Source: Leptolyngbya sp. BL0902 (GTDB lineage Bacteria; Cyanobacteriota; Cyanobacteriia; Phormidesmidales; Phormidesmidaceae). From it: DNA of 64,000 bases. Numbering within the stretch: the stretch's first letter is position 1; every line of letters begins with the position of its first letter. The notes below the pieces were generated by a model. That model was not told the DNA's origin. It saw only the letters and a list, made by a program, of their open reading frames with translations, and did no database searches. Shown in pieces: positions 1 to 64,000 of the stretch. The stretch is taken from contig NZ_CP046155.1 in assembly GCF_016403105.1 (NCBI RefSeq), positions 2,170,001 through 2,234,000 on the forward strand, in the 5' to 3' direction. The position numbers and the translations under genes were made by a program.

Positions 1-34
1 TGACTGACAAAAGATTATGCATCGGATGCACGCC

Positions 35-874
35 CTAGGGATGGGGTAGGGGTGTGAAGTCGAGGGGTTTCACCTGCTGAAGCACCTGAGCCATGGCGTC
101 ATGGAGGTGGCCATTGGTGGCCAATAGCCGACCGCTCTGGACGATCAGGGGGCTTTGGTCGTAGGCGGTGACTTTCCCTCCGGCCTCGCGGATGAGGGCA
201 ATGCCAGCGGTAATATCCCAGGGAGACAGGCCCCGTTCCCAGTAGCCATCGAGGCGACCGCAGGCGACGTAGGCCAGGTCTACCGCCGCCGATCCCCCCC
301 GCCGCACGCCCTGGGTGAGGTGGGTGAACTGGCAGAATTCGGCATAGTTATTGTCGGCGGTGTCGCGGCGGTCGTAGGCAAACCCGGTGACGAGCAGGCT
401 TTGGGCCAAATTATCCGTTGTCGAAACCTGCATCGGCTGGCGGTTGAAGGTAGCCCCTTGCCCCTTCGCCGCTTGAAACAGCTCGTTCAGGATGGGGTTA
501 TAGACCACGCCCAAAATCGGCTCGCCCTCAAACAGCAGGCCAATGGAAACCGAGCAGAAGGGATATTGGTGGGTGTAGTTGGTGGTGCCATCGAGGGGAT
601 CAATCGCCCAGAGAAAATCGCTGTTGGCTTGCCCTCCGGCTCCCGATTCCTCGGCCAAGATGCCGTGACTGGTGGGCAGATGACGGCCCATCACCGCCAT
701 AACCGCCGCCTCTGCGGCCCGATCCGCCTCGGTTACAAGGTCGCCAGATCGCCCCTTTTCCCGCACATCCTGGAGATTGCCCCAGTAGTGCTGAAGCACC
801 GCCCCAGCTGATTGCGCCGCTTCGGTGGCTACATCTAGCCAAGTGAGTAGATCACGGTCGGAGGGAAAGGTCAT
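35..874 (-). CDS. Inositol monophosphatase family phosphatase
   Basis: A 279-aa soluble Mg-dependent sugar-phosphate phosphatase of the SuhB/IMPase family, expected to remove phosphate from inositol-1-phosphate or a related sugar phosphate. Seen: the metal-binding EESGAGG stretch, the signature WAIDPLDGTTNY and the C-terminal GLSPWDITAG, in the usual family order. The open frame runs further upstream to about 1000, but the ATG at 874 (protein start MTFPSDRDLL) gives the normal family length, and the upstream stretch is low in conserved character. It is followed upstream by a ferredoxin gene on the same strand, 137 bp away. True substrate is not visible; histidinol-phosphatase or bisphosphate nucleotidase activity is possible in this superfamily. 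Confidence 0.9.
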   Translation of the reverse strand: MTFPSDRDLLTWLDVATEAAQSAGAVLQHYWGNLQDVREKGRSGDLVTEADRAAEAAVMAVMGRHLPTSHGILAEESGAGGQANSDFLWAIDPLDGTTNYTHQYPFCSVSIGLLFEGEPILGVVYNPILNELFQAAKGQGATFNRQPMQVSTTDNLAQSLLVTGFAYDRRDTADNNYAEFCQFTHLTQGVRRGGSAAVDLAYVACGRLDGYWERGLSPWDITAGIALIREAGGKVTAYDQSPLIVQSGRLLATNGHLHDAMAQVLQQVKPLDFTPLPHP

Positions 875-1011
875 GGGAGCCAGTACAGATGACAAAGGAC
901 AAAGGGCTACCGTTGGGTAGTGCTGAGGAGACGTGACCTCTTCAGCGGATAGCCTAGTAGGATGCGTTGGTCGACGGCATGAGCCAAGCCCGTGGGCCAA
1001 CCAACCGACGG

Positions 1012-1380
1012 CTAATCGTCTTCTAGGGGGAGGCCAAAGCGCACCTTGCCCTTGCCGAAGTAGCGGCCAAACTGAAGTTCGTAGACCTCGTCTTCGTCTT
1101 GGGTTTCCACGCGCAGGTCGCTGCGGGCATAGCTGACGCAGAGCAACGCATAGCCCTGGGCCCGCAGGTCGGGAGAGAGCCCCATGGCCTCTGGCTGCAC
1201 GAGATCGCCCTCCAGCACCCGCACGGCGCAGGTAGTGCAGGCTCCGTTGCGGCAGGAGAAGGGGAGGTCGATGCCTTGGCTTTCGGCGGTGTGAAGGATA
1301 TAGCGATCCTCGGGCACCTGAAACTGGTAGGTTTTGTTGGTATCGCGGTGGTGAACGATAACGGTGTGGGTAGGAGCCAT
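1012..1380 (-). CDS. Plant-type [2Fe-2S] ferredoxin with C-terminal extension (Fed2/FdC2-like)
   Basis: A 122-aa soluble electron carrier. Seen: the cluster ligands C43, C48 and C51 in CRNGACTTC and C81 in LLCVSYA, as in plant-type ferredoxins. It is longer than the usual 97-99 residue photosynthetic ferredoxin because of a basic/aromatic tail of about 20 residues (from FGRYFGKGKVRF to the end). Family knowledge: cyanobacteria carry an essential low-abundance ferredoxin of about this length (Synechocystis Fed2, plant FdC2) linked to low-iron response. Assigning this gene to that group is inference from length and tail. ATG at 1380 is the only good start. tRNA-Ser lies 140 bp upstream on the other strand. 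Confidence 0.88.
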   Translation of the reverse strand: MAPTHTVIVHHRDTNKTYQFQVPEDRYILHTAESQGIDLPFSCRNGACTTCAVRVLEGDLVQPEAMGLSPDLRAQGYALLCVSYARSDLRVETQDEDEVYELQFGRYFGKGKVRFGLPLEDD

Positions 1381-1520
1381 AGCGCCGATGAAAACCAGGA
1401 CAATGAGGGGTTTATCCTCCTATGCTCTCATGAAAAATTCCTTCCAAAACAAATTGTGGCATTTTGGGCCTTTTCTTTGGTAGGATATCTATCCGGTGGC
1501 GAAATGCTACCCCACACCCT

Positions 1521-1607
1521 GGAGAGATGGCCGAGCGGTTGAAGGCGCAGCACTGGAAATGCTGTTTAGGGGTGACTCTAACGAGGGTTCGAATCCCTCT
1601 CTCTCCG
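1521..1607 (+). tRNA. tRNA-Ser (anticodon GGA)
   Basis: 87-nt class II tRNA read directly from the bases. The acceptor stem GGAGAGA pairs with TCTCTCC, with G as discriminator base. The anticodon stem CAGCA/TGCTG encloses loop CTGGAAA, giving anticodon GGA (reads UCC/UCU). A long variable arm (GTGACTC type) and the T-loop GGTTCGAATCC follow. The 3' CCA is not encoded. Confidence 0.97.
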
Positions 1608-1679
1608 TCCCTAGCCCTGACATAGTCCTAAGCGTAGTCTTCCCTAGCGCTGAGCTAATGGATTGACCTCAACGCATGG

Positions 1680-2588
1680 TTGTCTACGGATCGTGATTCT
1701 GTGCTTCAGTTTCAGCCAGCGGGTTTTGTGCAGCGGGTGATGGCCACGCCCCTTGGCGTCATGGCCTACTATACCCATCCCCCTGCGGAAGAGGGCCAGG
1801 ATGATCGCCCGCCCCTGGTGTTTTTGCACAGCCTGGGGGGTGGGTCTTCTGCCTTTGAATGGTCGAAGGTCTATCCTGCCTTTGGCCACAGCCACCGGGT
1901 GATCGCCCCTGATCTGGTGGGCTGGGGGCAATCGGCCCATCCGGCGCGAGATTATCACGTCCAAGATTATTTTCAGGTCATCACCCACCTGCTCGAAGCT
2001 TTGGCAGAGCCGCCCGCTCTGGTGGTGGCCACCTCGCTGACGGCGGGGGTGATTATCCGGCTGGCGACCCAGCGCCCCGATCTATTCAAGGGATTATTCC
2101 TCGTCTCGCCCTCCGGCAACGGCGACTTTGGCCGCGACTACCGCGCTAGCCTGCCCGCTCTGTTGGCCAGCACCCCTGGTGTGGATAGCCTGCTCTATCA
2201 ACTGGGTGCGGCCAACGAACTGGCGGTTCGGGGCTTTCTGTCTACCTTCTTGTTTGCCAACCCCAGCCGCATCACCGAGGACATGGTGCAAGCCTATCTC
2301 ACCTGCACCCAACAGCCCAACGCCCAGTACGCGGCCTTGGCCTCCCTCAACGGCACCATTAGCTTTGACCTATCGCGCTATATGGGCCAGCTTGCCACCC
2401 CCACCCACATCATTCTGGGGGCAAAATCCCGCTTCACGCCGCCCAACATTACACGCCGCCTCGCCAGCCTCGCCCCCCAGGCCGTGGAGGCGGTGGTAGA
2501 GCTTCCCGACGTTGGGGTGCTGCCTCACCTAGAGCAGCCTGAATTGGTAGTGGAGGCTCTCCAAGAATTTCTCAACCGCTGGGCGTAG
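1680..2588 (+). CDS. Alpha/beta hydrolase
   Basis: 302-aa alpha/beta-hydrolase-fold protein of unknown substrate. Seen: the oxyanion-type turn LHSLGGGSSAF near residue 50, PDLVGWGQS near residue 80, and the nucleophile elbow with Ser119 in VVATSLTAG. This is a relaxed form of the usual GxSxG. The start is uncertain: the frame begins with TTG at 1680, and the first internal ATG is at 1740. The residues between (FQPAGFVQRV) look like the conserved N-terminus of cyanobacterial homologues, so I favour the TTG start. It stands alone, 70 bp after tRNA-Ser and convergent with the downstream methyltransferase. Confidence 0.8.
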   Translation: MSTDRDSVLQFQPAGFVQRVMATPLGVMAYYTHPPAEEGQDDRPPLVFLHSLGGGSSAFEWSKVYPAFGHSHRVIAPDLVGWGQSAHPARDYHVQDYFQVITHLLEALAEPPALVVATSLTAGVIIRLATQRPDLFKGLFLVSPSGNGDFGRDYRASLPALLASTPGVDSLLYQLGAANELAVRGFLSTFLFANPSRITEDMVQAYLTCTQQPNAQYAALASLNGTISFDLSRYMGQLATPTHIILGAKSRFTPPNITRRLASLAPQAVEAVVELPDVGVLPHLEQPELVVEALQEFLNRWA

Positions 2589-2661
2589 CGGGTCAGCCCT
2601 GGACGTTAGAAGCTCCCCAGAACCGTTCAAGACCTCTTCAGTCACTTCTAGAAATCTTCAA

Positions 2662-3366
2662 TTAGCCATCCCACTTCACCTTAAACAGGCGAAACAGTTC
2701 GTAATCGCGATGGGAAACCACCCGTCCGCCGTTCGATTTCACCAAAGCAGGCCACTGATCCAGGGAATCAAGCTGCACTTCGGCCCCCAGGTAGGTTTCT
2801 AAAATTGCCCAGCTTTCCGCCAGGGGCGCGTCGGGGTTGAGGGCATCGAACAGAAAGTGGCCACCGGGCTTGAGGACTTTTTTCACCTGTTGCAGCACCG
2901 TGTCCCAATAGTCAGCGGGGTAGTAGCAACTAACGCCCGTGGCGATTACCAGGTCGAAAAACTGGGGTTCGTAGTGATCCTGCAAACGGTGGGCGGGGGC
3001 TTGTTTCATGCCCTTAAAGAGCTTGGAATTGAGCTGTGGCCCCCGGGCGGTGACGGCCTTGCAGGCAAATTCGCTGATGTCGTGGCCGTGGAACAAGGCG
3101 TCCCAGTCTCGCCAGGGATAGACCAAAAAGCTGATGCCGCAGCCGATATCGAGGCAGTGATCTTTTTTGTGGGGTTTGATGGCTTCCCAAAAGGGCGTGG
3201 AGATGTGCGGCGTTAACCGTCCCGCCACCCAGTCTTTGAACAGGGGCATTTCTTCGATTTCCTGGGGGAGGTCGAAGGGTTGGCCCGAAAATTCTTGGTT
3301 ATAGCGCTGGGCAACGGCCTGGAGGGTGGCTCCCCAGGGGGAGGGATCGGCGTTGGGTAGGGGCAT
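2662..3366 (-). CDS. Class I SAM-dependent methyltransferase
   Basis: 234-aa methyltransferase. Seen: motif I CLDIGCGISFLVYPW, an acidic motif II region (FHGHDISEFACKAV), LVIATGVSCYYPADYW, and the post-motif LKPGGHFLFDALNPDAP typical of small-molecule methyltransferases. The frame stays open upstream to 3510, but that part overlaps the 60-aa gene in another frame. The ATG at 3366 (MPLPNADPSP) falls 12 bp after that gene's stop and is the sensible start. The two genes probably form a two-gene unit. Substrate unknown. Confidence 0.85.
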   Translation of the reverse strand: MPLPNADPSPWGATLQAVAQRYNQEFSGQPFDLPQEIEEMPLFKDWVAGRLTPHISTPFWEAIKPHKKDHCLDIGCGISFLVYPWRDWDALFHGHDISEFACKAVTARGPQLNSKLFKGMKQAPAHRLQDHYEPQFFDLVIATGVSCYYPADYWDTVLQQVKKVLKPGGHFLFDALNPDAPLAESWAILETYLGAEVQLDSLDQWPALVKSNGGRVVSHRDYELFRLFKVKWDG

Positions 3367-3377
3367 TCGTGTTTGTC

Positions 3378-3560
3378 CTAACCTTTGAGGGCGCGGTTGA
3401 AGTTTTCGCGATAGGACTTGCTGGAGGCCAACAGCAAGGGCCACAGCAGGGTCAATTTCACCTTGCCCTCGCTGAAGGTGGTGCGCTTGAAGCCTGCCCA
3501 GAACTTCCAAGCGCCGCCGCCATAGACACCCATCAGCACCAGAAACAGCAATGGACTCAT
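3378..3560 (-). CDS. Conserved 60-aa membrane-associated protein
   Basis: Short protein, hydrophobic at the N-terminus (MSPLLFLVLMGVYGGGAWKF) and then basic/amphipathic, ending SYRENFNRALKG. It reads as a genuine small gene: clean ATG, AGGAAAAC just upstream on the coding strand, and tight 12-bp coupling to the downstream methyltransferase. I believe similar short proteins occur across cyanobacteria, but that is recollection, not a search. One hydrophobic segment near the N-terminus suggests a membrane-anchored protein. No function can be assigned. Confidence 0.7.
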   Translation of the reverse strand: MSPLLFLVLMGVYGGGAWKFWAGFKRTTFSEGKVKLTLLWPLLLASSKSYRENFNRALKG

Positions 3561-3873
3561 AGGTTTTCCTCCGGTTGGGGCCTTCCCCTTTCTTACTAAA
3601 ATACTAAGGGTTGGTCAATTTGTGCAGAACAGCGGGTCGTGATCAGGGGTTAGGGCCAGGGTCAGTAGGCGGCAGGAAGGTCGTTTTACCCCATAGCCTC
3701 AGCCCTAGGATAGACATCTAGGTCGCGTTCCTCCCGTAAGCTATCGATGTTACGGTAGCCTCAAGGGTTCCCAGGTATAGTCGGCAGGGGAGGAATGGGT
3801 TAATAACGGGTCGATGGCTCACAGGCGAATCGACAGGGTTGCAAATACCGTTGAGTAGCAGGAAGGAGACAAG
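3561..3873. other. Intergenic region upstream of the nucleotidyltransferase gene
   Basis: 313 bp between divergent genes. A TATAGT hexamer at 3776-3781 would suit a plus-strand -10 box, but no good -35 sits at the right distance. A strong ribosome-binding site (AGGAAGGAGA) directly precedes the ATG at 3874. No RNA gene or repeat was recognised. Confidence 0.5.
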
Positions 3874-6378
3874 ATGCGTGCAGTGCTAATGGCTGGCGGT
3901 TCAGGGACACGGTTACGCCCCCTCACCTGCGACCTTCCAAAACCGATGGTGCCCATCCTCAATCGCCCTATCGCCGAGCACATCGTCAATTTGCTAAAGC
4001 GCAACGGCATCTATGAGGTGATTGCTACGCTGCACTATCTGCCCGACGTCATGCGCGACTATTTCCAGGACGGGCGCGAGTTTGGGGTGCAGATGACCTA
4101 CGCCGTGGAGGAGGATCAACCCCTGGGCACGGCGGGCTGCGTCAAGAATATTGCGGATTGGTTGGACGACACCTTTTTGGTGATCAGCGGCGACAGCGTC
4201 ACGGATTTTGATCTGCAAGCGGCGATTCGCTTCCATCGGCAGCGGGGATCGAAGGCGACCCTGGTGCTCACCCGTGTGCCCAACCCCATCGAGTTTGGGG
4301 TGGTGATTACCAACGCCGAGGGCCACATTCAGCGCTTTTTGGAAAAACCGTCAACCAGCGAAATTTTTTCTGACACCGTCAACACAGGTACCTACATTCT
4401 GGAACCGGAGGTGCTGGACTACCTGCCTGCCAACCAAGAGTGCGACTTTTCTAAGGATCTCTTCCCCCTACTGCTGGCCAAGGGCGAACCGATCTACGGC
4501 TACGTGGCCGAGGGCTATTGGTGCGATGTGGGCCATCTGGATGCCTACCGCGAGGCTCAGTACGACGCCCTTCATGGCAAGGTGATGGTGGACTATGCCT
4601 ACCCGGAGACCTCGGTGGGGATCTGGGTGGGCGAAAATACCTACATCGACCCCACCGCCCAACTGCATCCTCCGGTGATGATTGGCAAAAACTGCCGCAT
4701 CGGGGCGCGGACGGTGCTGGAACCGGGGACGGTGATTGGCGATAACGTCACTATCGGCAACGACGCCGACCTCAAGCGCCCGATTGTCTGGAACGGGGCC
4801 ATTGTGGGGGATGAGGTACACCTAAGGGCCTGTAGCATTGCGCGGGGGGCCAGGGTAGATCGGCGTTCCCATGTGTTGGAAGGGGCGGTGATTGGGCCGC
4901 TCTCCACCGTGGGCGAAGAGGCCCAGATTAGCCCTGGGGTGCGGGTTTGGCCCAGCAAGCAAATTGAGTCAGGGGCGATCTTGAACATCAATTTGATTTG
5001 GGGCAACACGGCCCAGCGCAATTTGTTTGGGCAACGGGGGGTTTCGGGGCTGGCCAACATCGACATCACGCCGGAATTTGCCGTCAAACTGGGGGCGGCC
5101 TACGGGTCTACTCTCAAGCCCGGTTCCCACGTCACCGTCTCGCGGGATCAGCGCAGCATTTCCCGCATGGTGTCCCGGTCGCTGATTGCGGGGCTGATGT
5201 CCGTCGGTATCAACGTCCAAAATCTGGAATCCACCGCCATCCCCGTGGCCCGTGTCGCCCTGGTGCAGATGGGCGTGGTGGGCGGCATCCACGTTCGCCT
5301 CCATCCCACCCGCCCCGACCAGGTGTTGATTGAATTCTTCGACGAGCGCGGCATCGACATCGGCAAGGGCAAGGAAAAGAAAATTGAAGGCGCTTACTTC
5401 AAGGAAGACCTCCGCCGTTCCGCCATCGACGAAATCGGCACCGTCACTACCCCGGCCCGCCTGGTGTCCACCTACATCACCGCCTTTGAAAAACACCTGA
5501 ATGTCGAGGCCGTTACCCATAGTCAGGCCAAGGTCGTCATCGACTATGCCTATGCCGTGTCTGGGGCAGTGCTGCCGCAAATCCTCGGCAAGTTTGCCTG
5601 CGATGCCGTAGTGCTGAATGCCAGCCTGCGCCAGTCGCCCCTCTCCCCCGACGAACGCGAGGTGATGCTGGGCCAACTGGGTCAGGTGGTGCAGGCGCTG
5701 CGGGCCACCTTTGGGGCGCAGGTGTCGGCCAACGGCGAACAGTTGATTTTGGTGGACGAGATGGGGGCGCAAATTCGCGGCGAAACCCTTACGGCCCTGA
5801 TGGCCCACCTGATGCTTACCGCCCAGCCCAGGGGCACCATCGTCGTTCCGGTGCAGGCTTCCGGGGCCGTGGAACACATCGCCCGTCGCCACGGTGGCCA
5901 GGTGATTCGCACCAAGGCCAACCCCACGGCGCTGATGCAAGCCTGCCAAGAAAACCCCAACGTCGTCCTCGGCGGTAGCGGTGACATGGGCTTTATTTTC
6001 CCCGAACTGCACCCCGGCTTTGATGCCATGTTCTGCATCGCCAAGCTGATTGAAATGCTGAGCCTACAAGACCATTCCCTCGGCCAAATCTGGTCAGACC
6101 TGCCCCGCACCATCCACCGCAGCCAAACCCTGCGCTGCCCCTGGACGGTAAAAGGTGCCCTCATGCGCCATTTGGTGGAAACCACACCCCAGGAACGCCT
6201 AGAACTGATCGACGGGGTTAAAATTTTAGGAGACAACCCCGACGACTGGGTGCTGGTGCTGCCCGATGCCGGGGAACCCCTCGTCCATCTCTTTGGCAAC
6301 AGCCAAAACCGAGACTGGCTCGATGCTACCCTCAACCAGTACCATAGCCAGGTGCAGCACTTTATTGACCAAGCCTAG
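3874..6378 (+). CDS. Mannose-1-phosphate guanylyltransferase-type nucleotidyltransferase with phosphomannomutase-like C-terminal domain
   Basis: 834 aa, cytosolic, likely making an activated sugar such as GDP-mannose for polysaccharide synthesis. Residues 1-235 form the NTP-transferase domain with [13 protein letters not shown], the lysine in [18 protein letters not shown] and SGDSVTDFD. Residues about 250-370 hold left-handed beta-helix hexapeptide repeats ([16 protein letters not shown] type). Residues about 380-834 resemble a phosphohexomutase, but the catalytic phosphoserine loop (TASHNP type) is replaced by [13 protein letters not shown], and no clear DxDxD metal loop is seen ([15 protein letters not shown] instead). 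The tail is therefore probably not an active mutase. AGGAAGGAGA ribosome site fixes the start. Exact nucleotide and sugar are inferred. Confidence 0.85.
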
Positions 6379-6535
6379 GGGAGGCCGTCCTAGGGAGTTC
6401 AGTCGCCCCTGAATTTCCCCAATCCGACAGGAAAGCCCGCCCTCGGTAAGCCAAGTCAATCGCCTGCGTCCAAGCCCTGCCGTCCAAGCCCTCGGGTCAG
6501 GGCCGCTCAATCCGGGTATCGAAGGAGAATAGCCG

Positions 6536-7000
6536 ATGAACAACTGTATGCTTTTGGCGGAGATCGTCCAAGCGCCCCAACTCCGCTACACCTCGGATAC
6601 CCAAACTCCCGTGGCCGAGTTTGTGGTGCAGTTCCCCGGCCTGCGGGACGGCGACCCAGCGGGGCAAATGAAAGTCGTCGGCTGGGGCAACCTGGCCCAG
6701 GAAATTCAGGAAAACTACCAGGTGGGTCAGCGCGTCCTGCTTGAAGGTCGCCTGGGCATGAACACCGTGGAACGCCCCGAGGGCTACAAAGAAAAACAGG
6801 CCGAACTCACTGTCCAGCGCATCTACAACGCCGGAACCTTCGCCACCATGCCCATGGCCGCCCCCACCCCCCTCACCGCCAGCGCCCCCGCTGCCTCAGC
6901 GCCGCCCCGGCCCGCCGCCACTCCCCGACCCACCGCTCCGACCCCCAGCCCCGCCGCTGATTCCGACCCCGGCATCAACTACGACGAAATCCCGTTCTAG
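6536..7000 (+). CDS. ssb: Single-stranded DNA-binding protein
   Basis: 154-aa OB-fold protein that coats single-stranded DNA in replication and repair. Seen: the OB domain at residues 1-105 (FVVQFPGLRDG, MKVVGWGNLAQEI, GQRVLLEGRL), then a flexible Pro/Ala/Thr-rich linker at about 110-140, and the acidic protein-docking tail ending NYDEIPF. The tail matches the bacterial SSB C-terminus (DDIPF type). The linker is very GC-rich. The Uma2 gene starts 6 bp after the stop, so the two are probably cotranscribed. Confidence 0.92.
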   Translation: MNNCMLLAEIVQAPQLRYTSDTQTPVAEFVVQFPGLRDGDPAGQMKVVGWGNLAQEIQENYQVGQRVLLEGRLGMNTVERPEGYKEKQAELTVQRIYNAGTFATMPMAAPTPLTASAPAASAPPRPAATPRPTAPTPSPAADSDPGINYDEIPF

Positions 7001-7006
7001 GGCGGA

Positions 7007-7675
7007 ATGGCCATCCCCACCATGACCTCCATCCTCGCCACCCCTCTCAGCCAAATTGAGCTAACCCCTGGGAGTGCCCTACAAATTTCGGGCCTCTCCT
7101 GGGATAGCTACGGAGCGCTGCTGGAGGAACTGGGCGAAACCCGCGCCACCCGTATCGCCTACGACCAGGGAGTGCTAGAAATCCGAATGCCGGGACAGTT
7201 GCATGAAGTCATCAGCCAGGTGCTCGCCGCCATCATTCTGACCTTGGCCGAGGAATCGGGACTAGAGTGCAACAATTTAGGTTCTATGCGGATGAATCGG
7301 CCCGATTTGGCGAAGGGAGTAGAACCAGACGGCTGTTTTTATCTTCAAAATGCTCACGCTGGCCAGGGCATGGGTTCCAGGACACCTCTAGAGTTACCCC
7401 CCGATGGGGTGCTAGAGGTCGATATTGCCAATCGTTCCGACCATAAGCTGTCCATCTACCAGGCTATGCCCATCCCTGAGGTGTGGCTATATCGACAGGA
7501 AGCCCTGACTTTTTTGGTGCTCCAGGACGGTGACTATCAGCCCCAGCCTGTTAGCCGTGCGTTTCCTTTCGTCACCGACGACCAACTCAACCAGTGGATT
7601 CAACTCCGCAAAACCGGAACTGACCTCACCGTAATCCGAGCGGTGCGCCAATTTTACCGGGATAGGTTGAGATAG
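7007..7675 (+). CDS. Uma2 family (DUF820) putative endonuclease
   Basis: 222-aa protein of the Uma2/DUF820 family, a PD-(D/E)XK nuclease-fold group greatly expanded in cyanobacteria. Its biological role is unsettled. Seen: YDQGVLEIRMPGQLHE near residue 55, KGVEPDGCFY near residue 100 and VLEVDIANRSDHKLSIYQA near residue 135. These positions correspond to the usual E-P-D, E-V and K elements. Two in-frame ATGs (7007 and 7022) could start it; the first is 6 bp after ssb. A DNA-related role together with SSB is only a guess from the spacing. Confidence 0.85.
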   Translation: MAIPTMTSILATPLSQIELTPGSALQISGLSWDSYGALLEELGETRATRIAYDQGVLEIRMPGQLHEVISQVLAAIILTLAEESGLECNNLGSMRMNRPDLAKGVEPDGCFYLQNAHAGQGMGSRTPLELPPDGVLEVDIANRSDHKLSIYQAMPIPEVWLYRQEALTFLVLQDGDYQPQPVSRAFPFVTDDQLNQWIQLRKTGTDLTVIRAVRQFYRDRLR

Positions 7676-7764
7676 TGGGGAATTTACCTCGGCCTCCCCA
7701 TTCCAAGGGGGTGGTTGTGTGAGAATAATCGTTGTCGCCTCCCATTGTTCTGTGGCCCCGTTCT

Positions 7765-8199
7765 ATGTCTACCCGTCCCGCGTCCGTCGAAAAAATCGTT
7801 AGCCGTTTTCAGCAAACCGCCGACCCCAAGCGTCGCTACGAGCAGTTGCTGTTCCTAGCCAAAAAGCTGGATCCCCTGCCGGAGGACTGCAAAACCCCGG
7901 AAAATAAGGTGCAGGGCTGTGTCTCCCAGGTGTTTGTGGTCGCTGACCTAGTGGAAGGCAAGGTGCAGTACCAGGCGGATTCTGACGCCCAAATTACTAA
8001 GGGTCTGGTGGCCTTTTTGGTGCGGGGGCTCAACGGCCTCACGCCCCAGGAAATTGTTGACCTCAGCCCCGATTTCATCAAAGACACCCAGCTCGATGTC
8101 AGCCTCACCCCGTCACGGGCCAATGGGTTCTACAACATTTTCAAAAAAATGCAGACCCTGGCGGCGGGGTTCCTGGTAGCCTCGTCGGCCCAAGGTTAG
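7765..8199 (+). CDS. sufE: SufE family sulfur acceptor for Fe-S cluster assembly
   Basis: 144-aa protein that accepts persulfide sulfur from the cysteine desulfurase SufS. Seen: the conserved catalytic loop KVQGCVSQV, with Cys52 as the sulfur-accepting residue, and the C-terminal [16 protein letters not shown]. The open frame extends back to a TTG at 7732, but the ATG at 7765 ([11 protein letters not shown]) is the natural start. mnmE begins 7 bp downstream, so SufE and the tRNA-modifying GTPase are likely cotranscribed. Confidence 0.92.
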
Positions 8200-8206
8200 G
8201 CCCGTT

Positions 8207-9610
8207 ATGGGTATCGATAGGGTTCAAACCAGCCAGCCGCCCCAGGGCGAAACCATTGCGGCCATTGCCACGGCGATTGTGCCACAGCAGGGCAGCGTGG
8301 GAATCGTACGGCTGTCGGGGGCGACGGCGTTGACTATTGCCCAGGCGTTGTTTCGGGCTCCGGGGCGGCAACCCTGGGAGAGCCACCGCATTCTCTACGG
8401 CTATGTGGTGGATCCTGCCACGGGGCAAACGGTGGATGAGGCACTGCTGATGCTGATGCTGGCCCCCCGTTCCTACACCCGCGAGGATGTGGTGGAATTT
8501 CACTGCCACGGCGGCGTGATGGCGGTGCAGCAGGTGTTGCAGTTGTGTTTGAACCAGGGGGCACGGCTGGCCCAGGCGGGGGAATTTACCCTGCGGGCCT
8601 TTTTGAACGGAAGGCTCGACCTCACCCAGGCGGAGGGGGTGGCGGATTTGGTGGCGGCGCAATCGACCCTAGCGGCAAGAACGGCTCTGGCGGGGGTGCA
8701 GGGCAAGCTGACTCAGCCCATTCGCGCCCTGCGTTCCCGGTGTTTGGATATTTTGGCGGAGGTGGAGGCCCGCATTGACTTTGAGGACGACCTGCCGCCC
8801 TTGGATGAGGCGTCTGTTCGTCGAAATCTGGATGGGGTGCTAGCCGAGGTTGACCAACTCCTGGCCACGGCGGAACAGGGGGAACGCCTACGCACGGGGC
8901 TGAAGGTCGCCATTGTGGGACGGCCCAATGTGGGTAAATCCAGCCTGCTGAATGCCTGGAGCCGCACGGATCGCGCCATTGTCACCGACCTGCCAGGGAC
9001 GACCCGCGATGTGGTGGAGTCGCACTTGGTGGTGGGCGGCATTCCGGTGCAGGTGTTGGATACGGCGGGGATTCGCGAAGCTACCGACCAGGTGGAGCAG
9101 ATCGGCATCGAACGCTCTCGACGTGCCGCCCAGGCAGCGGATTTGGTGCTGCTGACCCTGGATGCCACGGCAGGCTGGACGGAGGCGGATCAGGCGCTTT
9201 ACGACCTAGTGCAGGATCGACCCCTGATTGTGGTGATTAACAAGCGGGATTTGGTCAATCAGGACATCGCCATTGCCCTGCCCGATGCCCATGTGCCCAC
9301 GGTCTACACCGCCGCCGCCCAAAACCAGGGCATCGACGCTTTGGAGAACGCCATCCTCAAGGCAATCCACGCCGACCAGATCGCCCTGAGTAATTTGGAA
9401 TTTACCCTCAACCAGCGCCAAGCCGCTGCCCTCACTGAGGCCCACATTGCCCTGCGCCAGGTGCAGCAGACTATTGAGGGTCAGCTTCCCCTCGATTTTT
9501 GGACGATTGACCTGCGTACCGCCATCCACGCCCTTGGATCCATCACGGGGGATGAACTGACAGAATCTATGCTAGACGAGATTTTCAGCCGTTTCTGCAT
9601 CGGCAAATGA
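8207..9610 (+). CDS. mnmE: tRNA uridine-5-carboxymethylaminomethyl modification GTPase MnmE
   Basis: 467-aa GTPase that works with MnmG to modify the wobble uridine of certain tRNAs. Seen: the N-terminal folate-binding domain at residues 1-125 ([20 protein letters not shown]), an alpha-helical domain, and the inserted G domain with [29 protein letters not shown] and NKRDL. It ends with the invariant catalytic CIGK. The length is normal. Its last 39 bp overlap, tail to tail, the 3' end of the minus-strand receiver/kinase gene. Confidence 0.96.
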
Positions 9611-10822
9611 GGGCATCGGGGAGATGTCCTTGGGCCTCGGCAGCGTCGCCTGGGCTGGAAGCCACAGGGTAAAGCAACTGCCCTGCCCTGGTGCCGATTG
9701 GACAGTGATGGTGCCGCCGTGGAGGGTCGCCAACCGTTGCGCCAAATGCAGCCCCAACCCGTGGCCCGCCCGTCGGTGATCGCCCTGGCGAAACCATTGA
9801 AAAATGGCCTGCTGCTCTGCTGGAGGGATGCCAATGCCTGTATCTTGAACCTGCACAGAAACCCAGGCACCAGAATGCTGGGGGCTAGACGGTAGACCTT
9901 GTGGAGGCTCTGAGGTCTGCCCTAGGGTAATCTCAACCCCGCCTTGGTCGGTGAACTTGATGGCGTTGCCCACCAGATTGGTCAAAATCCGCCGCAGTTC
10001 CAAGGGATCGCCCATCACCACCGGAAAGTCTGCGCTGTGGGCAGACGAATTGGGTGGGTCAGCCCTGGACAATGAGGCATCATTAACAATGAACTGACAC
10101 GTCAACCCCTTAGCGGTGGCCAAGGGGGAAAGGGCTTTGGTAACGGTATCCGCCAGATCGGGTAGGGAAATAGCAACCTGGGTCAAGGTTTTCTGTCCGG
10201 CTTCATGGCGATAGACCTCTAGCAGCGTGTTCACCATGTTCAGCAGATGGTCGTTGCTGTCGATGATGCTCCCCATAGCCTCGTGGGCCTCATCGGGCAA
10301 GGGGCCAAAAGCCTGGTTACGGCACAGCTTTAGCATTCGATTAGCCGCAACCAGAGGGGTACGCAAGTCGTGGGTGAGGCGGGCCACAAAATCATCGCGC
10401 TGGCGCATCATGTGGGCTTGGGCATCCATACTGCGCTTTAATCGCAGCAGAGACCGCACCCGCGCCCGCAGTTCGTTCACATCTACAGGCTTGCGGATAA
10501 AGTCATCAGCCCCGGCATCCAACCCCTGCACTAGGCTGGACTGGTCATGGGCGGTAATCAACAAAATGGGAATGTAGGGCAGATCGGGATTTTGCCGGAG
10601 GCGCTGCGTCACCGCGTAGCCGTCGAGGTCGGGCATCATCACATCCAGCAAAATCAAATCTGGAGGTCGCTGCTGCACCAGATCCAGCGCCGCCTGCCCC
10701 CCAGAGGCTAGCCCGATGCAGTAGGCAGGATCATCCAGAATTGTTTCAATCAAAAACAGGTTATCCGGTGAATCATCCACCGCCAGAATATTAAAAGGAT
10801 CCAACACCGATGCTGCGGCCAT
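9572..10822 (-). CDS. Response-regulator/histidine-kinase hybrid (receiver-HisKA-HATPase)
   Basis: 416-aa soluble signalling protein without membrane segments. Residues 10-125 are a receiver domain with the acidic pair in AVDDSP, phospho-acceptor Asp60 in [10 protein letters not shown], the Thr in LLITAHD and the Lys in RKPVDV. A dimerisation/phosphotransfer helix follows, with His151 in LTHDLRTPL. The ATPase domain shows N box [13 protein letters not shown]1 box DTGIGIPP and G2 box GHGLGLHLA. All catalytic motifs are intact, so it should autophosphorylate. The domain order (receiver first) suits a cytosolic kinase switched by an upstream kinase. No partner regulator lies nearby. Its stop lies inside mnmE, read in the opposite direction. 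Confidence 0.88.
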
Positions 10823-11005
10823 TGACCAACTCTATAAGATAGGTCAACAAGGGGGGAGACAGCCTTGCCTGCCATGCTTCTCCCTTGCCGACGTGTGCTT
10901 TTTTATTTAGCCCACAGTCTATCGGATCATTCCTCTATCTATCGGTTGGACTTGTCACGATTTGGACGACGAGCCCTGGGCAAAGGCGTGAGAACGCACC
11001 CCTGA

Positions 11006-11395
11006 TTACTCCGCTTGGCCACTTTGACGGCCCAGTTCGTAGACCCCACCCACCATGAAGGCAATGATCCCCAAACTCACGGCCCAACTACCGCCCAGGC
11101 TAAAGGAAAGACCGTAGTGGGCCACACCACCAAGGGCCAAGAAGGGAACGACGCTGAGCAGCGAAGCCGCCGCCATTTGGGCCTCTGTCTGCCCTGGGCG
11201 GTTCAATCGGGTTGAAGCCTGCGCATTGGTCTTGAGAGAATGAATCCAGCGTTGACAGCCATCAATCACCCGGTCGGCCACGGGAGAAAAGCCCAGGTAC
11301 AGCGCTAAGGCCCACAAAACGGTTCCGGCAATAGAGCCTAGGGAAAAGGGCAAAACGGAACTCACCATAGAACTCATCATTGGCTCTAGCCCCAC
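11006..11395 (-). CDS. Hypothetical membrane protein
   Basis: 129-aa protein with about three hydrophobic segments (SIAGTVLWALALYLGFSP; SLLSVVPFLALGGVAHYG; WAVSLGIIAFMVGGVYELG). A polar basic stretch separates the first from the other two (residues about 45-70). It starts inside the 3' end of the Ycf66-like gene (10-bp overlap from the first ATG, less if M6 or M7 is used), which indicates translational coupling. No family was recognised. Confidence 0.7.
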   Translation of the reverse strand: MGLEPMMSSMVSSVLPFSLGSIAGTVLWALALYLGFSPVADRVIDGCQRWIHSLKTNAQASTRLNRPGQTEAQMAAASLLSVVPFLALGGVAHYGLSFSLGGSWAVSLGIIAFMVGGVYELGRQSGQAE

Positions 11396-12186
11396 CCATC
11401 AGAGGGGCCGCCGGGTCGATAGTCGGGCCGAGGAGGATTGCCCTGATACCGATCTTGGTAGTCGCTGCGGGTTTTGGGCCGACGGCGACGGAGACGCTCA
11501 TCGGGGCGGGGGGCGCTGCTGTAGGTTGATCCCTCAGAATAAACCGGGCCGACCGATCCGTCGGAATAGCCGGATCCATCCGAGCGTTCCCCAGGCCGTT
11601 CCCCAGGCCGTTCCCCAGGCCGTTGATCGCCAAAGTCATCGGGGCGTGGGCTGGGCGGCATGGCACCCCGGTCATCATAGCGGGGGGCGTAGGGATCCTG
11701 GGCATAACCAGAGGACTGGGCGTAGGGCCGTCCGCCTTCGTCGCGCCCGCCCAGCATGGGACGAGGCCGAGCGTAGGGGTCTTCTAAGCCATAGTCCCGC
11801 CGATCCAGTTCTGCCCGCATGTTGGCACGGTTGTCTCCGCTATAGGCTGGACGACTGGGGCGATTTTGGGGTCGATAACCGCCGCCATAGCCATCGCGAC
11901 CATCGCCCTGGGGTGTAGGGCGACCTTGGTAGGGCTCGCGGCCATTGACATTTTGAATCAGGAGGGCGGTTAGCATCCCCACCATGATCATTTGCTGAAA
12001 AGATGGGATCAGTTCCATGGTGAGATGCCCTAACAGGAACACCCCTGAAATCAGCATCAGAACGGCATAGACCCGATCCGAATCGCGCCCATACCCTGGC
12101 CTAAAGCGCTCTAAAAAAAACAGCGCAACGGCGCTGAGAACCAAAAAAATACCAAGCAGGAGGGGAACAGGAGTACCAAAATTCAC
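11386..12186 (-). CDS. Ycf66 family protein
   Basis: 266-aa protein with hydrophobic helices in residues 1-85 (PVPLLLGIFLVLSAVALFFL; VYAVLMLISGVFLLGHL; MIMVGMLTALLIQ). A long, disordered Arg/Pro/Tyr/Gly-rich tail follows, with an RRRRPKTRSDYQDRYQ block near the end. The layout matches the Ycf66 family of cyanobacteria and some plastids, whose function is unknown. The tail contains a perfect 12-bp triplication giving the repeated RPGE tetrapeptide. Cotranscription with the downstream 129-aa membrane protein is likely because the genes overlap. Confidence 0.75.
   Translation of the reverse strand: MNFGTPVPLLLGIFLVLSAVALFFLERFRPGYGRDSDRVYAVLMLISGVFLLGHLTMELIPSFQQMIMVGMLTALLIQNVNGREPYQGRPTPQGDGRDGYGGGYRPQNRPSRPAYSGDNRANMRAELDRRDYGLEDPYARPRPMLGGRDEGGRPYAQSSGYAQDPYAPRYDDRGAMPPSPRPDDFGDQRPGERPGERPGERSDGSGYSDGSVGPVYSEGSTYSSAPRPDERLRRRRPKTRSDYQDRYQGNPPRPDYRPGGPSDGWG
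11589..11624. repeat. Three perfect copies of a 12-bp repeat inside ycf66
   Basis: CCCCAGGCCGTT occurs three times in a row (11589-11600, 11601-11612, 11613-11624). On the coding strand it encodes the repeated tetrapeptide RPGE. The unit is a multiple of three, so copy-number change would not shift the frame. Confidence 0.9.
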
Positions 12187-12497
12187 AGTGGATTCCTCGA
12201 TAGGATGGCAACGCCAAGGCTAGGAGTTCCCCAAGGGCCAGAGCGCGTACCTGGAATGGATAAGTTGGATCCGCAGGGAGCTAGATAGGCATGTCCGTGA
12301 GGGTGGCTATGGCCCCTAGGCAACCTCGGCGACAGCCCTAGTCTCACCAATTCTAACGGACTTCCGACGATTCTATAGAGGCTAGTCTGTCATGGTGGCA
12401 CAGAACCACGCCATGGACTTGAGGCTTCCTACCTAAAAAGGGTCGGCAACTCGGCGTCACCGACCCTCTCCACCGCTAGCCTGAGAAGAACGAAAGA
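12187..12497. other. Intergenic region between psbX and the Ycf66-like gene
   Basis: 311 bp between two minus-strand genes. It holds the psbX terminator (12439-12467) at one end and presumably the promoter of the Ycf66-like gene at the other. No further gene or RNA was recognised. Confidence 0.5.
12439..12467 (-). terminator. Intrinsic terminator of psbX
   Basis: Inverted repeat AGGGTCGG (12439-12446) / CCGACCCT (12460-12467) with a 13-nt loop. On the minus strand the stem is followed by a short T run (CCCTTTTTAGG), the form of a Rho-independent terminator. It lies about 30 bp downstream of the psbX stop. Confidence 0.75.
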
Positions 12498-12617
12498 CTA
12501 CTGACGCTGAATTTTGTCCCGCTGGCTCAGGAAGAGGAGCGCGATGGTCGCGGGGACGACAACGATCAACGCTCCGGCCAGAATGCTCAGAAGGAAATTG
12601 GTGAGGGAAGGTGTCAT
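12498..12617 (-). CDS. psbX: Photosystem II subunit PsbX
   Basis: 39-aa protein read directly from the bases, too short for long-ORF calling. It starts [16 protein letters not shown] and ends [11 protein letters not shown] around one transmembrane helix ([14 protein letters not shown]). This is the characteristic PsbX pattern: an MTPSL-type N-terminus, a single thylakoid-spanning helix and an SQRDK motif. The product is a peripheral low-mass PSII subunit near the quinone-exchange side. AGGA lies upstream of the ATG, and a good terminator follows the gene. It is divergent from the YggT gene. Confidence 0.93.
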
Positions 12618-12812
12618 AGGGGTGTGTCCTGATAACGATTTCGACAAATTGTTACTCAATATTATTGATCAACTTAACACGGTGAACACAACAGCCCGTC
12701 TAGGATTCAGCCCCAGATGGTCAAATCCCTAAGGTTTCTGGGGTTGGTAGAGCATCATGCGGTGTTTACAAAGCTTTAGAATGAAGGAAACTTTAGATTC
12801 CCAGGTGTGACT

Positions 12813-13097
12813 ATGGCCCTGTCCGTAGCGTTGAACTGGGGCGTAGGGCTACTGCTGGCTCTAATGACCCTGCTGTTTATTTTCCGTATTGTGCTGACCT
12901 GGTACCCTCAGGTTGACCTCACCAAACTGCCCGTATCCCTAGTGGTGTGGCCCACGGAACCGCTGCTGGCTCCGGTGCGAAAACTAGTTCCCCCCATCGG
13001 TGGCGTCGATATTTCCCCGGTGATTTGGGTGGGCATCATCACGCTGCTGCGAGAAATTTTGGTGGGGCAGCAGGGCTTACTGCGTATGCTGGGCTAG
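12813..13097 (+). CDS. YggT family membrane protein (Ycf19/YlmG-like)
   Basis: 94-aa protein with two hydrophobic segments (LNWGVGLLLALMTLLFIFRIVL; ISPVIWVGIITLLREIL). Between them is the family motif LTWYPQ...PTEPLLAPVRKLVPPIGGVDISP. YggT/YlmG proteins are linked to cell division and, in plastids and cyanobacteria, to nucleoid or thylakoid organisation. I chose ATG 12813 over the GTG six bases upstream. The K+ channel gene follows closely. Confidence 0.9.
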   Translation: MALSVALNWGVGLLLALMTLLFIFRIVLTWYPQVDLTKLPVSLVVWPTEPLLAPVRKLVPPIGGVDISPVIWVGIITLLREILVGQQGLLRMLG

Positions 13098-13115
13098 GGG
13101 TTGCCCACAAGCATC

Positions 13116-14039
13116 ATGTCTTCAGACCCTAGCGTTTCTAACCCCATTTCTGGCCCAACCTCAGACCTAGGAGGATCTCCCCAGGCTAGTTCTGGGGCGA
13201 TGGCAGGCATCAAGGACAGCATCCCTACGGCGGTCTATCCAGCCCTGGGCACCAGTCGGCGAGATCGCCTGCGCGGCTACCTAGAAACCACCGAAACCTT
13301 GACCGGGCAAGTGATCAATGGCGTCATTGTGGCGCTGATTTTTTTGTCCGCCGTTATTTTTGTGGTCAAAACCTACCCGATTTCCCCCAGTTTAGACACC
13401 TGGTTAAATCGACTGGATTGGCTGATTGTATTGGCCTTCACCCTAGAATATGGCCTGCGGCTGTGGGTGGCTCCTCACCCCTGGCGCTATGCCCTCAGCC
13501 TCTACGGGTTGCTGGATTTGGTGGCCATTCTCCCCTCCTGGATTGGGGTGTTTGATATCCGCTTTTTGCGCTTTTTTCGGTCGCTGCGGATTCTCCGACT
13601 GGTGCGAATTTTCAACAATCGCCTTTGGTTTGGCCAAGTTACCAGCGCCGACAGCCTAATTCTGCTGCGGATTCTGTTCACCCTAGGGGCGATTATTTTT
13701 ATCTACTCCGGCCTAATTTTTCAGGTGGAGCACCCCCGCAATCCCGATGGGTTCAAAACTTTCTTAGACGCCCTCTACTTTGCTGTTGTCACCATGACTA
13801 CCGTGGGCTATGGCGATGTCACCCCCATTTCCGATGCTGGGCGCGGGCTCACGGTGGCCATGATTCTAACGGGCATTGCCCTAATCCCTACCCAGATCAG
13901 TAGCCTCATCCGGCAGTTGGTGAAGGTGACAGACTCCCGCCACCAGCCCTGCTCCGGCTGTGGCTGGGCCAACCATGACGATGATGCTCGATTCTGCAAG
14001 CGCTGCGGGACAGGGCTGGAGCACCTGGCAGCAAAATAA
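13116..14039 (+). CDS. Voltage-gated-type potassium channel with C-terminal zinc ribbon
   Basis: 307-aa six-helix ion channel. Seen: helices S1-S3 from about residue 70, and an arginine-rich S4 (FLRFFRSLRILRLVRIF). The pore has the K+ selectivity filter TTVGYGD in VVTMTTVGYGDVTP, followed by S6 (GLTVAMILTGIALIP). Unusually, the cytosolic end carries four cysteines as CSGCGWANH...FCKRCGTGL, a zinc-ribbon pattern. ATG at 13116 is preferred over the upstream TTG at 13101. YggT lies 18 bp upstream, so the pair may be one transcript. Metal-, redox- or partner-dependent gating through the ribbon is inference. Confidence 0.9.
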   Translation: MSSDPSVSNPISGPTSDLGGSPQASSGAMAGIKDSIPTAVYPALGTSRRDRLRGYLETTETLTGQVINGVIVALIFLSAVIFVVKTYPISPSLDTWLNRLDWLIVLAFTLEYGLRLWVAPHPWRYALSLYGLLDLVAILPSWIGVFDIRFLRFFRSLRILRLVRIFNNRLWFGQVTSADSLILLRILFTLGAIIFIYSGLIFQVEHPRNPDGFKTFLDALYFAVVTMTTVGYGDVTPISDAGRGLTVAMILTGIALIPTQISSLIRQLVKVTDSRHQPCSGCGWANHDDDARFCKRCGTGLEHLAAK

Positions 14040-14095
14040 CCCCATGGGCCATGGGCAGGCGACCCGCTCCCTTGACCCGCAAGGCCCAGCGATCT

Positions 14096-14971
14096 TCAAC
14101 CGAGGGCCTTGCGGGCTTGGAGGGCAATCTGGAGAAAATCGGGGTCGAGGGAGGCGTGACCCTCCAAACCGCCAGGGACAGGGGCAGAATCTGGGGTGGA
14201 GCTTGGCGCGGTGGTGGTCATAGGGGTCATGGGTTGATCCAGCCAGAGCAGGTATTCGATATTGCCCGCTGGCCCCACCAAGGGCGACCAGGTGACGCCG
14301 CGATAGCTCCAGCCGAGGGTCATGGCGGCATCGAGAACGCTGGCGAGGGCGGCGGCATGATCCTTGGAATCTCGCACGACACCCTTCTTGCCGATGCGAT
14401 CCCGCCCTACCTCAAACTGCGGCTTGACCAGCAGCACCACCTCGCGGGGGGGCACCAGCAAGGCCCAAAAGGCGGGTAAGACCTTGGTGAGGGAAATAAA
14501 CGACACATCCATCACCCCAAGGTCGGGACGGGGATCGGTGGCGCTGTACAAATCGTCAGGGCTGAGGTGGCGCAGGTTGGTGCGCTCTCGCAAAATCACC
14601 CGGTTGTTTTGGCGCAGTTCCCAGGCCACCTGGCCATAGCCCACGTCAATGCCGTAGACCCGGCTAGCCCCGGCCTGCAACAGACAGTCGGTGAAGCCCC
14701 CGGTGGAGATGCCGCCATCGAGGGCCACGCGCCCTGCCACGGTGACGGGAAATTCCGCTAGCGCCTTGGCCAGTTTCTCGCCCCCCCGCGACACGTAGGG
14801 CGATTTTTCCTTCACCTGAATCTCCGCATCCTCGGCGACGGCGGTGCCCGGTTTGTCGATGACGGCGTGGTTAACCTGCACCTCTCCCGCCTGAATGAGG
14901 CGCTGGGCCTGCTGCCGAGAAGGACACAGCCCCCGCTCTACCAAAAGCACGTCTAACCGCTGCTTAGCCAC
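14096..14971 (-). CDS. tlyA: TlyA family rRNA 2'-O-methyltransferase
   Basis: 291-aa protein with an N-terminal S4 RNA-binding domain (residues 1-65; QRLDVLLVERGLCPSRQQAQ) and a FtsJ-like methyltransferase domain. Seen: SRGGEKLAKAL, ALDGGISTGGFTDCLLQ, YGIDVGYGQ, DVSFISLTKVLP and VLLVKPQFEVGR, all TlyA signatures. Known TlyA enzymes methylate 16S/23S rRNA cytidines; older annotations say hemolysin. Its start overlaps the stop of the upstream TPR gene by 8 bp, so the two are coupled. Confidence 0.92.
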   Translation of the reverse strand: MAKQRLDVLLVERGLCPSRQQAQRLIQAGEVQVNHAVIDKPGTAVAEDAEIQVKEKSPYVSRGGEKLAKALAEFPVTVAGRVALDGGISTGGFTDCLLQAGASRVYGIDVGYGQVAWELRQNNRVILRERTNLRHLSPDDLYSATDPRPDLGVMDVSFISLTKVLPAFWALLVPPREVVLLVKPQFEVGRDRIGKKGVVRDSKDHAAALASVLDAAMTLGWSYRGVTWSPLVGPAGNIEYLLWLDQPMTPMTTTAPSSTPDSAPVPGGLEGHASLDPDFLQIALQARKALG

Positions 14972-15422
14972 GCCCCTGCCCCGCCTTGGCCGCCCGGATC
15001 TGGTGTTGCCGCGCCGCCACCTGCTCTAGGGCATACTTTACCCGATCCAGTCCGGCCTTGGTGCCTTGCTGCTGGTAGCCCTCGCTGGCCTGCACTAGGA
15101 TTTGGACGGCTCGGTTGTCGTTCCCCAGGTTGGCGTGGGCGAGGCCGCCGTTATAGAGGGCTTCGGCGCAGGTGGGTTCGAGGGCGATCACCTGACTAAA
15201 TTGGTCGATGGCTTGGGCGTAGCGCCCTGATTCAAAGGCTTGCACGCCCGCTTGAAAGTATTCCCGCGCCCGATCAGTCACGGGTGCGGACAACTCTTGC
15301 ACCGGAGCGGGAAACAGTACCGTAGCCCCCAAAGGACGGCGATAGGCCACCAGCATCGACCCCATGCCAAAGCCCAGAATGCCCAGGACAACAACGAGCC
15401 AGGTAATCAATTCCGTTGACAT
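14964..15422 (-). CDS. Membrane-anchored tetratricopeptide repeat protein
   Basis: 152 aa from ATG 15422 (MSTELITWLVVV); an ATG at 15434 is also possible. One N-terminal transmembrane anchor (WLVVVLGILGFGMGSMLVAY) is followed by two TPR-like helical hairpins (AREYFQAGVQAFESGRYAQAIDQF; EALYNGGLAHANLGNDNRAVQ). It ends in a basic helix. It is likely a scaffold. The gene overlaps tlyA by 8 bp. No specific partner can be named. Confidence 0.8.
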   Translation of the reverse strand: MSTELITWLVVVLGILGFGMGSMLVAYRRPLGATVLFPAPVQELSAPVTDRAREYFQAGVQAFESGRYAQAIDQFSQVIALEPTCAEALYNGGLAHANLGNDNRAVQILVQASEGYQQQGTKAGLDRVKYALEQVAARQHQIRAAKAGQGRG

Positions 15423-15554
15423 GGAAGGGGACATCCTTAGGAATAAGGGTAGGGGATCTCGCGAAAAGCCCAAGCCAGACTGTTTTTGGCAAAGGCCAGC
15501 GGGAATCGGCAGCGCCGGGGATCTGGCCCCAGGAGGGAGGCTGTCTATCGTTGC

Positions 15555-16436
15555 TTAATCCGCCGTTGACCGCCAAACGGCATCGGCCACTCGACACACA
15601 TCATACATTTCAGCGCCATCGTGGACTCGGATCATGTCGGCCCCGCCCGCAATGGCGGCACAGCAGGCCGCCGCCGTACCCCATACCCGCTGTTGGGGAT
15701 CAGGCTGGTCAAGGATCCATCCAATAAAGCTTTTGCGCGATGGCCCCACCAGCAGCGGGCAGTCTAACTCGCGGAATTTGCCCAAGTTGCGGAGGATTTC
15801 GACATTTTGGGGATAGGTTTTGGCAAAGCCTAGGCCGGGGTCGATGGCGATTCGACTGGGCTTGACGCCTACGGCAATGGCGTCTTCAATGCGGCGCGCT
15901 AGGAATTCGTAGATGTCGCCCATGAGGTCGGGGTAGTCGGTGTGCTGCTGCATGGTGGCGGGGGTGCCGCGCAGGTGCATGAGCATCACCGGAACGCCTA
16001 GATCGGCCACGGTGGAGAGCATGGCCCGGTCGTAGGTGCCGCCGGAAATATCGTTGATCACGTCGGCCCCGGCCTTAACCGCCGCCCTGGCCACGGCGGA
16101 TCGGGTGGTATCGACGGAAATCACGGCCTGCCGGAGAATCTCGTCCTCGTCGGCCCGAATGGCCTGGATCACCGGAATTACGCGGTTTAGTTCCTCCTCC
16201 CTAGAAATGGCCTCCGACCCTGGCCGGGTGGACTGCCCGCCAATATCGACGATGTCGGTGCCGTTGTGTACCAAATGCCGCGCCTGGGAAACGGCCCGCT
16301 CTACCGTGGCAAACTGCCCCCCATCACTAAAGCTGTCGGGGGTGACATTGAGGACGCCCAGAAGGTAAGTACGGCTGCCCCAGGCGAAGGTACGGTCGCG
16401 AAGTATCCAGGGGGTGGGCGTGGTGGGGGCTGACAT
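15555..16436 (-). CDS. folP: Dihydropteroate synthase
   Basis: 293-aa TIM-barrel enzyme joining p-aminobenzoate to the pterin pyrophosphate in folate synthesis; target of sulfonamides. Seen: GVLNVTPDSFSDGG, DIGGQSTRPG, VISVDTTRS, NDISGG, MLMHLRG, IDPGLGFAK, VGPSRKSFIG and a final IRVHD. All substrate-binding loops are intact. ATG at 16436 (MSAPTTPTPW) gives the usual length; the frame is open further upstream but without conserved sequence. Confidence 0.96.
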   Translation of the reverse strand: MSAPTTPTPWILRDRTFAWGSRTYLLGVLNVTPDSFSDGGQFATVERAVSQARHLVHNGTDIVDIGGQSTRPGSEAISREEELNRVIPVIQAIRADEDEILRQAVISVDTTRSAVARAAVKAGADVINDISGGTYDRAMLSTVADLGVPVMLMHLRGTPATMQQHTDYPDLMGDIYEFLARRIEDAIAVGVKPSRIAIDPGLGFAKTYPQNVEILRNLGKFRELDCPLLVGPSRKSFIGWILDQPDPQQRVWGTAAACCAAIAGGADMIRVHDGAEMYDVCRVADAVWRSTAD

Positions 16437-16546
16437 GGAGCGGCGTCCGGGGTGAGGGCGAGGGGCAGAGGGGATTCTAGCACGCCCTTGGCACGCCACA
16501 ACTCGCACCAGACACGGCCATTGTTCCCCAGAATTTCATTCTACCC

Positions 16547-17488
16547 CTAGCTTGCCAAGCGAGTTTGCGCGGCTAGGTGCTGGGTGAGGTAGGGAATGAG
16601 GTCGCGATTTTGGCTGTGTTCCGGGCCTTCGGTAAAAATCACTAGGGTGAAGGGATGGTGTCCGGGGATTTCAACGTAGGCGCTATCGTGGCGCACCTGA
16701 CTGGTAAACCCCGCCTTAGAGTAAAGGGCGGCGTTGGTGGGTAGCCCTGCCCCAATAAACCCCGTCACCTGATCCTCCTCCGGGCTGGGGGGGCGTTCTA
16801 GGGTGAGATCTCGCCGCATCAGCGCCAGCATGGCCTGGGATCGGGCCGCCGACACCGCCACACCGCCCGCGATGCTGTGGATCAACCGGGCTACGGCATT
16901 GGTGGTTAGGGCATTGCGGTTGTCATAATGTTCGCCCACAAAGGCCCGCTCGCGGCCATAGGGGCCATCGCCCCAGGTTTTTTGGTTGAGGTTGGCCGTC
17001 GCCACCTCTGGCCACTGCAAAGACTGAAAAAAGCGATTCACAATATTGCGCTGATACTGCCAGGTTTCAAAGGGGCCGGGGGGCAGTTCGGGGCCGCTGG
17101 TGGTGCCAGACAGCACATCTACCACCAGGCTGGTGGCGTCATTGCTGGAGTCCACAATCATGTCTTTGAGGGCGCGGTCTAGCTCCGCTGAGGGGGGCAC
17201 CATGCCCTGCTCTAGCCACTCGTGGGCCGCCACCAGATAAAACAACTTCACCACGCTAGCTGGATAGATTAACTCTACCCCCCGGTAGCTGGCTCCCCGG
17301 GGCGAGTGCTGCCAAAATTCGTGGGCACTAAGGGCACCGCCTGTGTTGGTCAGGTAGGGCGGATCGTAGACCACCCAGGTAACGGCGATTTGGTGGGGAG
17401 CGAGGGCCGGATAGGCCTCCCAAAGCTGATCTAGGGCCTGCTTTAGCCCTTGGTTGAGATCAGCATCGTCGGTAAAAAAGGTTTTCAT
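16547..17488 (-). CDS. Serine hydrolase, class A beta-lactamase-like fold
   Basis: 313 aa from ATG 17488. Seen: the catalytic S78-V-V-K81 tetrad (SxxK), DSSNDATS as the S-x-N element, and YSKAGF at the K-T/S-G position. This is the class A beta-lactamase/penicillin-recognising triad pattern. No signal peptide follows this start. An in-frame ATG at 17554 would add a short N-terminus without a hydrophobic signal. A cytosolic or non-classical esterase/peptidase is as likely as a true beta-lactamase. It follows the cyclic-nucleotide-binding gene with an 88-bp gap on the same strand. Confidence 0.8.
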   Translation of the reverse strand: MKTFFTDDADLNQGLKQALDQLWEAYPALAPHQIAVTWVVYDPPYLTNTGGALSAHEFWQHSPRGASYRGVELIYPASVVKLFYLVAAHEWLEQGMVPPSAELDRALKDMIVDSSNDATSLVVDVLSGTTSGPELPPGPFETWQYQRNIVNRFFQSLQWPEVATANLNQKTWGDGPYGRERAFVGEHYDNRNALTTNAVARLIHSIAGGVAVSAARSQAMLALMRRDLTLERPPSPEEDQVTGFIGAGLPTNAALYSKAGFTSQVRHDSAYVEIPGHHPFTLVIFTEGPEHSQNRDLIPYLTQHLAAQTRLAS

Positions 17489-17576
17489 GGAGCAACGGGC
17501 TGGGCCTTGAGGAGGAGCAGGAAACGTGACTGAGGTAGGGGCAATGAACCCCATCAGGGCGGATCGGGTCGGCGGG

Positions 17577-18125
17577 TTAGTACAGAATCGGGCTGTCCCA
17601 GGCGGGGACGGGATAGCCATTGCCCGACCGCTCTGGCAGGGCTGCGGGCACTCCCCGGTCAACCTTAGCCGCCTTGAGGCGATTTTTCACCAGGTTGAGA
17701 TCCTGGTTGAGTTCGCGGATGCGGCGGGACAGCAGGCGAATAATGTTGACGGCAATGCCGGGGGTTTCGTCGATGGCGTCGTAGAGCTGCTGCTGGGTCA
17801 GCACCAGGCAGTCGCAGGGGGCAAGGGTGGTGACAGAGGCGGATCGGGGTTCGGCGTCAAACACCGACATTTCCCCAAAGCAGTCTCCCGCCTGGAACTG
17901 AGCCACCTGCTGCCCGCTGAGGTGGACGCTCACCTGGCCCGACACAATGATGTACATGGCCCGTCCCTCTTGGCCCTCGGTGATGATGGTGTAGCCCGCT
18001 TCAAAGTGAACTTCGTCCATAACCGGGGCCAGTCGCATCAAAAAGTCATCCCGCAGTTCCTCAAAAATGGGCACTCGGCGGATAAACAGCAGGCGATCTA
18101 GGCTGTTGAGGGTGGTGCTTGGCAT
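17577..18125 (-). CDS. Cyclic-nucleotide-binding domain protein
   Basis: 182-aa protein that is essentially a single CNB domain (residues 15-135). The phosphate-binding cassette reads FGEMSVFDAEPRSASV, keeping the Glu and Arg that bind cAMP/cGMP ribose and phosphate. A helix (IIRLLSRRIRELNQDLNLVKNR) and a short Pro-rich tail follow. No DNA-binding domain is present, so it is not a CRP-type transcription factor. It lies 70 bp downstream of the translocase/HEAT gene on the same strand and may be its regulatory subunit (inference from context). Confidence 0.88.
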   Translation of the reverse strand: MPSTTLNSLDRLLFIRRVPIFEELRDDFLMRLAPVMDEVHFEAGYTIITEGQEGRAMYIIVSGQVSVHLSGQQVAQFQAGDCFGEMSVFDAEPRSASVTTLAPCDCLVLTQQQLYDAIDETPGIAVNIIRLLSRRIRELNQDLNLVKNRLKAAKVDRGVPAALPERSGNGYPVPAWDSPILY

Positions 18126-18195
18126 AGAAAAATTAACGCCGACGGAGAAAAAGGCCGCAAACCGCTGAAACCATCCCAGATTAGGCCATCCCAGG

Positions 18196-21180
18196 TTAGG
18201 GCTCTGGTTCCAAATTATAGGTGTTGATCAGGTGGTTGACTTGGTTGGCCACCAATTCGTTGGGGTCGTGCTGCATCCGGGGCAAAATGTCTCGCAGGGC
18301 GCGGGGGGAGGCCACCGCAAGATAGGCCAGAACGGCCTCCCGCACAAAGCCCGTGGGGTGCTGGAGCAGGGCGAGGGTGTGTTCCGCCGTAACATTCCAG
18401 TGCTTGGCTTTGGCTAGGTGAAAACAACAGGCCAAGGCCCAGTCCGACAGAAGGCTCCGCAGATCCAGCAGTTGCCGCAGGCGATCTCGCGGCGACAGGG
18501 GCGTGTAGGCAATCAGCGGGGTTGAGAGGCTGAGGCGCTTGAGCTTGTCGGCGTCGGGCTGGCGATCTAGCAGAATGAGAATCGTGCGCTTGCTGGAAAT
18601 GTCGAGGCAGTTATCGAGGATTTCTAGCCCCTTGGCCCAACTCGACACCGACCCGCTGAGGCTGGCCTGGGCCGCCTGCACCGCATTGGCTGGCGAGATA
18701 AACCGCAGCAGCATGAACAACCGCTCAATGGCGTCGATTTCCAGCCCCTCCAGGGCCGATAGCAACAGCCGTTCCTCCACAGTGGTGGCCTGACCGAGGT
18801 CGAGCTTGGCCGCCAGGATTTGGCCCACAAAGGCCAGTTCCGTATCCAGCAGATCCTCAAAGCCGCTACGCCCCAGCAGTTGATCCAAGGCGTTGTCAAT
18901 CAGGCTGGATCGCTTCACCCCGGTTTCTTGGTAGAGCTTCAGCAAAATCCGCAGAATTTGGCGACGGGTTGGCCCCCAGGAACTCATCAAGTTTTGGATT
19001 AATAGCTCTAAGGCCCGCGAGGTACCGATGGCCCCAATCACCTGCCAAGACTGGTTTCGTAGCGCCTCTGGTTTATATTCATCGGTGGCCAGGGCCTCCA
19101 GCATGGGCAGGGCTTCATCTCCTAGGCGGGTGAGGGCATCGCTGGCGGCGGCGCGGGTCGATTTATACTGCAATGCCCGCAGGAGGGATGGGTAGTATTT
19201 TTTGTACTGGGTGGCGGCAATGGCCTCTAAAATGGCTCGCCGCACCCGCAGCGACGGATCCTGAAGCAGGTCGTCAATGTAGATGCTGAGGGACTCCATG
19301 TAATCGGCCTCCCCCAGGGCTTGGCAGCCCATCACCCGTTCCCGTTCTCGCTCATTCACCAGCATTTTTCGCAGCGTGGCCGTGGCCTCGGCACGGTCGT
19401 TGATATTGCCCCGGCGCAGCATCAGCGACGCCGCTGTCCCCCGCACCACCGCATCCACATCGGGGGAGAGGTAGGGCCGCAGCTCATTGATATCGTAGGT
19501 TTCCTGGGCCAGCCACACGTAGCGCAGGGCCAGTGCCTGCACCTCCGGGCTAATGCGGGGCTGAGTCAGGAGGGTGCGCACGGATTGGTGATATCGCGGA
19601 TCGGGATGGTCGAGCATCACCTGAAGACTGTGTTGCTGAAGACCAGGGGAAAAGTTGGCCAGGTGAGGAGTCAACACCTCGCCCAGTTCCTTCGGCGCAA
19701 TCTGACTCAGAACGTCGATATAGGAATGCTTGTCGGCTTCAGACTTGTTTTTTTCCAGCCCTTCCACCAGGTTCTTCTTCATCCCCCGTCGATCCCCGTC
19801 GGAGAAGGTGGTGAGACCCCGTTCGGCCCCCTGCACCAGCAGATTGAGGTAGCGGGTACGAAGCAGCGCCATCAGCCCAAACCACACCAGCCCCGCCACC
19901 ACCGTTCCCGTCAGAAAAATTTGGGACTGAATGATGACATCGTCGAGGCCAATGCGGTTGGCCACGGCAATGGTGACGAGAATCGCCACCCCGGTGCCGC
20001 CCATGGCCAGGGGCTCAGCGATACCGCCCACCCAAGACTGCACCGTACTGCGTACCCGGTCGGGGATGGGCTGGAAGAGGACGGGGCGGGTGGTGGCCAC
20101 TAGGGTATAGCGCAGCCACTCGTCAAAAAACTTGAGAATGACGAGGCCAAAGAAAAGGGCCTCTGCACCCCCCAAAATGGGAAAACTAGCGGCCAAGGTG
20201 AGCATACCTGCAACCACAATCACCGAAGGCAACACCAGGGCGACCGCAAATACCCCTTCCCGCTCAATGAGACGGCTGGAGGTAAACCATTGAGTAAACA
20301 ATTCGATGAGCCCTAGCAAACCGCTAAAAATCCCCAGGAAGGCGGCAATAGCTTCAACTTCGAGGTTGCGATCTAGCTGCTGAAAAAACTGAAATTCAAT
20401 GGAGAACAGCAGCATTTGGGCCAGCACAAAAAAAGAAAATAGCAGCACCACATACTGCCGCATGGCACCCTTTAGGCGCTGGCGAGATTGATAGCTTTCT
20501 ACGTCCTGGGCCTGCCGTTTAGGCGAATCTGGAAAGGCGTGGGCATAGTTAACGCTGAGGTAGTAGAGAATCACGGTTCCCACAATCATGACGCCAAAGG
20601 ACAGCATCATGACATTTTGAAGACCAATGAAACGCATTAAAATGGCTACCGAAAACCCACTCAGTACATCAGCAAGCAAATTGCCGCTGCTGATAATGGG
20701 AAAGGCTCGCTTAATCTCACGAATATTAAAAATTTGATTGGCCGTAACCGATAGGTTTAAGTCATTGAGGTTATAAATTGCCTCAATCCATAGTCTCAAT
20801 AAAAAGACCGTTAAAAAGGTAAACGATTCTACTGATAAACCCCACAAAAAAATCGGGATCGGCAGGGCCATCAGGAGCGAAATTAAAACAATCACCCAGC
20901 GCAGGGGAAACAGCCGTTGCAGCCAGGAATAGACCACGCTCATGCCCAGCCCCACCCCGGCGCTGAAGATATAAATCCAGGGCAGGCGTGCCGCGCCATA
21001 CTTGCCCAAAAACAGCTCCGCCGAACTGACTTCCAGCCACAAAATCCCCATGGATGTGGCGGTGTAAAAGGCAAACATCAACAGGGTGCGGCCCTGCTCG
21101 TCGGCGCGTAGGTTAATGAGGTTGAGGAAGCGTTCCCGCAGTCCTCGACGGGGTGAAGCGGGGATGGAAGATACACTCAT
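18196..21180 (-). CDS. ATP/ADP-translocase-like membrane transporter fused to HEAT repeats
   Basis: 994 aa. Residues about 30-450 form 10-12 hydrophobic helices (LLMFAFYTATSMGILWLEVSS; WVIVLISLLMALPIPIFLWG and others) in the style of the Npt/MFS nucleotide-translocase superfamily. The remaining part is soluble and helical with repeating HEAT-type units, for example LRVRRAILEAIAATQYKKYY and LRNQSWQVIGAIGTSRALEL. The ATG at 21180 (MSVSSIPASP) is preferred over the longer frame to 21240. Related cyanobacterial proteins combine translocase, HEAT and cyclic-nucleotide modules; here the CNB module is the next gene. Nucleotide transport is unproven. Confidence 0.8.
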   Translation of the reverse strand: MSVSSIPASPRRGLRERFLNLINLRADEQGRTLLMFAFYTATSMGILWLEVSSAELFLGKYGAARLPWIYIFSAGVGLGMSVVYSWLQRLFPLRWVIVLISLLMALPIPIFLWGLSVESFTFLTVFLLRLWIEAIYNLNDLNLSVTANQIFNIREIKRAFPIISSGNLLADVLSGFSVAILMRFIGLQNVMMLSFGVMIVGTVILYYLSVNYAHAFPDSPKRQAQDVESYQSRQRLKGAMRQYVVLLFSFFVLAQMLLFSIEFQFFQQLDRNLEVEAIAAFLGIFSGLLGLIELFTQWFTSSRLIEREGVFAVALVLPSVIVVAGMLTLAASFPILGGAEALFFGLVILKFFDEWLRYTLVATTRPVLFQPIPDRVRSTVQSWVGGIAEPLAMGGTGVAILVTIAVANRIGLDDVIIQSQIFLTGTVVAGLVWFGLMALLRTRYLNLLVQGAERGLTTFSDGDRRGMKKNLVEGLEKNKSEADKHSYIDVLSQIAPKELGEVLTPHLANFSPGLQQHSLQVMLDHPDPRYHQSVRTLLTQPRISPEVQALALRYVWLAQETYDINELRPYLSPDVDAVVRGTAASLMLRRGNINDRAEATATLRKMLVNERERERVMGCQALGEADYMESLSIYIDDLLQDPSLRVRRAILEAIAATQYKKYYPSLLRALQYKSTRAAASDALTRLGDEALPMLEALATDEYKPEALRNQSWQVIGAIGTSRALELLIQNLMSSWGPTRRQILRILLKLYQETGVKRSSLIDNALDQLLGRSGFEDLLDTELAFVGQILAAKLDLGQATTVEERLLLSALEGLEIDAIERLFMLLRFISPANAVQAAQASLSGSVSSWAKGLEILDNCLDISSKRTILILLDRQPDADKLKRLSLSTPLIAYTPLSPRDRLRQLLDLRSLLSDWALACCFHLAKAKHWNVTAEHTLALLQHPTGFVREAVLAYLAVASPRALRDILPRMQHDPNELVANQVNHLINTYNLEPEP

Positions 21181-21797
21181 GCCGTTGCAGGGAGGAAGTC
21201 TATGCCTAAGGATAGCGAATGGCCTGCGCCTAGGCGTCAAGGCGGCAACAATCTCCCATTTCCTGGGAATCGACGTCTCATACTGAGTCCGGCTTGCTTA
21301 CCCCCAGTATCAGCGGGCGAGGAGACCGCTCCCCTCCGGTCTATCGAACTAGAGATCGGGGTTTTCTGGATCAGATTTGATATCGGTTTGATATCAGCCA
21401 GATCAGCCCTGGATCGCCGGAGGGTTAGGGTTGTCTGTTCAGGTGGGGCTGCTTCCTGCCATGGGCCATTTTCTAGAGGCCCAGTTGGTCATGCTTCTAG
21501 CAGACGGGCGAACAACAGGCTATCCATGCTGCAAATCCTCGGCGACCCGCTCGGCAAAGCCGCCCTGTAGCTCCAACCGATGGCTGCCAGGACACTGAAG
21601 CACACCAAGGGTAGCGCTATACTGGGCTAAGCTAAACTCATAACGACTTCGACTAGCCTGTTTCTCCCAGCTAGGCCACGGTCTGCCGCTCCAGCGTCTG
21701 GTTCCGGCCAATCCGGCGGGAATCGGAGACAATGGCTAAAGAGATCCTCTTAACGATTGCGACTCTACTCCTTTAACGATCCTTAACTGTTCTAACT
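21181..21797. other. 617-bp intergenic region between translocase and oligopeptidase genes
   Basis: A divergent promoter region. It holds one copy of a dispersed element (21275-21300; see the paired copies near 28.3-28.4 kb), a direct repeat TTGATATC (two copies near 21375-21395), and a weak minus-strand reading frame at 21520-21732. No tRNA or recognised non-coding RNA was found. Confidence 0.5.
21520..21732 (-). CDS. Possible small or decayed reading frame
   Basis: Up to 70 aa in the intergenic region, beginning with a non-ATG codon. The C-terminal half (SLAQYSATLGVLQCPGSH and LELQGGFAERVAEDLQ) has a protein-like composition. A neighbouring frame continues MDSLLFARLLEA immediately after, so a frameshifted remnant is conceivable. 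No homologue is recognised and there is no clear start or ribosome site. Confidence 0.2.
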   Translation of the reverse strand: MSPIPAGLAGTRRWSGRPWPSWEKQASRSRYEFSLAQYSATLGVLQCPGSHRLELQGGFAERVAEDLQHG

Positions 21798-23882
21798 ATG
21801 ACGGTCACTACTGTACACAACCCCCTCCTTCTCGGCACTGGGCTACCGCCCTTCGACCGTATCGAAACCGCCCATATTGTCCCTGGTATTAAAGCCCTGC
21901 TGGAAAACCTGGCGGCGGACTTTGCGGCACTCGAAGCCAGCGCCACCCCCACCTGGGATGGTTTGGTGGAACCCCTCACCCGCATTGAGGAGCGCCTAGG
22001 CTGGAGTTGGGGCATTGTGGGGCACCTGATGGGGGTGAAAAATAGCCCCGAGCTACGGGCCGCCTACGAAGAAGTGCAGCCCGCCCTGGTGCAGTTTGCC
22101 ACCCAAATGGGCCAGAGCAAGCCCCTCTACGACGCCTTTAAGCAACTGCGGGCCAGTGCCGAGTGGGACAGCTTTGACCCGGCCCAGCAGCGGATTGTGG
22201 AAACCTCCATCCGCGAGGCGGAACTGTCCGGCGTGGGATTGGAAGGGGCCGAGAAGGATCGCTTCAACGAAATTCAGCAAGCCCTGGCGGAACTGACCAC
22301 CAAGTTTTCCAACAACGTGCTGGATGCCACCAAAGCCTTCAGCCTTACCCTCACCACGGCGGAAGAAGTGGACGGCCTACCCCCCAGCCTGTTGGCCCTG
22401 GCGGCACAGCTAGCCCGTGACGCAGGCTCAGAGGGCGCAACCCCCGAAGCTGGCCCCTGGCGGATTACCCTAGATTTCCCCTGCTATGGGCCGTTTATGC
22501 AGCACAGTCGGCGGCGGGATTTTCGGGAACAGCTCTATCGCGCCTTTGTCACCCGTGCTTCCGAAGGCGATGTGAACAACAATCCCAACATCGAGAAAAT
22601 TTTGGCCCTGCGCCACGAAATGGCGAACCTGCTGGGCTACAGCACCTATGCCGATCTCAGTCTGGCCCGCAAAATGGCCCCTTCCGTGGAAGCCATCGAC
22701 AAGCTGATGGGCGAACTGCGTGCCGCCAGCTACGACACCGCCGTCAAGGAGTTGTCGGATCTGCAAGCCTTTGCCGCCGAAAAAGGAGCCGCCGAAGCCA
22801 ACGCCCTCACCCACTGGGACACCGCCTTTTGGGCCGAGCGCATTCGCGAAGAACAGTACGGCCTCAATGATGAAGAACTGCGGCCCTACTTCCCCCTGCC
22901 CCAGGTGCTCGACGGATTGTTTGCCCTGGCGAATCGGATTTTCGATATCACCATTGCCCCCGCCGATGGCACGGCCCCGGTGTGGCATCCCGATGTGCGC
23001 TACTTTCAGGTGCTCAACGGCGGCGGCGACCCCATCGCCCACTTTTATCTCGATCCCTACAGCCGTCCTGCGGAAAAGCGGGGCGGAGCCTGGATGGATA
23101 CCTGCATCAATCGGGGCAAAATTGCCGGACAGGTGCGCCTCCCCGTGGCCTACCTGGTGTGCAACCAAGCGCCCCCGGTGGATGGCAAGCCCAGCCTGAT
23201 GACCTTCCGCGATGTGGAAACCCTGTTCCACGAGTTTGGCCACGGCCTGCACCACATGCTGACCCAGGTGGACTACACCGGGGCGGCGGGCATCAACAAC
23301 GTGGAATGGGACGCCGTGGAACTGCCCAGCCAGTTTATGGAGAACTGGTGCTACCACCGCGATACCCTGCTGACCCTGGCCCGCCATGTGGATACCGGGG
23401 CACCCCTGCCGGAGGATCTGTACCAAAAAATCGTCGCGGCCCGGACGTTTATGACCGGAAGCGCCATTCTGCGCCAGGTGCGCTTTGGCTGGACGGACAT
23501 TGAACTGCACCACCGCTATCAGCCCGACGGCGGCGAAACCGTGGCCGAAGTGAACCAGCGGATTGCCGCCCAGTCTTCGATCCTCAAGCCGCTGCCGGAG
23601 GATGCCTTCCTCTGCGCCTTCACCCACATTTTTGCCGGGGGCTATGCCGCAGGCTACTACAGCTACTTCTGGGCCGAGGTGCTGAGCGCCGATGCCTTCG
23701 CCGCCTTTGAGGAGGTGGGCCTAGAGAACGAGCAGGCCGTCGTGGAAACGGGTCGTCGGTTCCGCGATACCGTCCTCGCCCTAGGTGGTAGTCGTCACCC
23801 CATGGAAGTCTTCAAAGCCTTCCGGGGTCGGGAACCCAGCACCCAAGCCCTGCTGCGGCACCGGGGGCTAGTGGCGGCTTAG
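21798..23882 (+). CDS. prlC: Oligopeptidase A (M3 family zinc metallopeptidase)
   Basis: 694-aa cytosolic zinc peptidase that degrades short peptides, including cleaved signal peptides. Seen: the HExxH zinc motif in LFHEFGHGLHHML, the downstream glutamate region NNVEWDAVELPSQFMENWC, and the late FAGGYAAGYYSYFWAEVL segment typical of M3 enzymes. Length agrees with E. coli PrlC (about 680). ATG at 21798 (MTVTTVHNPLL) is clear. A 30-bp perfect palindrome lies just after the stop. Confidence 0.94.
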   Translation: MTVTTVHNPLLLGTGLPPFDRIETAHIVPGIKALLENLAADFAALEASATPTWDGLVEPLTRIEERLGWSWGIVGHLMGVKNSPELRAAYEEVQPALVQFATQMGQSKPLYDAFKQLRASAEWDSFDPAQQRIVETSIREAELSGVGLEGAEKDRFNEIQQALAELTTKFSNNVLDATKAFSLTLTTAEEVDGLPPSLLALAAQLARDAGSEGATPEAGPWRITLDFPCYGPFMQHSRRRDFREQLYRAFVTRASEGDVNNNPNIEKILALRHEMANLLGYSTYADLSLARKMAPSVEAIDKLMGELRAASYDTAVKELSDLQAFAAEKGAAEANALTHWDTAFWAERIREEQYGLNDEELRPYFPLPQVLDGLFALANRIFDITIAPADGTAPVWHPDVRYFQVLNGGGDPIAHFYLDPYSRPAEKRGGAWMDTCINRGKIAGQVRLPVAYLVCNQAPPVDGKPSLMTFRDVETLFHEFGHGLHHMLTQVDYTGAAGINNVEWDAVELPSQFMENWCYHRDTLLTLARHVDTGAPLPEDLYQKIVAARTFMTGSAILRQVRFGWTDIELHHRYQPDGGETVAEVNQRIAAQSSILKPLPEDAFLCAFTHIFAGGYAAGYYSYFWAEVLSADAFAAFEEVGLENEQAVVETGRRFRDTVLALGGSRHPMEVFKAFRGREPSTQALLRHRGLVAA

Positions 23883-23903
23883 AACCGTGGGTTCTCCTCA
23901 CCC

Positions 23904-23933
23904 AAAGTCCCGCTCCCATGGGAGCGGGACTTT
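23904..23933. terminator. 30-bp perfect palindrome, likely bidirectional terminator
   Basis: The left arm AAAGTCCCGCTCCCA is followed directly by its exact reverse complement, with no spacer. The stem is GC-rich, begins with AAA and ends with TTT. It sits between two convergent genes (prlC and a methyltransferase), where a two-way terminator would be expected, though the T run is only three bases. Confidence 0.6.
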
Positions 23934-23945
23934 GAACCCTTCTAG

Positions 23946-23983
23946 CTCCCCTCTCCTTGGGGGAGAGGGGCTGGGGGTGAGGG
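23946..23983. repeat. Dispersed CCCCTCTCC/GGAGAGGGG palindromic element, intergenic copy
   Basis: CTCCCCTCTCCTTGG followed by GGAGAGGGGCTGGGGGTGAG. It is one of five related elements in the window (also about 43.68 kb, 43.83 kb, 51.03 kb and 62.16 kb). All share a CCCTCTCC/GGAGAGG hairpin and, mostly, a GGGTGAGGG-type flank. Confidence 0.8.
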
Positions 23984-24056
23984 AGGCCAGGGTATCGAGC
24001 CACTGAGTTTAACTCGACCTGAGGTTCATGGGATCTGCGCCACAGAAACCGGGGGT

Positions 24057-24710
24057 TTAGCCCATTGATGACCCATCCTCGATCCCCACCTCCTTCACAG
24101 CGGTGGCAATCATCAACCCCCAAAAGAAGCCAAAGCGTTTGCGCTGGGAAGCGTTGACCTGCAACCCCGCCTGTTGAAAAAAAGATGCGAGTTCCTGCTG
24201 GGTATAGCAGTTATGGTGGGCGGGGTCGCGCCATTTCAGCCAGAGATCACAGAGGCGACACCACAGAAAATCTCGACACCAGTCCAAAATCACGATGCGT
24301 CCACCCGGTTTTAGCACCCGTTTCATATCTATCAGGGCGGCGACGGGATCGGGGAAATAGTGGAAGGCGCTGGCAGAAAGGATGACATCAAAGGTCTGAT
24401 CCGCGTAGGGCAGGGCTTCGGCTTTGGCCACCTGAAAGCAAACCTGGGGCCAGGAAGCACATTTTTTGCGGGCCGTGGCAATCATCGCTTCGGCCAAATC
24501 AATGCCGTGGATCACCTGATGGGGCTGGACGGCAAGCTGAAAGCGCTCCAGTTCTCCGGTGCCACAGCCGACATCCAACACCTGTTCATCGGGGTGCAAA
24601 TCGGCCCAATCGAGCAAAAACCGCAGGGTGGGGTGGGTGTAGTGCTGCCAGCGACGATCATAGTCCTGGGCCATTTGGTTATATTGCTGCTGAACCACGG
24701 GGGTCTTCAT
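24057..24710 (-). CDS. Class I SAM-dependent methyltransferase (UbiE/COQ5-like)
   Basis: 217 aa. Seen: motif I VLDVGCGTGEL, HGIDLAEAMIATARKK, FDVILSASAFHYFPDP, and LKPGGRIVILDWCRDF. These are the ordered motifs of the Methyltransf_11 group. The ATG at 24710 (MKTPVVQQQYNQMAQDYD) matches the normal N-terminus of such enzymes. It lies 37 bp downstream of the radical-SAM gene on the same strand, so the two probably share a transcript. Substrate not deducible. Confidence 0.88.
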   Translation of the reverse strand: MKTPVVQQQYNQMAQDYDRRWQHYTHPTLRFLLDWADLHPDEQVLDVGCGTGELERFQLAVQPHQVIHGIDLAEAMIATARKKCASWPQVCFQVAKAEALPYADQTFDVILSASAFHYFPDPVAALIDMKRVLKPGGRIVILDWCRDFLWCRLCDLWLKWRDPAHHNCYTQQELASFFQQAGLQVNASQRKRFGFFWGLMIATAVKEVGIEDGSSMG

Positions 24711-24747
24711 GGAAATCCTGGTTTAACGGGCTTTGCCTAACCTGTGC

Positions 24748-25365
24748 CTAGTCTGTGAGCAATTGCCCTCGGTATCCGGTGACGATGCGGCTACCGTCTT
24801 TGAAAATGTGGACTTCCAGTTGGTCGCTGGCCCAGGTGATGGCGTTTTTGAGGGCCGGGTTGAAGATGTGAACCCGCTGATTGCGCGACGACACTGGGGA
24901 ATCTGGGGCATTCACCGCCTGAGATTCAACAAACGGCCCGTCAATCAGCAAATCCAGTTGATCCAGCAAATCCTGGGCACCGGGGGGCGCATCGGCGGAT
25001 TGCAGTTTTTCGAGGGTGAAGCCCGTGAAAGACATCACGGTTAACCCATGGGCCTTTACCAAGGCCGCTAACTGGGCCAGGGCCGGAGCCTGCCAAAAGG
25101 GTTCCCCGCCGGAGAAGGTGACACCCTGGTTTTTGGGGTTGGCCAAAATACGCTCGGCTAAGTCTTCTATAGCCACAAGTTGATTTTCCTCGAAGCTCCA
25201 GCTTGCCGGGTTAAAGCAGCCCGGACAATGCAGCAAACAGCCCTGCACCCACACCACCGCTCGGCAACCGGGGCCGTTCACCTCCGATTCGTTCACGTAG
25301 CCCATGATATTGAGATGTCCGGCGGGGATGCGGCTGAGGGCATCGGGGGGAGTGGGGGGAGTCAT
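24748..25365 (-). CDS. Radical-SAM activase-like protein (NrdG/4Fe-4S single-cluster family)
   Basis: 205-aa radical-SAM protein. Seen: the cluster motif C-x3-C-x2-C in QGCLLHCPGCFNPASW, and the SAM-binding GGEPF in VTFSGGEPFWQ. The family includes activators of anaerobic ribonucleotide reductase, but no glycyl-radical partner is visible in this window. The role is therefore open. The first residues (MTPPTPPDAL) come from C-rich sequence resembling the heptamer array just upstream. LNIMGYVNESEVNGPG is where family similarity starts. Confidence 0.82.
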   Translation of the reverse strand: MTPPTPPDALSRIPAGHLNIMGYVNESEVNGPGCRAVVWVQGCLLHCPGCFNPASWSFEENQLVAIEDLAERILANPKNQGVTFSGGEPFWQAPALAQLAALVKAHGLTVMSFTGFTLEKLQSADAPPGAQDLLDQLDLLIDGPFVESQAVNAPDSPVSSRNQRVHIFNPALKNAITWASDQLEVHIFKDGSRIVTGYRGQLLTD

Positions 25366-25380
25366 GGTGAGAAGCGGGTG

Positions 25381-25429
25381 GGGAGTCGGGAATCGGGAGT
25401 CGGGAGTCGGGAGTCGGGAGTCGGGAATT
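25381..25429. repeat. Heptamer array GGGAGTC x7 upstream of the radical-SAM gene
   Basis: Seven consecutive 7-bp units: GGGAGTC, GGGAATC, four more GGGAGTC, then GGGAATT. It starts 16 bp upstream of the minus-strand gene's ATG, where its leader should be. It is the cleanest array of the (C/G)GGGAGT family seen at five places in this window. Short tandem heptamers of this kind are known from filamentous cyanobacteria (STRR sequences). Confidence 0.95.
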
Positions 25430-25628
25430 ACAAAGGCAGTGAAGGTGGAGGGAATGCAGGATTGGGGTTGATTCTAGCGAAAAGGTTACTTCATAGCCAA
25501 GCAGTGATTAATGAAGCGTAATGGGTCTGTATGGGCGATTGGGGTGCAGGCCCAGAGGATGGTAGCCGTTGCGACGGACCCCCCTACGCCAGTGGTAGCC
25601 TAGGGGCAAGTCTGATCGTCAATCGACC

Positions 25629-26135
25629 ATGTCTGTATCCTCTCCCCCTCGCAGTCAGCGTCTTCTTGTGGTGGAACCCATCACCGCCGAAGCCTTTGCG
25701 CCCTATGGCCAGGTGATTTTTCCCAACACCGATGGAGCCCCCTTTGGCCCCGCCGATGCCCAGCTCGTCCTCAACCAGGGCATTCCGCGCTTTTACCTGA
25801 TGACCCTCACCCACGCGGGCACCGAGTTTCACGCCCTTACCCGCCATCGCCGCTGCACCCAATGCCTAGGGGCGCTGGCCAATCAGGATTGGCTGATTGC
25901 GGTGGCCCCTCCCAGCGAGGCTGACCAGCCCGACCTTAGCGCCCTGAAAGGCTTTCATATTCCGGGGCACTGCTTCATCAAGCTGGCGGTGGGCACCTGG
26001 CACGCGGGGCCATATTTCACCCAGCCCAGCGTTACCTTTTACAATTTGGAACTCAGCGATACGAACCTCACCGACCACCAAACCTGTAATCTCGCCCAAA
26101 CCTTTGGCCTCAGTTTTGTCCTCAAGGCACGTTAG
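25629..26135 (+). CDS. Ureidoglycolate lyase family protein (AllA-like)
   Basis: 168-aa cupin-fold protein. Seen: AFAPYGQVIF near residue 24, FYLMTLTHAGTEFHALTRHRRCTQCLG near residue 56, and AVGTWHAGPYFTQPSVTFYNLE near residue 120. These match the ureidoglycolate hydrolase/lyase family, which releases urea and glyoxylate in purine/allantoin breakdown. No other allantoin gene is near, so the true substrate could differ. It stands alone between the heptamer array and a convergent unknown gene. Confidence 0.85.
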   Translation: MSVSSPPRSQRLLVVEPITAEAFAPYGQVIFPNTDGAPFGPADAQLVLNQGIPRFYLMTLTHAGTEFHALTRHRRCTQCLGALANQDWLIAVAPPSEADQPDLSALKGFHIPGHCFIKLAVGTWHAGPYFTQPSVTFYNLELSDTNLTDHQTCNLAQTFGLSFVLKAR

Positions 26136-26259
26136 GTGGGCGGTGTCCACCGTCTGATATTCGCTGTAGATGGGTCATGACTAACCTACGATTCAGTCTC
26201 GGATTGGGCATGAGAGCCAGGATCAAGAGGTTATCCGTGGGCGGTGTTCACCCGACGCT

Positions 26260-27303
26260 TTAATCTTCCTCGACCAGTTGCCAGCGGATGGTTTGGGCGG
26301 TGGCGCTGTTCAGTTCCCCCAGGCGCACCTGCACGGTCTCACCGATGATGGGGCCGAGGGCGGTGAGCAGGGCGCGGAGGTTGGGGGTACTGTCACCGCT
26401 GTCTACATAGACGCGCTCGGAGAGTTGGTTCAGTCGTTTCCAGGCGGTATAGAGTTTGGCGGCGGTTTGCTCAATCAGGGCGGCCTGGGCCACCATGTCG
26501 GCGGCGGAGTTGAGGCACCCAACTCGCAGGGCTTCCTCTAGGGCCAGTTCTAGGTCAAAGTTGCCGATTTCTAGAAGCTGTACCTGGTTAGCAGAGGCTA
26601 GGTATTTCGACAGATAACGCGCTTCGGCGGTAACTTGCTTGAGGGTATCCAGGTCGGGGTTGAGTTCGACTTCGGTTTTGAGGGTGGTTTGGTGGACGGG
26701 GGGAAGCTTTTCCATCTCCTTCACCAGGGGGGCAATGTAGCGGCTGGGGATGGTGTTGTTGGCGGCTTTTTCCCGCAGGGTTTCGGGGATGAGATCCGAG
26801 GTCATCGCCGCCCATTCGTTGGCCACTTGGCGCACTTCGCGGCGGGTAACGTGATCCCCTTTGCGGGCCACATCGCTGACCAACTGCTGCACCTCTGGGG
26901 CGGCTTTGGCGGTTTCCACAAAGGCCCGCTTGCTGAACTGGTTAACATCCTTGGGGGTCAGCATCCCCGAATCCAGGAGGTGATCGGCGCTGTCCGCCAG
27001 TTCAATCAGGTTATAGGCGTAGCTTTTGGTAATTTCGCGCTCCTTCAGCCAGTTGAGGAAGCCCGTACCCCGGCCATCGCCGCCCTGCTTTTCCCGGTCA
27101 CGCACGGCGCGAAGAATGCGCCCCCGCCAAATATCCGTTTGCAGGTCAAAGCGGTCGCACACCTGCCAAGCCGCTTCCACCTGGCGGTTGAACTCGTAGT
27201 CCGAGATGCCCTCATCGTTGGGATCCGGGAGCTCAAAAGCCAACTCCTCCACCTGCATGGCCGACCGAATGGTCTCCGATGAGTAGGGGGTTGATGCTGT
27301 CAT
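26260..27303 (-). CDS. Conserved hypothetical protein, helical, possible DNA-related fold
   Basis: 347 aa from ATG 27303 (MTASTPYSSETIRSAM); an ATG at 27354 is also in frame. It is soluble and mostly helical. Residues about 50-110 (GTGFLNWLKEREITKSYAYNLIELADSADHLL) resemble the helix-turn-helix-like segments of plasmid-type or DUF3102 proteins. The rest shows regular charged helices (LKQVTAEARYLSKYLASANQ). It ends acidic (QLVEED). I cannot assign a family. It is convergent with the AllA-like gene and divergent from the MESH1-like gene. Confidence 0.7.
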   Translation of the reverse strand: MTASTPYSSETIRSAMQVEELAFELPDPNDEGISDYEFNRQVEAAWQVCDRFDLQTDIWRGRILRAVRDREKQGGDGRGTGFLNWLKEREITKSYAYNLIELADSADHLLDSGMLTPKDVNQFSKRAFVETAKAAPEVQQLVSDVARKGDHVTRREVRQVANEWAAMTSDLIPETLREKAANNTIPSRYIAPLVKEMEKLPPVHQTTLKTEVELNPDLDTLKQVTAEARYLSKYLASANQVQLLEIGNFDLELALEEALRVGCLNSAADMVAQAALIEQTAAKLYTAWKRLNQLSERVYVDSGDSTPNLRALLTALGPIIGETVQVRLGELNSATAQTIRWQLVEED

Positions 27304-27674
27304 TCCGTTCTTGGCGCTTAACACAGGGTCTTTTTCTCCCACATTTTTTCCCATCCATGCGGCGATCCCCCTAGGGGGCGATGGCGGGGTGTGAATTAGT
27401 ATAAAGCTAACCCCAGGGCCAACAGTGAACAAACTCTGGGGAAATGGCGCTACCCCTGGGATCTTGCGCCCTCCCATTAACGGTCAGACCTAGGTGAGGG
27501 AAGCGGAGGCGGGCCTTGTGGGGCGCTATATCTAGCGTAGCCCATCGGGTTGAGGGGTGTGGCCGTTCGTGGGCGTCGTGTCACAGTTGGTAATGGTGGA
27601 GAGTGCACAGTTGCGGGCGGTTCCCGGAAAAGGGCGAGTATCATACGGGAGTTGTCCTACCCCGTCCTGCCGCC
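27304..27674. other. Divergent intergenic region
   Basis: 371 bp between the 347-aa unknown gene and the MESH1-like gene. On the minus strand TATACT (complement of 27398-27403) could be a -10 box for the unknown gene. No -35 of quality is visible, and no RNA gene was recognised. Confidence 0.4.
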
Positions 27675-28229
27675 ATGTCCACCGATTCCACCACGGCCCT
27701 GGTGCTCCAGGCCCTCCAGTTCGCAGCCCTCAAACACCGAGACCAACGCCGCAAGGATGAGGCCCAGTCTCCCTACGTCAACCACCTGATTACGGTGGCT
27801 AACCTGCTGGCCAACGTGGGGGGCGTTACCGATCCCGTCACCCTGATGGGGGGCGTGCTGCACGACACCCTCGAAGACACCGCCACCACCCCCGCCGAGC
27901 TAGAAGCCGCCTTTGGCCTCGCAGTCTGCCAAGTGGTGCAGGAAGTGACCGACGACAAAAGCTTGCCCAAGGCCGAGCGCAAACGCCTACAGATTGAACA
28001 CGCGCCCCATCGGTCTCACCATGCCCGCCAGATTAAACTGGCCGACAAGATTTCCAACGTGCAGGATATTGCCGTTTCGCCCCCGGCCACTTGGCCCCTG
28101 GAACGCCGCCAGGAATACCTCGCCTGGACAGAGCAAGTGGTGGCTGGATGTCGAGGTGTAAACCCCGCCCTCGAAGCTCTCTACGACCAAACCCTGGCCC
28201 AGGGGTGGCAGGCCCTAGGTCGATCCTAG
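27675..28229 (+). CDS. MESH1-like (p)ppGpp 3'-pyrophosphohydrolase / HD-domain protein
   Basis: 184-aa single-domain HD hydrolase. Seen: [22 protein letters not shown] (first histidine of the metal site), [11 protein letters not shown] (HD motif), [15 protein letters not shown] and [13 protein letters not shown], all shared with the hydrolase half of SpoT/RelA and with small alarmone hydrolases. No synthetase or regulatory domain is present. It would lower ppGpp. The ATG at 27675 gives the expected compact length; the longer frame upstream is not conserved-looking. Confidence 0.9.
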
Positions 28230-28316
28230 GGCTGATCTGGGGCTTCAGTCGGATTCGGCGGGGCCTTAGGCCACCTTCTTTGCCAAGCGCCCCCCTTCAT
28301 CGCCTTGGGTGCCGCC

Positions 28317-28436
28317 GTCTCATACCAAATCCGAGTTAGGAACCCCCGATTCCTACCCCCGCCAACGCTAGGGGCGATGTCTCCTCACCCGCTCAGGATA
28401 CCGAGGGCAAACGAGCCGGATTGAGTATCAGATGCC
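28317..28436. repeat. Inverted pair of a dispersed ~27-bp element
   Basis: Left copy at 28317-28340 (TCTCATACCAAATCCGAG...) and right copy at 28405-28436 in reverse (read on the minus strand: TCTGATACTCAATCCGGCTC...). A third, closely similar copy in the first orientation is at 21275-21300 (TCTCATACTGAGTCCGGCTT...). The pair flanks about 65 bp between the MESH1-like and pilin-like genes. It resembles a REP/MITE-like element. Confidence 0.55.
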
Positions 28437-28455
28437 GTCGTATCGGGTGCCGCTC

Positions 28456-29040
28456 TTAGTAGCAATGACGACCATCAGAATTAGGTCTGGCTTGCCCCTG
28501 TCCTTGGCGCATGGCCCCAAGGAGGGTGGACACCACCACACAGCGATGGCTGCGTCGGCCCCCAGCACCAACAACAGTGATGCGCCCTAGCTGAGATCTG
28601 ACGTTGCCTTTATGGTCAAATCTCACGTAGTAAATGCCGCCACTCTGAAGCAGCGTATTATCTTCGCCTGCAAGGCCCACGCCTTCAATCAGGGGTATCC
28701 ATTGCGTGACCCGAACGGCGGCGATGGAGTCGGGATGGCTCGCCCATTCCAGCCTGCCATTGCGTTCCCGCAGGCTAAAGCGCTGGGGCTGGCGCAGTTG
28801 GGAGGCATCCCACTGGGTGCGACGCAAAGCCTGATAGAGCATGGATTGGGTCATGTTGACGCGCCGCTGATCGAGAAACCCCAACCAACTGGGGAGGGCA
28901 ATGGCCACCACAAGGGCGACCAGCGTTACTACAATGAGGCTTTCCAGCAGGGTGAAGCCCCCCTGGGGGAAAGGTCTTTGGGATGCTACACGCCTTGCCT
29001 GGACAGAAGCCCCAGGTGGCCGGGAAGGAAATGAAGCCAT
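28456..29040 (-). CDS. Type IV pilin-like / pseudopilin protein (GspH-type)
   Basis: About 194 aa from ATG 29040 (an ATG nine bases upstream is also in frame). Seen: a prepilin peptidase site and hydrophobic spine GFTLLESLIVVTLVALVVAI, preceded by a long basic leader of about 27 residues. After it comes a globular domain ending with RCVVVSTLLGAMRQGQ, a form seen in cyanobacterial minor pilins, and a terminal cysteine. It would be cleaved after Gly and assembled in a type IV pilus or pseudopilus. No other pilus genes are near. Confidence 0.85.
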   Translation of the reverse strand: MASFPSRPPGASVQARRVASQRPFPQGGFTLLESLIVVTLVALVVAIALPSWLGFLDQRRVNMTQSMLYQALRRTQWDASQLRQPQRFSLRERNGRLEWASHPDSIAAVRVTQWIPLIEGVGLAGEDNTLLQSGGIYYVRFDHKGNVRSQLGRITVVGAGGRRSHRCVVVSTLLGAMRQGQGQARPNSDGRHCY

Positions 29041-29079
29041 GGTGTACATTTACAAGTAGACGCCCCTAACTGGCCTAGG

Positions 29080-29739
29080 ATGCCCGCCCCTGCTATGTTT
29101 GCCCCTGCTTTGCCATCCCCTCAGTCAATCGGCGTATCTCTTGGCGCATTCGGGTCTCTCCCCATCAGCAACGTCATTGCTCAGGTCACTCCAACCGCCT
29201 GGGTGGCTCCCCTCTACGGGCTGTTGCTGCTGGTAATGGTCGTGGGGGTTGTGGGGGCGGTGGTGCCTGCCCTGCCAGGGATTAGCCTCGTGCTGGGGGC
29301 CGTGATTGTGTGGGGCTTTGTGGTGGGCTTTAGCAGCCTGAAATGGGCCTTGGGGGTAACGATAGTTGCCACCGTGCTGAGCGTCCTGATTGACTACCTG
29401 GCTGGAGTTCTGGGGGCGCAGCGGGTAGGGGCAAGCACTTGGGGCCAAGTGGGGGCGTTTATTGGGATGTTTTTGGGGCTGTTTGGGCTGCTGCCCCTGT
29501 TGCCCACGGGCATTCCGCTGCTGGGTCTGCTGCTGGGCACGGTGTTAGGGGCTTTTATTGGCGAATTTCTGTACCGCCGCGAGCTGGCGCTGGGTCAACG
29601 CATGATCCAGTCCGGCAAAGTAGGGATAGCCATTGTGGTGGGCACACTGGTGGGCAATGTGCTCCAGGGAGTATTGGCGCTGATAGCTTTTGTCGTGTTT
29701 GTGGCGACGACCTGGCAAGGCGTTTGGGCGCTGATGTAA
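29080..29739 (+). CDS. DUF456 family membrane protein
   Basis: 219-aa protein with about five hydrophobic segments. Seen: LYGLLLLVMVVGVVGAVVPALPGISLVLGA, the glycine-rich first repeat of DUF456, and LGLFGLLPLLPTGIPLLGLLLGTVLGAFIGE, the second. Between them is ALGVTIVATVLSVLIDYLAGVLGA. Function unknown in all members. The start may be 29080 or the ATG at 29095. It converges on kaiC with 48 bp between stops. Confidence 0.85.
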   Translation: MPAPAMFAPALPSPQSIGVSLGAFGSLPISNVIAQVTPTAWVAPLYGLLLLVMVVGVVGAVVPALPGISLVLGAVIVWGFVVGFSSLKWALGVTIVATVLSVLIDYLAGVLGAQRVGASTWGQVGAFIGMFLGLFGLLPLLPTGIPLLGLLLGTVLGAFIGEFLYRRELALGQRMIQSGKVGIAIVVGTLVGNVLQGVLALIAFVVFVATTWQGVWALM

Positions 29740-29787
29740 GCTCTCCCTAAACTTCCGTTCCTATTCCTAAGCAGAAATCGGCAGCGG

Positions 29788-31344
29788 CTACTCCATAGCG
29801 TCGCTTTGGACACCCTGGACGATGCGGGACAGTTCGCTCTTTTCGTCCACGGCAATGCGGGTGGGAGAACCGCTGATAATCCGCTCCAGGTTGCGGAAGG
29901 AGTCTTTAATTTCCGGGCCGTGGCTGCTGATGGTGTATTCCCGAATGCCCTTGTCGTGCCAGGAACCGCGCATTTTGAAAACGTTGATGGCGCGAGACAT
30001 TTCGCCGCGTACCTCCACGTATTGCAGCATCAAAATCGTGTCGGTGATGGTGGAAATGTGGGACTCGGTGATGGAGTGCAGCCCCATGAACTGCTCGGTG
30101 GTGTTGGTGAAGAATCCGGTGATTTCCTCCTGCTTGGCAAAGCCCGTGACGCCAATCACAAACTGGCGGAAGGAGTTGTTGCTGACGCCGCGATCCAGGG
30201 CTGAAAGGGAGTCAATCGCCATGCGGGCGGGCTTGAACTGGGAAATCTCGGTCTTGATGATTTGTAGGTGATCTTCCAGGCCAGCGGATTCGGGGTAGGC
30301 GCAGATGATTTTGAGGAGGCCCTGCTGCTCCATGGCCTCAAAGTCGATGCCCCAGGAGTAGGCGTTGCGGGAGAGCTGGGCGCGGGATTCTTCGTAGGCA
30401 AACAGGATGGCCCGTTCTCCGGCCTTGCAGCCATCGACGAGGAACTTGCTGACCAGCAGGGTTTTGCCCGTACCCGTGGCCCCGGTAGCCAAAATGATGG
30501 AATCCTTGAAAAAGCCGCCGCCGCACATTTCGTCGAGGGTGGGCACGCCGGAGGACACCCTGGCATTGGAGGATCGCTGGGTCAATCGCATCGCTCCCAA
30601 GGGGAAAATGTTAACGCCGTCGTTGGTGATGGTGAAGGGATATTCCCCCTTCATGTGGGTGGTGCCGCGAAGCTTGAGGATTTCCATGGTGCGGCGGCGG
30701 CGTTCCCCTTCCAGGGCGTTGCGGACGATCACCACGTTGTCGGAAACAAATTCTTCCACCCCAAAGCGGGCGACGGGGCCGTATTCGTCCAGGCGTTCGG
30801 TGGTCATTACCGTGGTCACGCCCATCAGCTTAAGGCGGGCCACCAGGCGAAAGATTTCTCGCCGCACCACGGAGGCGGCATCGTACTGCTGAAACACCGC
30901 CGTCACCGAGTCGATGGAGACGCGCTTGGCCTTGTATTTGCGGATGGCGTACTGGATCCGCTCGATTAGGGCCGACAGGTCAAAGTTGCCCACCACATCC
31001 TGACCTTCCGGGTCGGGGGAGGCATCGAGGATGAACAGCTTGCCCTCGTCCACCAGCTTTTGCAGATTCCAGCCAAAGCTGTAGGCGTTTTGAATGATGT
31101 CCTCCGGCGATTCCTCGAAGGTGACAAACACACCGGGCTCGTCAAATTCGGTGATGCCGTTGTAGATAAACTGCACCGCAAACAGCGTCTTCCCCGTCCC
31201 GGAGGTGCCGCTGACCAAGGTAGAACGACCCATGGGAATGCCGCCATGGCTGATGTCGTCAAAGCCCTCGATCATGGTGCGGGTTTTGCGAACCCCCAAG
31301 GGCAGGGTAGAGGAGGGCAGATCGGGTTGGGCGTTGTCAGTCAT
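29788..31344 (-). CDS. kaiC: Circadian clock ATPase/autokinase KaiC
   Basis: 518-aa double-domain RecA-like ATPase, the core of the cyanobacterial clock. CI has Walker A GTSGTGKT (46-53) with catalytic E77/E78; CII has GATGTGKT (288-295) with E318/E319. The autophosphorylation block is conserved: T426, S431 and T432 in SITESHISTITDT. Residue 402, reported to set the period through ATPase rate, is Phe (VTGFAKQEE), where the S. elongatus protein has Tyr as I recall it. The C-terminal A-loop and KaiA-binding tail are present. It lies 132 bp after kaiB on the same strand; kaiBC cotranscription is expected. The product forms cytosolic hexamers with KaiA and KaiB. Confidence 0.98.
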   Translation of the reverse strand: MTDNAQPDLPSSTLPLGVRKTRTMIEGFDDISHGGIPMGRSTLVSGTSGTGKTLFAVQFIYNGITEFDEPGVFVTFEESPEDIIQNAYSFGWNLQKLVDEGKLFILDASPDPEGQDVVGNFDLSALIERIQYAIRKYKAKRVSIDSVTAVFQQYDAASVVRREIFRLVARLKLMGVTTVMTTERLDEYGPVARFGVEEFVSDNVVIVRNALEGERRRRTMEILKLRGTTHMKGEYPFTITNDGVNIFPLGAMRLTQRSSNARVSSGVPTLDEMCGGGFFKDSIILATGATGTGKTLLVSKFLVDGCKAGERAILFAYEESRAQLSRNAYSWGIDFEAMEQQGLLKIICAYPESAGLEDHLQIIKTEISQFKPARMAIDSLSALDRGVSNNSFRQFVIGVTGFAKQEEITGFFTNTTEQFMGLHSITESHISTITDTILMLQYVEVRGEMSRAINVFKMRGSWHDKGIREYTISSHGPEIKDSFRNLERIISGSPTRIAVDEKSELSRIVQGVQSDAME

Positions 31345-31476
31345 GGGAAGGGCTTAGGGCAAACAGGAAGGAAGAGGCAAGGCCATCAGGGGTGAGCCAT
31401 TAGCATACCGTGATCCGATGGGCTAGATCTGACTCACAGGGGCTGAGTTGCGGCTCAGCGACAAGGTCATGGTCGG

Positions 31477-31791
31477 TTAGTTGTAGATATCATCCTCACG
31501 GAGTTCATCGTAGAGAAGATCGAGGCCAATCAGCACCCGTTCTCGGTCGGAGAGATCGCCGATAATTTTCCGCACCGGGGGCGGCAAAATCTTTGAGAGG
31601 GTGGGGGTGGCGAGGATCTTATCCTCCTCCGCCAGCTGGGGATTTTTCAGCACATCAATCACCTTGAGGGCATAGACCCCCTGAAACTCTTGTTCGAGAA
31701 TGTTGTTGAGGGTTTTGAGCGCCCGAATCGAATTGGGCGTATTACCCGCCACATAGAGCTTCAGGATGTAGGTTTTTTTGACGGCACTCAT
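31477..31791 (-). CDS. kaiB: Circadian clock protein KaiB
   Basis: 104-aa fold-switching protein that binds phosphorylated KaiC, sequesters KaiA and competes with SasA. Seen: [67 protein letters not shown] and an acidic C-terminus. This is a KaiB1-type sequence of normal length. The frame is open to 31896, but the ATG at 31791 ([10 protein letters not shown]) matches known KaiB N-termini. A perfect TATAAT lies about 55 bp upstream. Confidence 0.97.
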
Positions 31792-31846
31792 GGGCTTATG
31801 CTCTGCAAAGGAAGAACTAGGGAAACCTAGATTAGGGACGCCATTG

Positions 31847-31852
31847 ATTATA
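31847..31852 (-). promoter_or_regulatory. Candidate -10 box of the kaiBC promoter
   Basis: Minus-strand TATAAT (plus-strand ATTATA) in the 174-bp gap between kaiA and kaiB, predicting a transcript start about 50 nt before the kaiB ATG. The hexamer 17 bp further upstream (AAGGGC) is a poor -35, as is common in clock-controlled promoters. Confidence 0.4.
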
Positions 31853-31965
31853 TCGGCTGAACTGAACTCGCCCTTATCCAACTCCCGCAGAACCACTGTC
31901 CGTGGATTTACTGACCCCGTTTTTGACTACAAAGAGGATGGTTGTGGCCTCAGCGGGTGGATAGG

Positions 31966-32817
31966 CTAGGGCTCTCTAGGAATAGAGCGGCGATACATTT
32001 CACAGAGGTGGGCGATCACATCAATCAGGGTGAGACGGTAATCCAGCAAAATTTCCTCACTGCGCCCCTCCAGCTTAAGCTGCTTGGAGAACTCATCCAT
32101 CAAATCCATGTGCATTTCCACAATCAGCGATACCGAAACATCCGCCATGAAGGCTTGATTCACAAAGGCATCAATGTTGGGATTGAGGTTGGCGTCGTTG
32201 GAAAAATAACCCAGCACAATCTTGCGGTAGTCAATTTTGAGCTGGTTGAGAAGCGCGTCACGGTCAACCTGACTCATATTGCGGAGGAAGTATTCGGGAT
32301 TACGCTTGTAGTAAACGCCAAGGTAGCCCAGGCGGGCCTTGAGCTTGTCGGTGAGACGCCCCTGCTGGGCACTCAGCAGTTCGGGAATAGCTGCCGCCGC
32401 CGCAATAGGCGGTAGGACAGGGCTGGCGGGCAATGCCAAAAACTGCTGAATGGCGCGGGTGATGGCGGCTTCCAGTTGGCCGAGGTGGTCGCTGGACAGA
32501 ACCACAACGGCACTGTGGTAGACCTCGGCCCAGGGCTGGTGGGTCAAGCTATGGTCGGAGGGATCCGCCGCTGAAGCAACCACCACTACGGGCAGCAAAA
32601 TGCCCGCCTCGGCCAAGGCGGGCAGCCAGGGTTTCAGCAGGGCATCTTCGGTGACGAGGCAGTCAATTTGAGCGCCTCGATCTCGCAACTGCACCAGACT
32701 CTCCTCCACGGTGGTGCCCAAGCACACCACAAATCGGTCGGGCGATAAAAGCTGCCCCGCCTCAGCCAGCGACTCCCGAGACCGAGCAAGGATATAGATC
32801 TGTAAGGGTGCAACCAA
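31966..32817 (-). CDS. kaiA: Circadian clock regulator KaiA (full-length)
   Basis: 283-aa activator of KaiC autophosphorylation. The N-terminal pseudo-receiver domain spans about residues 1-135. The C-terminal helical KaiC-binding/dimerisation domain carries ERLGYLGVYYKR-type (here ARLGYLGVYYKRNPEYFLRN) and ILLDYRLTLIDVIAHLCEMYRRSIPR sequences. It is full length, unlike the short KaiA of some Nostocales. The only usable start is TTG at 32817 (MVAPLQIYIL): an in-frame stop lies at about 32844, and no ATG or GTG aligns with the conserved N-terminus. Weak initiation may keep KaiA low relative to KaiB and KaiC (inference). Confidence 0.95.
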   Translation of the reverse strand: MVAPLQIYILARSRESLAEAGQLLSPDRFVVCLGTTVEESLVQLRDRGAQIDCLVTEDALLKPWLPALAEAGILLPVVVVASAADPSDHSLTHQPWAEVYHSAVVVLSSDHLGQLEAAITRAIQQFLALPASPVLPPIAAAAAIPELLSAQQGRLTDKLKARLGYLGVYYKRNPEYFLRNMSQVDRDALLNQLKIDYRKIVLGYFSNDANLNPNIDAFVNQAFMADVSVSLIVEMHMDLMDEFSKQLKLEGRSEEILLDYRLTLIDVIAHLCEMYRRSIPREP

Positions 32818-32878
32818 AGTAGCTAATCTGCTAAAAGAACGCTAAACCGTGAACGCCAGCCGCCAATGCTAGCCTGGG

Positions 32879-32908
32879 ATGATAAGCCCAGGATTGAGTG
32901 GCTGTCAG
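32879..32908 (-). promoter_or_regulatory. Candidate kaiA promoter
   Basis: On the minus strand CTGACA (32903-32908) is followed after 18 bp by TATCAT (32879-32884). This is one mismatch from TTGACA and one from TATAAT. The predicted transcript would start near 32872, giving a leader of about 55 nt before the TTG start of kaiA. Confidence 0.4.
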
Positions 32909-33100
32909 AACGTTATCTTAGAGCCCGGCCAGGTCACAAATGTTGATATTTCTTAATTGTAAAGGCTGGTTGCCAGGATGTTGCCTGATTATTGCAATTT
33001 ACAACCTCGCCAATAGAATCGTGATCAGGCCCATGGCTAGCCCCATCACCATCAAGGTGGGCCATGCTCCCACCGTCTTCACCCATAGGGCAGGCTGAGA

Positions 33101-35032
33101 ATGGCGTCGTCGTCTTCGTCCCAGCCGTCTTCACCCCCTAGCCCAGAACCTCCAGCTTTGGGGCTGTGGCCTTGGCTGATGGCGGTACCCAGCTATCCAC
33201 CCACCGCCACCCTCGCCCAGGTGGTGGCCGATCTGGCCCAGCGGGGAGGATCCCCATGGCCTAGCCACATCATTGTGGTAGACAATCATCAGCGCCCCCA
33301 GGGAGCTTTGGCCTTGGGCTGGTTGTGGGTGCGCCAGCAAGGGGAAGATCCCGCCGCCGTGGATCTTCAGGCTTGTTTGGCCCACCTAGAACCCGTGACC
33401 GCTATCCTCGCCGATACCGATCCTAACGACCTGGGGCGGGCGCAAATGGCTCTGTCTGCCTCCTGCTGGGTGGGAGTGGACGCCGAGGGCACCTATCGAG
33501 GCACCGTGAATCGGCTCGCCTTGGTTGATCAGGGGTATGGGCTGTCGGCGGGGCGGGCTGTCGATCACCGTCGGCTACGGGCCGCCTCAGATCAAGAGCA
33601 GCAGTGGGTCATGGCCATTGGCCATGCCCTCAAAAACCCCCTCACGTCCCTATTGGGGCTGTCTACCCTGCTGTTAGATCATCGGGTTGGCCCCCTCAAC
33701 GACCGTCAGGCCCGCTATGCCACCTTGATGCGGCGGGCCATTCGCAAGCTGATCCGCCTTGTGAATCAACTGGTGGACTGGATGCGCCTGGAGGCAGGGC
33801 AAATTGACCTTGAGACGGAGACCCTAGACCTGCGAGCCTTAACGGAAACCCTGCTGCCTACATTTCTCACCAGTTGGCTGCCCGATGCCGTTGCCCCTCC
33901 GCCCTGGATGGCTACCTTTAGCTGCTCTCTGCCCGCCCACCTGCCTGCCCTCAAGGCCGACCAGCGACGGGTTCAGCAAAGTCTGTACGGCGTTTTGGGC
34001 TATCTCCTCCACCGGGGGGCTACCCCTCAAACCCTCACCCTAGAGCCTTGGGGTTCCTGGGTTGGGCTAACGATCCGAGCAGAGGCCCCGGATGCCGACG
34101 TTCCGGCATCCATCCCCTGGACTGTCACCCTGGGGGTCGAGGTAGATAGTTTAGAGACGTTGGGGTTGGCCCTGGCCCGTCGCCTTTGCCAGCAGCAGGG
34201 CGGCGACCTGGTGGGGTTCTGCTCTCCCCTCGATGGCTACCACATTACCCTCCTGTTCCCCCCGGATCGATCCCAGGCCGAGGCAAGGGCAGGGGGCGAT
34301 ACCGGACTGGAACACCTTGTCTTGTTGGTCAGCACCAATGGCAACCAAGTCAGGGCCCTCCAGGAATACCGCACCGACCAAACCATTCGGCTGCTGCTGG
34401 CTACCGGATGGGAGGAGGCCATGGACTTAGCTCAGCGGCTCACCCCATCCCTAGTGTTGCTAGATCAGCCATCCCTGGTAGATTTGCCGCCGAACCCCCT
34501 GGCCATTTTGGCCCAGATGATGCCCCGCCCTGATTCGCTGGTGATGGTGAACAGTGCCGATTCCCTGGCCTTAGCCCTAGCGACCCTGTCCAGACCATCC
34601 CCCGTCCGGGAGATAGTCCCGCCGCCTCTCCCAGCCACCCCTACCCCCAGTCCACCCACCCTGCTGATCTTGGCCTACCGAGGTCGATCTTCCCGCGAAC
34701 CGGGCACCCTCGACACCGACTGGCAGGCTACCCTGCAACGACAGCGCTGCCGTTTGGTGCAGGCCGATGACCTGGTGCAGGCCAGACTACTCTGCCGGGT
34801 GTGGCAGCCCCAGGCCATTGTGCTGACGGGCGGCGAGGGCTTCACCACCGAAGACTGGGACTGGGTGGTGCAATGCCCAGAGCTGATGGAGCGGCCCTGG
34901 ATCACCCTCTCAGCCCTGACTGGCCCTGTTCCGGCTGGGTTAGTGGTGGTGGATGGGGCCCAGATTCTAGCGCCCTCTACGCCGGAAGACCTGGTACATC
35001 TGATACAGATGCTTGAGACTACCCAAGGGTAA
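33101..35032 (+). CDS. CBS-domain protein with degenerate histidine kinase and pseudo-receiver domains
   Basis: 643-aa cytosolic protein divergent from kaiA (283-bp gap). Residues about 25-145 look like a CBS pair (PPTATLAQVVADLAQ, HIIVVDNHQRPQGALALG; PVTAILADTDPNDL, WVGVDAEGTYRGTV). A HisKA helix at about 165-235 keeps His175, but the box reads GHALKNPLT, with Ala in place of the usual acidic residue. The ATPase region has no N-box Asn (SLYGVLGYLLHRG) and no DxGxG motif. Two receiver-like folds follow (from about 405 and 525): the first keeps the LVLLD aspartate but lacks the acidic pair, and the second lacks both. It is probably a pseudokinase sensor or scaffold. This is not SasA, as no KaiB-like domain is seen. 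Confidence 0.8.
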   Translation: MASSSSSQPSSPPSPEPPALGLWPWLMAVPSYPPTATLAQVVADLAQRGGSPWPSHIIVVDNHQRPQGALALGWLWVRQQGEDPAAVDLQACLAHLEPVTAILADTDPNDLGRAQMALSASCWVGVDAEGTYRGTVNRLALVDQGYGLSAGRAVDHRRLRAASDQEQQWVMAIGHALKNPLTSLLGLSTLLLDHRVGPLNDRQARYATLMRRAIRKLIRLVNQLVDWMRLEAGQIDLETETLDLRALTETLLPTFLTSWLPDAVAPPPWMATFSCSLPAHLPALKADQRRVQQSLYGVLGYLLHRGATPQTLTLEPWGSWVGLTIRAEAPDADVPASIPWTVTLGVEVDSLETLGLALARRLCQQQGGDLVGFCSPLDGYHITLLFPPDRSQAEARAGGDTGLEHLVLLVSTNGNQVRALQEYRTDQTIRLLLATGWEEAMDLAQRLTPSLVLLDQPSLVDLPPNPLAILAQMMPRPDSLVMVNSADSLALALATLSRPSPVREIVPPPLPATPTPSPPTLLILAYRGRSSREPGTLDTDWQATLQRQRCRLVQADDLVQARLLCRVWQPQAIVLTGGEGFTTEDWDWVVQCPELMERPWITLSALTGPVPAGLVVVDGAQILAPSTPEDLVHLIQMLETTQG

Positions 35033-35199
35033 GATAGGATACTAAAAGCAACAATATTTAACGAAAACTAGCCCCATAAATTCCATCAACAGCGGCGATC
35101 TGAGAACCATGCCCCAACGATTCCCAGTCCCCTAGCCTCTGCTCGGTTCGCAGTTTAGGGACCTCCCAACTAGGGCCGTTGTGATCTCTGGATCTGGCG

Positions 35200-38100
35200 T
35201 TGGCAGGGCTGAAAAGTGCCTTGTTAACGCTGTCGTTGAGTCGTCTGGCTAGGTTGGCCGTTCCGCTCGGTCATTTTGCTTGGCACTTTAGTTTGGCAGT
35301 TTCGCACCAAGATTCTGTGAGTAATGATCGCGACTTCCAGTGTCAACCTACCGCCTACCAACGGTTGATTGACAGCTTGCCTGGGATTGTCTTCCAATCC
35401 GTCAATGACCATGACTGGTCCATGCGCTATCTCAGTGCAGGCTGTCAGCGGCTGACGGGCTATTCAGCGGAGGAACTCCTGGGAACAGATAATGACCTTA
35501 CCTACAATCGCATCACCCACCCTGAGGATTTACCCCGCGTGATGGAGACCATTCGGAGCGACCTGGCGACCCACCAAACCTACGAAGTGGAGTATCGCCT
35601 GCTGCCCCGCAGCGGAGGCGAAAAATGGGTGTGGGAGAAGGGCATCGCGGTGCTCGATCAAACGGGCCAAGTGGTTCGCCTGGAGGGCTTCATTACCGAC
35701 ATTACCCCCCTCAAGCAGTCAGAGGCCGCCCTCCGCACCATCGAGCAGACCCTGCGGTCGCGGGAGTCCTTGCTGCATCTGGTGCTAGACAGCATCCCCC
35801 AGCCCGTCTTTTGGAAGGATCGCCAGAGTCGTTATCTGGGCTGCAATCGGGCCTTTGCGGCGGCAATGGGGGTGGCGGATCCCCAGGAGGTCGTTGGCAA
35901 AACGGACGCCGACCTAACGTTAGTCAGCGCCGAGGAGGCCGCCTACTACCAGGCCCGCGACCGCCTGGTGATGGATCACAACCAGCCCGATCTCCATTCC
36001 CTAGAGCCCCAATACTATGCCGATGGCCAGCAGCGCTGGATCGACTGTAGCCGTCTGCCCATGCACAACGACCAGGGTGACGTGATTGGCATCCTGGCCA
36101 TTTTTGCCGATATGACCGATCAAGTCCTAGCCCACCAGGCGCTCAAGCTCCGCGAATCCTACCTGTCTACCGTGTCGGCGCTGCAACACCAGTTGCTCAG
36201 TTGGCAGTGGGACTGGGCCGATCCCAACCTGAGACGGGTATTTGCCACCCTGGGGGAGGTCTCCAAGGCCAGCCGCGTGTACTACTACGAACTGTTCCAA
36301 GACGAGACGGCGACGTTGCGACTGCGCCAGCGGTTTGAATGGTCAGCCCCTGGGATTCCGGCGACGTCGGATCTCCCGGCCTACCAAGTGATGCCTCTGG
36401 TGCCGCTGTTTGAGGACTGGTATCCCCCCCTAGCCCAGGGCCAATGCCTAAACCTCACCCAGGATCAGTTTTCGGAGCTTCAGTACCAGGCCCTCTCGCT
36501 GCCGCCCAGCAACGTTAAGTCCTTGCTGCTGCTGCCGTTGATCATCCAAGGGCAGTTACAGGGAGTGATGGGTTTTAGTCAGTGCGTGACCGCCCAAACC
36601 TGGGGCCAAGCCGAGGTGGACTTGCTTCAGGTGGTGACGGCGGATATGGCCCTAGCCCTAGAGCGGCAACAGTCAGAACAGGCCCTGCGAGCAGCGGAGG
36701 CCAAGTATCGAAGCATGTTTGAAAATGCCGTTGAGGGAATCTTTCAAACTACGCCCGACGGCCACTACCTAACCGCTAACCCCATGCTGGCGAAGATCTA
36801 TGGCTACGATTCGGTGGAGGAGCTGATGGATCGCCTCACCGACATTGATCACCAGCTCTACGTCCATGCCCATCGGCGGCAGGAGTTCATCAATGCCATT
36901 GATCGCACCGGGGCGGTCATTGGGTTTGAGTCGGAGGTCTACCGAAAGGATGGCCGCATCATCTGGATTTCCGAATCGGCCCGGGCCATCTATGACGACC
37001 AAGGCAGCATCATGGGCTACGAGGGCACGGTCGAGGACATCTCCGAGCGCAAACGGGGTGAAGCTGAACTTCTGCGGCGAGACCAGCTCTTGCAGGGGGT
37101 GGCCCAGGCCAGTCATCGGCTGTTGGCGGCGGCCCACATTGATGCGGTCATCCCGGAGGTGTTGGCCATTTTGGGAGAATCGGCCAATACCGACCGGGCC
37201 TACATCTACGAGCACCATCCCCACTCCCAAACCGGGGCCGTGGCCATGAGTATGCGCTACGAATGGACCCGACCAGGCATTGCCCCCACCATCACCCAGC
37301 CCCACTGGCAGGACCAGGCCTACGAAACCCTAGGGGTGCAGCGCTGGTACGAGGCGTTTGCAGCCAATCGGCCCATCGCCGGTTTGGTGCGCCACTTCCC
37401 CGCCCAGGAGCAGACCCTGCTGTATCGGGATGACATTCTCTCGATTTTGATGGTGCCGATCTTCATCGACCAAGACCTATGGGGCTACATTGGCTTTGAT
37501 GCCTGCCGCGAGGAATGGGAATGGAGCACCAGCGATGAGTCCATCCTCGTCACCGTGGCAGCGAGTTTGGGGGGCTTGCTGAAGCGCCAGCAAACCGAGC
37601 AGGAAATGTACCACCAGGCCTACCACGATACCCTCACGGGCCTGCCCAACCGCACGTTTTTCAACCAACACCTGCCCGAAGCCCTGAACCAGGCCCGCAA
37701 CAGCGACCAAATGCTGGCGGTGGTGTTCCTCGACCTGGATCGGTTCAAAACCATCAACGACACCCTCAGCCACGCCGTGGGGGATTTATTGTTGCAGCAA
37801 GTCACCCAGCGCATCGCCAAAACCCTGCGGGCGGGGGATATTGTGTCTCGCTGGGGTGGGGATGAATTCACCCTAATTTTGCCCAATATTTCCAGCGCCG
37901 AAGACTGCGCTAAGGTGGCCCAGCGGATCGCCCATCAGCTCACTGAGCCCTTCTTGCTCGATGGCCACGAGCTCTATGTCACCACCAGCATCGGCATCGC
38001 CCTCTATCCCCACGATGGCGACGAAATGAGCGTGCTGCTGCAAAACGCCGATGCCGCCATGTATCGCGCCAAGGAACAGGGCCGCAACACCTATCAGTTC

Positions 38101-38949
38101 TACACCCAATCCCTCAGCACCGAAGTGAGTCAGCGGCTTCAGCTCGAAAGCTACCTGCACCATGCCCTGTCTCGCCAAGAACTGCTGCTTCACTACCAGC
38201 CCCAGGTCGATCTAGCGACAGGCAATGTGGTGCAAATGGAAGCCTTACTGCGCTGGCACCATCCCCAACTGGGCCTCGTCAGCCCACCAGCCTTCATTCC
38301 CCTGGCAGAGGAGACCGGGCTGATTATTCCCATTGGGGAGTGGGTATTGCGAAGCGCCTGCGCCCAGGCCATGGCTTGGCAGCGGCAGATAGGGTGCCCC
38401 ATTCGGATAGCTGTCAACCTATCGGCCCGCCAGCTTCAGCACCCCGACCTCGTTGCCGTTGTGGCCTCAGTGCTGAAGGACACGGGGCTCCCCCCCCAGG
38501 ATCTAGAGCTAGAAATTACCGAGACCACCGCCATGAAAGACGTCGAAGCTTCAATTCGGCGATTGCTGGCCCTGCAACGCCTGGGGGTTCGCATCTCCAT
38601 GGACGACTTTGGTACCGGATACTCCTGCCTCAGCTACCTCAAGCAAATTCCCCTCACGGGCCTCAAAATTGACCGGGCCTTTGTGAAGGATTTGCCCACC
38701 AACGCCGCCGACCAAGCCATGGTGCAGGCCATCACCGCCATGGCCCAAGGGCTGGGGCTGAGTGTGGTGGCAGAAGGGGTCGAAACCCTAGAGCAAATGA
38801 CCTATCTCCGTCGCTACCACTGCTACGTCATGCAGGGCTACCTCTTGGGCAAACCGCTCCCCGCCGCCACCGCCGCCCACTACTTAACCCATCGTTACGA
38901 TTATCTCCAGCCTGCATCACCCCTGTCTCGCCTGCCATCGGCCTCCTAG
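35200..38949 (+). CDS. PAS/GAF multi-sensor diguanylate cyclase/phosphodiesterase (GGDEF-EAL)
   Basis: 1,249-aa c-di-GMP enzyme. Approximate domains: PAS 50-175, PAS 190-310, GAF 330-495, PAS 500-630, GAF 650-805, GGDEF 810-975, EAL 985-1235. The cyclase site is intact (RWGGDEFTL), with the inhibitory RxxD site (RAGD) five residues before it. The EAL site is intact: MEALLRWHHP, VNLSARQL, ELEITETTAM, DDFGTGYS, LKIDRAF, AEGVET. Both activities are thus possible. The start is unclear: TTG at 35200 gives a hydrophobic N-terminus, and GTG at 35317 (VSNDRDFQ) begins just before the first PAS. It lies 167 bp downstream of the degenerate kinase gene. Confidence 0.92.
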   Translation: MAGLKSALLTLSLSRLARLAVPLGHFAWHFSLAVSHQDSVSNDRDFQCQPTAYQRLIDSLPGIVFQSVNDHDWSMRYLSAGCQRLTGYSAEELLGTDNDLTYNRITHPEDLPRVMETIRSDLATHQTYEVEYRLLPRSGGEKWVWEKGIAVLDQTGQVVRLEGFITDITPLKQSEAALRTIEQTLRSRESLLHLVLDSIPQPVFWKDRQSRYLGCNRAFAAAMGVADPQEVVGKTDADLTLVSAEEAAYYQARDRLVMDHNQPDLHSLEPQYYADGQQRWIDCSRLPMHNDQGDVIGILAIFADMTDQVLAHQALKLRESYLSTVSALQHQLLSWQWDWADPNLRRVFATLGEVSKASRVYYYELFQDETATLRLRQRFEWSAPGIPATSDLPAYQVMPLVPLFEDWYPPLAQGQCLNLTQDQFSELQYQALSLPPSNVKSLLLLPLIIQGQLQGVMGFSQCVTAQTWGQAEVDLLQVVTADMALALERQQSEQALRAAEAKYRSMFENAVEGIFQTTPDGHYLTANPMLAKIYGYDSVEELMDRLTDIDHQLYVHAHRRQEFINAIDRTGAVIGFESEVYRKDGRIIWISESARAIYDDQGSIMGYEGTVEDISERKRGEAELLRRDQLLQGVAQASHRLLAAAHIDAVIPEVLAILGESANTDRAYIYEHHPHSQTGAVAMSMRYEWTRPGIAPTITQPHWQDQAYETLGVQRWYEAFAANRPIAGLVRHFPAQEQTLLYRDDILSILMVPIFIDQDLWGYIGFDACREEWEWSTSDESILVTVAASLGGLLKRQQTEQEMYHQAYHDTLTGLPNRTFFNQHLPEALNQARNSDQMLAVVFLDLDRFKTINDTLSHAVGDLLLQQVTQRIAKTLRAGDIVSRWGGDEFTLILPNISSAEDCAKVAQRIAHQLTEPFLLDGHELYVTTSIGIALYPHDGDEMSVLLQNADAAMYRAKEQGRNTYQFYTQSLSTEVSQRLQLESYLHHALSRQELLLHYQPQVDLATGNVVQMEALLRWHHPQLGLVSPPAFIPLAEETGLIIPIGEWVLRSACAQAMAWQRQIGCPIRIAVNLSARQLQHPDLVAVVASVLKDTGLPPQDLELEITETTAMKDVEASIRRLLALQRLGVRISMDDFGTGYSCLSYLKQIPLTGLKIDRAFVKDLPTNAADQAMVQAITAMAQGLGLSVVAEGVETLEQMTYLRRYHCYVMQGYLLGKPLPAATAAHYLTHRYDYLQPASPLSRLPSAS

Positions 38950-39100
38950 CCTGGATTCTGGCCTTTGGCCCTCCCCTGCTGTGGATAGCCTTACTCTTCT
39001 CTCAGTGAAGAATTATTGAGGTATCACAAGTTACACGACTTCCCTTGGGAAGATTAAGGGGTGTAGAGGCCAGGGTTGCGAACGCGCCCTATAACATTCC

Positions 39101-39568
39101 ATGAATAACGCACTCCTAGAGGCTATCCAAAAATCCGATGGTCGCTACCTGAACGACCAAGAACTGCGCTCCTTCGACGAACTAGCCGAGGCCTTTCAAA
39201 CTCGCATCGCCGCCTACCTATACATCAAAGAGCACAGCAAAGAATTGGTGATCAATGCGCTGCGGCGGCTGATTCAAACCCCCCATCGGCAGGTGGTGCA
39301 AGAGCACGGAGCCCAGTGCCAGCGGGACATGATGTATACCCTGGAGTACATCGCCAAGGGCTTGCTGCTGCGGGATGAAGACGGCTTCATGGAAGAGTAC
39401 CTGGTGTGGATGCAGAACATCCTCCGCGCCTTCCATCGTCAGGATGCCTGCGTTGTCGCCTACAAGCTGCTGAAGGAAGAGGTGCGTACCACCATGCCTG
39501 GAGATCAGTCCAACACGGTAATCCTCTACCTCGAAAAACTCATTGAAGCCCTTGATACTGGCATTTAA
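39101..39568 (+). CDS. Solitary phycobiliprotein-like (phycobilisome family) protein
   Basis: 155-aa globin-like helical protein. Seen: QCQRDMMYTLEYIAKGLLLR, matching the phycobilin attachment block C-x-R-D-x2-Y-x-L of phycocyanin and allophycocyanin, with Cys73 as the bilin-binding equivalent. Also seen is an N-terminal pair of helices like phycobilisome subunits. It lacks a partner alpha/beta subunit gene, and its sequence is too divergent to be a standard ApcA/B/D/F or CpcA/B. Role unknown: assembly factor, chromophore carrier or sensor. No ribosome site precedes the ATG; a TATAAC at 39089-39094 suggests a very short leader. Confidence 0.8.
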   Translation: MNNALLEAIQKSDGRYLNDQELRSFDELAEAFQTRIAAYLYIKEHSKELVINALRRLIQTPHRQVVQEHGAQCQRDMMYTLEYIAKGLLLRDEDGFMEEYLVWMQNILRAFHRQDACVVAYKLLKEEVRTTMPGDQSNTVILYLEKLIEALDTGI

Positions 39569-39781
39569 GTTGTATCAAATCATGCCTAGGAGTGGGTTCG
39601 CCCTAGGGCATACGCCTCTGCAAGACACCCAGCGGCAGGGAAAACGGCGGCGCTCCCCAGGTTGGGCTGCGCCGGAGGCCGGGGCTTAAAGTGGCGTTAA
39701 CCCGGCAGGGCAAAGGGCGCTATAGAATGGCTGGCATAGGCTTCTGTTTGTACTATTCATCCATTGTTGAGAGGCGCTGCC

Positions 39782-40156
39782 ATGCTGAATCCGGCCCACG
39801 CTATTGCGCTGTTTGCGAAGGCTCCCGATGTGCAGGTCTATAGAGCAGGGGACGTCATTTTTGAGATTGGCGCTGTTGGCCAAGTGATGTATGGCGTGAT
39901 TGAGGGCGAGGTAGACATGCTGGTAAACGGCAAGGTCTTTGAGACCATTCAAGCCGGAGACGTGTTCGGGGAAGGAGCCCTGGTGCAGGATCCGCCCCTA
40001 CGGGCCTCAACTGCCGTGGCCAAAACCGACTGTAAACTCGCCGCTGTGGATCAAACTCACTTCAAGTTTTTGGTGCAAGAAACCCCCCTCTTTGCCCTAG
40101 AGGTGATTCGCAGTATGTCTACCCGGCTGCGGAGTGCCAAGGCCAATCTCGCCTAG
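39782..40156 (+). CDS. Stand-alone cyclic-nucleotide-binding domain protein
   Basis: 124 aa, a single CNB domain and little else. Cassette: [18 protein letters not shown], with the Glu and Arg-Ala-Ser positions kept. There is no DNA-binding or catalytic domain. A TATAGAAT box lies at 39721-39728, about 54 bp upstream of the ATG. The start at 39782 is preferred over an upstream TTG at 39764. It must act through a partner protein, which cannot be identified here; pgi follows 112 bp downstream on the same strand. Confidence 0.87.
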
Positions 40157-40268
40157 GATTTTGGGAGAAAGGCAGTGTTATCTCACGATTCAGCCGAAAT
40201 TCCTCAAAACGAAAGAGCACCCCTTCAGTACACTAATAGAGCATTGGGTTCGTACGAGGACTAAGCGC

Positions 40269-41858
40269 ATGACGGCAGCGGCTCTTTGGCAACGCTACAA
40301 GGACTGGCTCTACTATCACGAGCGACTGGGCTTTTACCTCGACGTCAGTCGCATGGGGTTTGACGATGCCTTTGTGGCCAAGATGCAGCCCCGTTTTGCT
40401 AAAGCCTTTGAGGACATGGCGGCCCTGGAGGCCGGAGCCATCGCCAACCCCGACGAAAACCGCATGGTGGGCCACTACTGGCTGCGGAATGCTGATCTTG
40501 CCCCCACCCCAGAACTCAAGCAAGACATTCTAGACACCCTGTTTCACATTGAGCAGTTTGCCAGCCAGGTACGCACCGGGGGGATTTGCCCACCAGGGCA
40601 AGAGCACTTTACCGATGTCCTGTCCATCGGCATTGGCGGGTCAGCCTTGGGGCCACAGTTTGTAGCCCAAGCCCTAGGGCCAGATTTCCCGCCCCTCAAG
40701 ATTCACTTTATTGACAACACCGATCCCGAAGGCATTGACCGCACCCTCGCCAAGCTGGAGGACGTGCTGCCCACCACGCTAGTCATCGTCACCTCCAAAT
40801 CCGGCGGCACCCCCGAAACCCGCAACGGTATGTTGGAGGTGATGAATAAGTTTGCTGCCAAGGGGCTAGATTTCCCCAAGCAGGCGGTGGCCGTCACCGG
40901 GCGGGGGAGCCTCCTGGAAAACCAGGCTATCCAAGAGGGCTGGCTGGCCACCTTCCCCATGCGCGATTGGGTCGGGGGCCGTACCTCGGAACTGTCCGCT
41001 GTGGGTCTGCTGCCTGCGGCCCTGCAAAACATCAGCATTCGATCCATCCTGGGTGGGGCCAAGGAAATGGACATCGCCACCCGCGTGCCCGACCTGCGCC
41101 GCAACCCCGCCGCCCTGATTGCCCTCGCCTGGTATTACGCGGGCAACGGCAGGGGCGATAAGGACATGGTGGTATTGCCCTACAAAGACAGCCTGCTGCT
41201 GTTCAGCCGCTACCTCCAGCAGCTCGTGATGGAGTCCCTCGGCAAAGAAAAAGACCTCGACGGCAACGTGGTCTATCAGGGCATCGCCGTCTACGGCAAC
41301 AAGGGTTCCACAGACCAACACGCCTACGTGCAGCAGCTTCGGGACGGTCTGCCCAGCTTCTTTGTCACCTTCATTGAGGTGATGAAGGATCGGGCTGGAG
41401 AATCCATCGAGCTAGAACCGGGCATCACCTCCGGCGATTATCTGTTTGGCTTTTTGCAGGGCACCCGCAAAGCCCTCTACGACAACGCCCGCGAATCCAT
41501 CACCATCACCATTCCCGAAGTGAATGCCCACACCGTCGGGGCACTCATCGCTCTCTACGAGCGGGCCGTGGGGCTCTATGCCTCCCTGGTGAATATCAAC
41601 GCCTACCACCAGCCGGGGGTAGAGGCCGGGAAAAAAGCCGCCGCTGAGGTATTAAAAGTGCAGACGGCTATTGTGGACACCCTGCGCCAAAGCGAGACCC
41701 CCCTCAGCCTGAAGGAACTGGCTGAAAACGCTGGTTATCCCGATGACATTGAAACCATCTACGCCCTCGTTCGCCACCTCCACTCCAACCAGCGCCAGGT
41801 GGTCATCCACGGTAATCCAGGCTATCCCGATGTGATCAAAATCGCCGCCATTGCCTAG
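40269..41858 (+). CDS. pgi: Glucose-6-phosphate isomerase
   Basis: 529-aa enzyme interconverting glucose-6-phosphate and fructose-6-phosphate in glycolysis, gluconeogenesis and glycogen turnover. Seen: [33 protein letters not shown] (phosphate-binding), [16 protein letters not shown] and [17 protein letters not shown]. The length fits cyanobacterial PGI. The frame is open back to 40134 inside the CNB gene, but ATG at 40269 ([17 protein letters not shown]) is the conserved start. Its neighbours suggest control linked to second messengers only by proximity. Confidence 0.96.
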
Positions 41859-41925
41859 CCTCAGTTCCCTGCCACCTCGCCCCTGAGTACCAATCCCCCC
41901 AAACTGAGGTGTGCTGATGCATCCC

Positions 41926-44430
41926 CTAACGCTGATGGAACGTCAGTCTGAGGGGCGTTTTGGTCTGGTCTAGGGGATGCACTGTGCCAATGATGGCGGC
42001 GGCGGGGTAGCCCTGCTGATGCAACTGCTCTAGGCAGGCGTTAGCTTGGTCGGCGGGTACGGCGGCGAGCAAGCCTCCAGCGGTTTGGGGATCAAACAGC
42101 AGGGGATAGGAGGGGTGGCGGGCGTAGTCGGCGGCGTGGGCGATGGACTGAGCGGCCTGTAGATTCTGGGCTTGTAGGGAACTGACGATTCCCTGGGCGA
42201 GGGTTTCGTGGGCACCGGGCAACAGGGGCAGGGCATCGAGATCAACGGTGGTGCTAACCGCTGAGGCATTGACCATCTCCAGCAGATGCCCCGCTAGGCC
42301 AAACCCCGTCACGTCCGTACAAGCGGTGGCTTGGTGCTGCCGAAAAATCTCGGCGGCGGCGCGATTGGGGGTGATCATGGCCTCAATTGCCGCCTCAATC
42401 CAGCGACCCTTGGCCCGTTTCTGCATGTCCGCTGCAAACAGGGTGCCCGTGCCCAGGGCTTGGGTCAGAATCAGCCGATTGCCCGCCTCCATCCCGCCCT
42501 TGCGGAGGAGGTGATCGGGATCCGCGACCCCGTTGCAGGCAAAGCCCAGGGCTAGGTTTGGGCCTTCTATCGTATGGCCACCAACGAGGGGGGTGCCTGT
42601 AACCTCTAACCCTGTGTAAATGCCGGACAGCAGGTGATAAAGGGTTTCCGTCTGGAGCTTCGGCGTGGCATAGGGCAGTTGCACCATAGCTAGTACGCTG
42701 TGGGGCTGGGCTCCCATGGCATCGAGGTCGCTGAGGCCATGCTTGAGGGCAATTTGGGCAAAGACGAAGGGATCGTCCACCAACGCCGGGAAGTAATCCA
42801 CCGTGTGCACCATCACCCGACCGGGGGGGACGGCCATCACGGCAGCATCGTCGGGGGATTCTAGGCCAATCAGCAGGTCTTCTGGGGCGGTGGCAAGGTG
42901 AGGAAAATCCAGTCGGACACGACGGATAGCCTGGGAGAGGACGGTGCTGCCAATTTTGGAGCCGCAGCCGGAGCAGGGGAGTGGGGAGTGGGGAGTCGGG
43001 AGTGGGGAGTGGGGCGTCGGGAGTCGGAAGTGGGGCGTCGGGAGTGGGGGGGATTGGGGAGGGGAGGTCATGGCCGGGAAGTCGGTGAACAGGGCCATGA
43101 ATTTGCGGTCGATGTGGTCTTTCCAGCGGCGGCAGAGGGGAGATTCCCAGGCAAGAGGGCCACGGGCGGCAATGGTGTTGCCATAGCCCACGTCGATGAG
43201 GTTCAGAAATTTCTGCTGGGGCCGAAAGGGTTGGAGGGGTTGGCCTTGCAAGAATCGGCGCAGGTTCTCGTAGAGCGGCTGGCCTTGGCGCACGGCAAAC
43301 ACGCCTGCCTTGGGGCGGGGATGGTTGACCATGGTGGCCACATCCCCAGCGGCAAAGATGTTGGGATGGGACAGGGTTTGCAGGGTGTCGCCCACTTGAA
43401 TAAAGCCCTGAGTGTCTAGGGACAGACCGGAATCCTGGAGCCAGCTAGGGGCGGCGGCATTCGTCACCCAAAAAACGCGATCACACCCCACCGCTAATCC
43501 AGACTCGCTGTGGACAATGCTTTGTCCTGTCGCCTCATCCAGGGTGATGGCCGTCACGGCATCCTTCAGATGTACCTCAATGCCCCGCTCCTGGCAGATT
43601 TGCAGAATGCGGCGTCTTGTCCAGCGGTTGCGGCCCTCCGCCAGTTCAGATCCGCGATGGAAGAGGTGAAGGGTGGCCCTCACCCCCCGGCCCCCTCTCC
43701 CACGGGGAGAGGGGGAGCTAGAGTTTTCAACGTCCTTTTCCTGTGGGAAGAGGGATTTAGGGAGTGGGAGATCAGGGGAGTCGGGAGTCGGGAGTCGAGA
43801 GTCGGAAGGATCGTCAAAGTCCCTCTCCCTGGGGGAGAGGGATTTAGGGTGAGGGCCATCTAGGGAATCAGGCAACAAGCTTTCCAGAAATGTCGTTAGC
43901 CGAGCCTCCATGTTCAGGGTGAGTTCTACGCCGCCTACGCCGCCGCCGACAATGGCAATGGTGCGCGGCTGATCGGGCTGGGCCTGGATTTCCGCTAAAA
44001 AGTCCTGCCACTGGTGGAGGAGTTTGGGAACAGGTTTGGCGGGGATGGCGTAGTCTGAAGCACCGGGGACGGTGAAGGTGGCGGGGGTGCTGCCTGTGTT
44101 GATGGACAGCACATCAAAGGCGATGGGGGGATGGTGGGCGCAAAGCACCCGCTGATTGGCCAAATCCAGCCCCACGGCTCGATCCATCACCAGGCGGCAG
44201 TTCGCGAACCGGGTGAGGGGGCGCAGGTCGATGTGGGCTTCATCGAAGTCATACACTCCGGCCACATGGCTGGGCAGCATCCCGGAATAGGGGGTGTCTA
44301 CCAGGTCGGTAATCAGGGTCAGCCGCACGCCGGGGAGGGGATTCATGCCCCACTTTCGCAAGACTAGGGCGTGGCTATGGCCGCCGCCCAGAAGCACGAG
44401 GTCGGTGGTAAGGGGCGTAGCTGGCATCAT
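41926..44430 (-). CDS. selD: FAD-dependent oxidoreductase fused to selenide, water dikinase (SelD)
   Basis: 834 aa. Residues 1-445 are an NDH-2-like FAD/NAD(P) domain (LVLLGGGHSHALVL, IAIVGGGVGGVELTL, NIFAAGDVATM). SelD begins at about 487 with CSGCGSKIG: the catalytic Cys is present and the second Cys of the bacterial CxC is Ser. Later come SPDDAAVMAVP, GLSDLDAMGAQP, GGHTIEGP, TGFGLAGHLLEM and DPQTAGGLL. SelD makes selenophosphate, probably for 2-selenouridine in tRNA. The fusion is known in cyanobacteria. Two repeat-derived inserts occur: about 60 residues at 191-251 inside the FAD domain, and a Pro-rich linker at about 460-486. No upstream stop or frameshift was found. Confidence 0.93.
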   Translation of the reverse strand: MMPATPLTTDLVLLGGGHSHALVLRKWGMNPLPGVRLTLITDLVDTPYSGMLPSHVAGVYDFDEAHIDLRPLTRFANCRLVMDRAVGLDLANQRVLCAHHPPIAFDVLSINTGSTPATFTVPGASDYAIPAKPVPKLLHQWQDFLAEIQAQPDQPRTIAIVGGGVGGVELTLNMEARLTTFLESLLPDSLDGPHPKSLSPRERDFDDPSDSRLPTPDSPDLPLPKSLFPQEKDVENSSSPSPRGRGGRGVRATLHLFHRGSELAEGRNRWTRRRILQICQERGIEVHLKDAVTAITLDEATGQSIVHSESGLAVGCDRVFWVTNAAAPSWLQDSGLSLDTQGFIQVGDTLQTLSHPNIFAAGDVATMVNHPRPKAGVFAVRQGQPLYENLRRFLQGQPLQPFRPQQKFLNLIDVGYGNTIAARGPLAWESPLCRRWKDHIDRKFMALFTDFPAMTSPPQSPPLPTPHFRLPTPHSPLPTPHSPLPCSGCGSKIGSTVLSQAIRRVRLDFPHLATAPEDLLIGLESPDDAAVMAVPPGRVMVHTVDYFPALVDDPFVFAQIALKHGLSDLDAMGAQPHSVLAMVQLPYATPKLQTETLYHLLSGIYTGLEVTGTPLVGGHTIEGPNLALGFACNGVADPDHLLRKGGMEAGNRLILTQALGTGTLFAADMQKRAKGRWIEAAIEAMITPNRAAAEIFRQHQATACTDVTGFGLAGHLLEMVNASAVSTTVDLDALPLLPGAHETLAQGIVSSLQAQNLQAAQSIAHAADYARHPSYPLLFDPQTAGGLLAAVPADQANACLEQLHQQGYPAAAIIGTVHPLDQTKTPLRLTFHQR
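42976..43045. repeat. Heptamer array inside selD, encoding the inter-domain linker
   Basis: Ten consecutive 7-bp units of the (C/G)GGGAGT family, with a few single-base variants (GGGGCGT, CGGAAGT). On the coding strand it yields LPTPHSPLPTPHSPLP immediately before the SelD catalytic CSGCGSK. The array is 70 bp, so flanking bases must complete the frame. Confidence 0.92.
43677..43857. repeat. Composite repeat insert inside the FAD domain of the selD fusion
   Basis: About 180 bp built from a CCCCCTCTCC/GGAGAGGGGG hairpin (about 43677-43723), a GGGAAGAGGGATTTAGGG segment, a four-unit heptamer array (43775-43802) and a second CCCTCTCCC/GGGAGAGGG hairpin (about 43820-43857). It is translated as about 60 Ser/Pro/Arg-rich residues with the telltale SLSPRER and PSPRGRGG motifs of these elements. 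Confidence 0.85.
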
Positions 44431-44522
44431 GGCTGACGTTACCCCAGCAGGTCTAGGAACGGTTGCTGAGCGAGTTGCATCGGTCGCTGAGGTATCGGTC
44501 GCTGTAGCATCGCAGGGTGTCC

Positions 44523-45311
44523 CTAGCGGCCAATGGCCTTGACCAGGAAAATGCCGCCAAAGTAGAGGAACAGCACGGCCCCGCCTAGCAAACTTTGGGT
44601 AACGGGGTCGGTCGATGGCGTGAGCACGGCCCCCAGCACAGCGGCCCCCAGCAGTACGTAGCGCCAGCCAGAGAGCATTTGCTTCGAGTTGACAATGCCC
44701 AACAGCCCCAGCAGCAGTTGCAAAACGGGAATTTGAAACGCCAGCCCCGTACTAAACAGCAGCAGCAGCACAAATTCAAAATAGCGGTCGATGGACCATA
44801 GCTGCTCCACCACGTCGGCCCCGTAGCTGATGAAAAAGTTGAGGGCGGCGGGAATGAGGGCGAAGTAGGCGAAGAACAATCCCGCAAAGAACAGGACGCT
44901 AGAACCCAGCACCATCGGCCCCACAAGGCGGCGTTCCCGACGGGTGAGACCGGGCAGCACAAACATCACCACTTGGTAGAGGATGAAGGGACTGGCGATA
45001 ACTAGGCCGCTGTAGCCCGCCACCTTGAGGGAGACGAAGAAATATTCCCCCGGCGACAACTGGAGAAACTTAACCCCCTGGGCAGGAATTTCCAGCAAGC
45101 TAACGATGCGGTTGACCTGCCAGAAACAAGCCACAATGCCCACCAGCACCGCAATCAGCGAGTAGAAAATCCGCATCCGCAGTTCTTCCAAATGGTCGAA
45201 CAGCGACATTTCCACATCGTAGGGCGCTTCGTCCAGGTCAGCCTCAGCAGTGGCCCCGTTGAGGCGGCTTTGCTGGGGAATGGCGGTGTCAAGATCGGTG
45301 GGCGGCGTCAT
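44523..45311 (-). CDS. tatC: Sec-independent protein translocase TatC
   Basis: 262-aa integral membrane receptor for twin-arginine signal peptides, in plasma and thylakoid membranes. Seen: [16 protein letters not shown] (cytosolic N-terminus with the key Glu), [42 protein letters not shown] and six hydrophobic segments ending [17 protein letters not shown]. Length is normal after an acidic N-terminal extension of about 35 residues. It is followed on the same strand by selD, and preceded by the RodZ-like gene 140 bp away. Confidence 0.96.
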
Positions 45312-45451
45312 GGCGGCGGCAATGTCCCAGGGAGAAAGGGGCGGTTACGGTGCGTTCTGTGCTTCTTTGGTGCTTTTTATTGTAGCGGGATGTTCCAAGG
45401 AACCTAGGGGAGTGCTAGACCAGGGCAACCCTGCTAGACAGCGATTTTTCC

Positions 45452-46495
45452 CTAGGGGGTAGCGAGTTCGGCGGCGTTGGAATTGGGGTTAAGCCGCAGG
45501 GTACGCACCGCCCCAGAGTTGCCCAGCACCACCGGATCCTCGCCGTTAAAGGAGAAGGACACGCCGCCCGCATTGCCTGTGGTAAAGACCAGGGAATTTT
45601 GGGCCGTCCAGGTTTCCTCATAGCCACTCTCGGAGGTGCCTTCGTAGACCGTGCGACCATCGGCCACCACACTCAACCAGGAGCGCTCAGTGAGTTGAAC
45701 CGCCACCACAATGGGAGCCTCTAGGGCCACGGGTTCAGGCTCAGGTTCAGGCTCAGGAATCACGGGGGTTTCGGGTTCCGCTGGCGTGACTTCCTCGGTG
45801 GGCGCTTCAGCGGTTTGGGGGGCTTGGCCTCGGCCCAACACCATGCCAATGCCGCCACCAATCAGCAAAATGGCTCCCACCATCAGCAGCCAGAGGGGAA
45901 AGCCGCCCCGTCGATCCGGCAGCGGGGCCATCGGTGGCAGGGAAGTAGATAGAGGCGCGTTTTGCACCGTGGAGGTCGGAGCCTTAGCAGGTTGGGAAGC
46001 CGCCGCCATGGACGCTGCCGAGGGGACAGGCTCAGGGGCAGGAATCGGGGTAGGGGCAGGAATGGGCTCAGGGGCCACAACAGGCTTTTCGACGGTTGCG
46101 GGGGCGGGCGTTTGCACTACCGTGGGAGCCGGAGTGGACTGAGGCTGGGGCGCAGGTTTGGCCACCGGAGCAGGGGCCGCAACACCATAGCTCATCGCCG
46201 GAGTGGCCGCACTGGAGTCCGTCATCATGGGCGGCGGCGTCACCACAAATTCCTGGGAAATGGCCTTGCCATCTAGCCCTAGCGCCTCGGCATAGCGACG
46301 GATGAAGCCCTGGATAAAGACGGGCTCTGGGAGTTGATCCTCGCGCCCAGTTTCCAGGGCTTGCAGCAGGGCGGGGCGAATGAAGATTTGGTTAGCCAGG
46401 ATGTCTAGGGACAGTCCTTGCTCTTGCCGCACTTGGCGGAGATAATCCCCGATGCGTTGCAGTTGCTCAACCTGGATAGGCGCTAAGTTTGCCAC
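45452..46495 (-). CDS. RodZ-like helix-turn-helix membrane protein (DUF4115)
   Basis: 347 aa. Residues 10-80 are an Xre-type helix-turn-helix (IGDYLRQVRQEQGLSLDILAN). A long Pro/Ala-rich linker follows (about 95-195). One transmembrane helix is at about 200-222 (FPLWLLMVGAILLIGGG), and an outer DUF4115 domain (WLSVVADGRTVYEG) ends the protein. This matches RodZ, which links MreB to the cell wall, although cyanobacterial versions may also act as regulators. No mreB is near. Confidence 0.85.
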   Translation of the reverse strand: MANLAPIQVEQLQRIGDYLRQVRQEQGLSLDILANQIFIRPALLQALETGREDQLPEPVFIQGFIRRYAEALGLDGKAISQEFVVTPPPMMTDSSAATPAMSYGVAAPAPVAKPAPQPQSTPAPTVVQTPAPATVEKPVVAPEPIPAPTPIPAPEPVPSAASMAAASQPAKAPTSTVQNAPLSTSLPPMAPLPDRRGGFPLWLLMVGAILLIGGGIGMVLGRGQAPQTAEAPTEEVTPAEPETPVIPEPEPEPEPVALEAPIVVAVQLTERSWLSVVADGRTVYEGTSESGYEETWTAQNSLVFTTGNAGGVSFSFNGEDPVVLGNSGAVRTLRLNPNSNAAELATP

Positions 46496-46661
46496 GCGAC
46501 CTCACTGAACTCGGTGATGGTTAATGAATCTAAACGAAGTTATTTTAATGGATGGCGGCCAGGGATGGCGGGATTTGGCTAGCATTACCCCAGATTCTGC
46601 CCCTTCACCACCCCATGACCTCATATCTCACGCCCTAGGGGCAGGGCATCGCGATTCCCAC

Positions 46662-49460
46662 CTAACGACCGCTTTTGCCCCCCTTGCGGCTAGGGGAAGA
46701 GCCGGAATCCATTGGCCCACGGGTGACGCCCAGCTTGCTTTCCAGCTTCAGGCTGCGCCAGAGTTGGGTGCCTGTGATGTGGCCGTCCAAAAGCTGCTGA
46801 TATTGCTGAATGGTACGGCTGACCTGGGCCGGGGTTTCGTTGAGAAATTCTAGCCGCAGGGTGTGCGCCCCCAGGGAAATCAACCGCTGGGCGTATTCTG
46901 CCCCGGTTTGGGCCACGCCGTTGAACAGGGTATTGCGGCATCCGGCATCGGCCTGGAGGATGTGCTCGGTGCCCACCCGATCCCGCAGTTTCACCCCATG
47001 GCTTTCGCAGGGACGGCCACAGTCCCGAAAATCCTTGCCGTCAGACAAAAAGGCACAGAACACGCAGTGCTCCATGTGGAACATCGGCATGTGCTGATGC
47101 AGGGTGATCTCAAACCACTGGGGCGGGGCCGATTGCAGCAAATCCCCCAGTTGGTCGGCGTTGAGGTCGTAGGAGGCCGTCACCCGTTCCATGCCGTAGC
47201 GCTGGATGAAGTAATCCGCCGTGAGGGCGTTGGCCACGTTGAGGGAAAAATCCCCAACGCAGCGCTGATCGGCAAAGTAGGCCAGGTGATCGTAATTTCG
47301 CACCAGATAACCATCGGCCTCCGAGCGTTTCACCTGCTCCAAAATGTAGGTTTCGCGGGGCTTGGTGATGCGCGGCGGAGCCACCCACAGGGTTTGGTTT
47401 TTGTGGCGACGATTGGCCCGGAACCACTGCACTGTGGCGCGATAGGTGGCGGGGTTTTCCCATTCGCAGTAGATGGTGTCAATGCCGGACTCTAGGACGG
47501 CTTCGAGTTGAGCCTGGGTGCGGACGAGGACGGTGAGGGTTGGGGAATCGGGAATCGGGAGTCGGGAGTCGGGAGTCGGGTAGGGGCGGGGTTCCCCCGT
47601 CCCCAACGCATCGGGAGTCGGGAGTAAGTCCGTGAGCTTGGCTTGGGGCGAAAGTTGCCAGCGGCGGGGTTGGGCGCGTTGGGCATCCAGGGTTTCGACG
47701 ATGGCGCGGCGGAGGCGGTTGAGTTCGCTGACGGGCAGCATGACGGAGCCGCTAAGTCGATTGTCGAGGGAACCTAGGCGGAAAGGAGTGTTGCCCAGTC
47801 GGCCCAACTGTTGTTCCAATCGTTCCGTGGTGAGGGGATTGGTTTCGGCAGCGACCAATGGCATGGCAGACTCCACCTGGGCGATGTGGCCGACCTCATC
47901 CTGGGCGGTCAACACCAAGGGGTGATCCACTTCCCCTTGAACGGTCACGGCAATGGGGCGCTGAAATTTGGGGGTATCTCCGGCGTAGGTTTGGCGCAGT
48001 TCCTTGTCTAGGGCAGGGTCGCTGGTCTTCCAGAGCCAATCTCCCACCCGAATGCGGTTGAAATTCACCGCCTGTCGGCCAAATTCTAGGGCCACCTCCT
48101 CGCCCTTAGGGATGACCTGGTAAATGCGGCCCCCTTCCTCCTGGGCGGCGGGCTTGCCTTGGTCAAACACCACGCCATCCCCGGCTTTTAGAGGCGCTTC
48201 GGGCGTTAGAAACACTCGCCCCCCAGCAATGCGGCTGACCCGACCGAGGTACACCCCCCGCTTTTTGCCAAACCGTCCGTGAACGAGCGCCTGGTTATCA
48301 ATACCTTCAAACCAGCCCGTATACAGCCCACGGGAAAAGGCCATTTCCAACTGATAGCGATCCTCCGCATCAGCCTGCGCAAGATCCCCCCTGCCCCCCT
48401 TAGTAAGGGGGGAATGAGGCTGATTCAAAGTCCCCCTTACCAAGGGGGATTTAGGGGGATCCCCAGCCTTGGCCGCTCGTCCCTCAGTCTCTTGCCCCCG
48501 ATCTAGCTGAATACTCCCTTGCTGGAATTCGTTAGTGATGCTAGAAAACGCCGCATCAATGGCGCGACGGTAAATGCGGGTGACGTTGGCCACATATTCC
48601 GGCGTTTTCAGGCGACCCTCAATTTTGAGGCAGTGAACCCCCACTTCGCCCAGGGCAGGCAGCACGTCCAACCCCGACAAATCCTGGGGACTGAGCAGGT
48701 ATTGACGGTCGCCCAAATCCACCGTTTCGCCATCGGCAACCAGGTCGTAGGCCATGCGGCAGGCTTGGGCACATTCCCCCCGGTTCGCCGACCGTCCGCC
48801 CAGGGCTTCGCTCGTCAAACACTGGCCGGAATAGGCCACACACAGCGCCCCGTGAACAAACACTTCCAGGGGCATAGCGATGGCCTGATCCCGCAGGTGA
48901 TCCTGAATGCTTTGGATGTCTTTGATGGAGCATTCCCGCGCCAGCACCACCAGTTGACAGCCCAATTCCTTCGCAAAGGCCACCCCCGCCGCACTGGTCA
49001 CGGTCATCTGGGTAGAGGCATGGATGGGAAAATCCGGTGACAGGTGTCGAATCAGCCGACAGAGGCCCACATCCTGCACAATCACCGCATCCACCCCGGC
49101 GGCGATGATGGTTTTGAGGTACTGCTCCGCCTCCGCCAGTTCCGCCGGAAACACCAGGGTATTGAGGGTCACATAGCCCTTCACACCGCGACGGTGCAAA
49201 AAGGCCATCAAATCGGGCAGATCGGCCTCGGTAAAGTTTTCGGCCCGCATCCGCGCATTAAACCGATCTAGGCCAAAGTAAATGGCATCGGCCCCATTTT
49301 CCACCGCCGCCTTAGCGCAATCCCACTGCCCCGCCGGAGCCAGCAATTCCGGGCGTTTCAGAGGGATTTCAGAACGCTCTGGCGTAGGGATGTTGTCAGG
49401 GATCAATCCCGTCTGAGAAGCAGGGCTGGAGGCAGGATCGGTCGGCAGGGAAAGAGACAT
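46662..49460 (-). CDS. U32 family peptidase / RlhA-like RNA hydroxylation protein
   Basis: 932 aa from ATG 49460. Seen: ELLAPAGQWDCAKAAVENGADAIYFG, the U32 signature FVHGALCVAYSGQCLTSEALGG, NRGECAQACRMAYDL and a later LKIEGRLKTPEYVA. A DUF3656-type C-terminal region with CVFCAFLSDGKDFRDCGRPCE follows. E. coli members RlhA and TrhP hydroxylate rRNA or tRNA; the length and cysteine-rich tail favour the RlhA type. Two repeat-derived inserts interrupt it, at about residues 333-359 and 612-640. The N-terminal 50 residues are low complexity. Confidence 0.88.
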   Translation of the reverse strand: MSLSLPTDPASSPASQTGLIPDNIPTPERSEIPLKRPELLAPAGQWDCAKAAVENGADAIYFGLDRFNARMRAENFTEADLPDLMAFLHRRGVKGYVTLNTLVFPAELAEAEQYLKTIIAAGVDAVIVQDVGLCRLIRHLSPDFPIHASTQMTVTSAAGVAFAKELGCQLVVLARECSIKDIQSIQDHLRDQAIAMPLEVFVHGALCVAYSGQCLTSEALGGRSANRGECAQACRMAYDLVADGETVDLGDRQYLLSPQDLSGLDVLPALGEVGVHCLKIEGRLKTPEYVANVTRIYRRAIDAAFSSITNEFQQGSIQLDRGQETEGRAAKAGDPPKSPLVRGTLNQPHSPLTKGGRGDLAQADAEDRYQLEMAFSRGLYTGWFEGIDNQALVHGRFGKKRGVYLGRVSRIAGGRVFLTPEAPLKAGDGVVFDQGKPAAQEEGGRIYQVIPKGEEVALEFGRQAVNFNRIRVGDWLWKTSDPALDKELRQTYAGDTPKFQRPIAVTVQGEVDHPLVLTAQDEVGHIAQVESAMPLVAAETNPLTTERLEQQLGRLGNTPFRLGSLDNRLSGSVMLPVSELNRLRRAIVETLDAQRAQPRRWQLSPQAKLTDLLPTPDALGTGEPRPYPTPDSRLPIPDSPTLTVLVRTQAQLEAVLESGIDTIYCEWENPATYRATVQWFRANRRHKNQTLWVAPPRITKPRETYILEQVKRSEADGYLVRNYDHLAYFADQRCVGDFSLNVANALTADYFIQRYGMERVTASYDLNADQLGDLLQSAPPQWFEITLHQHMPMFHMEHCVFCAFLSDGKDFRDCGRPCESHGVKLRDRVGTEHILQADAGCRNTLFNGVAQTGAEYAQRLISLGAHTLRLEFLNETPAQVSRTIQQYQQLLDGHITGTQLWRSLKLESKLGVTRGPMDSGSSPSRKGGKSGR
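47543..47625. repeat. Heptamer array with nested palindrome inside the U32 gene
   Basis: Five GGGA(A/G)TC units, then a GGGGCGGGG/CCCCGTCCCC-type palindrome (47580-47607), then two more CGGGAGT units. The palindrome is the reverse complement of the intergenic element at 50187-50214 apart from a few bases. Together they add PYPTPDSRLPIPDSP to the protein. Confidence 0.9.
48383..48461. repeat. Paired CCCCCTTA/TAAGGGGG elements inside the U32 gene
   Basis: Two back-to-back hairpins: CCCCCCTTAGTAAGGGGGG at about 48394-48412 and CCCCCTTACCAAGGGGG near 48432-48448, with GGGATTTAGGGGG flanks. Translated, they give PPKSPLVRG and SPLTKGGRGD, the well-known signature of this cyanobacterial intergenic repeat when it lies in a reading frame. 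Confidence 0.88.
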
Positions 49461-49526
49461 GGCAGCGTAGGACGGGCACGGCCCATCATTCAGAAACGTA
49501 GGGGGAAACAAGGCTCCCTCCCCAGT

Positions 49527-50114
49527 CTAGGGCTTCACCGCCAAGACCTGTACCACCGCACTACGGCCCCGGTGGCCAATGCCTTCGTGGATGTCCCGCT
49601 CCAGTTCTTGGCCAATTTTGAAGGTCAGCCCCGCTAGTTCTTGCTGAAGGGTGGGCCAGTCCATCATCAGGTCGGCGGTGGGTGGCCCTCCGGTTTTGAA
49701 GGTGAGCTGGGCCGGGGTGTAGGCTTCTAGCACGAATACCCCACCGGGCCGCAGCCCTTCTACCACTCGTTGATGTATCTGAGCGCGTAGGGGCGGGGGC
49801 AGATGGCAAAAGATGGAAACAATGCCGTCCCAACTTTGGGGCTGAATTTCAAACTCCGCCAGGTCGGCCACGAGGGTTTGCAGCGGGACGCCATGTTCTG
49901 CCGCCAGCCGTTGGGCCTTGGCAATACCGACTTCCGAGGCATCCACCGCAGTGACCCGATAGCCTTGCTGGGCCAGATACACTGCATTGCGCCCCTCGCC
50001 CTCGGCCAAACAGAGGATTTTGCCCCTGGGGATTTGCGGGCAAACCTGACGCACAAAGTCGTTGGGCTGTTTGCCGTAGAAGTAGTCCGGTCGGTTGTAG
50101 CGGTCGTCCCACAT
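49527..50114 (-). CDS. SAM-dependent methyltransferase (TehB/thiopurine-type)
   Basis: 195 aa from ATG 50114 (MWDDRYNRPDYFYGKQPNDF). Seen: ILCLAEGEGRNAVYLAQQGYRVTAVDASEVG (motif I with the LAEGEGRN form), IVSIFCHLPPPLRAQIHQ, and LRPGGVFVLEAYTPAQL. This is the group containing TehB-like tellurite or small-molecule methyltransferases. It lies 66 bp before the U32 gene on the same strand. Substrate unknown. Confidence 0.87.
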   Translation of the reverse strand: MWDDRYNRPDYFYGKQPNDFVRQVCPQIPRGKILCLAEGEGRNAVYLAQQGYRVTAVDASEVGIAKAQRLAAEHGVPLQTLVADLAEFEIQPQSWDGIVSIFCHLPPPLRAQIHQRVVEGLRPGGVFVLEAYTPAQLTFKTGGPPTADLMMDWPTLQQELAGLTFKIGQELERDIHEGIGHRGRSAVVQVLAVKP

Positions 50115-50186
50115 GGCGTTGACCTGGGTGGTGGCTGGGGGAAATCTCCTCAATCCTAGTAGATTTCCTGGGTGAGGAGCCGAAGG

Positions 50187-50214
50187 GTTGGGGACGGGGA
50201 GACCCCGCCCCTAC
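50187..50214. repeat. Dispersed GGGGACGGGG/CCCCGCCCC palindrome
   Basis: GTTGGGGACGGGG AG ACCCCGCCCCTAC between rpiA and the methyltransferase. Its near-identical partner (reverse orientation) lies inside the U32 gene at 47580-47607. It could also serve as a terminator for rpiA, as it starts 20 bp after the stop. Confidence 0.85.
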
Positions 50215-50234
50215 GGTTGGAATTTAGATCGGGG

Positions 50235-50945
50235 CTACAGCTTGCGGACGCTGGCTTGGCCGTCTTTCACTTCGCCGATGAGAACTTCGGTGGCGAGGCC
50301 GACGAACAGGCCGTTATCCAACACGCCAGGGATGTTGTTGATGGTTTTTTCCAGGCCAGCGGGGTCGTCGATGGCGGTGAACTTGACATCCAAAATCATG
50401 TTGCCCTGGTCGGTGATGACGGGGCCATCTTTTTTGATGCCCATCCGCAGTTCGGGTTTGCCGCCGAGGGCTTCTAGGGCTTTGCTGACGGGGGTAACGG
50501 CCAGGGGCAGCACCTCCACGGGCAGAGCAAAGGTGGTGCCGAGTTTGTCCACCAGTTTGGAGCTATCCACCACCACGATGAATTCCTTAGCCAGCCCATC
50601 CACAATCTTTTCGCGGGTGTGAGCTGCGCCGCCGCCCTTCACCAGGTTCATGGTCGGGTCTACTTCGTCAGCCCCATCAATGGCGATGTCGATGCCGTCG
50701 ATTTCGTCCAGGGTGGTGAGGGGAATGCCGTACTGCTTGGCCAGCACCGACGCCTGGAAGGAGGTGGGCACCCCTTTAATATTGCTGATTTCGCCCTTGG
50801 CCAGCCGCTCGCCAATGAACTGAATCGCAAAGGCCGTGGTAGACCCCGTACCCAGACCCACCACAGTATTGGACTGCACCCGCGCCGCCGCCTGCCGTCC
50901 CACTTCCTGCTTCATCAACTTCACAGGATCCATTTCTGCTGCCAT
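50235..50945 (-). CDS. rpiA: Ribose-5-phosphate isomerase A
   Basis: 236-aa enzyme of the Calvin-Benson and pentose phosphate pathways interconverting ribose-5-phosphate and ribulose-5-phosphate. Seen: [40 protein letters not shown] (substrate and catalytic region), [13 protein letters not shown] and [10 protein letters not shown]-type (here [16 protein letters not shown]). The length is normal. Either M1 or M5 may start it. A palindromic repeat follows the stop. Confidence 0.96.
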
Positions 50946-51026
50946 GGGGTTCTCTCCTTCGGTTGTCTACCCAATATCGGTATCTAGCATGACCTAAACC
51001 GGGTTCTCTGCATAGCCTTCGGAGTT

Positions 51027-51073
51027 GCCCTCTCCCCAAACCCCTCTCCCAAGCTTAGGAGAGGGGCTTTGAG
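51027..51073. repeat. CCCTCTCC/GGAGAGGGG element, intergenic copy upstream of rpiA
   Basis: GCCCTCTCCCCAAACCC followed by CTCTCCC, AAGCTT and GGAGAGGGGCTTTGAG. It lies in the 279-bp gap between divergent rpiA and an alpha/beta hydrolase gene, where their promoters must be. Confidence 0.8.
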
Positions 51074-51224
51074 CGATTTGGGGACTCCCTTGATCGTGAG
51101 CAATTCTCTAGGGATGAGGGCCAAGCAATCGAGAGCACGGGCATAACCTGATCTGGGCTGATTTTCCTTCGCTTGAGCTTGCTAAGCTGCTGATAGGGCT
51201 GTTGATGGGAATGATCAACCCGTC

Positions 51225-52235
51225 ATGCAGGGCAGATGGGCAATGGCCAGGGATAGTAGACCGCAATTGATGACACAATCCATGACGAAATCGGTAACGG
51301 AATCAGTATTTTTAGGAGCGCGTCCGGGGGCGTTGGCGGAGGCGGGCCATCAGCGGATTTGGCATTGGCGGGGCTGGCGGGTGCGCTATTGGTTTCATCC
51401 TGGCCCGTCGGGGGACTCAGAGGGTTCGTTAGATGCGAAGCGTTGCGCCAAGGCACCGATTTTGTTGATTCATGGCTTTGGGGCGAACCTCAACCAGTGG
51501 CGACATAACCTGCCCGTGTTGAGTGCGGTGGCTCCGGTCTATGCTATTGACCTACTGGGTTTTGGCGATGCCGAAAAGGCGGCGGCAAACTACGGGGCAA
51601 CCCTGTGGGCCGAGCAGGGGGCGGATTTCATCCAACAGGTGATCGGCCAGCCCGTCAACTTGGTGGGGCATTCTCTGGGGGCGTTGGTGGCGTTGACGAT
51701 GGCTCGCCGTCACCCTGATTGGGTACGGCAGTTGTTGATGGTTACGGTGCCCACCCCGGCCTCCCGTGAAGATTTGGTGGCGGACTGGGTGGCGGATTTG
51801 GCCCGCACGGTGGAGAGCCTGGTGGCGTCCCCGTTATTGCTGCGCCCCCTGTTCCGGGTGGTGCGGCGACGGAAATTTTTAGAACGGGCCTTGCGCGGCA
51901 TTTACATCCACCCAGAAAAGGTAGACGAGGAACTGATCGACACCTTTGCCCTGCCGCCCCAACAGCGGGGCGCGGCCCGTACCCTGTGCTATTTGGTGAA
52001 TGCCCGCAGCGACCCTGGCTTTAGCCCCTCGGTGAAGGGCATGCTGGCTAACCTCACCCAGCCCACGCTGATTTTGTGGGGTCAGCAGGATCGGGTGATT
52101 CCTTCCCGGTTGGCGGACGGTTTAGCGGATCTCAGCCCTCAAATTCAGCTTCAGTTTTTGCCCGATGTGGGTCACTGTCTCTACGACGAAGATCCCGACA
52201 CGTTTAACCAGGTGGTGACGCAGTGGGCCACCTAG
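51225..52235 (+). CDS. Alpha/beta hydrolase
   Basis: 336 aa at most; ATGs at 51243, 51270 and 51282 are also in frame. Seen: LIHGFGANLNQWRHNLP (oxyanion region), AIDLLGFGDAEK, nucleophile LVGHSLGALVAL, the acid in LWGQQDRVIPS, and histidine in LPDVGHCLYDEDP, a complete catalytic triad. It resembles the cyanobacterial and plastid hydrolases with a WRGWRVRYW N-terminus. Substrate unknown. It stands alone on the plus strand. Confidence 0.88.
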   Translation: MQGRWAMARDSRPQLMTQSMTKSVTESVFLGARPGALAEAGHQRIWHWRGWRVRYWFHPGPSGDSEGSLDAKRCAKAPILLIHGFGANLNQWRHNLPVLSAVAPVYAIDLLGFGDAEKAAANYGATLWAEQGADFIQQVIGQPVNLVGHSLGALVALTMARRHPDWVRQLLMVTVPTPASREDLVADWVADLARTVESLVASPLLLRPLFRVVRRRKFLERALRGIYIHPEKVDEELIDTFALPPQQRGAARTLCYLVNARSDPGFSPSVKGMLANLTQPTLILWGQQDRVIPSRLADGLADLSPQIQLQFLPDVGHCLYDEDPDTFNQVVTQWAT

Positions 52236-52309
52236 CGCCCGGTTTGGTTGAGCCGGATCGGCGCAGAGGATTTGGCCGAGTTGAGCGTTGGTGCTAGAGC
52301 CGGGGCAAG

Positions 52310-52825
52310 CTAGCGCAGGATGCGGGAGAGGGGCCGTAGGAAAGTGGCGAGGCGATTGTAGGCGGCTTGGATTTGCACCCCATCCACCACAACGGTTTGG
52401 GTGGGATAGTTTTGGAGCACCTCCAGCAGGGTGATTTCGTTGTCATCCAAGGCCGACAGCACCAGGGCCGAACGCAGTGCTTGCCGCCCAGCGTCTCCAG
52501 CCGGGGGGCGAATGGCCACTCCTACCTGATCCAGCATCCACTCCCCCACAAAGCTGTTGAGCACCCGATCCAGCGTCAACCCATCCACAGCAATGGGGCG
52601 GGTGATCACCTGCTGCAATTCCTGGGGATTTTGCCCGACTTGTCGGAGCAGCCCTCCCAGAGTGCCGGGAGCTTCCCCGGTTTCGGCCAGGGTTTCTAAT
52701 TCTGAGATAGGCACCGTGCGGCCAAAACCCCGATAGGTGAGCAGCACTTCTTCAGCGGCCCAGGCCGAAGCCGCCATCACGGGTAGGGCGGCTAGGGTTA
52801 GCGCAAGGGTGAGCAGGGGTTTCAT
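52310..52825 (-). CDS. Secreted DUF1400 domain protein
   Basis: 171 aa with a clear signal peptide (KPLLTLALTLAALPVMAASAWA, cleavage before AEE). The domain (EEVLLTYRGFGRTVPISELETLAETGEAPGTL through LLEVLQNYP) matches DUF1400. That domain is often found at the N-terminus of cyanobacterial secreted hydrolases; here it occurs alone. Periplasmic or lumenal location is predicted. Function unknown. Confidence 0.85.
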   Translation of the reverse strand: MKPLLTLALTLAALPVMAASAWAAEEVLLTYRGFGRTVPISELETLAETGEAPGTLGGLLRQVGQNPQELQQVITRPIAVDGLTLDRVLNSFVGEWMLDQVGVAIRPPAGDAGRQALRSALVLSALDDNEITLLEVLQNYPTQTVVVDGVQIQAAYNRLATFLRPLSRILR

Positions 52826-52931
52826 GGCTGTGTTCCAGTTGGTGATTTATGCAGGCCGTCATCCCCCCTGGGGTAGGGAAGATAATGACCTGAGCTTGAG
52901 CCCCAGGAGCCACGGCCTTAGCCCTAACTGC

Positions 52932-54140
52932 CTAAGCGGCCTCAAACTCGATGGGATATCCCACCTGTTCTACCCAGGGTAGGCCAAATTCGCCAAGCTG
53001 GGCCAGGAAGGGATCGGGATCGAACTGCTCCACATTCCACACCCCGGCACCACTCCACTTTCCGGTGAGCACCATGGCCGCTCCCAGCATGGCCGGAACG
53101 CCCGTGGTGTAGGACACGCCCTGGGCTCCGGTTTCTTGGTAGCAAGCGGCGTGGTGGCAGTTGTTGTAGATGAAATAGGTGCGCTCTTGGCCGTCCTTGA
53201 GGCCGCGAATTTGACAACCGATGGAGGTTTGGCCCGAATAGCCTTCGCCCAATGAAGCAGGTTCGGGCAACACGGCCTTGAGGAACTGGAGCGGCACGAT
53301 TTCTTGGCCTTCGTAGAGGACGGGATCAATCCGGGTCATGCCGACGTTTTCTAGCACCCGCAGGTGGGTGAGGTAATTTTCGGAGAAGGTCATCCAAAAC
53401 CGGGCGCGGCGCAGGCTGGGGAAGTTTTTGACCAGCGATTCCAGTTCTTCGTGGAAGAGCAGGTAGGATTCGCGGGGGCCAACGTCGGGATAGTTGACCG
53501 GGCGATGCACCGAGAGGGGATCGGTTTCGTGCCACTGGCCATTTTCCCAGTAGCGGCCCCGCTGGGTGATTTCGCGAATGTTGATTTCGGGGTTGAAGTT
53601 GGTGGCAAAGGCTTTGCCGTGGTCGCCTGCGTTGCAGTCCACAATGTCGAGGGTGTGCATTTCGTCGAAGTGGTGCTTGGCGGCGTAGGCGGTGAACACG
53701 CCCGTTACCCCCGGATCAAACCCGCAGCCCAGCACAGCGGTGAGGCCCCGCTCCTTGAAGCGGTCTTGGTAGGCCCACTGCCAGCTATATTCAAACTTGG
53801 CCACGTCGGGGGGTTCGTAGTTGGCGGTGTCGAGGTAGTGAACGCCCGCCTCTAGGCAGGCATCCATCAGGTGCAAATCTTGGTAGGGCAGGGCCACGTT
53901 AATCAAAATGGCGGGCTTAAAGGCGCGAATCAGCTCAACGGTTTCGGCCACGTTGTCGGCATCCACCTGGGCGGTAGACAGGCGGGGCGAGTTAATCCGG
54001 GCGGCAATGGCGTCAGCCTTGGCCTTGGTGCGGGTGGCCAATAGCACCTCCGAGAACACCGCCTCATTCTGTATACATTTGTGGGCCACCACATTGCCCA
54101 CGCCGCCTGCCCCAATAATTAAAACGCGCTGTGCCGTCAT
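52932..54140 (-). CDS. Carboxynorspermidine/carboxyspermidine dehydrogenase (saccharopine dehydrogenase family)
   Basis: 402-aa NAD(P)H enzyme. Seen: the Rossmann motif LIIGAGGVGNVVAHKC, INVALPYQDLHLMDACLEAGVHYLDTANYE, GCGFDPGVTGVFTAYAAKHHFDE and a long C-terminal catalytic domain. The family makes carboxynorspermidine or carboxyspermidine from a diamine and aspartate semialdehyde in the alternative spermidine pathway used by cyanobacteria. The decarboxylase partner is not in this window. Homospermidine- or lysine-related roles are possible alternatives. Confidence 0.88.
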   Translation of the reverse strand: MTAQRVLIIGAGGVGNVVAHKCIQNEAVFSEVLLATRTKAKADAIAARINSPRLSTAQVDADNVAETVELIRAFKPAILINVALPYQDLHLMDACLEAGVHYLDTANYEPPDVAKFEYSWQWAYQDRFKERGLTAVLGCGFDPGVTGVFTAYAAKHHFDEMHTLDIVDCNAGDHGKAFATNFNPEINIREITQRGRYWENGQWHETDPLSVHRPVNYPDVGPRESYLLFHEELESLVKNFPSLRRARFWMTFSENYLTHLRVLENVGMTRIDPVLYEGQEIVPLQFLKAVLPEPASLGEGYSGQTSIGCQIRGLKDGQERTYFIYNNCHHAACYQETGAQGVSYTTGVPAMLGAAMVLTGKWSGAGVWNVEQFDPDPFLAQLGEFGLPWVEQVGYPIEFEAA

Positions 54141-54334
54141 TCCTGCTGTATCTCCTTCCAGGTTGTATGGAGGTAGCCCCTGGCAGATACAGTGTACTCG
54201 AAATGAATCCAGACCGTAGGCAGACCCAACGTCCTTGCCCAGCCAGAGATCTACGCCCCTCTCCAGCCTAACCCCGCCGACCTAACAACACCTTAAGCTG
54301 GGGTTAAGTCTTCGCCGATCTGGGCCAGATCCAG

Positions 54335-54730
54335 CTAGCGACGGGGCGCTTCTGTCCAGACAATTTGCCGCTCTTGGGGAGGCTTGTAGCCGCTGTATTC
54401 TTGGATTAGACGACTGGCCTGGGTGGGGTCAAAGTAGCGATCAAACTCGGCCTTGAGGCGGCCATGGGACAATCTGGCCGCCTCCACCGCTTGGTTTACC
54501 TGCTCTAGGCGATCCGCCTGGGCTTGGATGTAGGGCACCAGTTGGCTGAGGGCGGTGAGAGAGGCCACCGTTAACACGCCGTTTACCGCTAGGCGGGCGC
54601 TGAGTTCAAAGATGGGGGTGTGGCGGGCCAGTCGTCGGGCGAGGGGAGACGGGCGGCGGCGGCGCTGGGGCGGGCGCGGGGATCGGCGGGGCGAGGGGCG
54701 ACGGGAAGGGGGCTGAAGCGGAGCGTGCAT
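54335..54730 (-). CDS. Conserved single-span protein with FtsL/DivIC-like layout
   Basis: 131 aa. A strongly basic Arg/Pro N-terminus (residues 1-35) precedes one transmembrane helix (LAVNGVLTVASLTALSQLVPYI). A coiled coil follows (RLEQVNQAVEAARLSHGRLKAEFDRYF) and then a conserved-looking tail ending ERQIVWTEAPRR. This is the topology of small divisome proteins FtsL/FtsB/DivIC, but sequence similarity is not demonstrable here. ATG 54730 is chosen over a TTG six bases upstream. Confidence 0.7.
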   Translation of the reverse strand: MHAPLQPPSRRPSPRRSPRPPQRRRRPSPLARRLARHTPIFELSARLAVNGVLTVASLTALSQLVPYIQAQADRLEQVNQAVEAARLSHGRLKAEFDRYFDPTQASRLIQEYSGYKPPQERQIVWTEAPRR

Positions 54731-55046
54731 GGGCAAACCAGGGGACGCAGTGGAGGCCTGTGTAAGGTAGCCCCCATTATGGCGGAGAAAACGCTAAACG
54801 TTACGGTTATTTGTAAAAACCTGGGAAAGCAAGCCACTCACCACCAGGATAGAATCGGTGCAAGAGCAGAATTAGGGTTAGCCTGCTCTGCTCAATTTCA
54901 GTAAAATTACCGTATTCTAAAGGAAAGGTTTGAATCTGCCCCGCTACATCCATCACCGATTAAGTTGAGGATTAACCTGGGTTGGCCAAGCCGCCTTTGG
55001 GCGTAGCAACCGACGGCGTCGGCTCTCCCTTCCTGTCAACGATAGT
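54731..55046. other. Divergent intergenic region
   Basis: 316 bp between the FtsL-like gene and the PPP phosphatase gene. It is more AT-rich in its middle (about 54790-54925), as expected of promoters. Nothing else was recognised. Confidence 0.45.
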
Positions 55047-55826
55047 ATGCCCCGACAACTCATTATTGGCGATATTCACGGCCACTACGGCGGTCTGCAA
55101 GTTCTATGGCGGTTAATTGCGCCCACCGCCGCCGACCAGGTTTATTTTGTTGGCGATTTAATTGACCGGGGGCCGCGCAGTGCAGAGGTCGTGGAGTTTG
55201 TGCGGCACCACGCCGCTGGATGTGTGCGAGGCAACCACGAACAGCTCCTCATAGACGCCATGGGTAGCGGTGAGGAGGACGGCACCCGACTCTCCGCCCT
55301 AGAGGGCTGGCTTTACAGTGGCGGTCAAGCTACCCTCAACAGCTACGAAGCCCACCCCCACCTGCTGGAGGAGCACCTCGACTGGATCCGTAAGCTGCCC
55401 TCCTACCTGGACTTGGGCAATCTCTGGCTCGTCCATGCCGGGGTTAATCCGGCCCTTCCCCTCAGCCAGCAAACCCCCCACGATATGTGTTGGATTCGAG
55501 AGGTTTTCCATCGCAGTCCGCAGCCCTACTTTCCCAATAAGCTCATCATCACCGGGCACACTATCACGTTCACCTTTCCCTCCATTGCACCGGGGCAGGT
55601 GGTGGAAGGTAAGGGGTGGCTAGACATTGACACAGGCGTTTACCATCCCCGCAGTGGTTGGCTGACGGCCCTCGATTGGGACAACCAAATGGTCTATCAG
55701 GTCAATGTGTTCACCACCCAGCAGCGGGTGCGTCCCTACGCAGAAGCCGTCACCTACCTAGATCCATCCCTAGTGCGATCTCGGTCGAGGGGGCTGCCGG
55801 GTCGGCTCTCCCGCATCTCCCACTGA
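55047..55826 (+). CDS. PPP-type metallophosphoesterase (serine/threonine phosphatase-like)
   Basis: 259-aa two-metal phosphatase. Seen: the three PPP motifs IIGDIHGHYGG, FVGDLIDRGPRS and VRGNHEQLL, plus the later histidines in IITGHTIT and LDIDTGVYHPRSGWLTAL. It resembles bacterial ApaH/PrpA-type protein phosphatases. Protein dephosphorylation is the usual role; diadenosine tetraphosphate hydrolysis is possible. A basic C-terminal tail (SLVRSRSRGLPGRLSR) is extra. Confidence 0.88.
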   Translation: MPRQLIIGDIHGHYGGLQVLWRLIAPTAADQVYFVGDLIDRGPRSAEVVEFVRHHAAGCVRGNHEQLLIDAMGSGEEDGTRLSALEGWLYSGGQATLNSYEAHPHLLEEHLDWIRKLPSYLDLGNLWLVHAGVNPALPLSQQTPHDMCWIREVFHRSPQPYFPNKLIITGHTITFTFPSIAPGQVVEGKGWLDIDTGVYHPRSGWLTALDWDNQMVYQVNVFTTQQRVRPYAEAVTYLDPSLVRSRSRGLPGRLSRISH

Positions 55827-55870
55827 GGCTCGGCGGCATCTGGCGTTGAGGCCGCTTGTCTGAGCAGGAA

Positions 55871-58141
55871 CTACTGAACCTGGGGATCGGCAGTAGGGGT
55901 GGTGCTGTCGAAGGGATCGGTCTGCCCCACCCAATCAAACTGGCTGAGGCGGAAACCTAGGAATCCGGTTTCGCGAGTGGGGCTGTATCGAAGGGTCAAA
56001 CCGTAGGTGCGCCGCCGATATTCTAAGCTGAAGCTGGTGTCAATTTCTCGGCCTGTGCTGAGGTTGAAGGCAGTTTGAAACCCCATAAGAATCGGCCCAT
56101 AGATCTGCTGGACAATGCCCCCCGACAGAATGCTGCGGTCTACCTGGCGGTCAAAGAGAAAGGGTGAGTCATCGCCGCCAATGAAGCCTTGGGCAAAGCC
56201 CAGATTGAATTGGGTGTAGTCGAAATAGTTGCGCGACAGGTGGCCCACTTGCCCCAGCAGCCGCACCCTGGCGTCTAAAGACTCCTGGGCATTGTTGCTG
56301 CTGTAGTAGGTAGCAACGCCCCTCAGCCCAGCGGTTAGGGCGAGGGAGGGGACGAGGGGGCGTGGGGAAAAGCGCAATCCCTCGGTGGCGGTACTGGGTT
56401 TGGCTTGGCCTTGCCACAGAAGAAAGCGGCGACTGAGATCCACCGCACCCTGGGCACGGAACAGGCTGGTAAGCCCCACAGCGGTACCGGGGCCGAGCAA
56501 GTCTTGGCGGTCGGTATTGGCGGTGACATACTGCCCCGAAAGTTGGTAGCTCAGATTGAAGCCCGTATCTCCCAAGGGGATGACCGGAGATTCGAGCAGC
56601 AGCCCCATGCTAGACTGCACGTTCTGAAAGCCCAAGGATCCATTAAACAGCCGATCCCGGTAGGTATATTCGGCACTTAGCCGATGGGTGCCCACCAACT
56701 GCTGTACCCGCAGGTTGGCCCGAACGCGGCTAGTAAAGTTATCCAGGTCTAGTCCTGACAGGCTAACCAAACCCAAGGCCGTGGTGCGTGGCCCCAGATT
56801 GCCCCTAGCCCTAGTGACTAGCCCCACATTGGCTGGGTCTAGCAGATTGCCACCCGACTCGCCTAGCCAGCGAGAAAGGTAGAACTGAGGCGCAACCGAC
56901 ACCTGAAATCTCCCTACCTCCAGGGCGGGGAACTCTCGATCTATAAACAGACCATCTCGATCTCGGTTGTCGTAGCCCAGGTTAATCAACAGGGGATTGA
57001 GGAAATTAGCGGGCAATTCGCCATTCTGGAACTGGTAGCAGGGGCGCACCAGGGGCAGGCTAAGCCGTTGGTCAAAGACGAGCCTAGGGTTCTCAATGCA
57101 CAGCTCGTCTTCATTGTCGGAGCGGGGGGCAAAGCTGACCCGATTGCCGCGCAGTTCCAGTTCTGGGGGCGAAAAGGGATCATTGGTGAGACGGAGGTTT
57201 TCGCCGTACCAGCCATCGGCATCAAAGGAAAGCTGGCTGGCTTCAAAGCGGATTCGCCCGGTGCCAGGGCGCTCGGCCCCAAACATCGTTGTTGCCGGAT
57301 TGAGGGAAAAGGAAATCCCACCTGGGCTGGTGACTTGGGAAATTGACCCCTGCCCCTGTATCCGATCTTCTATGGGATTCGCTGAGTCAGTGGATAGATC
57401 GTTGGGAAAGGCAGTTGAGAAGTCGTCGGCCAGGGTCGCAATTTCGAGGGAACCTCGCGCTTGGGTCAGGCTTCCAGCCCCTTGCAGCAAATTGTAGGTG
57501 GCGGTATCTCCCTCAACCACCTGGCGGTTGCGGCTTAAAAAAACATCCCCCTCCGCTCGCAGGTAGCGGTTATTGAGGTTGATCCAAATTCGTTCCGCCG
57601 CAATTTGATCGGCCCCAAACTGCACCAGCACATTGCCATTAGCTGTTACCACCTGGCGCGGCACATCGAGGGCCTGCTGATCCGCCAAAATACGGACGAA
57701 AGGGATATCTGCTGGCAGTGGCCGATCAGAATCTTCTGCCTCTGGATCATCTAAACCATCACCAGACTCAGGACTATCAGACTCAGGACTATCAGACTCA
57801 GGATTCCCAGGTTCAGAACTACCGAACTCAGGATTCTCAGGCTCAGGACTATCGGACTCAGGATTCTCAGGTTCAGGACTACCGAACTCAGGATTCTCAG
57901 GCTCAGGACTATCGGACTCAGGACGGCCAGGTTCAGGATCATCCGGTTCAGGGCTACCGGACTCAGGCCGTTCAGATTCAGATGGGCTCACCTCAAGGCT
58001 CTCGGCGATAGCATCGTCTATCCCTAGGGCATACTCCTCAACGGATTGATCTACCCACATCGTTGAGACAAGGGCCGGGGGATCTGTGGCCTGGGATCCA
58101 GCCATGGGAGGCAAATCCAACGGAATCAGGGGTAGGGGCAT
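55871..58141 (-). CDS. DUF3769 outer-membrane-type protein with acidic repeat region
   Basis: 756 aa. Residues about 51-129 are acidic Ser/Pro/Glu tandem repeats (SPEPENPEFG, SPESD). Residues about 145-240 resemble an LptA/OstA-like domain (VVTANGNVLVQFGADQIAAERIWINL, RQVVEGDTATYNLLQGAGSL). The rest is rich in beta-barrel-like strands ending EFGFLGFRLSQFDWVG-type (here TGFLGFRLSQFDW). DUF3769 proteins are likely outer-membrane LPS-transport-like proteins of cyanobacteria. No signal peptide is visible at the N-terminus from this start. psbI lies 172 bp upstream on the same strand. Confidence 0.85.
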   Translation of the reverse strand: MPLPLIPLDLPPMAGSQATDPPALVSTMWVDQSVEEYALGIDDAIAESLEVSPSESERPESGSPEPDDPEPGRPESDSPEPENPEFGSPEPENPESDSPEPENPEFGSSEPGNPESDSPESDSPESGDGLDDPEAEDSDRPLPADIPFVRILADQQALDVPRQVVTANGNVLVQFGADQIAAERIWINLNNRYLRAEGDVFLSRNRQVVEGDTATYNLLQGAGSLTQARGSLEIATLADDFSTAFPNDLSTDSANPIEDRIQGQGSISQVTSPGGISFSLNPATTMFGAERPGTGRIRFEASQLSFDADGWYGENLRLTNDPFSPPELELRGNRVSFAPRSDNEDELCIENPRLVFDQRLSLPLVRPCYQFQNGELPANFLNPLLINLGYDNRDRDGLFIDREFPALEVGRFQVSVAPQFYLSRWLGESGGNLLDPANVGLVTRARGNLGPRTTALGLVSLSGLDLDNFTSRVRANLRVQQLVGTHRLSAEYTYRDRLFNGSLGFQNVQSSMGLLLESPVIPLGDTGFNLSYQLSGQYVTANTDRQDLLGPGTAVGLTSLFRAQGAVDLSRRFLLWQGQAKPSTATEGLRFSPRPLVPSLALTAGLRGVATYYSSNNAQESLDARVRLLGQVGHLSRNYFDYTQFNLGFAQGFIGGDDSPFLFDRQVDRSILSGGIVQQIYGPILMGFQTAFNLSTGREIDTSFSLEYRRRTYGLTLRYSPTRETGFLGFRLSQFDWVGQTDPFDSTTPTADPQVQ
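57755..57990. repeat. Degenerate 15/30-bp tandem repeat inside the DUF3769 gene
   Basis: Repeats of CTCAGGACTATC(A/G)GA and close variants, in 15-bp steps with a 30- to 60-bp higher order. On the coding strand they give SPEPE/NPEFG/SPESD pentapeptides. Unit size keeps the frame, so copy number can vary. Confidence 0.85.
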
Positions 58142-58313
58142 GGGCTAGGAAACCACCGCAAAAACAAAGCCCGACAAGCGGGCTCTAAGCTATGAGATAG
58201 GTTAACCCAATCGAGAGTTCCTTCTACCCCATCAGCGCCTCAGAAACCTCAAGACCATCGAGGGATCGACTGCCGACACCCCGTGAGCCCTTGCGATTCC
58301 TCAGGTTATGGCC

Positions 58314-58430
58314 TTACTCAAGGTCTTGGCGACCGGGGTTGCGGGAGGGGTCGCCGCTGAGGAAGCCAAATACAAACAGCGCCACGAAGAAGGTGACAAC
58401 CAGGTAAACCACAATTTTTAGAGTCAGCAT
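58314..58430 (-). CDS. psbI: Photosystem II reaction centre subunit PsbI
   Basis: 38-aa protein read directly from the bases. It starts [15 protein letters not shown], has one transmembrane helix and ends [13 protein letters not shown]. These match the extremely conserved PsbI family (MLTLKI start, SGDPxRNPGRxDLE end). The product sits in the thylakoid membrane beside D1 and helps early PSII assembly. GGAGA lies 8 nt before the ATG. A minus-strand TATGAT near 58539-58544 may be its -10 box. Confidence 0.97.
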
Positions 58431-58673
58431 GATTTTAAGTCTCCAAACAGCCAGCTAGAACAGCCCCAGGTCATCCCATTGGGCCTCTCAACCGCTCTGC
58501 CGCAACCCTAAGTCGCACACAGAACTTAACTTGGGTCTATCATACGCCAAATCTTCCCTCGCCCAAAGCAAGGCCCAAAAGTGAAAATTTCGCCCCAGAA
58601 TTGGCTGCAACCATGGCCTAGCCTAGGATGGGCGTTTTTGGGGTTGAGGTTCGGTGTCCAGGATCCATCGGCC

Positions 58674-60002
58674 CTAGGCTGAACGCCCCCGCAGCCATTG
58701 CCAAGCCCGTTGCAGCCAGGTCTCGGCCTGGTGAAGTAGGGCATCGAGCCAGCGCAACACCACCACCAGGGGATGATCCACATAGTGGACGAGGGCAACC
58801 TGGGCCTCAATGGCATCGTTTCCGGGCAAGCCCTTTAGGTCAGCACCTTCGCCCCCAGTGTTGCCCCAGCCCAGAGTAGGTGAAGTGGTGTCGTCAAAAC
58901 CGCCCGCCCAGCGATCACCGTTGCGATGCCCTGCCCAATTGGCCCTAGCTACCGTGCCATCTTCGTTAAGGTAGGTGACGACCTCGCGGGTCGCCCAGGG
59001 TTGGGTGGCCACAGCGGACGATCCGGCCACCACCAATGCCTCGGCTTCAGCATGACCGAGGCGACGGCAATCATGGGATGGAGCCCAGGCCGAAACCCCG
59101 TAGGGCACCGGAATGGATGGGTAAGGGTTCATCGCTAACGCCGCACCCCAATCAGACGTCGCCCCTAGCTGTGGAAAGTCCGATGAGACAGGTTGCCCTG
59201 GGCTGGCCATAGCCCGTTCCCACCAAGCTACGACCCCCTGGTTTTCCCATTGTGCCGCTTGGGCTTCACCAAATAGGTTGGTCACTTGGGCGAGGGGGCT
59301 GGCCTGCATCCAGGCAAGGGCTTGGTTGGCCCAGCGCACCGGAAGCCATTGATTCTCAGTTGCCTGGGGTAGAGGAAGACCGGGAGACCGAAGCCGTCGG
59401 TTGTGGCCCTGCCGCCGACACCAGCCTGCATATTCTGCCATCAGCAGGGTAATGGCTCGCTGAAGGTGTTCTCGCTGGAGGTCGGTGAGGCCGTTGAAAA
59501 TGACGTTATTGGCCGTGACGAGCACCAAGTGACGGGTAGCCAAATCTGACGCCAAGCCGCACACCGGAGTTGACAACGGCACTATTGACCACGGATCGGC
59601 CACAATCACGCTATCTACACGGGCCTGACGCAACAGGTCGCCAACGGCATTTTCAGGGAGATTCTCTGGATACAAGCCCCCAGCCTCCCGCACCGTTAGG
59701 GGTTGGGTCAGGGAAAGCAGCGCTCGAATCGGGGCATCCGCTGTCAGGGTTGGCGGTACGGCTGGCTCACCCGTTAGCAAGGCCACCACCTGTTGCCAAG
59801 GCTTTGTCGTTTCCAGGGTGCGGGCCGCAGAGCGCACCCCCTGAAACGCCACATACAGGGGGAACGCAATCACCTGAACGCCCCACAGCAGCACCGTTTT
59901 TCCCTGACGCAGCAAACGTTCGGCACCGTGGGCCATCTGTCGGTACCCGGCCAACAAACGGGACACGGTCTGGCTTTGAAACGGGCGCGACGAAGAAGCC
60001 AT
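58674..60002 (-). CDS. Conserved hypothetical protein, 442 aa
   Basis: From ATG 60002 (MASSSRPFQSQTVSRLLAG). N-terminal basic amphipathic region and one weak hydrophobic segment (LLWGVQVIAFPLYVAFQGV). The soluble part includes VREAGGLYPENLPE and LATRHLVLVTANNVIFNGLTDLQREHLQRAI, followed by a Trp-rich C-terminal half that ends in a helix (LRWLDALLHQAETWLQRAWQWL). It looks like a membrane-associated cyanobacterial protein. No family is recognised. It is divergent from the GH38 gene across only 51 bp. Confidence 0.7.
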   Translation of the reverse strand: MASSSRPFQSQTVSRLLAGYRQMAHGAERLLRQGKTVLLWGVQVIAFPLYVAFQGVRSAARTLETTKPWQQVVALLTGEPAVPPTLTADAPIRALLSLTQPLTVREAGGLYPENLPENAVGDLLRQARVDSVIVADPWSIVPLSTPVCGLASDLATRHLVLVTANNVIFNGLTDLQREHLQRAITLLMAEYAGWCRRQGHNRRLRSPGLPLPQATENQWLPVRWANQALAWMQASPLAQVTNLFGEAQAAQWENQGVVAWWERAMASPGQPVSSDFPQLGATSDWGAALAMNPYPSIPVPYGVSAWAPSHDCRRLGHAEAEALVVAGSSAVATQPWATREVVTYLNEDGTVARANWAGHRNGDRWAGGFDDTTSPTLGWGNTGGEGADLKGLPGNDAIEAQVALVHYVDHPLVVVLRWLDALLHQAETWLQRAWQWLRGRSA

Positions 60003-60053
60003 AGCGTTGCCGACTCTGCGTACACTGAAGACTGCCCTGATCATACCGGAGCC

Positions 60054-63000
60054 ATGTCCCTCTCTCACGATTCTTCAGCTACCCCATCCCAGATTGACCG
60101 CACTGTGGAGAAGCTCCGTGGCCTCAGCCAGCAGACGGTACAAGCGACCTGGCATGTCCGCAGGGGCGGGGTTTCCTCTCCCACGGACACCGAGGGTAAA
60201 CCAGCCGAACTTGGCATGGGCAGGATGGAATGGTTGCCGGGGGAGGTGAATGGACGGGGGCATATTGCCTGGGAGCGAGGGCGGCGGGGGTTGGAGCTGT
60301 CTCAGCGGTTTACCTGGCCAGAGAATTTGGGCGGCTATCCGCTGGCGGGCTTGTCGGCCAAACTGGCGCTGCGGTGGTGGGCGGAGCTGGCGGAAATCTA
60401 CGTTAATGGCAAACTGGCCCACACGGGAGATATTTTTGACTGCTGGACAAGGGTGGATCTGACGGCAGCGGTAAACCCCGGCGAATCGGTGGAGGTGACG
60501 CTGAAACTCCTTAGCCCTGGCCATGATGAGGGGGCGTTGGTGAAGTCGGAACTGATGTTTGAATCCCAGGATGAAGCCAACCCAGAGCCCGCCTTTGTGG
60601 CCGACGAATTGGCGGTACTGACGACCTATCTAAAACAGTTCGCGCCGGAAAAACTGGGCATTCTGGAAGATGCTCTGGCGAACATTGCTTGGGATCAGGT
60701 CGGTGATGCGCCTCAATTTCACCAGTCCCTCAACCAAATGCGGGAGGCGCTGAGCCCGTTCACCCCCTGGCTGAAGCAGCGCACGGTGCATTGTGTGGGC
60801 CACGCTCACCTCGATCTGGCTTGGCTGTGGCCTGTGGCCGAAACCTGGGACGCCGCCCAGCGCACCTTCGAGTCTGTCCTCAAATTACAAAAAGACTTTC
60901 CCGAACTGACGTTTACCCATTCCACCCCGGCCCTGTTTGCGTGGATTGAGGAACACCGTCCCGACCTGTTTGCCGAGATGCAGACTCAGGTGCAGGCCGG
61001 ACGCTGGGCCATTGATGCGGGGCTGTGGGTAGAGCCCGATTTGAACCTTCCCGGTGGGGAAGCCCTAGTGCGGCAAATTCTCTACGGCCAGCGCTACTGT
61101 GCCGAAAAATTTGGCACCGTCAGCGCCCTGGCTTGGCTACCCGATACCTTTGGCTTTTCCTGGCAGTTGCCGCAATTACTGACCCAGGGCGGCGTCCGCT
61201 ACTTTGCCACCCAAAAACTACGCTGGAATGACAGCAACCCCTTTCCCCACGATCTCTTTGTTTGGCAGGGGCTAGACGGTACTCCCATCACCGCCGTTAC
61301 CCTGCCCCCCATTGGCACGGATATCGAGGCCCCAGAAATTGCCCAATACGCCGCCCAATGGGAGGCCAATACCGGGTTTCAGGATGCCCTCTGGCTCCCT
61401 GGCGTGGGCGATCATGGCGGTGGCCCCACCCGCGATATGCTGCTCAAAACCCGCCGCTGGGCCAAATCCCCCCTCTTTCCCACCCTCACCTTCGGCCACG
61501 CCCAACCGCTGCTAGATTCCTTGCTCACCACTTCCACAGACGTAACTCCCCCATCCTCCCCTCTCCCCATCCCCCCATCCCCCACGCTCCCCACCTGGAA
61601 CGACGAACTCTACCTCGAACTTCACCGGGGCTGCTACACCACCCACGGCGACCAAAAACAGTACAACCGCCGCTGCGAAGACATTCTTTTTCAGGCAGAA
61701 CTGTGGAGCACCATCGCCCACATCCTGACGAAATGCCCTTATCCCAAAGCCGAGCTAGAAACGGCCTGGAAACAGGTACTTTTCAATCAATTTCACGATA
61801 TTTTGCCTGGATCTTCCATTCCCGAAGTATTTGCCGATGCCAACGAAACTTGGCAAGCTGCGTTGGAAACAGGACAGCGGATTCTCGCGAAGGGGTTGGA
61901 AACCATTGCCCAAGCCATCACCCTACCGACCGCCCCCGATGCCCAAGCCCTTCCCGTCGTGCTGTTCAACCCCCTCAACTGGGAACGGGACGAGGTGGCC
62001 AAGATTCCTTTACCAAGCGCATGGGCAGATCACCAACACTGGCAAGCCCTAGACAGCACGGGGCAGGAACTTCTGACGCAGTGGAGCGGCCCTCAGTCCC
62101 TCAGTCTTTCTCTCCTCCAGGCAGCAAAAGAGGCAGGGGCAGCCAAGCTAGCCCTGCTAGCTCCCCTCTCTTCCCCGGAAGAGGGGTTGGGAGTGAGGGC
62201 CAAAGTCTTAGTGACGGTCTCCAGGATTCCCTCCGTTGGCTATCGGGTCATTTGGTTAAAACCTATCACCGCCGACCTCCCATCTCCCCACTCCCCACTC
62301 CCCACTCCCTCAAATTGGATTCTTGAAAACCTGCACCTCCGCGCCACCCTGGATGCCAAAACCGGAGAAATCGCCAGCCTGATTCACAAAGCCACAGGCA
62401 CAGAAACCTTCAGCGCGACCGGGAATCAGCTTCAGGCATTTAAGGATGCCGGACAGTATTGGGACGCCTGGAACATTGCCCCAGATTATCAAGATCATCC
62501 CCTCGATGGGTTCTGCCTGGAATTGATGCAGTGGGCGGAGAACGGCCCCTGTCGGCAGGTAATTCGAGTGGTGAAAACCTTTAATCAGTCCACCTTTGTC
62601 CAGGACTACGTTTTGGATGCCACCTCGCCCCACCTCATGATTCGGACGACCGTGGATTGGCAGGAAACCCAGGTGTTGGTGAAGGCAGCATTTCCGTTGA
62701 CGGTATCGGCAGATCAGGCCACCTACGAAATTCCCTTTGGGGCCATCCAGCGCTCAACCCATCCCCAAAGGCCGGAGGAACGGGCGAAGTGGGAAGTCCC
62801 GGCCCTGCGCTGGGCGGATATGAGTCAACGGGATGAAGCGGGGCAGAGTCGAGGCGTGAGCATCCTTACGGACTATAAGCACGGCTTTGATGCCACCCCC
62901 AATCAACTCCGGCTGACCTTACTAAAAGCGCCCCTCTGGCCCGACCCCACCGCCGACCGAGGGCAGCAGACCTTTACCTACGCCATCTATCCCCATGCCG

Positions 63001-63446
63001 GAAGCTGGCAGGAATCCAAGACCGTGCGGCAGGCGCGTAATCTGAATATGCCCGTGCTGCCATGGTTTCCGCCTCAAGATGTGGCGATGGACAATCGGCC
63101 ATGCCAACCATTGGCTGAGACACAAAACTGTGCTGGTGCCGAAAACTGCCCTGAAACGGGAAGCTTTTTGCACGTCGGGGAGACCACCTGGGTACTGTCG
63201 GCCTTGAAGGTCGCGGAGGATCAGAACCATCAGGTCATCCTGCGCGGCTACGAAAGCGCTGGAATCGCCGCCCAGTTTTCCCTAGCTGGAATTTTGGCAG
63301 ATCTGCCGATGGCAACCACGAACCTGCTAGAGCAGCCGATCAACGGTGCCCCAACGCCTGATCAGCCTGAACCCATCGCGGTGAGGCCATGGCAGGTGAT
63401 CAGCCTGATCTTGGCGCAACCGTCTCCATCGCCCCTGCCCAATTAG
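60054..63446 (+). CDS. Alpha-mannosidase (glycoside hydrolase family 38)
   Basis: 1,130 aa from ATG 60054 (MSLSHDSSATPSQIDRT); the frame opens earlier but overlaps the divergent gene. Seen: zinc-binding CVGHAHLDLAWLWPVAETW, the nucleophile-aspartate block LAWLPDTFGFSWQLPQLL, HSTPALFAWIEEHRPDLF, and a GVGDHGGGPTRDML loop. A large C-terminal beta domain follows. It hydrolyses alpha-mannosides, perhaps from polysaccharide turnover. Three repeat-derived Ser/Pro inserts occur at about residues 500-515, 701-717 and 743-750. No signal peptide, so cytosolic. Confidence 0.93.
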   Translation: MSLSHDSSATPSQIDRTVEKLRGLSQQTVQATWHVRRGGVSSPTDTEGKPAELGMGRMEWLPGEVNGRGHIAWERGRRGLELSQRFTWPENLGGYPLAGLSAKLALRWWAELAEIYVNGKLAHTGDIFDCWTRVDLTAAVNPGESVEVTLKLLSPGHDEGALVKSELMFESQDEANPEPAFVADELAVLTTYLKQFAPEKLGILEDALANIAWDQVGDAPQFHQSLNQMREALSPFTPWLKQRTVHCVGHAHLDLAWLWPVAETWDAAQRTFESVLKLQKDFPELTFTHSTPALFAWIEEHRPDLFAEMQTQVQAGRWAIDAGLWVEPDLNLPGGEALVRQILYGQRYCAEKFGTVSALAWLPDTFGFSWQLPQLLTQGGVRYFATQKLRWNDSNPFPHDLFVWQGLDGTPITAVTLPPIGTDIEAPEIAQYAAQWEANTGFQDALWLPGVGDHGGGPTRDMLLKTRRWAKSPLFPTLTFGHAQPLLDSLLTTSTDVTPPSSPLPIPPSPTLPTWNDELYLELHRGCYTTHGDQKQYNRRCEDILFQAELWSTIAHILTKCPYPKAELETAWKQVLFNQFHDILPGSSIPEVFADANETWQAALETGQRILAKGLETIAQAITLPTAPDAQALPVVLFNPLNWERDEVAKIPLPSAWADHQHWQALDSTGQELLTQWSGPQSLSLSLLQAAKEAGAAKLALLAPLSSPEEGLGVRAKVLVTVSRIPSVGYRVIWLKPITADLPSPHSPLPTPSNWILENLHLRATLDAKTGEIASLIHKATGTETFSATGNQLQAFKDAGQYWDAWNIAPDYQDHPLDGFCLELMQWAENGPCRQVIRVVKTFNQSTFVQDYVLDATSPHLMIRTTVDWQETQVLVKAAFPLTVSADQATYEIPFGAIQRSTHPQRPEERAKWEVPALRWADMSQRDEAGQSRGVSILTDYKHGFDATPNQLRLTLLKAPLWPDPTADRGQQTFTYAIYPHAGSWQESKTVRQARNLNMPVLPWFPPQDVAMDNRPCQPLAETQNCAGAENCPETGSFLHVGETTWVLSALKVAEDQNHQVILRGYESAGIAAQFSLAGILADLPMATTNLLEQPINGAPTPDQPEPIAVRPWQVISLILAQPSPSPLPN
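62157..62205. repeat. CCCCTCTC/GAGGGG element inside the alpha-mannosidase gene
   Basis: CTAGCTCCCCTCTCTTCC followed by CCGGAAGAGGGG and TTGGGAGTGAGGGCC, the same layout as the intergenic copy at 23946. In this frame it encodes LLAPLSSPEEGLGVRAKV. Confidence 0.85.
62284..62304. repeat. Short heptamer array inside the alpha-mannosidase gene
   Basis: Three CTCCCCA units, the complement of the TGGGGAG-type units seen elsewhere, giving SPHSPLPTPS in the protein. Confidence 0.85.
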
Positions 63447-63473
63447 GCTACGTCGGCTACGGTAGAGCAGGTA

Positions 63474-64000
63474 CTAGCATCTTAAATCGCTGCGGTCGTC
63501 ATCAAGGTCTTCCCAGTCGGCCCCGTCGGTGGTGGTGTAGTGGAGGTCTTCGAGGGCTTGGCGCTGGCGACGACGGGATACCCGGCGGTATTTCTTGGCC
63601 TGAAGCATAGGTTCCTGGTGGATTTCGCCTAGGCCGCCCACCTTGCGTTTGAGCTGGGCTTGGTCTGGGGAGCGGCTGGCTTGAGCTGCTTGCAGGGCCT
63701 CAGCCTCAGCCACGAGGGTGCTGTACAAATCGTAGCGATCCCAGTCGTTGCCGACGGCGCAACCGGGCTCATCGCCATGGAGGCAGTCGTTAAACTGACA
63801 GGCATCCTGGGCGAGGCGGCGGCGAATCTCAGGGAAACAGGAGCCTAGGTCGGCAGGATGTAGGGTGAGGTCGGGCTGGTTAAAACCGGGGGTGTCGGCC
63901 AGTAGACCGCCCTGGGGCAGGGGAAAGAGTTCCACATGGCGGGTGGTGTGGCGACCCCGCCCCAACTTGCCAGAGACGGCATTGGTGCGGAGATGGGCGG
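63474..64000 (-). CDS. rsgA: Ribosome biogenesis GTPase RsgA, C-terminal part (runs off window)
   Basis: About 175 residues of the C-terminal portion. Its N-terminus and start lie beyond the right edge. Seen: SGKLGRGRHTTRHVELFPL, LLADTPGF (G3 motif DTPG in the circularly permuted GTPase), and the zinc site C-x4-C-LHGDEPGC, all RsgA features. RsgA releases maturation factors from the 30S subunit. A basic/acidic C-terminal tail (KKYRRVSRRRQRQALEDL) is typical of cyanobacterial members. Confidence 0.9.
   Translation of the reverse strand, partial: AHLRTNAVSGKLGRGRHTTRHVELFPLPQGGLLADTPGFNQPDLTLHPADLGSCFPEIRRRLAQDACQFNDCLHGDEPGCAVGNDWDRYDLYSTLVAEAEALQAAQASRSPDQAQLKRKVGGLGEIHQEPMLQAKKYRRVSRRRQRQALEDLHYTTTDGADWEDLDDDRSDLRC

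Follow-up and report, generated by a model that had tools for sequence, protein, structure and literature searches.

A kaiA-linked family of sensor histidine kinases, divergent from kaiABC in many cyanobacteria, and its probable pseudokinase form in Leptolyngbya sp. BL0902

The locus described here lies in a stretch of 64,000 nucleotides of Leptolyngbya sp. BL0902 (contig NZ_CP046155.1, positions 2,170,001 to 2,234,000), hereafter the window. The kaiABC genes stand on its minus strand and are followed, on the plus strand, by a run of signalling genes and pgi (Table 1). All genes named in an earlier note on this DNA were confirmed, with their order and strands, by open reading frames and Pfam. 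Gene starts were taken as the first start codons, and the lengths are therefore upper bounds. Rfam and tRNA scans of the island found no Rfam family and no tRNA, and promoter and terminator scans gave counts close to the shuffled expectation.

Table 1. Features of the kai locus, in window positions.
Feature	Positions	Strand	Evidence
kaiC	29788..31344	-	Pfam KaiC ATPase 2.8e-127, two stretches
kaiB	31477..31791	-	Pfam KaiB 1.6e-29; start 31791 likely, chosen by reading the sequence (ORF tool start, 31896)
kaiA, full length with N-terminal domain	31966..32817	-	Pfam KaiA and KaiA_N
Divergent intergenic region between kaiA and kinase gene, 283 bp	32818..33100	.	Sequence
kaiA-linked sensor histidine pseudokinase	33101..35032	+	HisKA 3.5e-11; PsR2 profile; motif table
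CBS-like N-terminal region of pseudokinase	33158..33529	+	Family profile A6 against PDB CBS structures
Second pseudo-receiver (PsR2) of pseudokinase, diagnostic domain of the family	34658..35029	+	Profile search
c-di-GMP enzyme, PAS/GAF-GGDEF-EAL	35200..38949	+	Pfam PAS, GAF, GGDEF, EAL
Divergent phycobiliprotein-like protein	39101..39568	+	Pfam Phycobilisome 3.3e-17; C-x-R-D motif by eye
Stand-alone cyclic-nucleotide-binding (CNB) domain protein	39764..40156	+	Pfam cNMP_binding 2.6e-17
pgi, glucose-6-phosphate isomerase	about 40134..41858	+	Pfam PGI 1.2e-56; true start probably 3' of the listed GTG

The kinase gene lies immediately upstream of kaiA and is transcribed away from it. Many members of its family are built of a CBS pair, a PAS-like region, HisKA, HATPase and pseudo-receivers. 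The window protein has a degenerate CBS-like N-terminus, a HisKA domain (HALKN, with the histidine kept), a degenerate HATPase and two pseudo-receivers; Pfam searches up to an E-value of 0.1 found its HisKA and gave no HATPase_c and no CBS match. The CBS label of the earlier note does not reach significance on this protein alone and is backed through the family: a profile of 37 rows, window included (A6), matches CBS structures in the PDB, AMPK gamma among them (6e-7), and Pfam CBS matches 19 of the 42 rows of alignment A3, one row of which is a non-member (L122). The PsR1 profile is receiver-like, only 3 of 63 members having an Asp at the acceptor position, and PsR2 is assigned as a receiver by weak profile matches only. 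The structure models are of low confidence (pLDDT 40 and 55), and their Foldseek matches to PleD and other receivers are only suggestive.

Catalytic motifs were compared in alignment A1, which holds the window protein and 62 of 76 hand-picked upstream genes, the other 14 being set aside in alignment A2. The phosphoacceptor histidine is conserved in all 63 members. The N-box Asn and the D-x-G-x-G motif are kept in 51, and 12 have lost the ATP site, among them the window protein, which lacks both of these motifs of an active histidine kinase. The pseudokinase label of the earlier note was right, as the N-box Asn and the G1 Asp are gone and the histidine is retained, and the kinase of this lineage is probably catalytically dead. 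The dN/dS values were low in three pseudokinase pairs (0.25, 0.11 and 0.15); five kinase pairs gave 0.065-0.165. The pseudokinase state corresponds to 3-4 changes on a KaiABC tree made by a quick method (93 rows, no mixture model); the tree gives their number and not their direction, and loss is what we infer. In this tree 'absent' means not called beside kaiA, which takes in a gene split into two ORFs (L050) and genomes with an unlinked copy, and two loci without kaiC (L034, L037) are omitted.

The distribution of the family was followed with the PsR2 profile in a first draw of 146 genomes of the class, 128 with kaiA (30 sampled families) and 18 without. All rows of the profile came from members next to kaiA, and divergent unlinked members could therefore escape it; the window protein, itself one of the 38 profile rows, scores 94.4 bits (E 1.5e-26). 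A strong match was found in 87 of the 146 genomes, all of which carry kaiA, and in 0 of the 18 kaiA-less genomes, which come from few lineages, so that co-occurrence alone is weak evidence. Each positive genome has a single strong match. Family scores (at least 51 bits) and background (at most 39 bits) are more than 10 bits apart, the threshold of 51 bits having been fixed after the gap was seen; the lowest-scoring member (G076, 51.4 bits) is set apart from the next at 73.2.

This separation bears on the idea that histidine kinases are so abundant that any one of them beside kaiA would look alike. Similarity over HisKA-HATPase is indeed generic and widespread, at least 557 stretches in genome contigs encoding a relative, and a search of these contigs with the kinase alignment brought up mostly generic kinases; two of the 80 loci returned were used (L132 and L133, from Chlorogloeopsis fritschii PCC 6912 and an Okeania MAG), with the kinase divergent from kaiA in both. 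The PsR2 profile, by contrast, singles out one gene per genome, and this gene mostly has the same place and orientation, also in genomes outside the profile. A chance neighbour, against which the second draw described below also speaks, is therefore hardly credible.

The family is not universal. No strong match was found in 41 of the 128 kaiA-bearing genomes. These include S. elongatus (recognised by its KaiA) and all seven kaiA-bearing genomes of the family taken as picocyanobacteria (f2); altogether 9 of the 30 families are without a strong match. In a second draw, the seven genomes without the kinase gene that were checked all had kaiA. Since genomes with kaiA and without the kinase exist in both draws, a KaiABC clock does not need the kinase.

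Where the kinase is present, it is usually found at the kai locus. In 79 of the 87 genomes, which fall in 19 of the 30 kaiA-bearing families, the match lies 2.6-4.3 kb from kaiA, always upstream and divergent; in the other eight it is elsewhere, twice on the contig of kaiA and otherwise on different contigs. Because 38 of the 87 genomes supplied profile rows chosen beside kaiA, this count is biased toward linkage, and without them linkage holds in 41 of 49. The second draw, which is independent of the profile and in which positions were compared by eye, gave 15 linked of 18, all divergent, with the kinase away from kaiA in three. Unbiased clustering of neighbours at 99 loci returned kaiA in 99, kaiB and kaiC in 92 each and the kinase in 71 (a cluster that may contain a few other kinases), the next non-kai gene reaching 14. 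The DUF456 gene, the window's neighbour on the far side of kaiC, occurred at 0 of the 99 loci, 93 of which continue for 800 b or more beyond the kaiC match. At two loci (L034, L037) the kinase is still beside kaiA, with no kaiB or kaiC match in the examined stretch. A kinase back to back with kaiABC in most of the cyanobacteria examined suggests, from gene order, an overlooked clock partner that is absent from the standard laboratory model.

The earlier note had proposed an undescribed clock module spanning all the genes of the island, to be judged by conservation of gene order. The order proved conserved for the kinase-kaiA pair, and the proposal survives to that extent; for the remaining island genes it did not. 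The GGDEF-EAL gene directly follows the kinase only in the genus of the window (3 of 3 sampled) and in G113, the sole sampled genome of another genus in the same family. Its product, a predicted c-di-GMP enzyme, has GGDEF at residue 886, EALLRW at 1014 and DDFGTGYS at 1135. A phycobiliprotein-like gene lies near kaiA, apart from the window, only in G113. In principle the kinase, the c-di-GMP enzyme, the bilin protein, the CNB protein and pgi could jointly feed into the clock or be driven by it, as these adjacencies would allow, and c-di-GMP is reported to alter the period and phase of S. elongatus through unidentified factors (PMC13001216). Against such a joint action, both same-genus relatives carry the phycobiliprotein-like and CNB orthologs on a contig other than that of kaiA, and neither pgi nor CNB had a match in the 99 other kai stretches, 90 of them covering 9.1 kb or more upstream of kaiA. 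On these grounds the island as one unit was rejected, and we regard it as very unlikely. The GGDEF-EAL gene may be a local addition, and for pgi and the phycobiliprotein-like and CNB genes the role of bystander is most likely. Most of the other signalling genes around kai in this genome seem to be there by local coincidence.

The spacer between kaiA and the kinase gene has a median length of 366 bp over 63 regions (with rough gene starts). A common promoter region can preserve gene order even between genes of different pathways. The kinase and kaiA might thus be held together solely by common regulatory DNA, for instance as two outputs controlled by RpaA/RpaB, with the kinase serving another pathway. 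The short spacer and the divergent layout fit this, as does a modest excess of HLR1-like half-sites, which 19 of the 60 usable intergenic regions contain where shuffles gave 9.8 (sd 2.7), this being one of seven patterns in genomes that are not independent. For Anabaena, a candidate RpaA motif is reported to lie upstream of the kai genes (PMC8064755), which also fits. No tandem HLR1 site was found in the intergenic regions, however, and promoter sharing alone leaves unexplained both the occurrence only with kaiA and the upkeep of apparently dead forms beside it; we consider it unlikely. Among the other patterns, TTACA, TATAAT and TTGACA came close to the shuffled counts or modestly exceeded them, and NtcA and CRP fell below. 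The kaiA neighbour in Nostoc PCC 7120 is presumably all2883. The gene all2883 is tabulated among predicted CRP regulons (PMC2633013).

Several known kinases invite comparison. CikA, as described in an excerpt of PMC12632262, has a histidine kinase core and a C-terminal pseudo-receiver, which the window family also has, its clock link being here by position only. The family differs from CikA in the N-terminal CBS pair of many members, in tandem rather than single pseudo-receivers, in being encoded beside kaiA and in lacking a strong match in S. elongatus; the window protein has no GAF domain, which is found in 1 of the 42 A3 rows, and identity with CikA was rejected. SasA is likewise a histidine kinase tied to the Kai clock; the window kinase has no KaiB match, that is, no KaiB-like N-terminal domain, and is not SasA. 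In NCBIfam scans of five kinases no listed model reached its cut-off. HrmK was the top model for the four members other than the window protein, covering HisKA-HATPase and, in intact ones, the first receiver; with 37.9 bits (window), 69.6 (L067) and 275-295 (the intact L116, L132 and L133) against a cut-off of 725, it was also rejected. In purple bacteria, kaiC-kaiB-PAS/HK operons of Rhodopseudomonas and Rhodobacter (excerpts of PMC4794148 and PMC5520375) likewise place a sensor kinase gene with kai genes, a likeness of gene placement, and kaiA does not figure in these excerpted descriptions. Literature searches returned nothing recognisable on a kinase beside kaiA in cyanobacteria.

Computation established the family and its architecture, its occurrence only with kaiA, its divergent position and the repeated loss of the ATP site with the histidine kept. 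The feature is, in our judgement, probably an old two-part clock locus, in which kaiABC is joined by a divergent sensor histidine kinase family acting as a CikA-like clock regulator. Such a regulator would couple the state of the cell to the KaiABC oscillator or to the RpaA/RpaB output. The cell state would be sensed through the CBS pair and the cysteine-bearing PAS-like region of many members, and the pseudo-receivers might gate the kinase or dock on Kai proteins. The dead form in the window's lineage could serve as a scaffold, a phosphatase or phosphotransfer partner, or an inhibitor. More tentatively, the kai locus of most cyanobacteria might possess a fourth ancestral part, an energy- and redox-sensing kinase (AMPK-gamma-like CBS pair and cysteine-bearing PAS-like region) that sets or reads KaiABC. 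This part would have been lost in S. elongatus and its relatives, and in several lineages, including that of the window, it would have become a pseudokinase still serving the clock, possibly joined by the c-di-GMP enzyme.

Studies of the cyanobacterial clock draw largely on S. elongatus. Should many other cyanobacteria have an additional kinase at the clock locus with a domain of the nucleotide-sensing type, energy and redox state may set their clock in another way than the textbooks describe. The repeated emergence of pseudokinases next to kaiA would also suggest a role other than catalysis.

The genes named in the earlier note are all present in the window, which belongs to a 4.7-Mb cyanobacterial genome, and Pfam supports each of them, the minus-strand kaiC, kaiB and kaiA as well as the divergently running rest. 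That note took kaiABC and the plus-strand genes as one clock-centred signalling island. Examination of related genomes retained the pairing of the kinase with kaiA, the two being linked and divergent in 19 of the 30 sampled kaiA-bearing families, but the remaining genes do not form a conserved unit. What remains of the island, a kinase conserved beside kaiA, is a stronger finding than could be known from the window.

Features of the window and one related copy elsewhere in its genome
Feature	Position	Strand	Remark
kaiC, kaiB, kaiA		minus	
HisKA protein (the kinase)	33101-35032	plus	no HATPase_c or CBS match of its own (Pfam)
Second pseudo-receiver of the kinase (PsR2)	34658-35029	plus	C-terminal, family-diagnostic
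PAS/GAF-GGDEF-EAL protein	35200-38949	plus	
Divergent phycobiliprotein	39101-39568	plus	
Stand-alone CNB protein	39764-40156	plus	
pgi		plus	
Pyridine nucleotide-disulphide oxidoreductase fused to AIRS (SelD-type) domain	41926-44430		low-complexity inserts, SPLPTPHS-type repeats
Second phycobiliprotein-like copy	G000:C1:1161897-1162358		49% identical; elsewhere in the genome

Of the 146 genomes searched in this class, 128 have KaiA, and the kai stretches of 99 of these were fetched and searched with 14 window proteins, a hundredth, kaiA-less stray being set aside. By gene calls, a member of the kinase family adjoins kaiA divergently in 62 of the 99 loci, and in one more (L050), where it is broken into two ORFs. 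Clustering of the neighbours recovered kaiA in 99 loci, kaiB and kaiC in 92 each and the kinase in 71 (spread over 23 families and always on the strand divergent from kaiA), and the following cluster reached 14. These clusters reflect overall similarity, and since the kinase cluster may hold a few other kinases, the count rests on a PsR2 profile built from the C-terminal domain of 38 members and run against the same 146 genomes. Matches of at least 51 bits were found in 87 genomes, one in each, the next scores being 39 bits or less. All 87 carry kaiA, and strong matches are missing from all 18 kaiA-less genomes. The kinase lies 2.6-4.3 kb from kaiA in 79 of the 87, always upstream and divergent; of the other eight, two share a contig with kaiA, at distances of 74 kb and 1.2 Mb, and six do not. 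Because the profile rows came from kaiA-adjacent genes, linkage was recounted without the genomes that supplied them, giving 41 of 49.

A second draw of 117 genomes of the phylum gave 34 matches, all within the class and none in its other classes, 18 of them in new genomes. Each of these 18 has kaiA, and in 15 comparison of positions placed the kinase divergently at about 3-6 kb (different contigs in the other three). Some genomes have the clock genes but not the kinase: the seven PsR2-negative genomes examined in this draw all have kaiA, and nine of 30 kaiA families lacked a strong match in the first draw, one of which (f30) was positive in the second. In two loci of one family (L034 and L037, genomes G012 and G057), the fetched stretch has kaiA and the kinase together but yields no kaiB or kaiC match; the kinase thus goes with kaiA, not kaiBC. 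DUF456, on the far side of kaiC in the window, was matched in none of the 99 loci, 93 of which have adequate reach. Five kinase-less loci of one family (L036, L039, L040, L041, L044) have in common a gene coding for about 1200 aa, which lies near kaiA and on its strand. KaiA without its N-terminal domain (frames of about 100-200 aa) occurs beside a kinase with pseudo-receivers in families f26 and f31 (e.g., L070, L096) and in L132.

Two named records have the arrangement, Chlorogloeopsis fritschii PCC 6912 and an Okeania MAG. Locus L067, which from its KaiA we take to be Thermosynechococcus, has a pseudokinase form, and the genome (G062) of L084, whose KaiA C-terminus suggests a Synechocystis relative, has no strong PsR2 match. 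The KaiA of L125 agrees at 283 of 284 positions with PDB 5n8y, which we take to be S. elongatus KaiA, and strong kinase matches number 0 of 2 in its family; the kinase thus appears to be missing from S. elongatus, the main laboratory model.

Only three other loci have the GGDEF-EAL gene after the kinase, namely L032 and L033 of the window's genus and L042 (G113) of another genus in the same family; the link is limited to this part of the tree. The post-kinase genes of L062, L077, L100 and L114 resemble its product only over a PAS stretch, and the GGDEF motif is absent from the two examined (L062, L077). Among the 99 stretches, the phycobiliprotein-like gene is near kaiA only in L042, and pgi and CNB have zero matches, 90 stretches extending at least 9.1 kb upstream. 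In both same-genus genomes, the phycobiliprotein-like (71-72% identical) and CNB (67-68%) orthologs are on contigs other than that of kaiA. It is because relatives do not keep these linkages that the island is not a conserved unit.

The 63 aligned kinases, window included, are 643-1241 aa long (median 1004). In a 42-row alignment that holds one non-member (L122), Pfam finds CBS at the N-terminus in 19 rows, HisKA in 42 and HATPase_c in 34; the N-terminal profile matches CBS structures, AMPK gamma among them (6e-7), and this region is read as a predicted CBS pair. The PAS-like region that follows, recognized by eye, has a C...C.C.C pattern in 29 of 63 members and in no degenerate form, possibly a metal or redox site; in L116 (residues 358-371) and equivalents the cluster reads C...TCxCxC. 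For the first receiver-like domain the matches are to receivers, PleD for example, with PDB 2j48, which we take to be the CikA pseudo-receiver, ranking lower (2e-8), and its phosphoacceptor column holds Asp in 3 of 63 and Asn in 42. The second matches receivers weakly, and long members have an extra receiver-like tail by inspection.

All 63 members have the phosphoacceptor His. Of these, 51 retain the ATP site (N-box Asn, D-x-G-x-G) and 12 have lost it; the kinases of the window and its genus belong to the 12 and have Ala after the His. To account for the pseudokinase state, a quick KaiABC tree needs four changes, of which well-supported branches force three; the changes were probably losses. 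The dN/dS of three pseudokinase pairs is 0.25, 0.11 and 0.15, and that of five kinase pairs 0.065-0.165 (dS >1 in two; a sixth pair is saturated), low values which indicate that the degenerate forms tested evolve under constraint.

We found no description of a cyanobacterial kinase beside kaiA in a search mostly outside subscription papers, nor in the accessible parts of PMC12691664, PMC12265555, PMC2633013, PMC9374696, PMC11372060, PMC13421787, PMC12632262, PMC5520375, PMC8064755, PMC4794148, PMC7766417 and PMC13001216, and an earlier mention is possible. A different arrangement is that of purple bacteria, in which a PAS/HK gene shares one operon with kaiC and kaiB (part of PMC4794148). Twelve cikA-like kinases are reported for Nostoc punctiforme, two of them, Npun_R5149 and Npun_R2903, with diel cycling (part of PMC12691664). 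A family that S. elongatus lacks cannot have orthologs among its known clock factors (listed in PMC5520375). The S. elongatus clock is altered by c-di-GMP via unidentified factors (part of PMC13001216), and for this reason the GGDEF-EAL gene that follows the kinase is of interest in the window's genus. The pseudo-receiver of CikA binds KaiB and quinones and inhibits kinase activity (part of PMC12632262), and by analogy the kinase family would sense adenylate or redox state and act on the Kai oscillator or RpaA/RpaB.
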